Below, piece by piece: positions 1 to 42,100 of a stretch of 42,100 nucleotides of DNA. This DNA comes from Candidatus Bipolaricaulota bacterium (GTDB lineage: Bacteria; Bipolaricaulota; Bipolaricaulia; RBG-16-55-9; DRXL01). Numbering within the stretch: the stretch's first letter is position 1; each line of letters starts with the position of its first letter. A program made the position numbers and the translations under genes. The DNA lies in assembly GCA_025061735.1 (NCBI GenBank), contig JANXAU010000051.1:1-42100 (forward strand). The letters are read 5' to 3'. Below the pieces are notes generated by a model, which was given only the letters and a program-made list of their open reading frames with translations, was not told where the DNA came from and did no database searches.

Positions 1-176
1 GCCTCCGAGCTTTCGGTGCCCGAAAAGAACGCCAGATGCATCACGTTCTCCAGCGAGAACCGATACGAGCGGTACGCCGCATCGGCCCAACTTACACCCT
101 CCTGAGCAGGAACACCGACACATCCTAGAACCCCTACAAGAAAAACCCCCAGCAGATGGCGCAGATAGCGATGCAT
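1..176 (-). CDS. N-terminus of an exported protein or lipoprotein (cut by window edge)
   Basis: Only the first 58 codons lie in the window. The protein opens with a charged start (MHRYLRH) and a hydrophobic stretch (LLGVFLVGVLGC), which reads as a signal peptide. VLGC could be a lipobox and VPAQE a signal peptidase I site, so the processing type is undecided. The ATG at 176 follows a purine-rich GGGAGAGGG. A TATAAT on the minus strand at 212-217 with TTGACC at 237-242 forms a likely promoter, divergent from larE. The family cannot be named from so little sequence. Confidence 0.65.
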   Translation of the reverse strand, partial: MHRYLRHLLGVFLVGVLGCVGVPAQEGVSWADAAYRSYRFSLENVMHLAFFSGTESSE

Positions 177-211
177 GAGTACCCTCTCCCACCGTGATAA
201 AGTTCCGAGTG

Positions 212-242
212 ATTATAAGCGCTTGCGCGCGGCGCGGTCAAA
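212..242 (-). promoter_or_regulatory. Promoter for the exported protein at 1-176
   Basis: On the minus strand TTGACC (237-242) and a perfect TATAAT (212-217) are separated by 19 bases. The spacer is slightly long, but both boxes match well. The region also has to hold the divergent larE promoter, where TAAACT at 247-252 is a weak -10 candidate. Confidence 0.55.
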
Positions 243-259
243 CCCTTAAACTTATGCGC

Positions 260-1084
260 ATGAAGACAGCCAATTTGGACCAGAAACTGATGGAGCTTCG
301 CGCGCTGATGCGCAGCTACGGCAGCGCTGTTGTCGCGTTTTCGGGAGGAGTAGACAGCTCCGTCGTGCTCGCCGTTGCCAAACAAGAACTCGGAGAGCGC
401 GTCTTGGCGGTGACGGCGCACTCGCCCGTCTACGCTCAGCGTGAACTAGAAGCCGCTCAGAGATTCGCCCAAGAGCTGGGCGTCGCTCACGAGATCGTTC
501 TCACCCGCGAACTCGACGACCCCCGCTACGTCAACAATCCCCCAACTCGGTGCTTTCACTGCAAGCAAGAGCTGTTCAGCAAGCTCACGGAGCTTGCCAG
601 AGCACGCGGGTTCGCTGTGGTGCTCGACGGGACGAACGCTTCAGACACGAGCGATTTTCGTCCGGGGATGCGCGCGCTCCAAGACTATGGTATTAAAAGC
701 CCGTTGCTGGAAGTGGGGCTGACCAAGCCGGAGATTCGCGAGATCGCGCGCGCGATGAATCTGCCGACGGCGGAGAAGCCGGCGATGGCGTGCCTGGCGT
801 CGCGCCTGCCCTACGGCAGCGCGATCACGCTTGAAAAGCTGAGACAGATCGAGCAAGCCGAAGAGCTTCTCTTTGGGCTAGGGCTGACGCAGGTGCGCGT
901 GCGACATTATAACGAGATGGCGCGGATCGAAGTGCCTCCAGATGAGATGACGAAAGTCTTGGAGCATCGTGAAGAGATCGCAATAGCCTTGAAAGAACTA
1001 GGGTTTCGCTACGTGACGCTCGATCTGATGGGCTATCGCAGCGGGAGCATGAATGAGGCCTTGGGAAGAGTTCGCTCGTCCTGA
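260..1084 (+). CDS. larE: LarE, ATP-dependent sacrificial sulfur transferase (nickel-pincer cofactor synthesis)
   Basis: LarE activates the carboxylates of pyridinium-3,5-biscarboxylate mononucleotide with ATP and donates sulfur, turning them into thiocarboxylates. The 274-residue protein has the PP-loop SGGVDSS at residues 28-34, a CFHCK pair at 98-102, and MACLASRLPYG, whose Cys178 matches the sacrificial cysteine of the Lactobacillus plantarum enzyme. The open frame reaches back to 194. The first 20 residues read poorly, so the start is placed at ATG 260 (254 is the alternative). No Shine-Dalgarno site precedes either, and a leaderless transcript is possible. It overlaps larB by 32 bases, so the two are co-transcribed. 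Family call is firm; start is uncertain. Confidence 0.93.
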   Translation: MKTANLDQKLMELRALMRSYGSAVVAFSGGVDSSVVLAVAKQELGERVLAVTAHSPVYAQRELEAAQRFAQELGVAHEIVLTRELDDPRYVNNPPTRCFHCKQELFSKLTELARARGFAVVLDGTNASDTSDFRPGMRALQDYGIKSPLLEVGLTKPEIREIARAMNLPTAEKPAMACLASRLPYGSAITLEKLRQIEQAEELLFGLGLTQVRVRHYNEMARIEVPPDEMTKVLEHREEIAIALKELGFRYVTLDLMGYRSGSMNEALGRVRSS

Positions 1085-1706
1085 TGTGGAACGCGAGGGC
1101 CGCTGCGGGGTCGCCGAAGTTGTCTTCTGCCCCGGCAAGACCCCGGAGCAGATCGCGGCTATTATGAGAGCGCTGCGCCAGAAGACCGAGCCGGTGCTGG
1201 CGACGCGCGCGACGCCCGAGCAAGCTCAGGCCGTAAAAGCTCTGCTGCCTGAGGTGATCTATCACGAGCACGCACGAGTGCTGACGCTGGGAGCACCGAA
1301 AGAACCAAAGGGCGGGACCGTGCTCGTCGTTACTGCTGGAACTTCAGATATTCCCATTGCCGAAGAAGCTGTAGTTACGGCGCAGTATTTAGGGAATAGG
1401 ACCGAGCGGCTCTACGACGTCGGGGTTGCGGGCGTGCATCGGCTCTTGGCGCATCGGGAGAGACTCAACGCTGCTAAAATCTTGATCGTCGTCGCAGGGA
1501 TGGACGGAGTGCTGCCCAGCGTCGTTGCGGGGTTAGTAGAGAAGCCGGTGATCGCCGTGCCCACAAGCGTCGGGTACGGTGTGAGTTTTGGAGGGCTGTC
1601 GGCGCTGCTGACGATGCTCAACAGTTGCGCCCCCGGCGTCGCTGTGGTCAATATAGATAACGGCTTTGGTGCTGCCGTGCTGGCGACGAAGATCAATAGA
1701 CTATGA
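1053..1706 (+). CDS. larB: LarB, pyridinium-3,5-biscarboxylic acid mononucleotide synthase
   Basis: LarB carboxylates the pyridinium ring of nicotinate adenine dinucleotide and releases AMP, the first step of nickel-pincer nucleotide synthesis. The family has a PurE-like (AIR carboxylase) fold. The N-terminal part shows the LarB signature region (VEREGRCGVAEVVFCPGKTPEQ), followed by the PurE-like core with VVTAGTSDIPIAEEA, YDVGVAGVHRLL, VVAGMDGVLPSVVAGL and PTSVGYG. At 217 residues it is a little shorter at the N-terminus than many homologues. The start lies inside larE, and the stop overlaps larC as ATGA at 1703-1706, so larE-larB-larC form one coupled unit. Confidence 0.93.
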   Translation: MRPWEEFARPDVEREGRCGVAEVVFCPGKTPEQIAAIMRALRQKTEPVLATRATPEQAQAVKALLPEVIYHEHARVLTLGAPKEPKGGTVLVVTAGTSDIPIAEEAVVTAQYLGNRTERLYDVGVAGVHRLLAHRERLNAAKILIVVAGMDGVLPSVVAGLVEKPVIAVPTSVGYGVSFGGLSALLTMLNSCAPGVAVVNIDNGFGAAVLATKINRL

Positions 1707-2878
1707 AGATCGCTTATCTAGACTGCTTTTCCGGCATCGCCGGGGATATGTTTCTTGCCGCGCTGCTCGACGCGGAGCTGATCGCGGCTCAGTTTTTGAG
1801 CGAGAAGCTGTCGCGCTTGGGCCTAGGTCCCGTGCGCGTTCACACCGAAAGAGTCTTGCGCCAAGGGATCGCGGCGACGCACCTGCGCTTCGAGACGAGT
1901 GCTGATTCTCACGATCACCAACATTGGTCGGAGATTCGCGCGCTGATCGAGAAGAGCGCGCTAACGGCTTCAGAGAAAGCACGAGCGATGGCGATCTTCA
2001 GCACGCTCGCCGATGCCGAAGCGAAGATTCACGGTATCCCTATAGACAACGTGCACTTCCACGAGCTGGGTGCCCTCGACTCGATCTTCGACATCGTCGG
2101 CGCGGCGATTGCCATCGAGGCGCTGAGGATAGATCGCTGGTACGCTTCACGGGTTAACGTTGGCTCTGGGACGGTCGAGACGGCGCACGGGAGGCTCCCC
2201 GTGCCTGCACCCGCAACGCTCGAATTGCTCAGAGGCTTTCCCATCTATTCGTCGGGGATTGAGACCGAGCTGGTCACGCCGACGGGGGCAGCGATTCTGA
2301 AAGCTCTCGCGCCGGGCTTTGCTATGCCAACGGCGCGCCCTTCTCAGATCGGCTACGGCGCGGGCACCAAAGACCTCTCCCAACAGCCCAACGTGCTGCG
2401 CCTCGTGGTCGGCGACAGCGACATAGCGCTGGAGAGCGACGAGACAATCGTGATCGAGACCGAGATTGACGACATGAACCCCGAACTCTTCCCCTACGTC
2501 CAACAGAAGCTTTTGCAGCACGGGGCCAAGAGCGTCAGCGCTCAGAATATTCTGATGAAGAAGGGGCGCCCCGGACTCCTAGTCCGCGTGCTCTGCGACG
2601 CTGTTTTAGTCGATAAACTCTGCGAGCTTCTCTTTCGAGAGACCACGACGCTGGGGGCGATTTACTATCCCGTGCAGCGCAAGAAGCTCGCCCGAAAGAT
2701 CATCGAGGTCGAGACGCCGTACGGCCGAGTGCGCGTGAAAGTTGGGATGCTCGGCTCGGAGGTCATCAACATCGCGCCGGAGCACGAAGACTGCAAGAAG
2801 CTCGCCGACGAGAAGCGCGTTGCGCTCAAGGAGATCTATCGCGCGGCGACCGAAGCGGCCAGCCGCCAGCCCCTCTAG
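1703..2878 (+). CDS. larC: LarC, CTP-dependent nickel insertase (single uninterrupted frame)
   Basis: LarC inserts nickel into the dithiolated pyridinium mononucleotide in a CTP-dependent cyclometallation, completing the cofactor of lactate racemase (LarA) and related LarA-like enzymes. The 391-residue protein opens with MKIAYLDCFSGIAGDMFLAALLDA, carries HFHELGALDSIFD (residues 118-130) and TEIDDMNPELFPYV, and has a histidine cluster (SHDHQHW, 69-75). In L. plantarum larC is split and joined by a programmed frameshift; here it is one continuous frame. Translation is coupled to larB by ATGA. No LarA-type racemase is encoded anywhere in the window, so the client enzyme must lie elsewhere. Confidence 0.94.
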   Translation: MKIAYLDCFSGIAGDMFLAALLDAELIAAQFLSEKLSRLGLGPVRVHTERVLRQGIAATHLRFETSADSHDHQHWSEIRALIEKSALTASEKARAMAIFSTLADAEAKIHGIPIDNVHFHELGALDSIFDIVGAAIAIEALRIDRWYASRVNVGSGTVETAHGRLPVPAPATLELLRGFPIYSSGIETELVTPTGAAILKALAPGFAMPTARPSQIGYGAGTKDLSQQPNVLRLVVGDSDIALESDETIVIETEIDDMNPELFPYVQQKLLQHGAKSVSAQNILMKKGRPGLLVRVLCDAVLVDKLCELLFRETTTLGAIYYPVQRKKLARKIIEVETPYGRVRVKVGMLGSEVINIAPEHEDCKKLADEKRVALKEIYRAATEAASRQPL

Positions 2879-2883
2879 AGGGG
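2870..2883. repeat. 14-bp perfect palindrome at the larC stop
   Basis: CCCCTCTAGAGGGG is a perfect palindrome without a loop that includes the larC TAG (2876-2878). It may be chance, a protein site or part of an mRNA dimer element. No T-run follows, so it is not an intrinsic terminator. Confidence 0.3.
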
Positions 2884-2972
2884 ACAACCGTCCTTGGCAG
2901 ATCCCCGCGCCTCTGGCACGCTACAAGCCAACGTACTGGCATACCGTCAAAGCGACACCCGAGGTGAGAGGG

Positions 2973-3746
2973 ATGCGCAAGATCGCGATTATCAATCAGA
3001 AAGGGGGCACGGCCAAGACGACCACGGCCGTCAACCTCGCCGCCGCGCTGGCCGCACACGACCGTACCGTCTTGCTGATAGACATGGACCCGCAAGGGAA
3101 TATCTCTACGTGGTTCGACATCGTTCCTCAAAAGTCGCTCTATCACGTCTTGCTGGACGAGACCGTGACGCCCGAAGAGTGCATCGTTCCCGTGCGCCAG
3201 AATCTCTACGTGCTGCCCAGCACGAAGATCGCCGCGCAAGCCGAGCTGATCTTGACGGGGCTGCCGGGGCGCGAGCGCGTCCTCAGCCGAAAGCTCGCCA
3301 AGCTGGGCGGCTATGACTTCGTCTTCTTAGACTGCCCGCCCAGCCTCAATCTCCTCAATCAGAACGCGATGACCTATGCCGACGAGGCGTTCATACCCGT
3401 CAGCATGGACTATCTGGCGCTCGTGGGGGTCAAGCAGATCTTAGAGAACCTAAAGATGGTGCGCGAGATCTTGGGGCACGAGATCGACGTCTCGCTGGTC
3501 ATCCCGACGTTTTATGATCGGCGCAACCGCAAGAGCCGTGAAGTCTTAGAGAAATTAGAACTGCACTTCAACGGCAAGGTCACAGACCCCATCCGCGCCA
3601 ATGTGCGCTTGGCCGAAGCGGCAAGCCACCATCAGACGATCTTTGAGTACGACCCCACCTCGCTGGGCGCACGCGACTACCAGAGGCTGGCCGAGCGCGT
3701 GCTGGCCGAGACGCCCAGCCGTCCAGAGAAGGTGATGCAGCGATGA
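2973..3746 (+). CDS. parA: ParA/Soj-family partition ATPase
   Basis: A 257-residue MinD/ParA-type ATPase. The deviant Walker A is KGGTAKTT (residues 10-17), with Ala where most ParA proteins have Gly. The Walker A' region is LLIDMDPQGN (34-43) and the Walker B strand is FVFLDCPPSLNLL. The family makes ATP-dependent dimers that bind DNA and move a centromere-binding partner. The open frame extends upstream, but ATG 2973 has GAGGTG six bases ahead, and the protein aligns with ParA from its first residue (MRKIAIINQKGG). It overlaps the next gene as ATGA, as in a parA-parB operon. No canonical ParB is present, so the small ribbon-helix-helix protein is the likely partner. It could serve chromosome, plasmid or another cargo. 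Confidence 0.9.
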   Translation: MRKIAIINQKGGTAKTTTAVNLAAALAAHDRTVLLIDMDPQGNISTWFDIVPQKSLYHVLLDETVTPEECIVPVRQNLYVLPSTKIAAQAELILTGLPGRERVLSRKLAKLGGYDFVFLDCPPSLNLLNQNAMTYADEAFIPVSMDYLALVGVKQILENLKMVREILGHEIDVSLVIPTFYDRRNRKSREVLEKLELHFNGKVTDPIRANVRLAEAASHHQTIFEYDPTSLGARDYQRLAERVLAETPSRPEKVMQR

Positions 3747-3997
3747 AGGCCCGTCGCTCGATTGCGCACGACCCGCTCGCCGAGAGCGAGATCATGAAGG
3801 CCTTCTACAAGCCCAGCGCGGTCAAGAACGCTCACGAGCCGGGATTGGTGAAGGCCACGTTCTACCTGGCGCCAGAGGACATCATCGCGCTTGAGGAGTT
3901 GCAGTTGCAGATTCGCAAGCGCGAGGGCCGCAAAGCGAACAAATCCGAGCTGATGCGCGAGGCGATTGCGCTGCTGGTCAAAGAGTACTCCAAGTGA
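3743..3997 (+). CDS. Small ribbon-helix-helix DNA-binding protein, likely ParA partner
   Basis: An 84-residue basic protein. Its C-terminal half (about residues 37-82) has a short beta strand (KATFYLA), a helix (PEDIIALEELQLQIRKREG) and a second helix (NKSELMREAIALLVKEY), which is the CopG/Arc ribbon-helix-helix pattern. The N-terminal third is charged and probably flexible; in ParG-type adaptors such tails stimulate the ParA ATPase. It starts in ATGA overlap with parA, so the two are made together. The centromere role is inferred from this pairing and has not been read from sequence. No iterons are evident upstream of parA. Confidence 0.75.
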   Translation: MKARRSIAHDPLAESEIMKAFYKPSAVKNAHEPGLVKATFYLAPEDIIALEELQLQIRKREGRKANKSELMREAIALLVKEYSK

Positions 3998-4019
3998 TAG
4001 GATGGGCGCGGAGGCGCCC

Positions 4020-5024
4020 ATGCTGCCCGATATCGAGACGATCACGCTTGAGCTTGTCGCTCAAATCCCCAAGGGCAGAGTCGCAACGTTCCGCGAGATC
4101 GCCCTTGCGCTGGGCGACCCCATCGCCGCGCGTGCCGTAGGCTCGATTCTGGCACAGCACAAGCGCGACAGCCCCAGCCATCGCGTCGTCAGCTTCGATG
4201 GAAGAGTTACAGAAGAGCAAGCGAAGCTCCTCCAAGCCGAAGGAGTTCCCATCAAAGACGGGCGCGTGCTCTCTCTAAATAAATTTCTCTTTCGAGAGTT
4301 TCGCAGCGACAAGCCCCTCCAACGGCTTCAGCAGATCCAACACGAGATCCGCGCGCGCATGCGCTTAGCCCCCGATAGAAAGGAGTATCGCACCGTGGGC
4401 GGGATTGATCTCTCGTATGCAGGGGAGCATGGCGTCGCGGCGTATGCGCGCCTAGAGCTTGAATCGCTAAGAGTGCTCGACACGCAGACGCTCGCTCAGA
4501 CCGTGCGATTTCCCTATATTCCCAGCTATTTAGCGTTTCGTGAACTCCCCGTTATGCTCGCGCTCTTGCACAAGCTCAAAGATCAGAACGCTTTAGCCGA
4601 TATGACGTTCGTAGACGGCACCGGGACGCTGCATCACCGCCAAGCGGGGATCGCGTCGCAGCTGGGCGTGATGCTCGATATTCCAACGATTGGGATCACG
4701 AAATCGCTCTTGCACGGCGAGCCTGAAATAGATCTAAAGACTCTAGCCCCAAACGAGATCTGCTACATTCGCATCGCAGGGGAGCGCGCCGGCGCAGCGC
4801 TGCGCCCCAGCGAAGACGCTGAGCCGTTCTTCATCTCGCCGGGGCATCGCGTCGATTTAGAGACGGCGATAGAGCTAACTCTGCGCACGCTCACGAGCGA
4901 CTCAGCACTCCCAGTACCGATCCAACACGCACACGAGACAAGCCGCCGCGCTGCGCAAGCGCTGAAACAACAGACCGCACAGACGCGCAAAAGTTCTCAG
5001 TTGGGTCTGTTCGACAAGCTCTGA
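4020..5024 (+). CDS. Alkyltransferase-like domain fused to endonuclease V
   Basis: A 334-residue DNA-repair fusion. Residues 1-85 match the DNA-binding half of O6-alkylguanine-DNA alkyltransferases (IPKGRVATFREIA, AARAVGSIL), but the PCHRV active site reads PSHRV at 52-56, so the methyl-accepting Cys is Ser. Residues 95-334 are endonuclease V, which nicks DNA near deoxyinosine. Its catalytic set looks complete: Asp130 (GGIDLSY), Glu175 (FPYIPSYLAFRE), Asp199 (FVDGTG) and His276 (ISPGHR). ATG 4020 has GGAGG six bases ahead and is preferred over ATG 4002. A fusion of alkyltransferase and endonuclease V is known from the archaeon Ferroplasma acidarmanus. Here the first domain probably recognises lesions without repairing them, as in ATL proteins. 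Confidence 0.88.
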   Translation: MLPDIETITLELVAQIPKGRVATFREIALALGDPIAARAVGSILAQHKRDSPSHRVVSFDGRVTEEQAKLLQAEGVPIKDGRVLSLNKFLFREFRSDKPLQRLQQIQHEIRARMRLAPDRKEYRTVGGIDLSYAGEHGVAAYARLELESLRVLDTQTLAQTVRFPYIPSYLAFRELPVMLALLHKLKDQNALADMTFVDGTGTLHHRQAGIASQLGVMLDIPTIGITKSLLHGEPEIDLKTLAPNEICYIRIAGERAGAALRPSEDAEPFFISPGHRVDLETAIELTLRTLTSDSALPVPIQHAHETSRRAAQALKQQTAQTRKSSQLGLFDKL

Positions 5025-5063
5025 AGAATCCCGTAAAATACTTTTTAATGCGAGGGGATGGTC

Positions 5064-5630
5064 ATGACGCGCTCCGAAGCCTTAGCGCTTGTCCACGAAT
5101 ACACGAAGAACCAGAATCTGATCAAGCACATGCTCGCGGTGGAAGCTGCCATGCGCGCCTACGCCAGAAAATTCGGCCAAGACGAAGAGAGCTGGGGACT
5201 GGCCGGACTGCTCCACGACTTCGACTACGAAAAGTACCCCAATAACGAGCATCACCCTACGCAAGAGCACCCGTCTTTCGGGGTACAGATTCTGCGCGAG
5301 CGCGGCGTCTCCGAAGAGATCTGCCAAGCGATCTTGGGGCATGCGACGTACACGGGAGTTCCCAGAACGTCGCTCATGGCCAAGGCGCTCTTCGCGTGCG
5401 ACGAGCTGACGGGACTGATCGTTGCTACGGCTCTGGTACGCCCCAATAAGAGCTTGGCCGAAGTCGACGTAGCAGCGGTCAAGAAGAAATGGAAAGACAA
5501 ATCGTTTGCGCGCGGGGTCAACCGAGAAGAGATCGAGCAGGGCGCGCGCGAGCTGGGCGTCCCCCTCGACGAGCACATAGAGTTTGTAATTCAAGCGATG
5601 CAAGGGATCGCCCCTCAGCTGGGGCTTTAA
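5064..5630 (+). CDS. HD-domain phosphohydrolase
   Basis: A 188-residue protein of the metal-dependent HD superfamily. The ligand pattern is His22 (KHML), His51-Asp52 (LLHDFDYEKYP), His93 (ILGHATY) and Asp113 (FACDELTG), the usual H...HD...D set. LLHDFDYEKYPN followed by EHHPTQEHP is typical of a widespread bacterial HD family of unknown substrate. Two start codons are close: ATG 5058 directly abuts GAGGGG, whereas ATG 5064 lies six bases beyond it and is chosen. Substrates in the superfamily include nucleotides and phosphate esters, and nothing here selects one. It follows the endonuclease V fusion after a 39-base gap. Confidence 0.8.
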   Translation: MTRSEALALVHEYTKNQNLIKHMLAVEAAMRAYARKFGQDEESWGLAGLLHDFDYEKYPNNEHHPTQEHPSFGVQILRERGVSEEICQAILGHATYTGVPRTSLMAKALFACDELTGLIVATALVRPNKSLAEVDVAAVKKKWKDKSFARGVNREEIEQGARELGVPLDEHIEFVIQAMQGIAPQLGL

Positions 5631-5826
5631 CACGGACACCGCGCACTCCCGGCTCAGACAAACGGGAAGCCCTGCTCACACCCTAGACCTCGTTTCTCGA
5701 GTCGCCGTCTCTTTAGATAGGAGTGTGATCGCCGTCACCTTGATTTGCCTCGTCCAAGGGGATTATGATATGCTCAGGGTGCGGAATAGAGTGATTTCGG
5801 TCACTGTCTGGCAACAGATGCGGCGC

Positions 5827-5854
5827 TATACTCAGAACACGAGTTAAAGGAGGT
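5827..5854 (+). promoter_or_regulatory. -10 box and strong ribosome binding site ahead of the first PKD protein
   Basis: TATACT at 5827-5832 is a good -10 box; no convincing -35 box lies 17 bases upstream. AAAGGAGGT at 5846-5854 is a near-perfect Shine-Dalgarno sequence. It sits five bases before ATG 5859 (counting from GGAGG) and only two before GTG 5856, which decides for the ATG. The rest of the 228-base gap after the HD gene shows no gene. Confidence 0.45.
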
Positions 5855-5858
5855 CGTG

Positions 5859-7988
5859 ATGCGCGTCGTCCGACATATTTTAGGTCTGCTGATGTTGATC
5901 GCGGGGATGGCCCTCCCTGCCGCCAACGGTCAACAGAATGACTCTGTCTTCATCCTTGCCCGACAGGGCACGTTCGCCACGCCCATAACCCCGTTGACCG
6001 AACCGGGCCGGTCTGCCGTAGATTTCTATCAGTTTGCCAACGATCAGCCCAACACGCCGCTGGCCATCGCCCGTCAGGCGTTGGTCTTCTTCTATCGCGA
6101 TCCCAACACGCGAGATCTCAGCTTGGTAATTATTTTAAGCGCGCCCCAAAATCAAACGGGCGGCGAAGCCACGCTCTCGTTCTCGGGGCTACCCCCTACC
6201 GCGCAGATCGCCCTGCGCGACGACCCAGCCGACACGTATAACTTCACGCCGCCCACCGCTCAGATGAGCTGGCGCTGGCTCCCCGAACGCGCCGACGGCG
6301 TCATCATCAGCGGCCTGGGCAACGAGTTCGAGATCGTCATTACTCCAACGTTTACGCGCGGCATCGAGGGCTGGCAGGTCTTGAGCGGCTCCCCGACCAA
6401 TCCCGATCGCTTCGTGCTCCCCTCGATCAACGAGCCGCTGGTGCTGAGCGCCAGCCGCAACTCGCCGCCCACTCCCGAATTCAGCTTCACCCCCACTACC
6501 GTGAGCGTCAATCTCGCCGTGACGTTCGATGCCCGCGCCTCGGTTGATCCCGATGGCAAGATCGTCAAGTACGAGTGGGACTTCGACGGCGACGGCGTCT
6601 TCGAGGTCTCTACCGACAAACCCACCGTGCAGCACACGTTCACCAAGACGGGAGAGTACAAAGTGACGCTGCGCGTCACCGATGATAAAGGTGCAATTGC
6701 GACTCTCACTCGGACGATCACCGTTGGGGCGGAGATCGCCTTTGCCCGACGCGAGGTGAGCACCACTCACGCCGCGCCGGGGACAACGTTCAGAGTCACC
6801 GTGACGATCACGACCCGCGCCGCGATGAGCGGCTTGGGGTTGGACGAGGACCTGCCCGCCAACTGGCAGATCACCCCGATCGACAGCGGCGGCGCGACCT
6901 TCAAAGCTGCGCAGATTCAATGGGTCTTCCCCACGATCGTCCGGGCCGGCGAGACCCGGCGGATCGTCTATGACGTGACGATCCCGCCGACGGGCCAGCT
7001 CGTGGGCGGCCCGCTCCCCAGCGACTTCGACATCGTCGGCCGCATCTCCAGCACCGTCCCCGACGTCAAAGAGATCCCGGTGCTGGGCGAGACCAACGAG
7101 ACGTTCTCGCGCGTCTCGGTCGTCACGTGCTTGCCCGCCGCCGTTGCCATCGCGCACCTAGATACGACTACAGATACGGTGGATCTCCGTCTCTCGGAAG
7201 AGATCACCTACGAGCAGATGCGCCGCGCGGTGGCGTTCTGGCAAGAGGAGACCCCCGTGCCGGGGACGTGCGATGCCCCGCTCTCCACCGAAGCCCTCAA
7301 GCAGATCGTCGCGCACCATCTGGGCAAGGTCCCGGTAGATCGCGCCTTTGCAGAAGACACAAGCGTCGGCGGGACGGCCCTGCGCTCGATCCTCACGCCG
7401 CTGCCCTTCTCTCAGGTCTACTTGCGCGCGCCGGGGGGAAATATCTTTAGAGTGCGCGTCGAGATCCAAGCCGAGAAAGATCTCTTGGGATTGGCGCTGA
7501 CCGAGAAGCTCCCCGAACGCTGGGAGGTCAAGCCCATCGAGAGCAGCGGCGCGGCCTTTAAGCCCTCCGACGGCGCGTGGATCTTCACCGAGAAGATCGC
7601 CGCGGGCACCAAGCGAAGCATCCTCTACGAAGTCACCGTGCCCACCGACGAACTGATCAACAGCTACATGCTGATCGGCTTGATCGAGGCGTTCTTGCCG
7701 CGCTTTGAGCGCGACGTGGCGCAAGATCAGCTCGTCAACGTCGTGGAATGCTTAGAAATCCCCGTGGCCATCGCGCGCCTGAACGTAGATCAAGATGCTA
7801 TAGATATGTCGCTCTCGAACAAGATCAGCTTTGCCCAAGTGCAGACAGCGATTGCTCTCTGGCTTGAAGACGAAGAAGTCATCGGCACCTGTGGCAAGAC
7901 GATTGATTTCCGAATGCTGCAGACGCTGATCTCGCATTGGCTGACCGATACACCCGTAGACAAACCCTTGCCGCCTTCGGCACGGTGA
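5859..7988 (+). CDS. Exported PKD protein with two dockerin-like modules
   Basis: A 709-residue secreted protein. A signal peptide (about 1-24, ending ANGQQ) is followed by a beta-rich N-terminal domain of unknown family (25-200). Next comes a PKD domain (203-291: SVDPDGKIVKYEWDFDGDG, GEYKVTLRVTDDKGA). Two units follow, each an Ig-like domain (GLGLDEDLPANWQI; GLALTEKLPERWEV) plus a paired-helix module starting VAIAHL or VAIARL and containing ITYEQMRRAVAFW or ISFAQVQTAIALW. Each module has one Cys in a GTC tripeptide. PKD domains mediate surface protein-protein or polysaccharide contacts. The paired-helix module resembles dockerin-like C-terminal domains in layout, but lacks clear calcium loops. 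First gene of a three-gene cluster of related proteins. Confidence 0.8.
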   Translation: MRVVRHILGLLMLIAGMALPAANGQQNDSVFILARQGTFATPITPLTEPGRSAVDFYQFANDQPNTPLAIARQALVFFYRDPNTRDLSLVIILSAPQNQTGGEATLSFSGLPPTAQIALRDDPADTYNFTPPTAQMSWRWLPERADGVIISGLGNEFEIVITPTFTRGIEGWQVLSGSPTNPDRFVLPSINEPLVLSASRNSPPTPEFSFTPTTVSVNLAVTFDARASVDPDGKIVKYEWDFDGDGVFEVSTDKPTVQHTFTKTGEYKVTLRVTDDKGAIATLTRTITVGAEIAFARREVSTTHAAPGTTFRVTVTITTRAAMSGLGLDEDLPANWQITPIDSGGATFKAAQIQWVFPTIVRAGETRRIVYDVTIPPTGQLVGGPLPSDFDIVGRISSTVPDVKEIPVLGETNETFSRVSVVTCLPAAVAIAHLDTTTDTVDLRLSEEITYEQMRRAVAFWQEETPVPGTCDAPLSTEALKQIVAHHLGKVPVDRAFAEDTSVGGTALRSILTPLPFSQVYLRAPGGNIFRVRVEIQAEKDLLGLALTEKLPERWEVKPIESSGAAFKPSDGAWIFTEKIAAGTKRSILYEVTVPTDELINSYMLIGLIEAFLPRFERDVAQDQLVNVVECLEIPVAIARLNVDQDAIDMSLSNKISFAQVQTAIALWLEDEEVIGTCGKTIDFRMLQTLISHWLTDTPVDKPLPPSAR

Positions 7989-8004
7989 AAGATATCCTCT
8001 CCCT

Positions 8005-8032
8005 GCCCTCTCTCTGAAGTTAGGGAGAGGGC
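8005..8032. repeat. Palindromic 3'-end repeat, copy 1 (partial)
   Basis: GCCCTCTCTCT (8005-8015) pairs with AGGGAGAGGGC (8022-8032) with one mismatch. It lies 16 bases after the stop of the first PKD gene. It shares the CCCTCTCCC / GGGAGAGGG core with copies at 19907, 25588 and 39228, but lacks their outer CCCTCACCC arms. Confidence 0.55.
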
Positions 8033-8072
8033 AAGGGCGAGGGCGGGCTAGGATAAGACGGGAGGACTCTGT

Positions 8073-9986
8073 ATGAAGCGCCGACTTCGCGAGCTGGCCA
8101 TCGCGCTGGGGCTGCTTGGCTTGGGATTGCTAGGGGCGAGCGCTCAGACAACACCCTCGGTCGTCGAACTCTCTTTCAGCGCTTCCCCAGCGACCATCTT
8201 CGTCAAAGGCTCTGCGGCCACCCCGCAAGAAGCGACTCTAACGCTCAAGCTCACCGCCGGAGGCCCCGAACAGATCGCCGCCGATATCGTGCTCGTGGTT
8301 GACCGATCCTCTACGGCCAACATCCGCGAGATCCAAAAGATCGGGACGGAGATCGTCAACGCGCTGCCCGCGCAGCATCGGGTGGGGCTGGTCTCCTTCG
8401 GTACCGAAGCGACGCTCGACGTCCCCCTGACGTTCGATCACGAAGCGACTCGCCAAGCGCTCAAGCTGCTCAAGCCCCTGGGCCGCACCGCCGTTGGCGA
8501 GGGCTTGGCAACAGCGATAGACGAACTGATCTTGCGCGGGCGCAAAGAAGCCGCTTGGGCTATTGTCTTGGTCAGCGACGGGCGCTCGAATATCGGGCGC
8601 ACGCCCCTCTCGCAAGCCCAAGCCGCTCTCGAGCACGGCATCGCCATCTCGACAATTGCGATTCGCACGCTGGGGCGCAGCCCCGATCTCGCCACCCTGC
8701 GCGAGATCGCCCGATTGACCAACGGTCAATTCTTCGAGAGCTTCAGTGCGACCGTGCCCCAACGATTATTAGAATCTCTCACCAAGCGAATCGTCGCTCG
8801 TCAGATCAAGATCACGCTCGTGCTCCCAGCGTTTCTCACCTACGAACTCGCCACGTTCAACGCTCCCAACCGCGTCGTCAAAAACCCCGATAACACCACG
8901 CTGGTCGAGTGGCTGCTCTTGGAACTCTCCGCCGGCGAAGCGTGGGAGGCGAGCGTGGTCGTCAGCGGCGCTCAGATTGGGACTACAGAATTGAAGCCAG
9001 AATTCAGCTACGTAAACGGCCGCGGGCGCACCGTGACCCCCAGCGTCCGCCCCGTGAGTTTTTCAGTCCGCGGCCCCAACCGCCCACCAACAGCCAACTT
9101 CGAGTTCGCCCCCGCCGAACCGACCGTCAACGACCAACTGAGCTTTGTGGATCGCTCCAGCGATCCCGACGGAAAGATCGTCGCGTGGGAGTGGCAGTTC
9201 GGCGACAACAATTCTTCAAATGAACAGAACCCCGTCCATCGCTACGCCGCTGATGGGGTCTATACCGTCACGCTGACCGTCACGGACAACGACGGTGCAA
9301 CGGCGACTCGGACGCGCTCGGTGCGGGTCTTCACCCCCAAGCTCGTCGCCATTCGTTCGATTGAAACTTATCTTCCCGGAGATCAGACACTGCCAGGGGA
9401 GAAGGTCTTGGTGACGCTCTCTATAAGAGCCAACACGCGCATCAACGGGTTCAGCGTGGTCGAGCGCATCCCCAAGGGCTGGGAATACAATCTCTTGCCC
9501 GCGGAGAGCGGCGTGCCCAAGCAGAAGAAGCCCGGCGAGATCTCGTGGGTCTTCTTGGAGACGCTCGATGTCGGACAAGTCCGCACGATTCAGTACGAAC
9601 TAGCCGTCCCGGAGCCGGACTCGCCCGCCCCCAAAGTCGAGAAGCTCAGCGGGGTCGTGAGCAGCGCCTCCCCGGCGTTTGAACAGACGATCGCCGGAGA
9701 GACCGAGATCAACATCGTGACCCGGCTCCCCATGAGGGTCGTCTTCGCGCGCATGGACACCAGCGACGCTGCCAACCCCAGAGTCGTCCTCAGCTCGGCG
9801 AATAATATCATCACCTTCGATCAGATTCAGCTGGCCGTCTCGTTCTTCTGGCTTGAAGACCGCGAAGTGAAGAATCGCGAGGCCGGCGGAAAAGTCGTCT
9901 TCGGCAAGATTGACCTGAAGACGCTGCAAGAGCTGGTCGCCTACTGGCTGACCGAGACGTCGGTCTTTGAGTCGCTGCCAAAGTAA
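8073..9986 (+). CDS. Exported VWA-PKD protein with a dockerin-like module
   Basis: A 637-residue secreted protein. Signal peptide about 1-24 (LLGASAQTT). A von Willebrand A domain spans about 70-245; its metal site reads DRSST (Asp77, Ser79, Thr81, where the consensus is DxSxS) with LVSDGRSN as the later aspartate loop. An intermediate beta domain leads to a PKD domain (about 338-420: SSDPDGKIVAWEWQFGDN). An Ig-like domain like those of the upstream protein follows (GFSVVERIPKGWEY). The end carries one paired-helix module (MRVVFARM, ITFDQIQLAVSFFW, LQELVAYWLTET). The start ATG has GGGAGGA ahead. VWA plus PKD suggests cation-dependent binding at the cell surface; the ligand is unknown. Confidence 0.82.
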   Translation: MKRRLRELAIALGLLGLGLLGASAQTTPSVVELSFSASPATIFVKGSAATPQEATLTLKLTAGGPEQIAADIVLVVDRSSTANIREIQKIGTEIVNALPAQHRVGLVSFGTEATLDVPLTFDHEATRQALKLLKPLGRTAVGEGLATAIDELILRGRKEAAWAIVLVSDGRSNIGRTPLSQAQAALEHGIAISTIAIRTLGRSPDLATLREIARLTNGQFFESFSATVPQRLLESLTKRIVARQIKITLVLPAFLTYELATFNAPNRVVKNPDNTTLVEWLLLELSAGEAWEASVVVSGAQIGTTELKPEFSYVNGRGRTVTPSVRPVSFSVRGPNRPPTANFEFAPAEPTVNDQLSFVDRSSDPDGKIVAWEWQFGDNNSSNEQNPVHRYAADGVYTVTLTVTDNDGATATRTRSVRVFTPKLVAIRSIETYLPGDQTLPGEKVLVTLSIRANTRINGFSVVERIPKGWEYNLLPAESGVPKQKKPGEISWVFLETLDVGQVRTIQYELAVPEPDSPAPKVEKLSGVVSSASPAFEQTIAGETEINIVTRLPMRVVFARMDTSDAANPRVVLSSANNIITFDQIQLAVSFFWLEDREVKNREAGGKVVFGKIDLKTLQELVAYWLTETSVFESLPK

Positions 9987-10022
9987 AATCCGTGAAAGCG
10001 TCTCTGTAGGAGGTCGTGTAGA

Positions 10023-10733
10023 ATGCGAAGATCTGTTAAACTCTTGATGATCGTTCTCGCTCTAGCGAGTCTGATCGCGCACGCCCAGAGCAACCAAGCG
10101 CCGCGCGCGGATTTTCGTACCTCTCCCGCTAATCCCGATACGAACACGCTCGTGCTCTTCGACGCTACGGCCTCTCGCGATCCCGACGGCCAGATCGTCA
10201 GATACGAGTGGGACTTCAACGGCGACGGCAAGTTCGACGAAACCAAGACAACCCCAACGACGTCGCGGCTCTTCGACCGCGCCGGAGACTGGCGTATCAA
10301 TTTAAGAGTCACCGACAATCGCGGCGCAACGGCCTCGATCAGCAAAGTGATAAAGATCAGCGAGGCTCCTGTAACGGTACGGCGCCAGATCGCGCTGCCG
10401 GCGAGCGGGCGGGCCACCGCGGGCCAGACCTTACGGGTGACGATCTCCATTCGCATCAACAGGCCCATCAACGGGCTGGGGCTCGACGAAGACCCCCCGT
10501 CTAGCTGGACGGTGCGCGAGCGCGAGAACGCCGGAGCTGTGCTGAAAAGATCCCAGATGCAATGGCTCTGGTCGCGCCGCTTTGAACCCGGCCAGACGCT
10601 CACGGTCGTCTATGAACTCACCGTGCCCCCGGGCACCAAGCCCAGCGTATTTAAGTTCTCCGGGCAGTTGACGAGCTTCTCGCCGCGCCTGGCTGTCTCC
10701 GTCGTCGGCGACACCGAACTGCAGACGTTTTAG
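10023..10733 (+). CDS. Short exported PKD/Ig-like protein
   Basis: A 236-residue secreted protein with a signal peptide (about 1-21, LIAHAQSNQ). A PKD domain spans about 26-116 (SRDPDGQIVRYEWDFNGDGKFDE, GDWRINLRVTDNRGAT) and an Ig-like domain about 118-236 (INGLGLDEDPPSSWTV). It is a shortened version of the two upstream proteins and stops before the paired-helix module. AGGAGGT lies 10 bases ahead of the ATG. The three genes share direction and short gaps (84 and 36 bases), so they are probably co-transcribed. If the missing module is an anchor or docking unit, this protein would be a free, unanchored form. Confidence 0.78.
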   Translation: MRRSVKLLMIVLALASLIAHAQSNQAPRADFRTSPANPDTNTLVLFDATASRDPDGQIVRYEWDFNGDGKFDETKTTPTTSRLFDRAGDWRINLRVTDNRGATASISKVIKISEAPVTVRRQIALPASGRATAGQTLRVTISIRINRPINGLGLDEDPPSSWTVRERENAGAVLKRSQMQWLWSRRFEPGQTLTVVYELTVPPGTKPSVFKFSGQLTSFSPRLAVSVVGDTELQTF

Positions 10734-10737
10734 AGGG

Positions 10738-10816
10738 CTGATAGCGGATTTCGGTAGCCGATGCAGCTGATTCTTTTACTAAATCTGTTCAATTAGCTAC
10801 TGAAATCTGCTGTCAG
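10738..10816. repeat. Long inverted repeat after the PKD cluster
   Basis: The 20-base arms are 10738-10757 (CTGATAGCGGATTTCGGTAG) and 10797-10816 (CTACTGAAATCTGCTGTCAG). They differ from perfect complements at three positions, and all three become G-U pairs in plus-strand RNA. The RNA stem would be 20 bp without a break, with a 39-base loop. It begins five bases after the stop of the PKD/Ig-like gene. No T-run follows, so it is either a processing/stabilising hairpin or a small mobile palindromic element. Confidence 0.65.
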
Positions 10817-10832
10817 CTTCTGCACTCTCTTC

Positions 10833-10861
10833 TTGTCTCTTCTCTCTCTATCTTGTATGAT
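10833..10861 (+). promoter_or_regulatory. Promoter of the lonC-gdhA operon
   Basis: TTGTCT (10833-10838) and TATGAT (10856-10861) are 17 bases apart. Transcription would start near 10868, only about 11 bases before the lon ATG. No Shine-Dalgarno sequence is visible, so the message would be nearly leaderless. Confidence 0.5.
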
Positions 10862-10878
10862 TTTGTCTTGATTTACCT

Positions 10879-13284
10879 ATGCCGCGCCGCCTGAAACCCG
10901 AAGAGCTGCGCCGTCGCTGCGATCCCGAAATCTTCGGGGTCGAGACCACGGCGGAGTGCGCCCCGTTGGAAGGGGTCATCGGCCAGGAGCGCGCCGTGCG
11001 CGCCCTCGAACTGGGGCTGGGCATCAAAGATTTTCGCTACAATATCTATGTCGCCGGCAGCCCCGGTACGGGCAAGACTTCTATCGTGAGAGCGTTCCTG
11101 CACCGAGTCAGCCTGAACGAACCCTCTCCTCCAGACCTGTGCTACGTCCACAACTTCGACGATCCCTACTGCCCTCGTTATATTATCTTGCCCGCGGGGA
11201 TGGGCAAGAAGTTCGCCCGCGACATGGAGAATCTTATCAAAAAACTACGCGAGCGCCTCCCCGCGTCCTATCGCAGCGAAGATTATCGCAAGCGCCGTCA
11301 GAATCTGGACGAACAGTTTGAAGAGCTGCGCCAGCGCATCTATCGCACGGTAGAGACTGAAGCGCAGCGCCGCGGCTTTCTCTTCCAACCCACCCCCATC
11401 GGCATCAAAACCATCCCTCACAAAGACGGCAAACCCCTCACCCCAGAGCTCTTCGCCCAGCTCCCCGAGAAAGAACGCCAGCGCATCACCCACGCCCAAC
11501 AAGAGCTGCAACAAATCATCCAAGAGGCCCTGCAACAAGAGCAACAGATCGAAGAGCAGCGCCTGAAAGCTATTCGCGAATTAGAAGAAGAGATCGCCGA
11601 ATACACCGTCCGTCCCGTCATAGACGCGCTCCAAGCGCGCTACAGCGAGCACCCGCGCGTCGTGCAGTTTCTCAACGACGTCGAAGCCGATATCCTCCAG
11701 CATATTCAAGAGTTTACCGAGCCGCCCCAGCAGAACGCCGAGGGCCAAGGCGTCCCCCTCCCCACGGGAATGATAGACCTCTTCAAGCGCTACACCGTGA
11801 ACGTCTTAGTAGATCACAGCAAGACCAAAGGGGCGCCTGTCGTCGTGGAAGAGAACGCCACGTACACGAATCTCTTTGGCAAGATCGAGCGCCGGGTGCA
11901 GTTTGGCGTCATGACCGCGGACTTCTCGATGATCAAAGCCGGCTCGCTCCACCGCGCCAACGGCGGCTATTTGGTCCTGAGCGTCGAAAACCTGCTCAAG
12001 TACGGGATCAGTTGGGAGGCGCTCAAGATCGCTATTCGATGCCGTCAGATTCAGATCGACGATCCCGCCAACATGCTCGGGCTGACCACCACCGAGGGCC
12101 TCAAGCCCGAACCCATCCCCCTCGACATCAAAGTGATCCTCATCGGCAGCCCGGAGATCTACTACGCGCTCCAAGCCTTGGACGAAGACTTCGGCAAGCT
12201 CTTTAGCGTGCGAGCCGACTTCGACGACGAGATGGACTGGAAGCCTGAGTATATTAAATTATTTGCACCGTTTGTCGCCGCGCGCGTGAAAGAACGCCCC
12301 GGATTAAAGCACTTTCACAAGGGCGCGCTGGCGCGCCTGGTCGAATATGCTGCTGAGCTGAGTGGCGACCAGGAGAAGCTCTCGGCGCGGTTCTCCCATC
12401 TGATGGCGATCATTCGGGAGGCGTCGTACTGGGCGGAGCGCGAGGGGGCGCGTCTGGTCAAGGCCGAGCACGTCGAAAGAGCCATCGAAGAGAAGCACTA
12501 TCGCGACAGCTTGATCGAAGAGAAGATGCGCGAGCTGATCGCTCGCGGCGACATCTTCATAGATACGCAAGGGGCGCGCGTGGGCTGCGTGAACGGGCTG
12601 TCGGTCTTACAAGTGGGGGATCTGTCGTTTGGGCGACCAGTGCGCATCACGGCCAATCTCTTTACGGGCAAAGACGGCGTGATTGACTTAGAGCGCGAAG
12701 CCGCGCTCTCGGGGAAGCTGCACACCAAAGGGGTCTTAATTTTGAAGGGCTGGCTGGGCGAGAAGTTCGCCCAAGATCAGCCGCTCAGCCTGACGGCGAG
12801 CTTGACGTTCGAGCAGAGCTACTCTAAAGTAGATGGAGACTCAGCATCAAGCACCGAACTCTATGCGCTGCTCTCGGCGCTTTCGGGGGTGCCGTTGAAA
12901 CAGAATCTTGCAGTGACGGGTTCGGTCAACCAAAAGGGTGAGATTCAGCCGATTGGCGGCGTCAATGAGAAGATAGACGGCTTCTTTAAGATCTGCAAGA
13001 TCAAAGGGCTTACAGGCGACCAAGGGGTCATTATCCCCGAGCAGAACGTGCATCACTTGATGCTGCGCCCGGAGATCGTAGAGGCCGTAAAGAAAGGGCA
13101 ATTTCACGTCTACGCGGTGAAGACCATCGAAGAGGGCCTAGAGCTGCTGACGGGAATAGAGCCGGGGCAGCGCGGTCCCGACGGAAGATTCCCCGAAGGC
13201 TCCCTCTACGCCCGTGTCGAAGCGAGGCTGAAAGAGATTCAGAAGAACCTAGAAACCGAAGAAGAAGAGGAGGAGAAGACCTAG
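10879..13284 (+). CDS. LonC-like ATP-dependent protease (AAA_32/Lon_C type)
   Basis: An 801-residue cytosolic protease of the Lon-related group that lacks the LonA N-domain. Walker A is GSPGTGKTS at 60-68. Between about 110 and 250 lies a long charged coiled-coil insertion (EKERQRITHAQQELQQ and following), typical of this group. The C-terminal protease domain has the Ser-Lys dyad Ser655 (VDGDSASS) and Lys698 (GGVNEKIDGFF). Their separation of 43 residues equals that of E. coli Lon (Ser679, Lys722). Many members show ATP-independent proteolysis. The tail is Glu-rich (EEEEEEK). The stop directly abuts the next ATG, so it is coupled to the dehydrogenase gene. Confidence 0.9.
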   Translation: MPRRLKPEELRRRCDPEIFGVETTAECAPLEGVIGQERAVRALELGLGIKDFRYNIYVAGSPGTGKTSIVRAFLHRVSLNEPSPPDLCYVHNFDDPYCPRYIILPAGMGKKFARDMENLIKKLRERLPASYRSEDYRKRRQNLDEQFEELRQRIYRTVETEAQRRGFLFQPTPIGIKTIPHKDGKPLTPELFAQLPEKERQRITHAQQELQQIIQEALQQEQQIEEQRLKAIRELEEEIAEYTVRPVIDALQARYSEHPRVVQFLNDVEADILQHIQEFTEPPQQNAEGQGVPLPTGMIDLFKRYTVNVLVDHSKTKGAPVVVEENATYTNLFGKIERRVQFGVMTADFSMIKAGSLHRANGGYLVLSVENLLKYGISWEALKIAIRCRQIQIDDPANMLGLTTTEGLKPEPIPLDIKVILIGSPEIYYALQALDEDFGKLFSVRADFDDEMDWKPEYIKLFAPFVAARVKERPGLKHFHKGALARLVEYAAELSGDQEKLSARFSHLMAIIREASYWAEREGARLVKAEHVERAIEEKHYRDSLIEEKMRELIARGDIFIDTQGARVGCVNGLSVLQVGDLSFGRPVRITANLFTGKDGVIDLEREAALSGKLHTKGVLILKGWLGEKFAQDQPLSLTASLTFEQSYSKVDGDSASSTELYALLSALSGVPLKQNLAVTGSVNQKGEIQPIGGVNEKIDGFFKICKIKGLTGDQGVIIPEQNVHHLMLRPEIVEAVKKGQFHVYAVKTIEEGLELLTGIEPGQRGPDGRFPEGSLYARVEARLKEIQKNLETEEEEEEKT

Positions 13285-14553
13285 ATGTCCGAACTCAAGC
13301 GCCAGTCCGAGATGAGCATGCTGGAGATGGCCCAGCATTTCTTCGACGTGGCCGCTGATCGTCTACAGCTTGAAGCGTCGTTGCGCACGCTCTTGCGCTA
13401 TCCCAAGCGCAAGTTGATCGTCGTCTTCCCTGTGATGATGGACGACGGCAGCGTCCAGCACTTTGAGGGCTATAGGGTGCAGCACCACCCCGTCTTGGGG
13501 CCGACCAAGGGCGGGATTCGCTATCATCCCGACGTCTCGCTCGAAGAAGTCGAAGCGTTGGCGATTCTGATGACATGGAAGTGCGCCGTTGCGCAGTTGC
13601 CCTTTGGGGGAGCCAAGGGGGGCGTCAAGTGCAATCCCCTCGAGCTGTCGATGGGCGAGCTTGAACGCATCACGCGACGCTACGCCGCCGAGATCGCGCC
13701 GATTATTGGGCCAGATATAGACATCCCCGCCCCCGATGTCTTCACGGGCGAGCGCGAGATGGCCTGGATCGTAGACACGATCAGTATGCATCATAACAGC
13801 ATGTTCATGCCCGGCCTGGTGACGGGCAAGCCCAAGGTGCTTGGAGGTTCCGAGGGGCGTGATACCGCTACGGGGAGAGGCGGCTACTTCGTGCTGCAAG
13901 AGACGCTCAAGCAGATGAACATGAAACTCGAGGGTGCGCGGGTGGCCGTGCAGGGCTTTGGCAACGTGGGGTCGAGCATCGCGCGCTTCTGCGTCGAGGG
14001 CGGTGCGAAGCTCGTGGCCGTCAGCGACGTGCGCGGCGGGGTCTACAATCCTAAGGGTCTGGATCCCATCGCCCTCAAAGAGCACGAGCGCCGCACCGGC
14101 TCGGTGGTGCGCTTCAAAGAGGCCGAGGCGATCACGAATCAAGAGTTGCTCGAGCTCGACTGCGATATCCTCGTCCCCGCGGCGATCGAGAACCAGATCA
14201 CCCAATCGAACGCCGATAAGATCAAAGCAAAAGTAGTTCTAGAGCTGGCCAACGGGCCGACGACTCTGGAGGCAGATCGCATTCTCTATGAGCGCGGCGT
14301 GGTCGTCGTTCCCGATATCTTAGCGAACTCTGGGGGAGTGACGGTCTCGTACTTTGAGTGGGTGCAGGATCGGGCGTTTTATTTCTGGAGCGCGGATCGC
14401 GTAGATCGTCGTCTGCGGCGCTTCATGGTGAATGCGTTTGAGCGGGTCTGGGAGACGGCGCAGCGCGAGCGCGTGGATCTCCGGACAGCGGCGTATATCG
14501 TAGCCGTAGATCGTGTGGCGCGGGCGGCGCGGGCGCGTGGGCTGTATGCGTAA
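13285..14553 (+). CDS. gdhA: Glu/Leu/Phe/Val-family dehydrogenase (probably glutamate dehydrogenase)
   Basis: A 422-residue hexameric-type NAD(P)-dependent amino-acid dehydrogenase, interconverting glutamate with 2-oxoglutarate and ammonia. The substrate site shows GPTKGGIRYHPDV, MTWKCAVAQLPFGGAKGGV (catalytic Lys region) and PAPDVFTGEREMAWIVD. The Rossmann loop is VAVQGFGNVGSSIARF. Late motifs are PAAIENQIT, LANGPTT and PDILANSGGVTVSYFEWVQ. Length and motifs match bacterial and archaeal GDH. It starts on the base after the lon stop, with the purine-rich site inside the lon tail (GAGGAGGAG). Substrate preference within the family cannot be read from sequence. Confidence 0.92.
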   Translation: MSELKRQSEMSMLEMAQHFFDVAADRLQLEASLRTLLRYPKRKLIVVFPVMMDDGSVQHFEGYRVQHHPVLGPTKGGIRYHPDVSLEEVEALAILMTWKCAVAQLPFGGAKGGVKCNPLELSMGELERITRRYAAEIAPIIGPDIDIPAPDVFTGEREMAWIVDTISMHHNSMFMPGLVTGKPKVLGGSEGRDTATGRGGYFVLQETLKQMNMKLEGARVAVQGFGNVGSSIARFCVEGGAKLVAVSDVRGGVYNPKGLDPIALKEHERRTGSVVRFKEAEAITNQELLELDCDILVPAAIENQITQSNADKIKAKVVLELANGPTTLEADRILYERGVVVVPDILANSGGVTVSYFEWVQDRAFYFWSADRVDRRLRRFMVNAFERVWETAQRERVDLRTAAYIVAVDRVARAARARGLYA

Positions 14554-14815
14554 GATTCTAATATTGCTCTTCTGTTTAGCACTGGGGGTGCTTTGGGTGA
14601 GCGCGGAGGAGCCGCGCAGCATCCCGTGTTTGATCGCGCGGCTGCGCACGATCAATCACACGATTGACGACGAAGAGATTCTGATTGCGATCAATCTGTG
14701 GATCGCCCAGAGCCGCCATCCTGAGCTGCCTCAGCCCATCAGCGATAACATGATGATCAAGATTATTGACTTGTGGGTGCGCGGGGGAGATTGTCGCGAA
14801 TCGGTCAACGGATAG
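14546..14815 (+). CDS. Mini exported protein: signal peptide plus one dockerin-like module
   Basis: An 89-residue protein starting at ATG 14546, inside the last codons of the dehydrogenase gene. A signal peptide (MRKILILLFCLALGVLWVSA) leads to a mature part of about 69 residues. That part is one copy of the paired-helix module seen in the PKD proteins: CLIARLRT opens it as VAIARLNV does there, then IDDEEILIAINLWIA and ISDNMMIKIIDLWVRGG form the two helices. It has two Cys residues in the mature part (IPCL, GGDC). Co-translation with a cytosolic dehydrogenase is odd. It could be a free ligand or plug for whatever binds the module. The stop codon lies inside the left flanking repeat of the toxin-antitoxin unit. 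Confidence 0.75.
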   Translation: MRKILILLFCLALGVLWVSAEEPRSIPCLIARLRTINHTIDDEEILIAINLWIAQSRHPELPQPISDNMMIKIIDLWVRGGDCRESVNG

Positions 14816-14820
14816 CAAAG
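14795..14820. repeat. Left copy of the 26-base repeat flanking the toxin-antitoxin unit
   Basis: This stretch matches 15454-15479 at 21 of 26 positions, in the same orientation (core GTCAACGGATAGCAAA against GTCAACAGATAGCAAA). The copies bracket the brnT/CopG genes and include the stop codon of the mini exported protein. Confidence 0.5.
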
Positions 14821-14861
14821 AGCTGTACTATCACGTAGAGCACTTGCTACTGTTGGCTGGT

Positions 14862-15143
14862 CTAGAGAGTAGCGGCTTGCAGCTTTTCTTTGATCCAGCG
14901 TCGAATCAAGACGGTGGGATCTGTGCCCAACCGCCGCGCCAGCTTTCTCAAAGAGATGAGGTCACTCCTATCCAACGGAACGGGCACAACCTGGCGTCTA
15001 CGGCGGGCGGTCGTAACCTCCACAGGGACTGTCTCTTCCCAATAGTCCGCCGAATCATGGTTCTTCCAGAAATCGTGAATCTGTTGGTCAGACCAATCCG
15101 TCATGTCGGGGAGTTCTTTAGGCTTTCTCTTCATCTTGGACAT
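14862..15143 (-). CDS. CopG-type antitoxin (partner of BrnT)
   Basis: A 93-residue protein. The N-terminal half has the FWKNHDSADYWEE motif of the CopG_antitoxin family (usual form FWxxHDxxDYWDE). The C-terminal half (RRRQVVPVPLDRSDLISLRKLARRLGTDPTVLIRRWIKEKL) is a ribbon-helix-helix domain that would bind both the promoter and the toxin. GAGGAG lies 10 bases before the ATG at 15143. The gene overlaps the toxin gene by 26 bases, with the toxin first, as in brnTA loci. Repression of the operon by the complex is expected from the family. Confidence 0.82.
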   Translation of the reverse strand: MSKMKRKPKELPDMTDWSDQQIHDFWKNHDSADYWEETVPVEVTTARRRRQVVPVPLDRSDLISLRKLARRLGTDPTVLIRRWIKEKLQAATL

Positions 15144-15429
15144 GGGTTTTAGCTCCTCGTTGGACTTGACGATACAGCCGGCGCTCGGACCGCGTCATCG
15201 GGCGAGCTGTGATCACCCGCCCGCGATGCTGCCCTAAATATCGCAAGACTACAAACAAATAACGTCCCGCTGCGGTTTGGCCGTACACTTGATAAAGCGT
15301 TCTGCTACGTCCACGCCGATAGTGCGGTGCATCTTCAAAGATCAGCTCTTCGACTTCACGGGGTTTGACCTGATGCTCAGCGATGTGCGCGCTGTTTATA
15401 TCATCCCACTCCAGTTCGTGAATCTTCAA
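15118..15429 (-). CDS. brnT: BrnT-family toxin (RelE-fold ribonuclease)
   Basis: A 103-residue protein with the BrnT layout: MKIHELEWDDINSAHIAEHQVKPREVEELIFED, then a Tyr/Arg-rich segment (PHYRRGRSRTLYQVYGQTAAGRYLFVVLRY), then GRVITARPMTRSERRLYRQ. BrnT toxins are RelE-like ribonucleases that halt translation and are neutralised by BrnA or CopG-type antitoxins. The start codon is TTG at 15429, chosen because the family starts with MKIHE; a weak AAAGAG lies ahead of it. Upstream lies a large palindrome. It may be transcribed from that region or by read-through from the Asp-box gene. Confidence 0.82.
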   Translation of the reverse strand: MKIHELEWDDINSAHIAEHQVKPREVEELIFEDAPHYRRGRSRTLYQVYGQTAAGRYLFVVLRYLGQHRGRVITARPMTRSERRLYRQVQRGAKTHVQDEEKA

Positions 15430-15453
15430 GGCTCTTTATTTTATCGCATCGCA

Positions 15454-15479
15454 CGTGAATTAGTCAACAGATAGCAAAA
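15454..15479. repeat. Right copy of the 26-base flanking repeat
   Basis: Partner of 14795-14820 (21 of 26 identical, same orientation). It also forms part of the left half of the large inverted repeat at 15463-15540. Confidence 0.5.
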
Positions 15480-15540
15480 CGGATTAACGGATAGGGAACT
15501 ATCTCCTATCCGTTAATCCGTAGCTATGTCATCCGTTGAC
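15463..15540. repeat. Large palindrome between the toxin and the Asp-box gene
   Basis: The core is a perfect 17-bp inverted repeat: ACGGATTAACGGATAGG (15479-15495) and its complement (15505-15521), with a 9-base loop. Outside it the symmetry continues with gaps: GTCAAC at 15463 mirrors GTTGAC ending at 15540. It lies seven bases beyond the stop of the minus-strand Asp-box gene and upstream of brnT. On the minus strand a short TTTT follows the core, so it could act as a weak terminator. It could also be the operator of the toxin-antitoxin unit or the end of a mobile element. Confidence 0.65.
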
Positions 15541-15546
15541 GGATCT

Positions 15547-16791
15547 TCACTGCCGCACCTTGAAGGTGACCAACTGAATCTCCGTGCTCTGTCTGGACAC
15601 GCCTCCCACGGAGACGATATAGACCGTCCCGTCGTCGCCGATGGCCATCTGCGGCTCATCAAACGGCCCGGTCGTATTGGGGATGACAAGCCGGGGAGCG
15701 AACGTCTTGCCCGCGTCGGTCGAGTACGTCAGAATCACGCCCGTTCCGCCATCGGCGATATTTTCGGCAGCGACGTAGACGTTCCGGCCCTTGCTGCCAA
15801 TCGTGGGGAAGGCCCCATCTTTGAGGATCGCTCTCGTCCCGGACCAGCTCTTGCCATCGGTAGAGACCGTGAGGTTGATATCGGCGTTATCGGGGTTGGT
15901 CGTCGTATCGTCGTTGACGCAGAGCAGAGAGTCCCCAGAGACGGCACACTCCACCGCATCGGAGAAGCCGGGGTTGTCGGTCGCCTTGACGGGATCGGAG
16001 AACGTCTTGCCCCCATCGGCGGAGAAGCTCACGTAGATATCGCCAAAATCGTTCATGCCGTCGGCCCACGCGAGCAAGAGCTTATCTTTGAACGCCGCGG
16101 GGGTATCTTCGGCATCGAGCAGCTTTAAGAAGGGAAAGCGCGGGAGGATCTCGTTGCTCTTCAGCTCTTGCGGGGCAGAGAAGCTCCTGCCGCCGTCGTT
16201 GGAGACCGAGAGAAACATCTTCTCGTCTTCGAGTTCCGACCAGACAACATAGATATTTTGACCGTCTTTGCTCATCTCGATCCAGAGATTCCCTGCCCAG
16301 TCGTCGCCGGTGAAGAGCGTGATCCATCCTGAAGCCGTGTCGTTATTAGAAACGTTGACGGGTTGGCTCCACGTCTGAGCGCCATCGTTGGAGCATGACA
16401 CCCAGATGTCCCAATTCGTCCCGGCGATCCCCTCCTGCCACGCGACGCAGAGCTTATTGCCCTTAGCTGCTAGCGACGGCTCAATAGAAGGCCCCTGCGT
16501 TTGAGCAACCGCAACCGGGGTGATTTGCACCTGAGGGGAGGTCGCGTTCTCGACCTTGGCCACGATGATGTCGCCGCCGGGGTAGTTATTGGCATAAGCG
16601 ACATAGGCAGTGTTCCCCAGAACTTTCACGTCGGGATTGATCACGAAGCGATTGCGGCCCCAGCCCCCCGAGGCGATCTTGTGCACCGGCCCAAACTGCA
16701 CCGGTTCCTGAGCACGATCCACAAACCCACCCGACGAAGCAGCCACTAGCACCACGACCAAGAGAGCAACCGCCCAACTGCGATATGACAT
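15547..16791 (-). CDS. Exported Asp-box (BNR) beta-propeller protein A
   Basis: A secreted protein of 414 residues when started at ATG 16791 (GAGGTG nine bases ahead); GTG 16803 is the upstream alternative. A signal peptide or anchor (about 1-27) is followed by sialidase-like repeats with Asp-boxes: SNDGAQTWS, SNDGGRSFS, SADGGKTFSD, STDGKSWSG, STDAGKTFAP. Asp-boxes mark propeller blades in sialidases and many non-enzymatic surface proteins. The arginine triad of true sialidases is not evident, so enzymatic activity is not claimed. It is a paralogue of the next gene, with shared VNDDTTTNPDNADI-like text. Its own -10 box and the upstream terminator suggest separate transcription. Confidence 0.82.
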   Translation of the reverse strand: MSYRSWAVALLVVVLVAASSGGFVDRAQEPVQFGPVHKIASGGWGRNRFVINPDVKVLGNTAYVAYANNYPGGDIIVAKVENATSPQVQITPVAVAQTQGPSIEPSLAAKGNKLCVAWQEGIAGTNWDIWVSCSNDGAQTWSQPVNVSNNDTASGWITLFTGDDWAGNLWIEMSKDGQNIYVVWSELEDEKMFLSVSNDGGRSFSAPQELKSNEILPRFPFLKLLDAEDTPAAFKDKLLLAWADGMNDFGDIYVSFSADGGKTFSDPVKATDNPGFSDAVECAVSGDSLLCVNDDTTTNPDNADINLTVSTDGKSWSGTRAILKDGAFPTIGSKGRNVYVAAENIADGGTGVILTYSTDAGKTFAPRLVIPNTTGPFDEPQMAIGDDGTVYIVSVGGVSRQSTEIQLVTFKVRQ

Positions 16792-16826
16792 ACTGTCTAT
16801 CACCTCTAGAATTTTGAAATGCCCTT

Positions 16827-16855
16827 ATTATAGCAGATGACCAAGAAGCCCTGAC
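16827..16855 (-). promoter_or_regulatory. Promoter of Asp-box gene A
   Basis: A perfect TATAAT on the minus strand (16827-16832) has GTCAGG 17 bases further upstream (16850-16855). The -35 box is poor against TTGACA, yet the same GTCAGG/17/TATAAT arrangement precedes the subtilase gene at 42057-42085. Confidence 0.5.
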
Positions 16856-16875
16856 GCTCGCTTGAGAGCAGCCCA

Positions 16876-16915
16876 CAAAACAAAAGAAAGAGCTGGGAGC
16901 AGCCCCAGCTCTTTC
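16876..16915 (-). terminator. Intrinsic terminator of Asp-box gene B
   Basis: A perfect 12-bp stem, GAAAGAGCTGGG (16886-16897) with its complement (16904-16915), is followed on the minus strand by TTTTGTTTTG. It lies 24 bases beyond the stop at 16940. Confidence 0.85.
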
Positions 16916-16939
16916 TCGGGATTTCCCAGAATAACAAAA

Positions 16940-18127
16940 CTACTTGCAGTCTGCAGGCCGGGTGCTCAACATGATGCGGCTCTTGCCCTCCTGACGGGTG
17001 GACCAAACGACATAGACCGTTCCACCGCCAGCGGCAATGCGGCTGCGCGAAAACGTGATGCCGAAGTCGGGATCGCGCACGCCATAGGCGCTGGGCCTGG
17101 AGTTGGGGATGTCGTCCTGACTCCAGTTAGCCCCCTCGTCACACGAGTAGCCATAGTAAGCGCCGCCCGCGTGATTATCGGCGTTTACATAAAGCCCCTT
17201 GCCGTCGGTAGCGATATGGGGAAAGCCGCCGCCTTTCAGAACGACCTTGGTCTGGCAGCCACTCGCACCGTCCCCCGTGATATTGCAGATGTTCACGTGA
17301 ATATCGGCATCGCTGGGGTTGGTCGTGTCGTCGTCGTTGGTCTCATAGAGCCTGTTCCCCAGACGAGCCAGGCCCGGAGCATCGCTGAAGCCCGCGTTGT
17401 TGCTGGTATTCTGGGGGCCTTTCCAACTTGCGCACCCGTCGGTGGACATCCAGACCAAGATATCGGGTCTCTGATTAGCCTGAGCCGATGACGCCCAGAC
17501 CGTGCCTTGATCGTCCACATAGACAGTGGGATACCGTATAGCGTCGCCGGGCTGATTGGGAATCTCCCCACACGCGGCCCAGCTCTTGCCGTCGGCAGAC
17601 TTAGCAGCTTTCAAAGTATCATAGTTCTCGCCCCAAACGACATACGCCGTTCCGTCTTTAGCCATCGCGTTGTCGAATCCTCCGCTCCACTCGCCTTGAA
17701 GATCGTGCTGACCCGCGACCTTCCCCGCTTGAGAGATGAGCACCGAATCGCCCAACCAAGCCAAATCGGCAGCGTTGGCGCAGCGCTGATAAACCCCGAA
17801 ATCGTCTTGCTGCCACGCGACGCAGACGCGGTTCTCTGAAGCCGCTACGCTCGTATTCAGCGCCCGCCCACCGCCCTTGTAGGCCTCGACCTTGCGGTCC
17901 CCCTTGACCAACCAGACCGTCTTAGCAGCGTCTTCTGCGTAAGAGATATAGACCGTGCTGCCCACCACTGCAATATCGGGCGTGATGACGCGCTGTCTAG
18001 AAGCATCGGGGCCTTCCGCTACGATCTTGGTCGTCCACGCCGACTGAAAGGCTTGGCTTCCCCACCCGATCGCTAGCACCGTAACCACCGCGACGATAGA
18101 CCATTTCCACCAAGAACTGTTCAACAT
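16940..18127 (-). CDS. Exported Asp-box (BNR) beta-propeller protein B
   Basis: A 395-residue secreted protein starting at ATG 18127, with AAAGGAGGAT at the right distance. An N-terminal hydrophobic segment (WSIVAVVTVLAIGWGSQAF) acts as signal or anchor. Repeats include KSADGKSWAAC, MSTDGCASWKG and SCDEGANWSQ, degenerate Asp-boxes that differ from protein A by extra cysteines (about eight in the mature part, possibly disulfides). The segment NDDDTTNPSDADIHVN corresponds to VNDDTTTNPDNADINL in protein A, so the pair arose by duplication. A strong promoter and a strong terminator make it a monocistronic unit. Confidence 0.82.
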   Translation of the reverse strand: MLNSSWWKWSIVAVVTVLAIGWGSQAFQSAWTTKIVAEGPDASRQRVITPDIAVVGSTVYISYAEDAAKTVWLVKGDRKVEAYKGGGRALNTSVAASENRVCVAWQQDDFGVYQRCANAADLAWLGDSVLISQAGKVAGQHDLQGEWSGGFDNAMAKDGTAYVVWGENYDTLKAAKSADGKSWAACGEIPNQPGDAIRYPTVYVDDQGTVWASSAQANQRPDILVWMSTDGCASWKGPQNTSNNAGFSDAPGLARLGNRLYETNDDDTTNPSDADIHVNICNITGDGASGCQTKVVLKGGGFPHIATDGKGLYVNADNHAGGAYYGYSCDEGANWSQDDIPNSRPSAYGVRDPDFGITFSRSRIAAGGGTVYVVWSTRQEGKSRIMLSTRPADCK

Positions 18128-18226
18128 AAGAAAGATCCTCCTTTGGAGATAGATTAGCAAAACCTAAACCCCGATGGAGCGATTAAGACCAACCCCGGTA
18201 ACACCTCCTCTCACAACCTAAAATCC

Positions 18227-18256
18227 ATTCTAGCGCAGCGAAAAGCTTTGTGTCAA
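18227..18256 (-). promoter_or_regulatory. Strong promoter of Asp-box gene B
   Basis: On the minus strand a perfect TTGACA (18251-18256) and TAGAAT (18227-18232) are 18 bases apart. The message would have a leader of about 90 bases before ATG 18127. The leader holds an extra GAGGAGG about 65-70 bases ahead of the start, but no convincing leader peptide. Confidence 0.7.
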
Positions 18257-18260
18257 ATGG

Positions 18261-18980
18261 CTAAGATCCACTCTCGCCTTCAAACTCCATCCTCCCCAGA
18301 CGCCAAATCGCCGCTCCTAGGCTCACAACGACGATCCCCCCCAGCACGATCAACGCCGTCCCCATCGGAATCTCCGAAGAGTTTCCCAAAAGCGCTTGCT
18401 CGAACCCCAACAGATACTTTCTGACGCTCAGAAACGACGCCGGACGCGACAGATTCCCCAAAGCCCCTTCCCACAACAATAAGTACCCCAACCCCCACAG
18501 CACCGCTCGCCTCATCCAAAGCCCCAACGCCGTGAAGAACGTCCCGTAAGCCAAAACAGCCACAACTCCCACCATCAGAAAAATCATCACGCGACTCTCC
18601 TGAAAGACCAGACTCACCGAGATCAGATTCAGCGCCATCAATAACAACAGCACGAGAGAACTAGCGGCCACAGGCGCCAGCACCAAGCTCGCACGCGCTA
18701 GGGGCTTGAGATAGAGATAGACGATCGTCTGATTTTGAATCTCTTCGCGCAGCAGACTAGAAGCCACGAGCAACGCCAACACGGGCAAGACCAGCGCCAG
18801 CGTCAGATCGTTAAACAGCCCCAGACTCATCTCCAGACGATCTACTCTATCTTGAGCGAAGGCCACACCCAACGTCGCCAGCCCCGCCGGCAACAGCGCG
18901 AGCACCATCCAAAAGCTCAGCGCCCCCCAGCGATGCCGCCCGATCAGTTGTCGCAGATTGAACCGCAAGAGCGCTAACAT
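18261..18980 (-). CDS. ABC-2 type transporter permease
   Basis: A 239-residue integral membrane protein with about six hydrophobic segments. It begins MLALLRFNLRQLIGRHRWG, a common start for ABC-2 permeases. An amphipathic REEIQNQTIVYLYLKPLARASL segment after the second helix is typical of the family, where it contacts the ATPase. ATG 18980 is preferred because it comes just after the ATPase stop (18985); ATG 19010 is an alternative. It pairs with the ATPase directly upstream. The substrate is unknown. Confidence 0.8.
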   Translation of the reverse strand: MLALLRFNLRQLIGRHRWGALSFWMVLALLPAGLATLGVAFAQDRVDRLEMSLGLFNDLTLALVLPVLALLVASSLLREEIQNQTIVYLYLKPLARASLVLAPVAASSLVLLLLMALNLISVSLVFQESRVMIFLMVGVVAVLAYGTFFTALGLWMRRAVLWGLGYLLLWEGALGNLSRPASFLSVRKYLLGFEQALLGNSSEIPMGTALIVLGGIVVVSLGAAIWRLGRMEFEGESGS

Positions 18981-18984
18981 AACA

Positions 18985-19896
18985 TCACTGCACCAGATAG
19001 CGAAAGACACTCTCTAAGTCTTCGTCTAGCCCGACAAGCCGCTCGACCCGAATCCCCGTCTCTGCTACCAGCCGAGGCAGCCCGCTATAAAAGAGCGCCG
19101 GATCGCGCACTTCGACGATCAGCTCGCTGTCTGAGATCGTCACGCCGCTGACGAGCGCGCGCTCGGTCAGCAGGGCTGCTAAGCGCTTGGCGTCAGCCGT
19201 CCCCACGAGCACCCGGTGCGGTCGGTCGTAGAGTGCCTCGCGAATCGCGCGAAAGTCTCCCGCTGCGACCAAGCGCCCACGATGAATCAAGAGAATCTCT
19301 CGGGCCATGCGCTCGACTTCGTACAGGACATGCGAAGAGACAATCACAGTTCGGCCCTGCTCCCCCAGCTCGCGAATGATCTCGATGAGCAGCACTCTTT
19401 GTGTCGGGTCGGCCCCCTTGAGCGGCTCGTCTAATAATAAAATCTCCGGGTCGTGCAGCAACGCTTGAGCCAACTTAATTCTCTGGCGCATCCCGCGGCT
19501 GTAGGCCCCGATCTTCTTGTCTTTCTCTCTGGCTAAGTGAACGCGCTCCAGCGCGCGCCGCGCGGCCTCATCGGGGTGGGGCAGCCCGTGCAGCTCAGCA
19601 TTAAATTTGAGAAACTCCAGCCCCGTCATAAAATCATAGAGACTCTCCGTCTCGGGGCAGAAGCCGATCTTGCGATACAGCGCGGGCTTCGCTCGCACCG
19701 ACTCTCCCAGCACGCGCACCACTCCCTGATTGGGCACCAGCAGCCCGGCGATCATCTTGAAGAGCGTCGTCTTCCCCGCGCCGTTGGGACCGAGCAACCC
19801 CGTCACCCCCGGCCCCACTTCTATCGAAAGGTCGCTCACGGCCACGACCTGACCGTACCACTTGCTGACGTTCTGGACCACAATTGTCGGGGTCAT
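18985..19896 (-). CDS. ABC transporter ATP-binding protein (exporter type)
   Basis: A 303-residue ATPase. Walker A GPNGAGKTT, Q-loop region GFCPETESLYDFMTG, signature YSRGMRQRIKLAQAL (SRGMRQR replaces the usual SGGMRQR), Walker B ILLLDEPLKGADP and H-loop VIVSSHVLYEVE are all present. Asn or Ser is usual in DEPxxGLDP, so KGADP is slightly divergent. The C-terminal 80 residues form the extra domain seen in the DrrA/CcmA-type exporter ATPases. It works with the permease at 18261-18980 and lies downstream of a second ATPase/permease pair. Confidence 0.88.
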   Translation of the reverse strand: MTPTIVVQNVSKWYGQVVAVSDLSIEVGPGVTGLLGPNGAGKTTLFKMIAGLLVPNQGVVRVLGESVRAKPALYRKIGFCPETESLYDFMTGLEFLKFNAELHGLPHPDEAARRALERVHLAREKDKKIGAYSRGMRQRIKLAQALLHDPEILLLDEPLKGADPTQRVLLIEIIRELGEQGRTVIVSSHVLYEVERMAREILLIHRGRLVAAGDFRAIREALYDRPHRVLVGTADAKRLAALLTERALVSGVTISDSELIVEVRDPALFYSGLPRLVAETGIRVERLVGLDEDLESVFRYLVQ

Positions 19897-19906
19897 ACTT
19901 TAGTTC

Positions 19907-19977
19907 AGGCCCTCACCCCCAGCCCCTCTCCCGTGAGTGATCACGGGAGAGGGTGGCCGAAGGCCGGGTGAGGGCCT
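19907..19977. repeat. Palindromic 3'-end repeat, copy 2 (complete)
   Basis: A two-stem element. The outer 12-bp arms are AGGCCCTCACCC (19907-19918) and its complement (19966-19977). The inner perfect 13-bp hairpin is CCCTCTCCCGTGA (19924-19936) with 19941-19953 and a GTGA loop. It touches the stop codon of the permease gene at 19978 and separates the two halves of the ABC operon. It is the best-preserved copy of the family in this window. Confidence 0.8.
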
Positions 19978-20889
19978 TCACGAGCGCTCCTTCGCATAAC
20001 TGAAGAGCACAACGCTCAAAGAGAACGCTATCACGGCACTGTAGGCCAGAAGATAAATAGACCAGTCCAACGGCTCCAGGGAGAAGCTGCGATCCCCAAA
20101 AGTGATCTGCACGTTCTGCGCACCATAAGAGACCCCAAAGAGGGCGCTCTTAAGGCCCGCGGGCAGGCTATCTAAGTCCAATAGCTGAAAGTATTGGCTC
20201 TGGGTGAGAACCAGAATCAAGGCTGCGCCTAGCCCCAAAAAGAACGGCAGCGCGATGATCGCGCCGGTCGCCAGCCCGCGCCGCGTCGTCAACGACGAGA
20301 TGGCCATCGCGAAAACCGTATAGAAGAGCGCGTACAGCCCGCTGCTGAGGATGAGCGCTCCCAGATCGCGCGTGTGATGAGCAACATAAGCGACAGCATC
20401 TTCGGCGGTGAACGCCTTGGCAGCGAACAGCCCCAGTTGGGGCACGAGAGCGGCTACCATCAGCAGACCGAAGAGCGCACCGGCCTTGGCCAATAAGTAG
20501 TCATACAGCTCGATAGGGCGCACCAAATAGAGCTGCAGGGCTTTGAACTTGCGGTCGTTGGTCAGCAGATCGGGAGCGACCATCGCGCTGAGAAACCAGA
20601 GGATCGTGCTCATGAGATCGAAGAGAAAGCTGTACGGATGGCTGAACGCCGAGGGCGTTTGGGGCACCCGCTCGGTGACCAGCGTGACAAAGAAGACGAA
20701 GACCGTCTGCACGGTGATAATCAGAAAGAAGAGCCAGAGAAAGACTTTATACCAAAGGCCCTTTTTAATCCCGAGAGCGCGTCCGAAGTCGGCGCTCAGC
20801 AGGCTCCAGATCGCATAGCCGCGCCCGCGATAGGCCCCTTCATAGCGCCGGTATCCCCGATCGTAGATCACGCCTTTGGGTGTCATCAT
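19978..20889 (-). CDS. ABC-2 type transporter permease with N-terminal cytosolic segment
   Basis: A 303-residue membrane protein starting at ATG 20889 (or 20886), one base after the stop of the DUF2283 gene. It begins MMTPKGVIYDRGYRRYEGAYRGRGYA, a charged segment characteristic of a family of ABC-2 permeases annotated next to CcmA-type ATPases. About six membrane helices follow. The longer frame back to 20973 is rejected because it would overlap the preceding gene. It should pair with the ATPase at 21435-22352, although two small genes are inserted between them. Confidence 0.82.
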   Translation of the reverse strand: MMTPKGVIYDRGYRRYEGAYRGRGYAIWSLLSADFGRALGIKKGLWYKVFLWLFFLIITVQTVFVFFVTLVTERVPQTPSAFSHPYSFLFDLMSTILWFLSAMVAPDLLTNDRKFKALQLYLVRPIELYDYLLAKAGALFGLLMVAALVPQLGLFAAKAFTAEDAVAYVAHHTRDLGALILSSGLYALFYTVFAMAISSLTTRRGLATGAIIALPFFLGLGAALILVLTQSQYFQLLDLDSLPAGLKSALFGVSYGAQNVQITFGDRSFSLEPLDWSIYLLAYSAVIAFSLSVVLFSYAKERS

Positions 20890-20890
20890 A

Positions 20891-21133
20891 CTATCGAGAA
20901 GGCTTCGACACTCTGAAATCAGCAGACACGGGAACAGTGCGCTCTTGTTTGTGGAGCGTGAAGCGTCGGACAAAGCTCAAGATCGTGAATCCCAGTATCT
21001 CACCGCTTTGGGGATCAACCTTGAGCCAGATATCATCGCCTAGGTCTTTCGAGATCGCTCGCCGAGGCTTGCCTTTCGAGATCTCTAGAATATCGCCTTC
21101 GGCATCGTAGCTGAATCTTAATTTCTGGGCCAT
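20891..21133 (-). CDS. DUF2283-family small protein, possible antitoxin
   Basis: An 80-residue protein with the DUF2283 pattern: LRFSYDAEGDILEISKGKPRRAISKDLGDDIWLKVDPQSGEILGFTILSFVRRF (given here only as a description of its layout: an acidic YD-GDIL start, then a GEILGF strand). DUF2283 genes often sit next to small toxin-like genes. It overlaps the upstream nuclease-like gene by 16 bases and is followed by a permease one base later. A role in neutralising its neighbour is inferred from this arrangement only. Confidence 0.72.
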   Translation of the reverse strand: MAQKLRFSYDAEGDILEISKGKPRRAISKDLGDDIWLKVDPQSGEILGFTILSFVRRFTLHKQERTVPVSADFRVSKPSR

Positions 21134-21438
21134 ATCGTCGCTCCCTTCTTCACCCTGTCAGTCAGATAGGCCGTCAGCACAAAACTGCGCTTGGGACTCC
21201 ATTTTACAACAACAGTCACGTGCTTGCCGCCCTCTAGCATCTCATAAAATTTATAGAACAGAACGACTTCAGGATCGTAGTTGCTGCGCTTGATGACATC
21301 AGGAGATCTCAGCGTCTCCCGAATTTTCGCAAGCTGATCTTGCATAATGGGGTGCTCAAATCGAATATGTTCCCAACGCTCCTCGGTTAATTCGACGACT
21401 CGACCAAGAACGCTACGAATCCGCTGGGGAAAGCTCAT
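21118..21438 (-). CDS. PBECR/RelE-like small protein, possible toxin
   Basis: A 106-residue protein starting at ATG 21438 in ATGA overlap with the ABC ATPase stop. It has the pattern VELTEERWEHIRFEHPIM, then IRETLRSPDVI, DPEVVLFYKFYEML, KHVTVVVKW and FVLTAYLTDRVKKG, found in a small-protein family likened to barnase/RelE-type (PBECR) nucleases. A conserved His (HIRFEHP) and Arg/Tyr/Thr near the end could be catalytic. With the overlapping DUF2283 gene it looks like a toxin-antitoxin or regulatory pair. It lies inside an otherwise ordinary ABC transporter operon. Activity is not demonstrated by the sequence. Confidence 0.65.
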   Translation of the reverse strand: MSFPQRIRSVLGRVVELTEERWEHIRFEHPIMQDQLAKIRETLRSPDVIKRSNYDPEVVLFYKFYEMLEGGKHVTVVVKWSPKRSFVLTAYLTDRVKKGATIWPRN

Positions 21439-22352
21439 TTCGTCGGAGCAGCCTTGTGCAAGCGCAAGAAGAGCTGCTCCAGCGTGTGGCCCTGACGCTC
21501 TACGCGCCGAACCTGCACGCCGTGATTCGCCGCTTCGCGCCATAAAATCTCATAGACGCGCTCCCCGTCAAATTCTAAAGCTAATTCTGAACCGATCACC
21601 GAGACGCGCAAGCCCGCGCTCTGCAAGCGCTGCGCAAACCCGTCCAGATCCCCGGAGACGCGCACATAGACCAGATCTTCAAAGCCTGCTAAGAGATCTT
21701 TGAGATACCCCTGAGCGATTAATTGCCCTTCGCGCAGGATCACGACCGCGTCGCACGTGCGCTCGACATCCACCAGCAGATGCGTCGAGAGCAAGATATT
21801 GATCTGCAGTTTCTCTCTGATGCTTCTGATGAGCTGGAGCATCTCGTCGCGCCCCTGGGGATCCATCCCACTGGTTGGCTCGTCGAGAAAGACCACCTTG
21901 GGGTCATGGACGAGGGCTTGGGCTAGTTTGACTCTCTGCTTCATGCCCACGCTGAACCCCTCAATAGGGCGAAAGCGTTCTTCCCCTAAGCCCACCAGAT
22001 AGAGCACGTCGTGAGCGCGCTCCATCGCGGCGCGGAAGGGCAGCCCCGAGACGCGCCCCAAGCGCACCAAGAGATCCATCGGGCTGAGATCTGGGGGAAG
22101 GACATCGTCTTCGGGCATATAGCCGACCTTGCGGCGTAGCTCGCGCTCGGTGTTGGCCATCCCCAAGACGCGGGCCGTGCCGGACGTTGGTGCAAGCAAC
22201 CCCAGACAGATCTTGATGAACGTCGTCTTGCCTGCGCCGTTCTCGCCCAGAAGCCCGATATTCCCCTCGGGGATCTGCACGGTGACGTTCTGCAGCGCCG
22301 GCGCTCCACCCCTCTGATAATATTTAGTTAAGTCTTGGATCTCGATCATCAT
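21435..22352 (-). CDS. ABC transporter ATP-binding protein (exporter type)
   Basis: A 305-residue ATPase with Walker A GENGAGKTT, Q-loop region GYMPEDDVLPPDLSP, signature FSVGMKQRVKLAQAL, Walker B VVFLDEPTSGMDPQGRD and H-loop ILLSTHLLVDVE. The last 90 residues form the small extra domain of CcmA/NatA-type exporters. It is the first gene of the minus-strand operon and would energise the permease at 19978-20889. The start is ATG 22352 or 22349; no strong ribosome binding site is visible. Substrate unknown. Confidence 0.87.
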   Translation of the reverse strand: MMIEIQDLTKYYQRGGAPALQNVTVQIPEGNIGLLGENGAGKTTFIKICLGLLAPTSGTARVLGMANTERELRRKVGYMPEDDVLPPDLSPMDLLVRLGRVSGLPFRAAMERAHDVLYLVGLGEERFRPIEGFSVGMKQRVKLAQALVHDPKVVFLDEPTSGMDPQGRDEMLQLIRSIREKLQINILLSTHLLVDVERTCDAVVILREGQLIAQGYLKDLLAGFEDLVYVRVSGDLDGFAQRLQSAGLRVSVIGSELALEFDGERVYEILWREAANHGVQVRRVERQGHTLEQLFLRLHKAAPTK

Positions 22353-22410
22353 AGCTCAGTAAGTTTAGAATAGCGCATCGGATCTCATCAAGCAAGCTCA
22401 GATTCGCCTT

Positions 22411-22441
22411 TGCAAAGTGCGCACTTTGCAGCCACTTTGCA
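22411..22441. promoter_or_regulatory. Perfect 20-bp palindrome plus half-site: probable operator
   Basis: TGCAAAGTGCGCACTTTGCA (22411-22430) is its own complement, and a third half-site CACTTTGCA follows at 22433-22441. The right arm overlaps a TTGCAG -35 box (22426-22431). The site lies between the divergent ABC operon and the small exported protein gene. It looks like the site of a dimeric regulator that could cover the promoter at 22426-22456. Confidence 0.65.
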
Positions 22442-22456
22442 GGGGTCTGGTATGCT
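22426..22456 (+). promoter_or_regulatory. Promoter of the small exported protein gene
   Basis: TTGCAG (22426-22431) and TATGCT (22451-22456) are 19 bases apart, and TGG directly before the -10 box gives an extended -10. The -35 box lies inside the palindrome. AAAGGAGGT follows at 22485-22493. Confidence 0.5.
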
Positions 22457-22502
22457 GCAGGCGTTGAACGCAAATCTAAATCCCAAAGGAGGTAGATCAG
22501 AG

Positions 22503-22871
22503 ATGTTCAACACAAAGTTGGTGCGGACGGTAGCGGCGTTGGTAGTCGGGTTGGTGCTGATGGGCGGGGTCTTCTGGGGCGCGGCTCAAGAGAACGGGTA
22601 CCCCGATATACAGCAATTGAATGACGCGGCAGCAGCGTTTGTCAACTATTTCAAGATCGGCAACCGGCCGCCGGTCATCACCGTGGCGGAGATCGAGCAA
22701 CGGATTAGTCATCTCCCGGACTTCGGGGAGAAGACGACCGATATTATGAAGAAAGCTGCGCCCATCGAGACGGTGAGCAAGCTGCTCAGCCTCAAGAACA
22801 GCAAGGGCAATAAGCTCTTCACGACCAAGCAGGTGATCTTGCTCCTGGCGCTCTACAACCTGAAGCCGTAG
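22503..22871 (+). CDS. Small exported protein of unknown function
   Basis: A 122-residue protein with a clear signal peptide (VRTVAALVVGLVLMGGVFWGAAQEN). The mature part of about 95 residues is helical and Lys-rich near the end (SLKNSKGNKLFTTKQVILLLALYNLKP). It has no Cys and no recognised motif. AAAGGAGGT lies 10 bases before the ATG, an extended -10 promoter with an operator-like palindrome precedes it, and a strong terminator follows, so it is a separately regulated single gene. High translation signals suggest an abundant secreted or periplasmic protein. I do not recognise the family. Confidence 0.75.
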   Translation: MFNTKLVRTVAALVVGLVLMGGVFWGAAQENGYPDIQQLNDAAAAFVNYFKIGNRPPVITVAEIEQRISHLPDFGEKTTDIMKKAAPIETVSKLLSLKNSKGNKLFTTKQVILLLALYNLKP

Positions 22872-22892
22872 GCCGGATCTCTAGACTCACCT

Positions 22893-22940
22893 CTTGCCCC
22901 ATCCCCGAATCTCAATCAAGGGGATGGGGCAAGGGTTTTT
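22893..22940 (+). terminator. Intrinsic terminator of the small exported protein gene
   Basis: A perfect 14-bp stem, CTTGCCCCATCCCC (22893-22906) with 22920-22933, and a 13-base loop are followed by GG and TTTTT (22936-22940). It also overlaps the stop of the convergent minus-strand gene at 22939. Confidence 0.88.
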
Positions 22941-23427
22941 AAGCCTCCTTGGTGAACCGCACGAAGCCATCGGCGCTCTTCTCGGCGTAGTAGGCTTCGA
23001 TCGCTATCGGCAGCGAGAGCTGACGTAGAGCTTGCACAATCTCCCTCAGATCTTCTCGCTGACGGTCTTTGAGAGATCGGCCCACGCCGAGCCTCTGCAA
23101 AAACGGTGGGATGAATCGCTCTTCGCTGTACCACGCGCAGTCTTGATGCGCGATCACGATCACCCGCCGGAGCCGATGGCGCTCGACTAAAAACTTGATC
23201 CAGCGATGACCCACCCATGCGAACTTGGGCAGATACTCCGTAAGCAAGAGAAACTGCCCACCCCCCGGCACCGCGAGCAGATCGTAGCTTCCTTCTGGAA
23301 GCCCTAAGTGCCTCTCCAAAAACTCGCGGGTGTAGGGCAAAAACGCGTTGCTGGTGCACGCGATGACCAGCACCGCGCTCTCGCGCTCTGCAAAGGGCGC
23401 CTGCGATCGGTACACCGACTCTGACAT
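22939..23427 (-). CDS. Beta-carbonic-anhydrase-like protein lacking the Asp-Arg dyad
   Basis: A 162-residue protein. VLVIACTSNAFLPYTREFLERHLGL (layout only) and VIVIAHQDCAWYSEE recall the zinc-binding strands of beta carbonic anhydrase, with Cys24, His94 and Cys97 as possible zinc ligands. LAVPGGGQFLLL corresponds to the region near the active site. The usual CxDxR dyad is replaced (Cys24-Thr-Ser-Asn-Ala), so classic carbonic anhydrase catalysis is doubtful. It is one gene downstream of the flotillin gene, 15 bases away, and is probably in the same operon. The fold call is moderate; the function is open. Confidence 0.6.
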   Translation of the reverse strand: MSESVYRSQAPFAERESAVLVIACTSNAFLPYTREFLERHLGLPEGSYDLLAVPGGGQFLLLTEYLPKFAWVGHRWIKFLVERHRLRRVIVIAHQDCAWYSEERFIPPFLQRLGVGRSLKDRQREDLREIVQALRQLSLPIAIEAYYAEKSADGFVRFTKEA

Positions 23428-23442
23428 AAACGCCTCTCTTCG

Positions 23443-25011
23443 CTACCCTTTCTTGTTGCTCTTCCCTTCCGTCTCTTCTGTCTTGACACCGATCTTGCCC
23501 AACAGCCCACTGATGTCAATCCCCACGGCTTGCGCCGCTTGCATGAGATTGAACATCGTCGCGGGGACGGTGTTGGCCAAGCGCGTCAGCGTGTTGGTCC
23601 CATCGGCCGAGCCACCACTGTCGAGCATGACCAATTTGTCGATATTGCCCAAGGGGGCTGCTACCGCCCCGGCCACCGGCGCGAAGGCTTTGATCACCTC
23701 GGGCAATCTTTCCAGCACGAGCATTGTCTTGGCCGACTCGTCGAGCTTGGCGAACGCCTCGGCCTTCTTGAGTGCGCCCTCGGCCTCGGCTAGGAGTTTG
23801 GCCTTCACGCCTTCGGCTTCGGCCAAGAGCTTTGCTTTCTCGCCCTCGGCTTCGGCTAAGAGCTTCGCTTTGATGCCCTCGGCCTCGGCCAATAATTTGG
23901 CACGCATCGCGTCGGCCTCGCCGATGCCCTCCAGCGCCAACCGCTGCTTCTCGGCGTCTGCAATCACGATGATCGCCGTCTTGCGCCCTTCGGCTTCGAG
24001 AATCTCTTTTTGCTTGTTGGCTTCGGCTTGCAAGATGATCTGCTGTCTTTGCGCTTCGGCGGGCTTGATCACCTCCGCGAGCAATTGGCGCTCGCGGCGC
24101 ACGGCTTCGGCCTCGGCTACTTCGATCTGCTTCTTCGTGCGCACCAGCTCGATCTGAACCTCTTGCTCCACAACCTCTTGGCGAGCCTTGGCCTCGGCCA
24201 GTGGCCCGGCTTGACGGGCTTTGGCCTGCTGCGCTTGCACTTCGGCTTCAAATTGAGCTTTCTTCACATCGCGCTCTTTCTCGGCCTGAGCGATCAGCGC
24301 TAAGTTCTCGTTCTCGCGCTCCTTGGCCTCGCGCAGCGCCGTGCTCGATTTGATGATCGCCTCGCGCTCGGCCTCAGCCTCCCCCACGCGGGCGTCGCGC
24401 TTCACCTCGGCCGTGCGCTTCTTCCCCAGCGCCTCGATATAGCCCTCGCTGTCGCTGATCTTCTGAATCGTCAGAACGTCTACCCCTAGCCCAATCTTGG
24501 CCAGATCGGCGGCCGCTTCCGTCAGGACTTCTTGGTTGAACTTCGCCCGGTCGCGCACGATCTCCTCTATTGTTAAACGTCCCACAATCGAGCGCAGATG
24601 GCCCTCTAAGTTTTTATAAGCGATCTGTTTAATCTCTTCGACGCTTCTCCCCAGAAATCTCTCGGCCGCTGCGATCAGCGACTCCTCATCGCTGCGGATC
24701 TTGACATTCGCGACCGCCTGAACGCTCACCAAGACCCCGTCTTTGTTGGGGACGTCGCGCACGTCTAGATCAATGGGGAAGATCGTCAGATCGAGATATG
24801 TGACGTTCTCGACGATGGGCCAACGAAAGGCCGCGCCCCCCGTAACCAGGCGAAAGCCCACGACGCGCCCGTCAGGGAGCCGGTGCTTGCGCCCGTAAAA
24901 CACCGCGACTTTGTTGGGCGGGACTTTGATATAGTTGCGCGTGGCCGTCATAAAGACGACGATCACCACGAGCGCTACTAAGACGAGCAACAGCGGCAAG
25001 ACGGTCAGCAT
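23443..25011 (-). CDS. floA-like: Flotillin-like SPFH-domain protein
   Basis: A 522-residue membrane-associated scaffold. One N-terminal transmembrane segment (1-21) precedes the SPFH/PHB domain (about 27-200). A long Ala/Glu-rich coiled coil spans roughly 200-420, and a C-terminal domain of about 100 residues ends in Lys-rich KSNKKG. Flotillins organise membrane microdomains and affect fluidity and secretion. Residues 371-414 are four 11-residue repeats (AKLLAEAEGIK and variants). AAAGGAGGGAGA is the ribosome binding site. The NfeD-like gene lies 18 bases upstream, the standard pairing for bacterial flotillins. The length matches the long FloT/YuaG type better than the short FloA type. Confidence 0.9.
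   Translation of the reverse strand: MLTVLPLLLVLVALVVIVVFMTATRNYIKVPPNKVAVFYGRKHRLPDGRVVGFRLVTGGAAFRWPIVENVTYLDLTIFPIDLDVRDVPNKDGVLVSVQAVANVKIRSDEESLIAAAERFLGRSVEEIKQIAYKNLEGHLRSIVGRLTIEEIVRDRAKFNQEVLTEAAADLAKIGLGVDVLTIQKISDSEGYIEALGKKRTAEVKRDARVGEAEAEREAIIKSSTALREAKERENENLALIAQAEKERDVKKAQFEAEVQAQQAKARQAGPLAEAKARQEVVEQEVQIELVRTKKQIEVAEAEAVRRERQLLAEVIKPAEAQRQQIILQAEANKQKEILEAEGRKTAIIVIADAEKQRLALEGIGEADAMRAKLLAEAEGIKAKLLAEAEGEKAKLLAEAEGVKAKLLAEAEGALKKAEAFAKLDESAKTMLVLERLPEVIKAFAPVAGAVAAPLGNIDKLVMLDSGGSADGTNTLTRLANTVPATMFNLMQAAQAVGIDISGLLGKIGVKTEETEGKSNKKG
23770..23901 (-). repeat. Four 33-base tandem repeats in the flotillin coiled coil
   Basis: The DNA encodes residues 371-414 as AKLLAEAEG plus two variable residues, four times. 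Synonymous differences between units (GCT/GCC, GAG/GAA, CTC/TTG/TTA leucines) indicate an old or selected expansion and not a recent slippage event. Confidence 0.8.
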
Positions 25012-25029
25012 TCTCCCTCCTTTTGGAGC

Positions 25030-25533
25030 TTATATTCTCTCCACGATAGCGACATCCCCTTGGACTTCGAGAATGCGCACGAGCGCCCCTTCGGGGATGG
25101 CTTCGTTGTTTTTGGCGCGTGCCATGCGGCGCGTGCGCTGCGCCTTCACCGTGCAGCTCACTTCACCCAAGCCGTCAGGGGGAATGGCCACCGTGACCCG
25201 CCCGGTCAGCCCCACCAAATCTTGGCTCTCGATCAGCGAGCTGGCCTCTTGGGAGCGCACCAAGTTCATGGCGAAGACATAGATGCCGCTCATCGCCAGC
25301 CCCGCCAAGATCCCCCAGAGCGAGCTGAGCATCGGTCGCAAGTTATAATAACTTCCAATAGCTCCTACCGTGCCGAAGACCGTGAGAAAGACCGCGATCG
25401 AGCGCAGACTGAGAAGGCCGTGCCCGCCGCCCTCGACCTCGGGGGAGGCGTCTATGTCTTCAAAGAATCCGCCGAGCGTCGAGAGCAGCAACAAGAGCAA
25501 GCCCACCCCCGCGATGACGATGAAGACGATCAT
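25030..25533 (-). CDS. nfeD: NfeD-like membrane protein with C-terminal OB fold
   Basis: A 167-residue protein starting at ATG 25533 (AAAGGAG upstream). Four hydrophobic segments are apparent (MIVFIVIAGVGLLLLLLS; SIAVFLTVFGTVGAIGSY; a pair around LSSLWGILAGLAMSGIYVFAMNLV). The C-terminal soluble OB-fold (DLVGLTGRVTVAIPPDGLGEVSC through VQGDVAIVERI) is the NfeD domain. NfeD proteins are partners of flotillin/stomatin-type SPFH proteins, here encoded directly downstream. A minus-strand TATAAT at 25555-25560 marks the promoter of the pair. Confidence 0.85.
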   Translation of the reverse strand: MIVFIVIAGVGLLLLLLSTLGGFFEDIDASPEVEGGGHGLLSLRSIAVFLTVFGTVGAIGSYYNLRPMLSSLWGILAGLAMSGIYVFAMNLVRSQEASSLIESQDLVGLTGRVTVAIPPDGLGEVSCTVKAQRTRRMARAKNNEAIPEGALVRILEVQGDVAIVERI

Positions 25534-25554
25534 CGGCCCACTCCTTTCGACGCT

Positions 25555-25560
25555 ATTATA
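25555..25560 (-). promoter_or_regulatory. -10 box of the nfeD-flotillin operon
   Basis: A perfect TATAAT on the minus strand, 21 bases before ATG 25533. No convincing -35 box lies 17 bases upstream (TATAAA occupies that place), so activation by a protein is possible. Confidence 0.45.
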
Positions 25561-25587
25561 TACAGCACACGCCCAATTTATAAATAT

Positions 25588-25660
25588 GGCCCTCACCCCG
25601 GCCTGACAGCCCCCCTCTCCCGTAGATAACCTACAGGAGAGGGGTCGGGGGCGAGGGCCT
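25588..25660. repeat. Palindromic 3'-end repeat, copy 3 (complete)
   Basis: The outer arms are GGCCCTCACCCC and GGGGCGAGGGCC (one mismatch). The inner hairpin is CCCCTCTCCCGTAG with CTACAGGAGAGGGG (one mismatch) around a five-base loop. It ends exactly at the stop codon of the carboxyltransferase gene (25661), in the same relative place as the copy at 19907. Confidence 0.75.
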
Positions 25661-27196
25661 TCACAACGGGATATTCCCGTGCTTTCTCCAAGGGTTCGTA
25701 TCGCGCTTGGTCTCTAGCATCTCAAGAGATCGAATTAAGATAGATCGCGTCTGCGCTGGCTCGATCACGTCGTCTACGTAGCCGCGCTCCGCTGCGATAT
25801 ACGGGTTGGCAAATTTTTCGATATACTCCTGCACGAGCTTCTCTTCTAAGGCTTCCGGGTCGCTGGCCTGCTCGATCTCTTTTCTGTAGATGATCTCAAC
25901 GGCTCCTTTAGGCCCCATAACGGCGATCTCCGCGGTGGGCCAAGCGAAATTAAAATCCCCCCGAATGTGCTTGCTGCTCATCACGTCGTAGGCCCCGCCG
26001 TAGGCCTTGCGCGTGATCACAGTCACTTTGGGCACAGTGGCCTCAGCGAACGCGTAGAGCAGCTTCGAGCCATGTCGGATGATCCCGTTCCACTCTTGGT
26101 CGGTCCCCGGCAGAAAGCCCGGCACGTCTACAAAAGTGATCAACGGGATATTAAAGCAATCGCAGAATCGAACGAATCTTGCGGCCTTCACCGACGCGTT
26201 GATGTCCAGCACCCCAGCTAAATGCGCCGGCTGATTGGCGACGATCCCCACCGAGCGCCCGTCTAGACGCGCAAAGCCCACCACGATATTCTGCGCCCAG
26301 TCTCTATGAATCTCTAAAAAGACCCCGTTGTCTACGATCCGTTCGATCACTCTTCTGATGTCATAGGGCTGGGTGGGGCTTTCGGGGATGATCTCGTTGA
26401 GCGCTGGCTCGTAACGATCGGGGGGATCGTCGCAGAAGATACGCGGGGGCGACTCGCGATTACTCTGGGGCATATACGAGAGCAGCTCGCGGATGCGCTC
26501 CAAGCAGCTTATCTCATCGGGTTCGACGAAGTGGGCTACACCGCTCTTGGCCCCATGCACGTCCGCGCCGCCGAGCGTCTCGTGCGTGACGTCTTCGTGG
26601 GTGACGGTCTTGACCACTTTCGGGCCGGTGACGTACATATAGCTCGTGTGCTGCACCATGAGAATAAAATCTGTGATTGCAGGGGAGTAGACGGCACCGC
26701 CGGCACACGGCCCCATGATCGCCGAGATCTGGGGGATGACCCCTGAAGCCAGGACATTTCTCAGAAAGATTTCGGCGTATCCCCCAAGGCTGACGACGCC
26801 CTCTTGGATGCGCGCGCCCCCCGAGTCGTTCAGCCCGATCAGGGGCACGCCGGATTTCATGGCCAAGTCCATCACTTTGCAGATCTTCTCGGCGTGCGCC
26901 TCGGAGAGCGAGCCGCCAAAGACCGTGAAGTCTTGGGCAAACACATAGACCTTTCTGCCCCGGATGCGCCCGTAGCCCGTCACGACGCCGTCGCCGGGGA
27001 TCTTTTCTAGTGGGAAATCGCTGGTGCGATGGACCACGAAGGGATCGAGTTCGACGAACGAGTTATCGTCCAACAAGACTTCGAGGCGTTCGTAGGCGGT
27101 CAGTTTTCCGGCCTTGTGCTGGCGCGCGATGCGCTCGGTGCCGCCGCCGAGCCGGGCGCGCTGGCGACGTCGTTGCAGCTCCTCTAAACGATCCAT
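25661..27196 (-). CDS. pccB/mmdA-like: Acyl-CoA carboxyltransferase subunit (propionyl-/methylmalonyl-CoA type)
   Basis: A 511-residue biotin-dependent carboxyltransferase with two crotonase-like halves. Motifs: [20 protein letters not shown] at the start, [16 protein letters not shown] and [16 protein letters not shown] (N-terminal oxyanion loops), [17 protein letters not shown], and [40 protein letters not shown] in the second half. It moves the carboxyl group between carboxybiotin and propionyl-CoA (or the reverse, in methylmalonyl-CoA decarboxylase). No biotin carrier, biotin carboxylase or membrane decarboxylase subunit is in the window, so the direction cannot be fixed. The start ATG 27196 has no Shine-Dalgarno site. 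Confidence 0.93.
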
Positions 27197-27239
27197 ACGC
27201 TATTAGCTTAGCGCATAGAGCCGCACTGGGCAAGAGGGG

Positions 27240-27323
27240 CGGAGGGAGAGGGATTCGAACCCCCGGCGCTCCTCGCGCTACGGTTTTCAAGACCGTTGCC
27301 TTCGTCCGCTCGGCCATCCCTCC
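27240..27323 (-). tRNA. tRNA-Ser (anticodon UGA)
   Basis: The minus strand folds into a class II tRNA. The acceptor arms are GGAGGGA and TCCCTCC, with a G discriminator. The anticodon stem ACGGT/ACCGT holds the loop CTTGAAA (anticodon TGA). A variable arm of 14 bases (AGCGCGAGGAGCGC) and a T-loop TTCGAAT follow. CCA is not encoded: the bases after the discriminator are CCC. A long variable arm and a G discriminator are serine identity features. Confidence 0.95.
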
Positions 27324-27336
27324 AAGGCTCATAGAG

Positions 27337-27365
27337 ATTCTAAAGCGCATCGGGCGATTTTGCAA
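27337..27365 (-). promoter_or_regulatory. Promoter of tRNA-Ser
   Basis: On the minus strand TTGCAA (27360-27365) and TAGAAT (27337-27342) are 17 bases apart, just ahead of the tRNA. TTGCAA is its own complement, so the same six bases can serve as the -35 box of the divergent gene at 27398. Confidence 0.7.
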
Positions 27366-27389
27366 GATATCGGGTCAAGGCTGTAAGAT
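27360..27389 (+). promoter_or_regulatory. Divergent promoter of the membrane regulator (shared -35)
   Basis: TTGCAA (27360-27365) and TAAGAT (27384-27389) are 18 bases apart on the plus strand. Transcription would begin at about 27396, practically on ATG 27398, so the message would be leaderless. The -10 box is imperfect. Confidence 0.45.
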
Positions 27390-27397
27390 TGTAAGCT

Positions 27398-28321
27398 ATG
27401 CTCTCTCGCGGAAAGTTCGCGCTCTGGGTTACGCTGATCGCGCTGGTCTTGATGGCCCCGTTGGCGATCGTCTTCGCACAGCGCATGAGCCAAGAATTGG
27501 AGCGCGAGTTCTTGCAGCGCAGCGAGCTGCTCGCCAACAATTTCGCTGACCAAGTACGCTTTCGCCTCCAGGCTCGAGCGTCCGAAGACCCAGCTCAGTT
27601 GCACCGCGAGCTGCAAGAGATGACCAATACGTTCGTGATGGGCTTAGTGCTGTACGCGCAGGTCGTCTGGCGCGGGGAGGTCCTCGCTCAGGACGTCGCC
27701 ACGTCGGTGCTCCCGGGGGACTTGCTCAACCAAGCCCCTCCTCCAGAGCCGATGACCAAGCACCAGCGAAATGGCCTAGAGTATCTGGACATCTGGAGGG
27801 AGCTAGAGCCAGAGCAGAGCTACGTGCGCTTGGGGGTCTCGCTGATCTACTTGAGAGCGGCGATCTGGGAGGCCCTCTGGCCGATGATCGCGTTGGGGGT
27901 GGGCTTGGTCATAGCGATCGGGTTAGGGGCGTATCTGGTCGGGCCGCGTTGGGCAAAAGCTCGAGAGCCTGGAACGGCTTCTGAACGGTCTTCACCGGCT
28001 GCGACGAAAGCGCCCGAGCCGATTCGCTTAGGGAAATTAACTATTGACGATCAGTCTAAAGAGATTCGTCTTAACGGCACGACGATCCCGGTGACGCCGC
28101 GGGAATATGCGTTGCTCTATCTATTGGCCTCGGAGCCGGGGCGGGTCTTCTCCCCTCAAGAGATCATCGCGCGGGCGTGGGGCGACGAGCGGTTTATTGC
28201 GACCGAAGACGTCAAAAAATATATCTATCTCTTGCGCCAGAAGCTGGAGCGCGACCCTCAAAAACCCCAATGGATCGTGACCGTGCGCGGCTTTGGATAT
28301 AAGCTTCAGATCCCCGATTGA
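27398..28321 (+). CDS. Transmembrane one-component regulator: extracytoplasmic sensor, C-terminal OmpR-type winged helix
   Basis: A 307-residue protein. TM1 (about 7-28) and TM2 (158-182) enclose an extracytoplasmic domain of about 130 residues, mostly helical at first (QRMSQELEREFLQRSELLANNFADQV, layout only), like the input halves of sensor kinases. After a Pro/Ala/Ser linker (183-208) comes a complete OmpR/PhoB winged helix (209-305): VTPREYALLYLLASEPGRVFS, then EIIARAWGDE, VKKYIYLLRQKL and VRGFGYKL. There is no kinase or receiver domain. ToxR/CadC regulators have the winged helix first and the periplasmic domain last; this order is reversed. The target may be its own promoter, which it shares with tRNA-Ser. 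The signal is unknown. Confidence 0.85.
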   Translation: MLSRGKFALWVTLIALVLMAPLAIVFAQRMSQELEREFLQRSELLANNFADQVRFRLQARASEDPAQLHRELQEMTNTFVMGLVLYAQVVWRGEVLAQDVATSVLPGDLLNQAPPPEPMTKHQRNGLEYLDIWRELEPEQSYVRLGVSLIYLRAAIWEALWPMIALGVGLVIAIGLGAYLVGPRWAKAREPGTASERSSPAATKAPEPIRLGKLTIDDQSKEIRLNGTTIPVTPREYALLYLLASEPGRVFSPQEIIARAWGDERFIATEDVKKYIYLLRQKLERDPQKPQWIVTVRGFGYKLQIPD

Positions 28322-28426
28322 CTCAGCTTGACCCAGCTACGACCGCGCACTCACCCCCAGTGACGGGCTTTCTATTCCCTGCCCATACTCTATATCTAAT
28401 TAAAATACCCACCGGAGGGATGGTTA

Positions 28427-28963
28427 ATGAAGATCTGCTCTTTGGGATTGATGCTGGCGCTGCTGTTAACCCATCTTGGCGCGTCTAGCTACGCTCAGAG
28501 CGAGCTATTGCTCTTCACCGATCGTTTGGTCGCTCAGGTTCAGAGCGCGTTGCAGAACGCTTCTTTCTCGTTCTTTGCGCTCACGGCCAATGATGCGCAG
28601 TGGCATGCACAAAGCGTTATCAATCTCCTAGAAGGACCGTCGTCGTCGCGCTACGACCCTAGATACGGGGCGCAGACAGCGGACGTCGGGGCGATTGCGC
28701 TGGCCAAGCAACTTGCAGAACAGATCAACCGAAGTGAATTTGCTAACGATCTGCGGGCTGCGGCCGATCACGTGGTCGTCTTCTTGAGCGCGGCCCAAGA
28801 GCGGGCGGTCTCAGCTCGCAATAACAACAATCTTGCGCAGATTCGCGCTCAGATGCAATTAGCGATTGCTTTTCTGAAAGCAGCCCTAGGCTGCCCCGAC
28901 GATACTCTCTCGCTGGGTGGGGCACGCACGATCCAAGAGTATCTGCGCAAGCGACGAAGCTAG
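28427..28963 (+). CDS. Exported helical protein of unknown function
   Basis: A 178-residue protein with a signal peptide (about 1-23, LGASSYAQSE). The mature part is largely alpha-helical and Ala/Gln/Asn-rich, with TDRLVAQVQSALQNAS, LAKQLAEQINRSEFANDLRAAADHVVVFL and a late helix. It has one Cys (LGCPDD). GGAGGG precedes the ATG. It lies 105 bases after the membrane regulator, in the same direction, and could be its target. The region around the 5' end is AT-rich (TCTATATCTAATTAAAAT), but no clear -35/-10 pair was found. I do not recognise the family. Confidence 0.68.
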   Translation: MKICSLGLMLALLLTHLGASSYAQSELLLFTDRLVAQVQSALQNASFSFFALTANDAQWHAQSVINLLEGPSSSRYDPRYGAQTADVGAIALAKQLAEQINRSEFANDLRAAADHVVVFLSAAQERAVSARNNNNLAQIRAQMQLAIAFLKAALGCPDDTLSLGGARTIQEYLRKRRS

Positions 28964-29082
28964 CCTGAGCGCAAGCGTGGGCAAGAACGTTTTGAACAAG
29001 TCCTAAGAGAAAGGATAGTGAGGGAGAAAGACCGTTACAGCTACAGCAATGATGAACTCGTGGGTCAGGAGGGATCGATTCT

Positions 29083-29712
29083 ATGCGTCTTGTCAGAGTC
29101 TGTCTGTTGGGAGCCATCGTATGGTCTTTATCGGGCTTGGGAATAGCGCCCTCAGGACAGTCGAGCGGCACAGTAGTTGACGTGAATATTCAGAATTTTG
29201 CTTTCGTTCCCCAGAATATCACAGTTGCGCTGGGGACTACCGTGCGCTGGACCAATCGAGACAGTGCACCCCATACCGTGACCAGCACCGCGGGGATCTT
29301 CGATTCGGGAACGATGAACCGCGGGGCGACCTTCACGCACACGTTCAATACTCCCGGCGAGTTCCCCTATATCTGCGCCTTCCATCCCAGTATGACAGGG
29401 AAGGTCACAGTGGCCGTAGGGGTCGCGTTGATTCATAGCCTGAAAGACAGCGCGATCTACCCCTCGGTGATAGAGCTGAAGCTGGGACAACCCGTGCAGC
29501 TCTTCAACACCGCGACCGATGGCGTCCTCCCCGGTGTCGTCATCAGCAGCGACGAAGAGGGCCGAAACCCCGTCTTCGGAGTGAGGCCGTTTAACGTAGA
29601 GGTGGGCAAAGTAACGACCGTCGAGTTCACGCCCGATAGGGCCGGGACGTTCTTCGTCACCCACAGGCCGCATGGGCACAATATCGTGGGCCGGATTGTC
29701 GTCAAGAATTGA
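29083..29712 (+). CDS. Exported double cupredoxin, second domain without copper ligands
   Basis: A 209-residue secreted protein. After the signal peptide (about 1-27) the first domain is a plastocyanin/amicyanin-type cupredoxin with a full type 1 copper set: His64 (APHTV), Cys98, His101 and Met104 (YICAFHPSMTG). Such proteins carry electrons outside the membrane. Residues 114-209 form a second cupredoxin-like beta domain whose ligand loop reads FFVTHRPHGHNIVG, with no Cys, so it should not bind type 1 copper. AGGAGGG lies ahead of the ATG. The following gene encodes another cupredoxin, four bases from overlapping in its longest frame, so the two are co-transcribed. Confidence 0.85.
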   Translation: MRLVRVCLLGAIVWSLSGLGIAPSGQSSGTVVDVNIQNFAFVPQNITVALGTTVRWTNRDSAPHTVTSTAGIFDSGTMNRGATFTHTFNTPGEFPYICAFHPSMTGKVTVAVGVALIHSLKDSAIYPSVIELKLGQPVQLFNTATDGVLPGVVISSDEEGRNPVFGVRPFNVEVGKVTTVEFTPDRAGTFFVTHRPHGHNIVGRIVVKN

Positions 29713-29747
29713 AAGACTCTTTAAGAGAGACGATAAAGGAGGCACCC

Positions 29748-30578
29748 ATGACTAAGATGCGTGTACTCAGTTTGTCTGTTCTGGCGTTGGTGATCGTCTT
29801 AACGTTCGCGCTTGGAGAACGAGCTTTGGCTCCCTATCACGGTGGCTCGCCCCACCAGACGCAAATCCCAAGCGCCCAAGAGGTGATCGTGCGCATTGAA
29901 GGGAGCAACGATCCCTATGGATACGGAACGGCCTCGTTCAATCCCGCTACCGTGAATATCGCGCCGGGGACGACCGTGACATGGGTGAATGAAGACTCTA
30001 TCGCGCACAATGTGACGAGCCGCGATGGACTCTTTGACTCGCCTGTGCTCAACCGCGGGCAGCGCTTCAGCTATAAGTTTGATCGCCCCGGCACTTACGG
30101 ATATTTCTGCAAAATTCACCCCGCGATGACCGGCCAAGTGATCGTCGCGGGTCAAGCCGGGCCAACGCTGCTGACGGCTGTGCTCACGGCGGGCCAAGAA
30201 GTTCCAGCTCCTAAAGCAGAGACCCCGCTGGGAGCTATCGGGGCAGCGGCTATCGTGCTGAACGCTAACAGGACCGAGCTAAGTTTCTTTCTGGGATATA
30301 GTGGGCTGAGCGGTTCCCCAACGGCGATGCACTTCCATCGCGGCAAGCCGGGCGAGGCCGGCCCGATCGTGCGCACGATCTGCCCGGTGCTAGGGGTAGC
30401 CTGCCCCACAGGCACGAGCGCGACTCTCAGCGGGGTTTGGAGACGGGACGACGCTCGGGAAGCGCTCACGTCTGATCTTGTAGATGCGCTGCTCAAGGGC
30501 GAACTCTATATTAATATTCACACGAGTCTCAATCCTCCGGGCGAGATTCGCGGGCAGGTCAAACCCTATCAGCCGTAG
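29748..30578 (+). CDS. Exported cupredoxin-CHRD fusion protein
   Basis: A 276-residue protein starting at ATG 29748 (AAAGGAGG upstream; the longer frame from 29709 is rejected). A signal peptide (about 1-27) leads to a cupredoxin with ligands His87 (IAHNV), Cys121, His124 and Met127 (YFCKIHPAMTG). Residues about 140-276 form a CHRD domain (LTAGQEVPAP, MHFHRGKPGEAGPIV, LYINIHTSLNPPGEIRGQV). CHRD domains are named from chordin and occur in bacterial surface proteins of unknown role. The fusion places a redox copper domain next to a possible binding domain, probably at the cell surface. It follows the double cupredoxin after 35 bases. Confidence 0.87.
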   Translation: MTKMRVLSLSVLALVIVLTFALGERALAPYHGGSPHQTQIPSAQEVIVRIEGSNDPYGYGTASFNPATVNIAPGTTVTWVNEDSIAHNVTSRDGLFDSPVLNRGQRFSYKFDRPGTYGYFCKIHPAMTGQVIVAGQAGPTLLTAVLTAGQEVPAPKAETPLGAIGAAAIVLNANRTELSFFLGYSGLSGSPTAMHFHRGKPGEAGPIVRTICPVLGVACPTGTSATLSGVWRRDDAREALTSDLVDALLKGELYINIHTSLNPPGEIRGQVKPYQP

Positions 30579-30607
30579 AGAAGTCGGTCACCGAAACGGC
30601 CGTGAGC

Positions 30608-30634
30608 AGTGGCTAGTGCCTCGCACTAGCCACT
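30608..30634. repeat. Perfect 11-bp hairpin after the cupredoxin pair
   Basis: AGTGGCTAGTG (30608-30618) pairs with 30624-30634 around a five-base loop. No T-run follows on the plus strand, so it is a possible Rho-dependent end or mRNA-stabilising structure, not a clear intrinsic terminator. Confidence 0.6.
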
Positions 30635-30665
30635 ATTCACGTATTCGCTCATCGCTGCTTCAAAG

Positions 30666-30694
30666 TTGACAGCGTGTCGGCTATGCGTTATCTT
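30666..30694 (+). promoter_or_regulatory. Promoter of the four-gene operon starting at 30717
   Basis: A perfect TTGACA (30666-30671) and TATCTT (30689-30694) are 17 bases apart. Start near 30701 leaves a 16-base leader carrying AGGTGA. Confidence 0.7.
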
Positions 30695-30716
30695 AGCTTT
30701 CAGGTGATCTTGAAAA

Positions 30717-31127
30717 ATGAACTATATTTGGATGATTCTCGGGATCGTCGTAGTGGCGTTGGGGTTGGTCTTCTTTCTTGCAGACGCGCCCAAGACCGGC
30801 GTGACCTCCGATCAGCAGATCAAAGTTACGTTGAAAGAATGGGCGATCCAGACGGATCTGAAAGAGATCCGTGCCGGTGCTGTGCGCTTTATCATCTGGA
30901 ACAACGGCGGCCGGCCTCACGGTCTGGCGGCCATGGCGCTTCTGCAGGGCAAGGAGCAGAGCGTCCTGATCGTAGACCAGGTTGATCCCGCCCAGATGCG
31001 CTCGGTGCTGGTGGAGCTGAAGCCGGGCGAATACACGCTCTACGATCCCCTCTACTGCCGCAACCCCTTCCGCGGCAATTGCGAGAAGAACGCGATGGCG
31101 ATGCTGGTCAAATTGAATGTGCGTTAG
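30717..31127 (+). CDS. Membrane-anchored cupredoxin-like protein with incomplete copper site
   Basis: A 136-residue protein with an N-terminal anchor (MNYIWMILGIVVVALGLVFF) and an outside beta-sandwich domain (about 30-136). The pattern VRFIIWNNGGRPHGLAAM (His68), then LKPGEYTLYDPLYC (Cys114) and MAML (Met127) recalls cupredoxins. The His between Cys and Met is missing, and a second Cys (122) is present, so a disulfide or an altered metal site is likely. It is the first gene after a strong promoter; a hydrolase gene follows 14 bases later. The cupredoxin fold call is moderate. Confidence 0.65.
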   Translation: MNYIWMILGIVVVALGLVFFLADAPKTGVTSDQQIKVTLKEWAIQTDLKEIRAGAVRFIIWNNGGRPHGLAAMALLQGKEQSVLIVDQVDPAQMRSVLVELKPGEYTLYDPLYCRNPFRGNCEKNAMAMLVKLNVR

Positions 31128-31141
31128 AGTCTTAGAGTGAT

Positions 31142-32065
31142 ATGAAGAGTTGGTGGCTCTCGCTGGCACTTCTGGGGGGTTTGACCGTCCCCAAGCCCGC
31201 GCTCGCCGAGCCTGCGGCTCTTGCGCTCTCCAAGACGCATTGGGTACTGCTGCACGGCGTCTGGCCCGGATCGAGTCGCGATTGGCGCCTGGTTGCGCCT
31301 TTGTTGCAAGAGCAAGGAGCAACCGTCTGGCGCCCCACGCTGCCGGGACGCGTCGGGCTCTTTCCCTGGGCCGACAATATCGCCCACTATGTGGTGGAGA
31401 ACGCTCCCTCCAATCTCTACGTGATCGCTCACAGCTTCAGCGGCGCTGCAACGCTCTTGCTGTTGCGCACCGCGTATGAGCTTCAACACGGCGATCTAGA
31501 AGCACTTATTGCACACTTAGACTGTGACGCGTTTACGGGTCGCGCAGCTTATGCGTGTCGTCAGCTTCGGGAGGGCTGGCAGCAGCTCGTAGCAGACCGA
31601 GCGCGTGCGGCGCGTTGGATTCAAGCGGCGCAGAAGATCAAGCATCTCTTTCTCTATCATCCGGCGTTGCGGGGGGCCTGTGGGGCGTGTTGGGATCGGT
31701 GGGGCTTGTGGGGCGGCGACGCCACGGCTTCCCTCTGTCTGCTGGCGAAGATCGCCGATTGGCTCTTCACGCCCCTCGAGCGCGTCACGTGGCGGGGCGC
31801 GATTGCCATCACCAATCTCTACGGCGGCTCCGAATGGATGCTCTCGCTCTGCGGCCTGCACCAGAACGATCTCGTCCTGGGGCTGGAGCAGCAGCGCTTA
31901 TTCGTAGAGGGGCATGGCTACCGAGAAGTCTTGGTAGGGAATCAGTTGCACTTTTCGTTTGCGATGCGACGCAGCGCGGCCCAGCGGCTGATAGAGCTGC
32001 TGGGGGACCGCGTGCAAGTCCCCCACGAGCAGAAGGAGGTCTCCGATGGGCTTCTCCGGCGTTGA
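31142..32065 (+). CDS. Exported alpha/beta hydrolase (lipase-like)
   Basis: A 307-residue protein with a signal peptide (about 1-22, PKPALAEPA). The hydrolase start VLLHGVWPGSSRDWRLVAPLLQ contains the oxyanion HG. The nucleophile elbow reads AHSFSG, so the GxSxG motif is relaxed to AxSxS. LFLYHPAL and a late LHFSF could include the catalytic Asp and His. It is unusually rich in Cys (about eight, for example CDAF, YACRQ, GACGACWD), which suggests disulfides. The gene overlaps the acyl-CoA dehydrogenase gene by 20 bases. The substrate, perhaps an ester feeding the acyl-CoA route, is only an inference from position. Confidence 0.72.
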   Translation: MKSWWLSLALLGGLTVPKPALAEPAALALSKTHWVLLHGVWPGSSRDWRLVAPLLQEQGATVWRPTLPGRVGLFPWADNIAHYVVENAPSNLYVIAHSFSGAATLLLLRTAYELQHGDLEALIAHLDCDAFTGRAAYACRQLREGWQQLVADRARAARWIQAAQKIKHLFLYHPALRGACGACWDRWGLWGGDATASLCLLAKIADWLFTPLERVTWRGAIAITNLYGGSEWMLSLCGLHQNDLVLGLEQQRLFVEGHGYREVLVGNQLHFSFAMRRSAAQRLIELLGDRVQVPHEQKEVSDGLLRR

Positions 32066-33209
32066 TTACTTCGGGTTAGATGCGCTCTTGACTCCTGAGC
32101 AGAGGCTGATTCGCAACACCGTCCGCCAGTTCGTAGATGAAGAAGTACTCCCCATCATTAAAGAGTCTTTTGAAGCCGGACGCTTCCCTACCCAGCTCAT
32201 TCCCAAGATGGCCAAGCTGGGCTTGCTGGGCGCGACGCTCAAGGAGTACGGCGGCGCGGGGATCGACGCGATTGCGTATGGGCTGGCCATGCAGGAACTA
32301 GAACGCGGCGATTCGGGGGTGCGCAGCTTCTGTTCGGTGCAGAACGGCTTGGTGATCTATCCCATCTATACGTTTGGCAGCCCAGAGCAAAAAGAGCGTT
32401 GGCTGCCCAAGCTCATTCGGGGCGAAGCCGTGGGCTGCTTTGGGCTGACGGAACCCGAGCACGGCAGCGACCCCGGCGCGATGGAGACCGTCGCCAAGCG
32501 CGACGGCAATTATTTTATTCTCAACGGCACCAAAGCATGGATCACCAACGCGACGCTGGCCGACGTTGCTATCGTCTGGGCCAAGCTCGACGGGGTGATC
32601 CGGGGCTTTCTCGTAGAGCGCGGCACCAAGGGCTTCTCCGCGGCGAAGATCGAGCACAAGCTCTCGATGCGGGCCTCCGATACGGGAGAGCTTTATCTGA
32701 ACGATTGTCGCGTCCCCAAGGAGAACCTTCTTCCCCATGCCGAAGGCCTCAAAAGCCCCCTGATGTGTCTCAACCAAGCGCGCTATGGGATTGCGTGGGG
32801 GGCCGTCGGCGCGGCGATGGCCTGTTACGAAGAAGCCCTTCAATACGCCAAAGAGCGCATCCAGTTCAACAAGCCGATCGCGAGCTTCCAGCTCGTCCAG
32901 CAGAAGCTCGTGGAGATGCTCACCGAGATCACCAAAGCGCAACTGATCTGCTATCGCTTGGGGCAGCTCAAAGAGGCCAACCAAGTGAAACACACCCAAA
33001 TCTCTCTAGCCAAGCGCAACAACGTTGCTATGGCGCTACGCTGTGCCCACCTCGCTCGCGACATCCTAGGGGCCAACGGCATCACCCTCGACTACCACGC
33101 CATGCGCCACCTGGTCAATCTTGAGACGGTCTACACCTACGAAGGCACGCACGATATCCACACCCTGATCCTCGGTTCTGACATCACCGGGATCGAATCG
33201 TTTCGCTGA
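32046..33209 (+). CDS. gcdH-like: Acyl-CoA dehydrogenase, glutaryl-CoA dehydrogenase-like
   Basis: A 387-residue FAD flavoenzyme. [15 protein letters not shown] and [16 protein letters not shown] bind flavin and substrate. [34 protein letters not shown] and [13 protein letters not shown] are typical of the glutaryl-CoA dehydrogenase branch; the Glu of YEGTHDIH is the catalytic base. It would oxidise (and perhaps decarboxylate) glutaryl-CoA or a related acyl-CoA, passing electrons to ETF. AAGGAGG lies ahead of ATG 32046, inside the hydrolase gene. No ETF genes are in the window. Side-chain specificity and decarboxylation cannot be read with certainty. Confidence 0.92.
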
Positions 33210-33223
33210 ACGCGCCTTGGTGA

Positions 33224-34372
33224 ATGGAAGATCTTGACGCTCTGGGGAGACTGCTGCGCAAGCACCGCGAGCAGGCGCATCTGACGCGGGCGCAGTTGGC
33301 ACGCCGCGCGCGGATCTCCGCGAGCTTTGTCACGTATCTCGAACAGGGCCTCCGCCGTCCTTCGGCCGCGATGATCGCGCGGATCGCCCAAGCCCTCGGG
33401 CTGCGCCCCGATCAGCAAAGAGAGCTATTGCAGAGCGCCGGATACGCTTCCCCCGAAGAGATCGCGCAAGTTTCAGGGATTCAGGGGATCTTGGAGGAGA
33501 TCGCCGCGCTCTCTCCCCCAGAGCGCGAGGAGCTGATCGCCGAGATACACCGGCTCTTAGGGCGCTGGCAGGAGCTGCGCGCCAAGAGCCTGCGCAAGGT
33601 CGTCATCCCCGTCGCGGGCTGGCAACCCCGTTTGCTCTCGCCTTCTCAGCTCGGGCAGATGCTCCGCCCTGCCCTTGAAGAGATCGTCACCGCGGGTCTT
33701 AAAGAGGCGATCTTGGTCCTCGCTCCCGGCCGCCCCGCCCCGCAGATCGCTCCCCCCAAAGACCTCAAGGTGCGCCAGATCGTGCAAGAACCCCAACTGG
33801 GCCTGGGTCACGCGATCGTGATCACCCAGGGCTTGGTAGGCGATGAACCCTTCGCGATCCTCCTGCCCGATGATATCATCCTAGAAGACCGCGCCCGCCC
33901 GCTCCGCCGCATGATCGCGCTCTACGAGCGCTACCGCTGCAGCATCGTGGCGGTCACCGAGGCCGAAGAGGCTGCTGATTTTAAGAACTACGGCGTCGCT
34001 ACACTGGGGGAGCGCCTAGAAGAAGATCTCTCTTGGGTAGAAGCGCTGGCCGAAAAACCCCGCGGCCGAGAGATCGCGGGCCTGACCATCGTGGGGCGCT
34101 ATATCGTCACTCCCCAGATCTTCGAAGCACTGCAAGCAACCCCGCCCGACCCCAACGGCGAGCTTCAGCTCACCGATGCGCTCAGTTTGCTCTTGCAGCG
34201 CCAGCGCATCGGCGCCTATCGCTTTGAAGGGCGGCTCTTTCGTGTCACCCCCATCAAGATGCTTCTAGAAGCGCTTATCGAAGCGCTCGACGATCAGCAG
34301 CCCGGGCGCTTGGAGCGCGCGATGGCGATTACTAAGAACGCGCTCCAAGAGTTGGGCAGGCTGCGCGCGTGA
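33224..34372 (+). CDS. XRE-type regulator fused to a degenerate GalU-like nucleotidyltransferase domain
   Basis: A 382-residue protein. Residues 5-65 are an XRE/Cro helix-turn-helix ([22 protein letters not shown], layout only; [10 protein letters not shown]). A helical linker follows (75-122). Residues 125-360 match UTP-glucose-1-phosphate uridylyltransferase: [63 protein letters not shown] and [14 protein letters not shown]. The nucleotide loop GxGTRxLPxTK is changed ([12 protein letters not shown], 132-143), the EMLP lysine region is lost, and the late metal Asp (DxGxK) is replaced by [12 protein letters not shown] is kept. It probably binds a nucleotide sugar or UTP as a signal and regulates transcription. 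It follows the dehydrogenase after 14 bases. Confidence 0.85.
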
Positions 34373-34401
34373 TTGACGTCTCTGGGTTTATCTGTTAGAG
34401 T
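34373..34401 (+). promoter_or_regulatory. Promoter of the IorA-like gene
   Basis: TTGACG (34373-34378), directly after the XRE gene stop, and TAGAGT (34396-34401) are 17 bases apart. Start near 34408 leaves almost no leader before GTG 34411/ATG 34414, and no ribosome binding site is visible. Confidence 0.55.
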
Positions 34402-34413
34402 GTCAAGCGGGTG

Positions 34414-35922
34414 ATGAGTGTGACGGCACGCGAGGCGTTGGTACAGACCCTCAAGGAGAACGAGATCGCGTTGGTCACGGGCGTCTACGGCGACCCTGTC
34501 ACCGCACTGTTGGATGAGATGGCGCGGCAGGGGCTGCGCGTGGAGATCAGCATCGAGGAGAAGGTGGCGTTTGCGCAGGCGCTGGGGGCATCGGTGGCCG
34601 GCAAGCGCAGCGTGGTCGCCGTGAAGCAAGTGGGGATCAATGTGCTGGCCGATCCATTGGTGACGTGTGTGACTCACGGGATCGGGAACTCTCTGCTGTT
34701 GATCGCGGGGGATGACCCCGGCGCGGAGAAATCCCAGAACGAGCAAGATTCCCGATGGTACGCGAAATTGGCGCAGATTCCCGTCTTGACGCCCCCCGGC
34801 CCTGAACTGGTCAGCGAGGCTGTCGTTGAAGGGTTGGATCTGTCGGCGGCGCTGGGGATCCCGGTGATGCTGCAAGTGACAGGGCGATTGCTGCAAGGGC
34901 CGGGACGCGCGAGTGAGACGCCGGTCGCTGCCGATGGGGCGTTTGTGCGCCAGCGCGCGTGGGGGAATCTCATCTTGGATCGCTATAAATATTTCTATAA
35001 AGAGATCTATTCCCAACTGACGGAGCTGGTCGAAGATTCTCCCCTGCATCAGATTAAGACGGCGTCGGGGGCGCGGCGCGGTGTGATCTCCTGTGGGTTT
35101 GTCTCCACGCTCGTAGCAGAAGAGCATCACTTTGCGCTCGGCTATGCCCATCCGTTGCCGGAGCGCCAGCTGGTCGAGTTCTTGCGCCCGCTGGAGAGCG
35201 TCTTAATCGTCGAAGAGATCGCCCCGATCGTTGAGGAGGCCGTGGGTGCTCTAGTGGCGCGCCATCGGTTGCCGACGAAGGTGCTGGGGCGGCTGACGGG
35301 GCACCTGCCCCGCATCGGCAAATTAGAAGCCGAGCATCTCAAACAAGCGTGGGAGCGCCGTCCTGATGGGCCACATCTGGATATTCAGCCCCACGTAAGC
35401 GGCGGGATTTTAGAGCTGCCCTGCGGCGGGTTCGAGCCGCTCTATCAGGTCTTGGACGAGCTGCTCCCCGAAGATTACTTGGTCGCCGGCGATGTCGGCT
35501 GTTCGATCTTGCACGGGTTCTTCCCCCCGTTGGTGGTGGACACGGCGTTCAGCTTGGGGACCTCGATCTCGACGGCGGCGGGGCTGTCGCTGGATGGGCG
35601 CAAGGGAATTGCGATTATCGGCGACACGGGGTTTGTTCACTCCGGGATCACGGGGCTGCTAGACGCTGTTGAGCATGGGCACAATATTTTGGTGATCGTG
35701 CTCTATAATAGAGCTTCGGCGATGACGCCGGGAGCGCAGCCGATTCCGGGGCTGGGGCGCGTACCGGAGCTTATCAGAGCCTGCGGGGTGAGCGCCGTTG
35801 ACGAAGTAGAGATAGAAAAGATCTCGGCCGAAGAGCTGAAAGCGCTCTTGCAGAGGCGTCTGAGCGAGCGCGGGGTGCACGTGCTGCTGGCGCACGCGCG
35901 CCCCCAGAAATTATATAGCTAG
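34414..35922 (+). CDS. iorA-like: IorA-like TPP-dependent oxidoreductase subunit without ferredoxin domain
   Basis: A 502-residue protein matching the alpha subunit of indolepyruvate:ferredoxin oxidoreductase. The pyrimidine half has EEKVAFAQALGASVAGKRSVVAVKQVGINVLADPL and LLIAGDDPGAEKSQNEQDSR (layout only); the TPP half has GDVGCSILHGFFPP, GTSISTAAGLS, GDTGFVHSGITGLLDAVEHGHN and YNRASAMTPG. The enzyme converts arylpyruvates from aromatic amino acids to arylacetyl-CoA. Usual IorA proteins exceed 600 residues and end in a domain with two 4Fe-4S clusters. Here there are no such CxxC motifs, and no iorB is nearby. It may use a separate ferredoxin subunit or be a related decarboxylase-type enzyme. 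ATG 34414 is chosen over GTG 34411. Confidence 0.85.
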   Translation: MSVTAREALVQTLKENEIALVTGVYGDPVTALLDEMARQGLRVEISIEEKVAFAQALGASVAGKRSVVAVKQVGINVLADPLVTCVTHGIGNSLLLIAGDDPGAEKSQNEQDSRWYAKLAQIPVLTPPGPELVSEAVVEGLDLSAALGIPVMLQVTGRLLQGPGRASETPVAADGAFVRQRAWGNLILDRYKYFYKEIYSQLTELVEDSPLHQIKTASGARRGVISCGFVSTLVAEEHHFALGYAHPLPERQLVEFLRPLESVLIVEEIAPIVEEAVGALVARHRLPTKVLGRLTGHLPRIGKLEAEHLKQAWERRPDGPHLDIQPHVSGGILELPCGGFEPLYQVLDELLPEDYLVAGDVGCSILHGFFPPLVVDTAFSLGTSISTAAGLSLDGRKGIAIIGDTGFVHSGITGLLDAVEHGHNILVIVLYNRASAMTPGAQPIPGLGRVPELIRACGVSAVDEVEIEKISAEELKALLQRRLSERGVHVLLAHARPQKLYS

Positions 35923-35932
35923 AGCTCGCTAT

Positions 35933-36068
35933 GAGAGAGGACTGGGCCCCATGCCATAGGCCAGGAGGGTTGAGGCCTTATTCGCGGCATCTGGCGGGCG
36001 AGGCTGTAGATGGCTCTGGCTGGGGCCCACCACAACGTCGCTGAGGAATCCTCATGCTGGTCCTCTCT
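35933..36068. other. Possible structured RNA between convergent genes
   Basis: The 244-base gap after the IorA-like gene has no gene but can fold compactly. A 9-bp closing stem AGAGAGGAC (35934-35942) with 36060-36068 encloses an 8-bp stem TGGGCCCC (35943-35950) with 36022-36029. Inside is a hairpin built from ATGCC (35951-35955) with GGCAT (35986-35990), plus ATAGGCC with GGCCTTAT. A further small hairpin (TGAG/CTCA) lies at about 36041-36053. There is no T-run at either end. The strand is not decided. It does not match SRP RNA, RNase P RNA or tmRNA signatures that I can recognise. Confidence 0.35.
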
Positions 36069-36166
36069 GTCTCTTGACTACAGCACCACTATGCCGACGG
36101 AAAGCGTTCAGTGCAATGAGAGCCATCATAACCAAGGTTGATCTTCATCAATTCTGATCGCGCGGT

Positions 36167-36538
36167 TTAGGGCCGACAGTATTTGTCAGCGATTTGGTAA
36201 GCGTCCATCGCGCTAGCGACGGCCCAGCCCAGATAGAGCACCGGCGCAGCGAGCAAGAGCAGATAGCTTAAGAAGGACACGGCGGGAGCGAGCAGGATCG
36301 CCCCTAAGCCCACGACGCTGGGCAGCGCGATGGCGATGATCAAGTGCGTCAATCCCTTGCCGTCTTGCCCGTTCAAGAACTGCCCCAGCCCCGGAATCAG
36401 AAACGACGCCGCACCGGGGATTAACGGATCGGCTCTCAGACGACAACGCACCGGCTCCTGCAGCGTCGGTGCCCCCCACCCCCACGGCGAACTGCTCCAC
36501 ACCAGCACCAGCGACAGCAATATCACCGAGACGCGCAC
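36167..36538 (-). CDS. Small membrane protein with PGLGQFxNGxxxKG motif
   Basis: A 123-residue protein starting at GTG 36538, with GAGGTG eight bases ahead and an in-frame TGA upstream that excludes a longer start. A signal peptide (about 1-23) is followed by FLIPGLGQFLNGQDGKGLTHLIIAIALP, the motif of small TM2/DUF5683-like membrane proteins. One or two more hydrophobic segments follow (LAPAVSFLSYLLLLAAPVLYLGWAVASAMDAY, layout only). Two Cys residues (VRCRL, YCRP) could pair outside the membrane. It has its own strong promoter. Function unknown. Confidence 0.75.
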   Translation of the reverse strand: MRVSVILLSLVLVWSSSPWGWGAPTLQEPVRCRLRADPLIPGAASFLIPGLGQFLNGQDGKGLTHLIIAIALPSVVGLGAILLAPAVSFLSYLLLLAAPVLYLGWAVASAMDAYQIADKYCRP

Positions 36539-36557
36539 CCTAGATCACCTCAACCGC

Positions 36558-36587
36558 ACTATAAGAGATTCGGGCTTCCGGTGTCAA
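36558..36587 (-). promoter_or_regulatory. Promoter of the small membrane protein gene
   Basis: On the minus strand a perfect TTGACA (36582-36587) and TATAGT (36558-36563) are 18 bases apart, about 20 bases before GTG 36538. On the plus strand TATCTT near 36657 may be the -10 box of the divergent gene; no good -35 box was found for it. Confidence 0.7.
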
Positions 36588-36694
36588 ATTCGTCTTCTTT
36601 ATCTCTTCCACCGAATTTTCACGCTCTCGGTACAGACCTGCCACGTCTTCAGCGTTATCTTAAAGACATCCCAAGCCAAGGAGGTATGGCAGCT

Positions 36695-37861
36695 ATGTCC
36701 AAGAACAGAGTTCGTTCTCTGGCGGTCTGGGTCTTCGTCTTCTCTTTGATCGGCATCTTCTCACACGCGCAACAGCAGCAGACATTGAGCGCGGGTGCTC
36801 AGCTGAATTTGACGGGGGAGATTGTCGCGCTGGCCTCGTGCGCCAACGGGAGCACGCTCGTCGCGGCGAGCGCCTCCGGGGGCGCGACGCTCTTGCAGCG
36901 CATAGATACCGCTACCAAGAAGCTTGCGGGGAGCGCGGTGAGAGTGTCTGTTGCCGATCCCAGCGCGCTGGCGCTCAGCCGCGACTGCGGCACGGCGTAT
37001 ATCGCAGACAAGAGCGCGGGCAAGGTCTATGTCGCCGCTTTGGCCAACGGGCAACTGCGCGCCGAGATCGCCGTAGGCAAGAGCCCCATCGCGCTGGCCC
37101 GCGCTGCTCATAATGCCGATCTCTACGCGGTCAATCAGGGCGACGGCACCGTCTCGGTTATTGACACGCAGCTCAACCAGCTCAAAGCAACAGTCCGCGT
37201 GGGCAACACCCCCACGGGGATCGCGCTCTACAGCAACGGTGCGCACAATAGAGCCTTCGTCACCAACACGGGAAGCAACAACATCAGTATCATTGACATC
37301 AACGACGATCCCAACAATCTCAATCGCTATCGAGTGATCTTTACGGTCGCGACCGGTCCACAGCCGACGGCGATCGCCACGATCGTGCCCACGCCGGTCG
37401 GCTCGTGGTTGGGGGACATGTTCGCGTACTTCATCAACAGCGGGGACAACACGCTGAGCCGGATTTGGATCACCGTTCCCCACGCAGTAGATTCCGTAGT
37501 GCCCTTGGGGGAGACGGCGCTAGCCGTGGCGCTCGATCCCGTGCGCTCGTGCGCCTATGCCGTGACCGGCAGCGGGACGCAGAGCACGCTTGCGGTCGCA
37601 GTAGCGAAGTTCTTTGCCACCCCCAATCCCACGGTGCCTGTGGGCCAAGACCTGTATCACGAGTTGAATAAATATACTTTATCGGAGAGGCTGAGCGCGG
37701 TGTCGCACTTCATCCCGCTGATCGTCTCGGAGCGGGTGCCGGGGAATCCGGAGCCGGTCTTCCGGATTGAGCGTCAGCTCTGGATGGTGACCAAGCCCAA
37801 TCAGCTCAATCTCTACGTCTTAGACGGGAAGTGCCCGCAGTTGCGCGGGGATGAGCCGTAA
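36695..37861 (+). CDS. Exported YVTN-type beta-propeller protein
   Basis: A 388-residue secreted protein with a signal peptide (about 1-26, FSHAQQQQ). Blade-like repeats follow: CGTAYIADKSAGKVYVAALANG, ADLYAVNQGDGTVSVIDTQLNQ and NRAFVTNTGSNNISIIDIND. Each has the Y/F-V-x-N...G/N-x-V-S-V-I-D pattern of YVTN propellers, which often bind ligands or other proteins at the surface. AAGGAGGT directly abuts an ATG at 36686 and lies 10 bases (from GGAGG) before ATG 36695, so 36695 is chosen. The long frame back to 36581 is rejected. A strong terminator follows. Confidence 0.82.
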   Translation: MSKNRVRSLAVWVFVFSLIGIFSHAQQQQTLSAGAQLNLTGEIVALASCANGSTLVAASASGGATLLQRIDTATKKLAGSAVRVSVADPSALALSRDCGTAYIADKSAGKVYVAALANGQLRAEIAVGKSPIALARAAHNADLYAVNQGDGTVSVIDTQLNQLKATVRVGNTPTGIALYSNGAHNRAFVTNTGSNNISIIDINDDPNNLNRYRVIFTVATGPQPTAIATIVPTPVGSWLGDMFAYFINSGDNTLSRIWITVPHAVDSVVPLGETALAVALDPVRSCAYAVTGSGTQSTLAVAVAKFFATPNPTVPVGQDLYHELNKYTLSERLSAVSHFIPLIVSERVPGNPEPVFRIERQLWMVTKPNQLNLYVLDGKCPQLRGDEP

Positions 37862-37885
37862 AAATAAGAACATAATAAGAGCAGA

Positions 37886-37924
37886 CAGAGAGAGGGTCTA
37901 TGGGACCCTCTCTCTGCTTTTTTT
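37886..37924 (+). terminator. Intrinsic terminator of the propeller gene
   Basis: A perfect 13-bp stem, CAGAGAGAGGGTC (37886-37898) with 37904-37916, is followed by C and seven T. It lies 24 bases after the stop at 37861, and the convergent M16 gene ends at 37946. Confidence 0.9.
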
Positions 37925-37945
37925 ATTCAGAAGTGTCTGATTATT

Positions 37946-39205
37946 TTAGTTTACCAAACCTTCCAGATCGCTCAGCTTCTCCTCCGGCCCGACGACGCTC
38001 AAACTTAATGCCCCCGGAGTGAACAGCTCCCGCGCCAACGTCTGCAGCTCCTCAGCCGTCACCGCCTCGATCTTGGCTATCAAGTCCTCAATCGGCCCGT
38101 GAATGTTATAGAGCTCCCCAATCCCCAACCGCACCATGCGCGAATGGCTGCTCTCTAAACTGAGCAAGATGTTCCCCTTCAGCTTCTCTTTGGCTAAACG
38201 CAGCTCGTCTTTGGTGACAGGTTTCTGTGATAGGCTCTCTAGCTCCGCAACGCTGATCTCTACGGTCTGGCGCGCGTTCTTGGGTTCTGTGCCGACGTAG
38301 ATAATAAATAACCCGCTGTCAGTGAAGAGCGTCGTACTGCTGAAGACCGCATACGCCAAGCCCAACTCCTCCCGAATCTTCTTGAAGAGCCGCGAACTCA
38401 TCCCCCCGCCTAGGATCGTGTTCAGCACTTCGAGAGCGAAGCGACGCTCGTCTTGACGCCCCACGCTGGGCACCCCCAGCACTAAGTTCGCCTGCTGCAC
38501 GTCGCGGTCTTCCAGATAGAAATGCGGGTGTGGCCGAGGAGCGTAGCGCGGAGCCAGCGCGGGGCCGGGAGCCAGATCGCCAAAGTGCCGTTTCACGCAT
38601 TCTAAGACCCTTTCGGGTTCAATCTCGCCCGCCGCGGTGACAATAAAATGCGCGGGATGATAGGCCCGATGAAAGTCAAAGAGACTTTGACGATGGATCG
38701 TCACGACGGTCTCCGGTCGCCCTAAGATGGGCCTTGCCAAGGGATGCTCGTCATCCCAGATGCGCTCCATGAAGAGATCGAAGACCTTCTCTTGCGGGTT
38801 GTCCTCGCTCATGCGGATCTCTTCGAGTACGACCCCGTGCTCTTTTTGAATATCGCTCTCGTCGAAGCGCGGGTGCTTGACTAAGTCGGCCAAGATGTCC
38901 AGCGCTGCCTCTAAGTGCTGAGGGAGCACGTCAATGTAAAAGAGCGTGTACTCTTTGTGGGTCATCGCGTTGATGTAGCCCCCAAGCGCGTCTACTTCTT
39001 CAGATATTTGAAAGGCCGTGCGGTGGGTCGTCCCCTTGAAGAACATGTGCTCGGCGAAGTGGGCGATCCCCGCGATGGGTTCGTCGCGGCTGCCCAGGCG
39101 CGTCCAGATCCCTACCGACAAGGGCCGGTCGGGCCGAGGCTCGACCAGGACCCTTAAGCCGTTCTCCAGCGTCGTCGCGTAACAATTTGTGTATAGCTCG
39201 TGCAT
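37946..39205 (-). CDS. M16-family zinc peptidase (insulinase/processing-peptidase type)
   Basis: A 419-residue metallopeptidase. The inverted zinc motif HFAEH is at residues 49-53 (GIAHFAEHMFFKGT); the third ligand is Glu128 or Glu129 in HGVVLEEI. The C-terminal half has the M16 partner-domain signature LNTILGGGMSSRLFKKIREELGLAYAVFS. The layout and size match bacterial YmxG/processing-protease-like enzymes with one active and one inactive half. No signal peptide is present, so a cytosolic role is likely. The ATG at 39205 has no Shine-Dalgarno sequence; a TATTCT at 39209-39214 is very close. It lies downstream of the subtilase gene, after a palindromic repeat. Confidence 0.92.
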   Translation of the reverse strand: MHELYTNCYATTLENGLRVLVEPRPDRPLSVGIWTRLGSRDEPIAGIAHFAEHMFFKGTTHRTAFQISEEVDALGGYINAMTHKEYTLFYIDVLPQHLEAALDILADLVKHPRFDESDIQKEHGVVLEEIRMSEDNPQEKVFDLFMERIWDDEHPLARPILGRPETVVTIHRQSLFDFHRAYHPAHFIVTAAGEIEPERVLECVKRHFGDLAPGPALAPRYAPRPHPHFYLEDRDVQQANLVLGVPSVGRQDERRFALEVLNTILGGGMSSRLFKKIREELGLAYAVFSSTTLFTDSGLFIIYVGTEPKNARQTVEISVAELESLSQKPVTKDELRLAKEKLKGNILLSLESSHSRMVRLGIGELYNIHGPIEDLIAKIEAVTAEELQTLARELFTPGALSLSVVGPEEKLSDLEGLVN

Positions 39206-39227
39206 ATCAGAATAGAGCTAAGAAAAG

Positions 39228-39290
39228 CACCCTCACCCGGCCTACGGCCGCCCTCTTCCTTCTAGGGAGAGAGACAGTAGGGTGAGGGTG
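39228..39290. repeat. Palindromic 3'-end repeat, copy 4 (outer arms perfect, inner arms decayed)
   Basis: The outer 11-bp arms CACCCTCACCC (39228-39238) and GGGTGAGGGTG (39280-39290) pair perfectly. The inner CCCTCTTCCTTCTAGGGAGAGAG is a degraded form of the CCCTCTCCC/GGGAGAGGG hairpin. It lies seven bases beyond the subtilase stop (39298). Confidence 0.7.
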
Positions 39291-39297
39291 GCTCATG

Positions 39298-42021
39298 CTA
39301 TCTCCTTCTCAGATCAATGTAGAGAATATTCCCACAGGCGATGACGCTGTTGCCCGCCGGCACATCGAACTCTACTACATCTCCGGTGGGCAACGTCACC
39401 CTAATTTTTTGCGGCTGAGTGTCTTTATTGGTGTAGGCCAGGCAGCCATCGCGCTCGCTGCGCGCCCACGCCGCGGGATTGACAAACTCGAGCTTGCTGA
39501 AGATCAGCGAGATCACGCCCTCGGTGGGCAGCGCCTCGCGAATCTCGATGCGCACGGGAAGCGTCAGCGGGCTGTTGCTGGCGTTCTCAGCGGTGATCAC
39601 GATCGCGCTCTCATAAGTGCCCGGACCCAGCTGAGATATATCTAGACTGACGACGATCACCGCGGGAGCGGTTCCGCTCGTCGCGGAGAGCGTGAGCGCC
39701 GATGACTGAGCTTGGGCCGTCCAGCGCAGTTCTCCGCTGCCCAGATTGGTGATCTCCAAGAGCTGCGGCGCGGGGTTGGGGCCCTTCGCGACGGCGACAA
39801 AGCGCAGCTCGGTCGGGAAGAGTCCGATGCTCGCCGCAGCGCCCTCTAGCCGAACGACAACGGGGAGCCTGAAGGGGCTGTTCGGCGCATCGGGAGATGT
39901 GATCTCCACAGCGCCTTCGTTGGTGCCCACTTGGAGTTTCGTGACGTCTACGGTGAGCGTGACGGTCGAGGGGGCGGTGCCGCGCGTGGGGTTGAGCGTG
40001 ATCCATGGGACGGTCGCTGTAGCCGTCCAATTCAGGGTGCCGCCGCCGGCGTTGCGAATCTGAAAGCGCACGGCCTCGGGGGCGGGGCCGCCCACGCGCG
40101 CCCGCAGCTCGACGCGAGTGAGGTCCGTAGCGATCACGGGAGCCGCCGTGATCGTGAGCAAGACCCTGACGGTCATGGGGCTGCCCAGGGCTCGCTCCGA
40201 AGAGATCTTCACTTGGGCTTCGTAGCGCCCTTCTTTCAGTTGGGCGAGATCGGGCTGGAGCGCCAGCTTCGCGGGAGTCGTTCCCGAGGTCGCGCTGAGC
40301 CTGAGCCACGGGACGTTGGCTTCGGCGGTCCAAGTCAGCTCGCCGCTGCGGGCGTTGGCGATCTCGATCTCTTGAGGAGCGAGCGTCGCACCGGTGCGGC
40401 CCTCGAAGCGTATCAGAGCGGGGCGCACCAAGAGCGCGGGTTCATCGGGCTTGGGGGCCGTTCCCAGGGCGATTCGTCCCCACCCCGTTGTGTTATCAGG
40501 GCCGGGGCTGCTTATGTCGGTCGCGCGGGACGCCAAGAAGTTCGCGATCTGTTCGGGTCCCCACGCGGGGATGGCGCCCTTGACGAGCGCGGCGGCTCCA
40601 GCGGCGTGGGGACTTGAAGCCGACGTTCCAAAGAAGGGCCGGAACGTTGTGTTGCGGACGCCGTCGGGAGCGGCGAAGTCGGGCTTCATGCGGCCGTCTT
40701 GGGTCGGCCCGCGCGAGCTGTAGCGGCGCGGGGCATCGCTGCGGGGATCGGTCGCGCCGATGCTGTACGCGCTGGGCGAGAGCGCCGGCTCAAAGATGCT
40801 GACGCTCCCCTCAAAGATCATATATTCGGGGTCAACGTTAATAACCGAGATGTCTAACTTCGCGGGACGCGTCCCGCGAACGCGGCGCACTTTCAAGTGA
40901 TAGGTCCCGGCCTCGCGCACGTTGAAGAAGATCAAGCGCAGGGGGTAGTTAGAACGAATTTGGCTGCCGCGGGCCCGTTGCCGGTCGTTGCTGTCGAAGA
41001 GCAAGAAATCGTAATTGTCGGCTGCGCCGCTGCAGCGGTCTTCCCAAGAGAGGGTGGCGCGGATCGGGCCGGTCTCGTTGGGGTCGGCCTCGAACGAGAG
41101 CGTCTCGTCTTTATCGGCGAAGTTGTGAAAGCCGTTGTTGTCGGGATCGGTGAAAGTTCCCTCCCAGTGCTCGGTGGCGTGATTGCCCACCGAGACGGCC
41201 CAGAAGATCCCGGCGGCGCGGGCCTTGCGCACGATCGGCTCGATGATCCCTGTGCCCTCCCACGGGCAGCCCGTCAAGAAATTAAACGACGTATTGATCA
41301 CCTGAACGCCTTCGGAGATGAGATAATCTACAGCGCGTCCGAGAGCAACATCTGTATCGAAGTTGACCAAATAGAACGTCGCTTCCGGGGCGACGTCGTA
41401 GACGACCTCGGCGACGGCGGTGCCGTGCGGCTGGTTGGCCTCGATGTCTTCGTCAGAGGTGAACGAGCGCACGATGACGCGCTCGGCGGGGGGCAGCTCG
41501 GTGCCCAGCTTAGCGCGATAGCCTCTAAATCCCCCGTCAATGATGGCGATCTTGACCCCTTGGCCTTTGAGGTTCTCGCTGTGCCAGCCCTCTACGCCCA
41601 TCACGCGGACGCCCTCGCTGACGGTGCTCCCCTGCTCGAAGACGGGCACCAACGGCGTGCGCACCCACTCTACTGTCTCTAGGGTTGCCAACTCGCGAAG
41701 CGCGCGCAGGGGCACGAGCGCCTGAACGCGCTGCTCATAGACCGATTCTACCCTTCCTCCCAGCGCGCCGATGCGCTCCGCAAGCTTAGATACCTCCGTG
41801 CTAGCGACGGCTTCGACGACGACGCGCGCTCGTCCGGCTTTTAGGTCTTCGGGCTTGGTGGCGGGCAGCTCTGGTAGCTCGTGGTGGGCCTCGAACGCCG
41901 TGAGGGCGCTCATCAACAAATCTTGGATCTTGGTCAGGCGCGTATCTTGGGCTTGTGGGCTGGTGGAGACGACGACCGATACCGCGATCAGCAGAACGCC
42001 GAGGGCAAGTAGCCTTCTCAT
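39298..42021 (-). CDS. Exported subtilisin-like protease with three BACON-like repeats
   Basis: A 907-residue secreted S8 serine protease. Signal peptide about 1-24. Residues 60-130 look like an inhibitor-type propeptide (VSKLAERIGALGGRVESVYEQRVQALVP, layout only). The catalytic triad is Asp162 (IAIIDGGF), His199 (PHGTAVAEV) and Ser467 (GTSASSPHAAGAAAL), with Asn280 as oxyanion residue. An insertion of about 100 residues (290-400) before the Ser loop looks like a beta domain (GPIRATLSWEDRCSG). Three repeats follow, about 530-626, 632-725 and 731-826, each with LxWTAxAxxxWLxLxxTxGTxP and GxYExxVxI, like BACON domains. A 70-residue end has two Cys. It may digest external protein and bind its substrate through the repeats. 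Confidence 0.93.
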   Translation of the reverse strand: MRRLLALGVLLIAVSVVVSTSPQAQDTRLTKIQDLLMSALTAFEAHHELPELPATKPEDLKAGRARVVVEAVASTEVSKLAERIGALGGRVESVYEQRVQALVPLRALRELATLETVEWVRTPLVPVFEQGSTVSEGVRVMGVEGWHSENLKGQGVKIAIIDGGFRGYRAKLGTELPPAERVIVRSFTSDEDIEANQPHGTAVAEVVYDVAPEATFYLVNFDTDVALGRAVDYLISEGVQVINTSFNFLTGCPWEGTGIIEPIVRKARAAGIFWAVSVGNHATEHWEGTFTDPDNNGFHNFADKDETLSFEADPNETGPIRATLSWEDRCSGAADNYDFLLFDSNDRQRARGSQIRSNYPLRLIFFNVREAGTYHLKVRRVRGTRPAKLDISVINVDPEYMIFEGSVSIFEPALSPSAYSIGATDPRSDAPRRYSSRGPTQDGRMKPDFAAPDGVRNTTFRPFFGTSASSPHAAGAAALVKGAIPAWGPEQIANFLASRATDISSPGPDNTTGWGRIALGTAPKPDEPALLVRPALIRFEGRTGATLAPQEIEIANARSGELTWTAEANVPWLRLSATSGTTPAKLALQPDLAQLKEGRYEAQVKISSERALGSPMTVRVLLTITAAPVIATDLTRVELRARVGGPAPEAVRFQIRNAGGGTLNWTATATVPWITLNPTRGTAPSTVTLTVDVTKLQVGTNEGAVEITSPDAPNSPFRLPVVVRLEGAAASIGLFPTELRFVAVAKGPNPAPQLLEITNLGSGELRWTAQAQSSALTLSATSGTAPAVIVVSLDISQLGPGTYESAIVITAENASNSPLTLPVRIEIREALPTEGVISLIFSKLEFVNPAAWARSERDGCLAYTNKDTQPQKIRVTLPTGDVVEFDVPAGNSVIACGNILYIDLRRR

Positions 42022-42056
42022 GCTCTTCGACCCCTTTGCTATAAAAATTCGTCGCT

Positions 42057-42085
42057 ATTATACCAAACGGGGGAAGCCTCCTGAC
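42057..42085 (-). promoter_or_regulatory. Promoter of the subtilase gene
   Basis: A perfect TATAAT on the minus strand (42057-42062) has GTCAGG 17 bases upstream (42080-42085), as at the Asp-box gene A promoter. AAAGGGGTC serves as ribosome binding site before ATG 42021. The last 15 bases of the window show nothing further. Confidence 0.5.
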
Positions 42086-42100
42086 AGTGATCGCGCTTAC

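Follow-up and report, generated by a model that had tools for sequence, protein, structure and literature searches.

The regulator encoded at positions 33224-34372 joins an XRE helix-turn-helix to a domain derived from GalU, in which elements needed for catalysis have been lost and most of the ligand pocket has been kept. Our preferred reading, with a probability that we put at roughly 0.6, is that the XRE-GalU protein represses gluconeogenesis and senses a ligand of the nucleotide-sugar or glucose-1-phosphate type. The window, meaning the whole stretch of DNA that was analysed (42,100 nucleotides), is the entire contig C55 of a 1.64-Mb genome (G000), and the regulator gene is laid out on it as follows.

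33224-34372, + strand: XRE-GalU regulator gene, an exact open reading frame of 382 amino acids, with 7 further orthologues
33239-33427, + strand: XRE helix-turn-helix, residues 6-68 (Pfam HTH_31), with model helices 2-71 at a mean pLDDT of about 90 or more
33449-33586, + strand: helical linker, residues 76-121, with a long helix at 98-120 (from the model)
33587-34249, + strand: GalU-like pseudoenzyme domain, residues 122-342 (from profile matches, fold and tree)

Domain architecture and distribution

The fusion of a helix-turn-helix with a GalU-like domain, which a preliminary description had read from the sequence, is real. Residues 6-68 match HTH_31 (E 7.5e-16, 58.6 bits against a cut-off of 27) and the protein also scores above the cut-off for HTH_3 (43.4 bits against 23), which places it in the XRE family, and the NTP_transferase profile covers residues 145-328 (E 1.8e-12, 47.8 bits against 21.2). 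The NCBIfam galU model (TIGR01099) aligns with residues 181-342 at 144.2 bits, far below its curated cut-off of 326.8, and the match spans model positions 94-253 only. Scores also fall below the cut-off for GalF (TIGR01105; 68.8 bits against 659.2) and for the BzdR/BoxR model NF006015, which aligns with residues 4-73 only (30 bits against 204). With a DNA-binding domain and an enzyme domain that lacks catalytic residues, the protein belongs to the descriptive class of enzyme-derived regulators.

An AlphaFold model built from 48 sequences (pLDDT 85.3) finds GalU crystal structures as its best matches in the PDB, with E values down to 2e-20; since GalU sequences in the alignment may steer the model towards the GalU fold, the match indicates compatibility more than it gives independent proof. 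Read in this way, the structural comparison with GalU that the preliminary description had suggested has come out in its favour, the modelled fold appearing to match that of the enzyme. An initial prediction made from the 8 orthologues only was poor (pLDDT 54) and was replaced by the 48-sequence model. Phylogenetically the domain falls with GalU and apart from the RmlA-like enzymes (support 99/95), and the stem that leads to it is long (1.85 changes per site); long branches meet in this tree, so that the exact placement of the domain is not firm.

The search for more XRE-GalU fusions, also suggested earlier, gave 7 further full-length orthologues in two Bipolaricaulota genera. Two are from the same genus (g1; G001 and G002, with 93 and 86% identity to the G000 protein) and five come from a sister genus (g2; G003, G005, G006, G007 and G008, 61% identity), within which the linker is the least conserved part of the regulator. 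With the window's genome included, the fusion occurs in 8 of about 100 genomes of the phylum and in 2 of 39 genera; the class and phylum searches covered an identical set of 100 genomes, and in the other 92 no XRE-GalU fusion was found, the next-best matches being ordinary GalU proteins of about 300 amino acids. A scan of 84,980 species with two short peptide patterns, which would miss divergent fusions elsewhere, returned just 7 orthologue records above 60% identity, and the remaining matches in other phyla were ordinary GalU, RmlA or GlmU, as judged by the start of the reading frame. Purifying selection acts on the GalU-like domain, with dN/dS values of 0.06-0.18 and a remodelled loop that is nearly invariant, which argues that the changes in the regulator are not the product of chance or decay. 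A long stem followed by low dN/dS fits rapid change at the origin of the domain and constraint afterwards.

Loss of the catalytic elements

The changes relative to GalU are found at three places in the gene.

33614-33643, + strand: remodelled nucleotide loop, residues 131-140; GTRFLPATKA of GalU is deleted between W133 and Q134, and the loop is invariant in 8 orthologues
33744-33748, + strand: place of the second deletion, behind residue 174, which removed 25 residues from the helical insertion of GalU (alignment to GalU)
34241-34243, + strand: R340, which replaces the late metal Asp; R in 8 of 8 orthologues, D in 40 of 40 enzymes

The five GalU landmarks that had been quoted as retained are all present, and the GxGTR loop and the late metal Asp, which had been described as gone, are indeed absent. 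Alignment of the loop residues reveals an exact 10-residue deletion after W133 in all eight orthologues, the deletions having been placed by comparison with a true GalU of the same class. Of the two metal Asp residues, the one at D216 is present and the second has become R340, a comparison made between the 8 orthologues and 19 GalU plus 21 RmlA-like proteins. The lysine region with its EMLP motif was likewise said to be gone; it has certainly changed, with Lys becoming Arg and Glu becoming Leu in every orthologue, but it is remodelled from QPKEMLP to QPRLLSP rather than simply absent. In PaUGP, the G11A and R15A substitutions have been described as crucial (PMC11005391), and mutants of the homologous Arg lost 86% or more of their activity (PMC4643126). 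It is therefore probable that the GalU-like domain of the regulator no longer catalyses the reaction.

The retained ligand pocket

Three segments of the domain carry residues that line the ligand site in GalU-type enzymes.

33785-33814, + strand: retained segment, residues 188-197, with uridine-side contacts Q188 and G193 (alignment; contacts from PMC7961091)
33869-33874, + strand: D216, the first metal Asp, and D217, which contacts glucose, both retained (alignment)
34052-34060, + strand: retained EKP, with E277 as glucose contact and K278 as diphosphate contact (alignment)

The reference list of UDP-glucose contacts is that of Bacillus subtilis YngB (PMC7961091), transferred to the regulator by motif and by phmmer end points. 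The contacts map to A131, G132, R136, L137, Q188, G193, D216, D217, G257, E277, K278 and V290, the last being the counterpart of YngB Val204, and 10 of the 12 are kept in 8 of 8 orthologues. The exceptions are R136 and L137, where Lys28 and Glu29 of the uridine site have been replaced by Arg and Leu, again in every orthologue, so the ligand may not be UDP-glucose itself. The glucose and diphosphate contacts of GalU (D217, G257, E277, K278 and V290) are present without exception in the eight proteins. To judge from these alignments, the sugar and phosphate side of the GalU-derived pocket persists, and a nucleotide sugar or a sugar phosphate is a plausible class of ligand. None of the proteins encoded in the ten family genomes scores above the galU cut-off, and G000 and G006 each have an rmlA_long enzyme, which makes dTDP-glucose or glucose-1-phosphate as likely a ligand as UDP-glucose. 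The loss of catalytic elements, the survival of most ligand-binding residues and the GalU fold of the model together support the suggestion that the sensor of this XRE regulator is a recruited enzyme fold.

The predicted operator and its target promoters

In genus g2 the regulator gene is divergent from ppsA, which encodes PEP synthase, in 5 of 5 genomes with the gene. The intergenic region contains a TTCACTTTGTGAA palindrome flanked by TTGA(C/T)N and TATA(C/G)T. Another TTCACTTTGTGAA copy follows just downstream, and a third forms part of the -35 of the regulator's own promoter (TTGACAAAGTGAATA), the promoter hexamers (-35 and -10) having been read by eye. The search pattern TTCACWNWGTGAA, derived from g2 only, detects one palindromic site in each of the five g2 genomes and one in G000, and none in G001, G002 or G009, while the reversed pattern has zero sites across 10 genomes. 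The sole exact site in G000 is located before ppsA on contig C7, as TTGACA-TTCACTTTGTGAAATATT-TATAAT, in a promoter region at C7 1777-1870, with the regulator on another contig. A second G000 site is found 44 bp upstream of the first, and G002 has two one-mismatch sites before ppsA with the same 44-bp spacing. The upstream ppsA site in g1 is the counterpart of the -35 site of the g2 regulator. The divergent order of ppsA and regulator may thus be the ancestral one, from which the regulator gene would have departed in g1, leaving the operators behind. In G000 a dispersed palindromic repeat occupies the place where the regulator promoter would have stood.

Protein and predicted operator go together, with PEP synthase found in 7 of 8 regulator genomes, the exception being G001, which is 75% complete, as against 1 of the 18 other genomes searched with an identical threshold. 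Other matches include an exact one in G004, which has no regulator, that falls inside a reading frame. The G009 match, also within a reading frame, was set aside, as were other one-mismatch sites in G002, G005 and G006, mostly within coding sequence (dnaK among them). In G016, a genome without the regulator, the only sites near ppsA are unconvincing ones with two mismatches. The predicted operator at ppsA is conserved and nearly genome-unique. An operator-like TTCACAAGGTGAA is also seen in one genome, G005, just before a gene for an AMP-binding protein of the acyl-CoA synthetase type (L145 1556-1568, G005:C2).

Sites with at most one mismatch number three in G000, two of them at ppsA and one, TTGCTC-TTCACTGCGTGAAGTCT-TATAAT, at the gene for fructose-1,6-bisphosphate (FBP) aldolase/phosphatase (PF01950, 516 bits), from which it is separated by two small reading frames. 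The promoter region of this gene in G000 is at C31 2370-2420. The same layout, TTGCTC-TTCACAGTGTCAAGCCGT-TATAAT, precedes this gene in G002, and no clear operator is seen at it in g2. The pattern TTSACNNNGTNAAN{3,6}TANANT occurs only at the ppsA and FBP aldolase/phosphatase promoters in G000 and G002 and only in the ppsA/regulator intergenic region in g2; it was designed after the sites had been seen and is a description, the independent test being that the g2-derived TTCACWNWGTGAA finds ppsA in G000. As predicted targets, the ppsA and FBP aldolase/phosphatase promoters have good support from conservation.

In G005 and G006 a nucleotidyltransferase gene lies directly before the FBP aldolase/phosphatase gene (L159 2119-4292 and L160 1802-3978), with rmlA_long in G006, and coordinates suggest the same adjacency in G003, G004, G009 and G016, an order that would link sugar-nucleotide synthesis to gluconeogenesis. 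The dispersed palindromic repeat, of 75-85 bp, is present many times over in G000, G001 and G002 and was not detected in G006; copies are found at 10737-10819 of the window and beside the ppsA operator (L148 at about 1866-1942, G000:C7). This position, and a partial match beside the FBP operator, led us to ask whether the repeat carries the operators. The idea was rejected in view of the many copies, the location of the operator outside the repeat limits, and the operators of G002 and g2 that have no repeat.

Neighbouring genes

Two features flank the regulator in the window.

32046-33209, + strand: acyl-CoA dehydrogenase gene, upstream, 14 bp before the regulator; adjacency in this genome only
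34373-34401, + strand: promoter-like TTGACG-N17-TAGAGT of the IorA-like gene, read by eye; conserved in three g1 genomes, with no operator

An operon with a hydrolase and a glutaryl-CoA-dehydrogenase-like enzyme had been put forward as a clue to function, and the adjacency proves to be confined to this genome. About 3.3 kb with other genes separates the acyl-CoA dehydrogenase from the regulator in G001, and the regulator region of G002 holds no match to the hydrolase or acyl-CoA dehydrogenase genes; the dehydrogenase and the regulator are probably not functionally linked. The promoter of the IorA-like gene, offered as further context, fares no better. The gene (34411-35922, 38 bp away here) follows the regulator in 3 of 3 g1 genomes and in none of g2, and a scan of the window for the operator gave 15 two-mismatch sites against 11.9 expected, none beyond chance, the IorA promoter included. 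Regulation of the IorA-like gene is thus unsupported. Its product, a TPP enzyme of 503 amino acids, scores 275 bits against an IOR_alpha cut-off of 651 over model positions 8-528 of 595.

Other genes were noted near the regulator. In G001 (L035 10255-13296) a gene resembling that for the alpha subunit of methylmalonyl-CoA decarboxylase and a gene for the beta subunit of a sodium-pumping decarboxylase lie upstream of it, and in G002 a similar carboxyltransferase gene is divergent from it. At 29083-30578 the window encodes two adjacent secreted proteins that are cupredoxin-like by sequence motifs.

Proposed mechanism and alternatives

The XRE-GalU protein is likely to be the binder of the operator. 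As a dimer, its XRE domain would bind TTCACNNNGTGAA between the -35 and -10 of ppsA and, in the window's genus, also between those of the FBP aldolase/phosphatase gene, and in the sister genus it would cover the -35 of the regulator's own promoter as well. The location of the predicted operators between -35 and -10 points to repression rather than activation. The GalU-derived domain would make no UDP-glucose and would instead signal how much nucleotide sugar or sugar-1-phosphate is present. Both PEP synthase and FBP aldolase/phosphatase catalyse gluconeogenic steps and the GalU pocket would read their distant product, which makes end-product repression the simplest scheme; the ligand would most simply be a co-repressor, with ample activated sugar shutting down two committed gluconeogenic steps. 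That a dead GalU gauges activated sugar and represses both steps through one operator, with the Arg in place of the metal Asp allowing sugar phosphates to be read without catalysis, is a more tentative proposal, for which we allow slightly less than an even chance.

It is unlikely, if worth entertaining, that the rebuilt pocket instead accommodates a central metabolite such as PEP, pyruvate, fructose-1,6-bisphosphate or a CoA ester. The nature of the predicted targets, ppsA and FBP aldolase/phosphatase, speaks for such a ligand, as does the Arg in place of both Lys28 and the late Asp, which would suit a metal-free phosphate, and BzdR, an analogue built from XRE and shikimate kinase, senses benzoyl-CoA and not shikimate (PMC3602430); the glucose-side contacts D217, G257, E277 and V290 have nevertheless been kept. 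We also find doubtful the notion that the domain is a dimerisation or structural scaffold that senses nothing, in which case the same promoters would have a repressor that is constitutive or level-controlled. GalU enzymes are oligomeric (PMC11005391), XRE factors need a dimer and the nucleotide loop has been deleted, all of which would suit a scaffold, but a scaffold alone would not need pocket residues and ten contacts are invariant in the 8 orthologues where the linker varies.

Ownership of the operator by another regulator, with XRE-GalU controlling only itself or neighbours such as the IorA-like gene, would accord with the constant position of that gene directly behind the regulator in g1. 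It appears distinctly improbable, however, given that the g2 operator is found in the intergenic region of the regulator itself and overlaps the regulator's -35, that the ppsA promoter of g1 retained it once the gene had moved, and that neither the window nor the IorA promoter has a site above chance. Very improbable indeed is an active nucleotidyltransferase with a rearranged site, making the protein a bifunctional enzyme-regulator. The first metal Asp, EKP and GLGHA are kept and a maker of UDP-glucose is not obvious where no protein passes the galU cut-off, yet GxGTR and the second Asp are missing, the loop residues and the homologous Arg matter as greatly for activity as described above (PMC11005391, PMC4643126), and the genome has rmlA_long. 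For the preferred reading, a repressor that senses activated sugar, both the identity of the ligand and the sign of its effect are our inference.

Relation to known systems and significance

Cra/FruR of E. coli is a sugar-responsive regulator of ppsA and gluconeogenesis, with a protein family and sensor unrelated to those of XRE-GalU. TrmB of haloarchaea (PMC10817205) is also sugar-responsive and acts on ppsA and gluconeogenesis through an unrelated family and sensor domain, although it activates gluconeogenic genes where repression is proposed for XRE-GalU. GalU (TIGR01099) shares with the regulator its fold and most pocket residues and is the closest kin of the domain in the tree; the regulator differs in having no GxGTR loop and no helical insertion, an Arg at the second metal Asp and an added DNA-binding domain. 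GalF of enteric bacteria (PMC4643126) is a GalU relative in which an altered N-terminal loop has cost most of the activity; it differs from the regulator in that its loop has the original length, some activity remains and a DNA-binding domain is absent. The closest parallel in design is BzdR/BoxR (PMC3602430), which likewise has an N-terminal XRE domain, a linker and a C-terminal enzyme-derived domain with its activity lost, and which represses metabolic genes, as would be expected here. There the enzyme is shikimate kinase and the genes are those for benzoate; here it is GalU, with gluconeogenic predicted targets and a different operator. The XRE-GalU regulator would work like BzdR, yet is not a member of the BzdR family. 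BzdR, which combines XRE and a dead shikimate kinase, makes this kind of protein a known one; the open-licence literature searched contained neither a GalU version nor the targets and operator predicted for it.

The protein offers a datable case of an enzyme becoming a sensor, in which one deletion removes the catalytic loop and one Asp changes to Arg, followed by strong purifying selection. It may also provide a module with which to sense sugar nucleotides or sugar phosphates. We know of no characterised regulator of gluconeogenesis in the Bipolaricaulota, an uncultured and poorly known phylum, and the XRE-GalU protein, with a predicted operator present as a single exact copy per genome, would give these bacteria a testable circuit for the control of gluconeogenesis.
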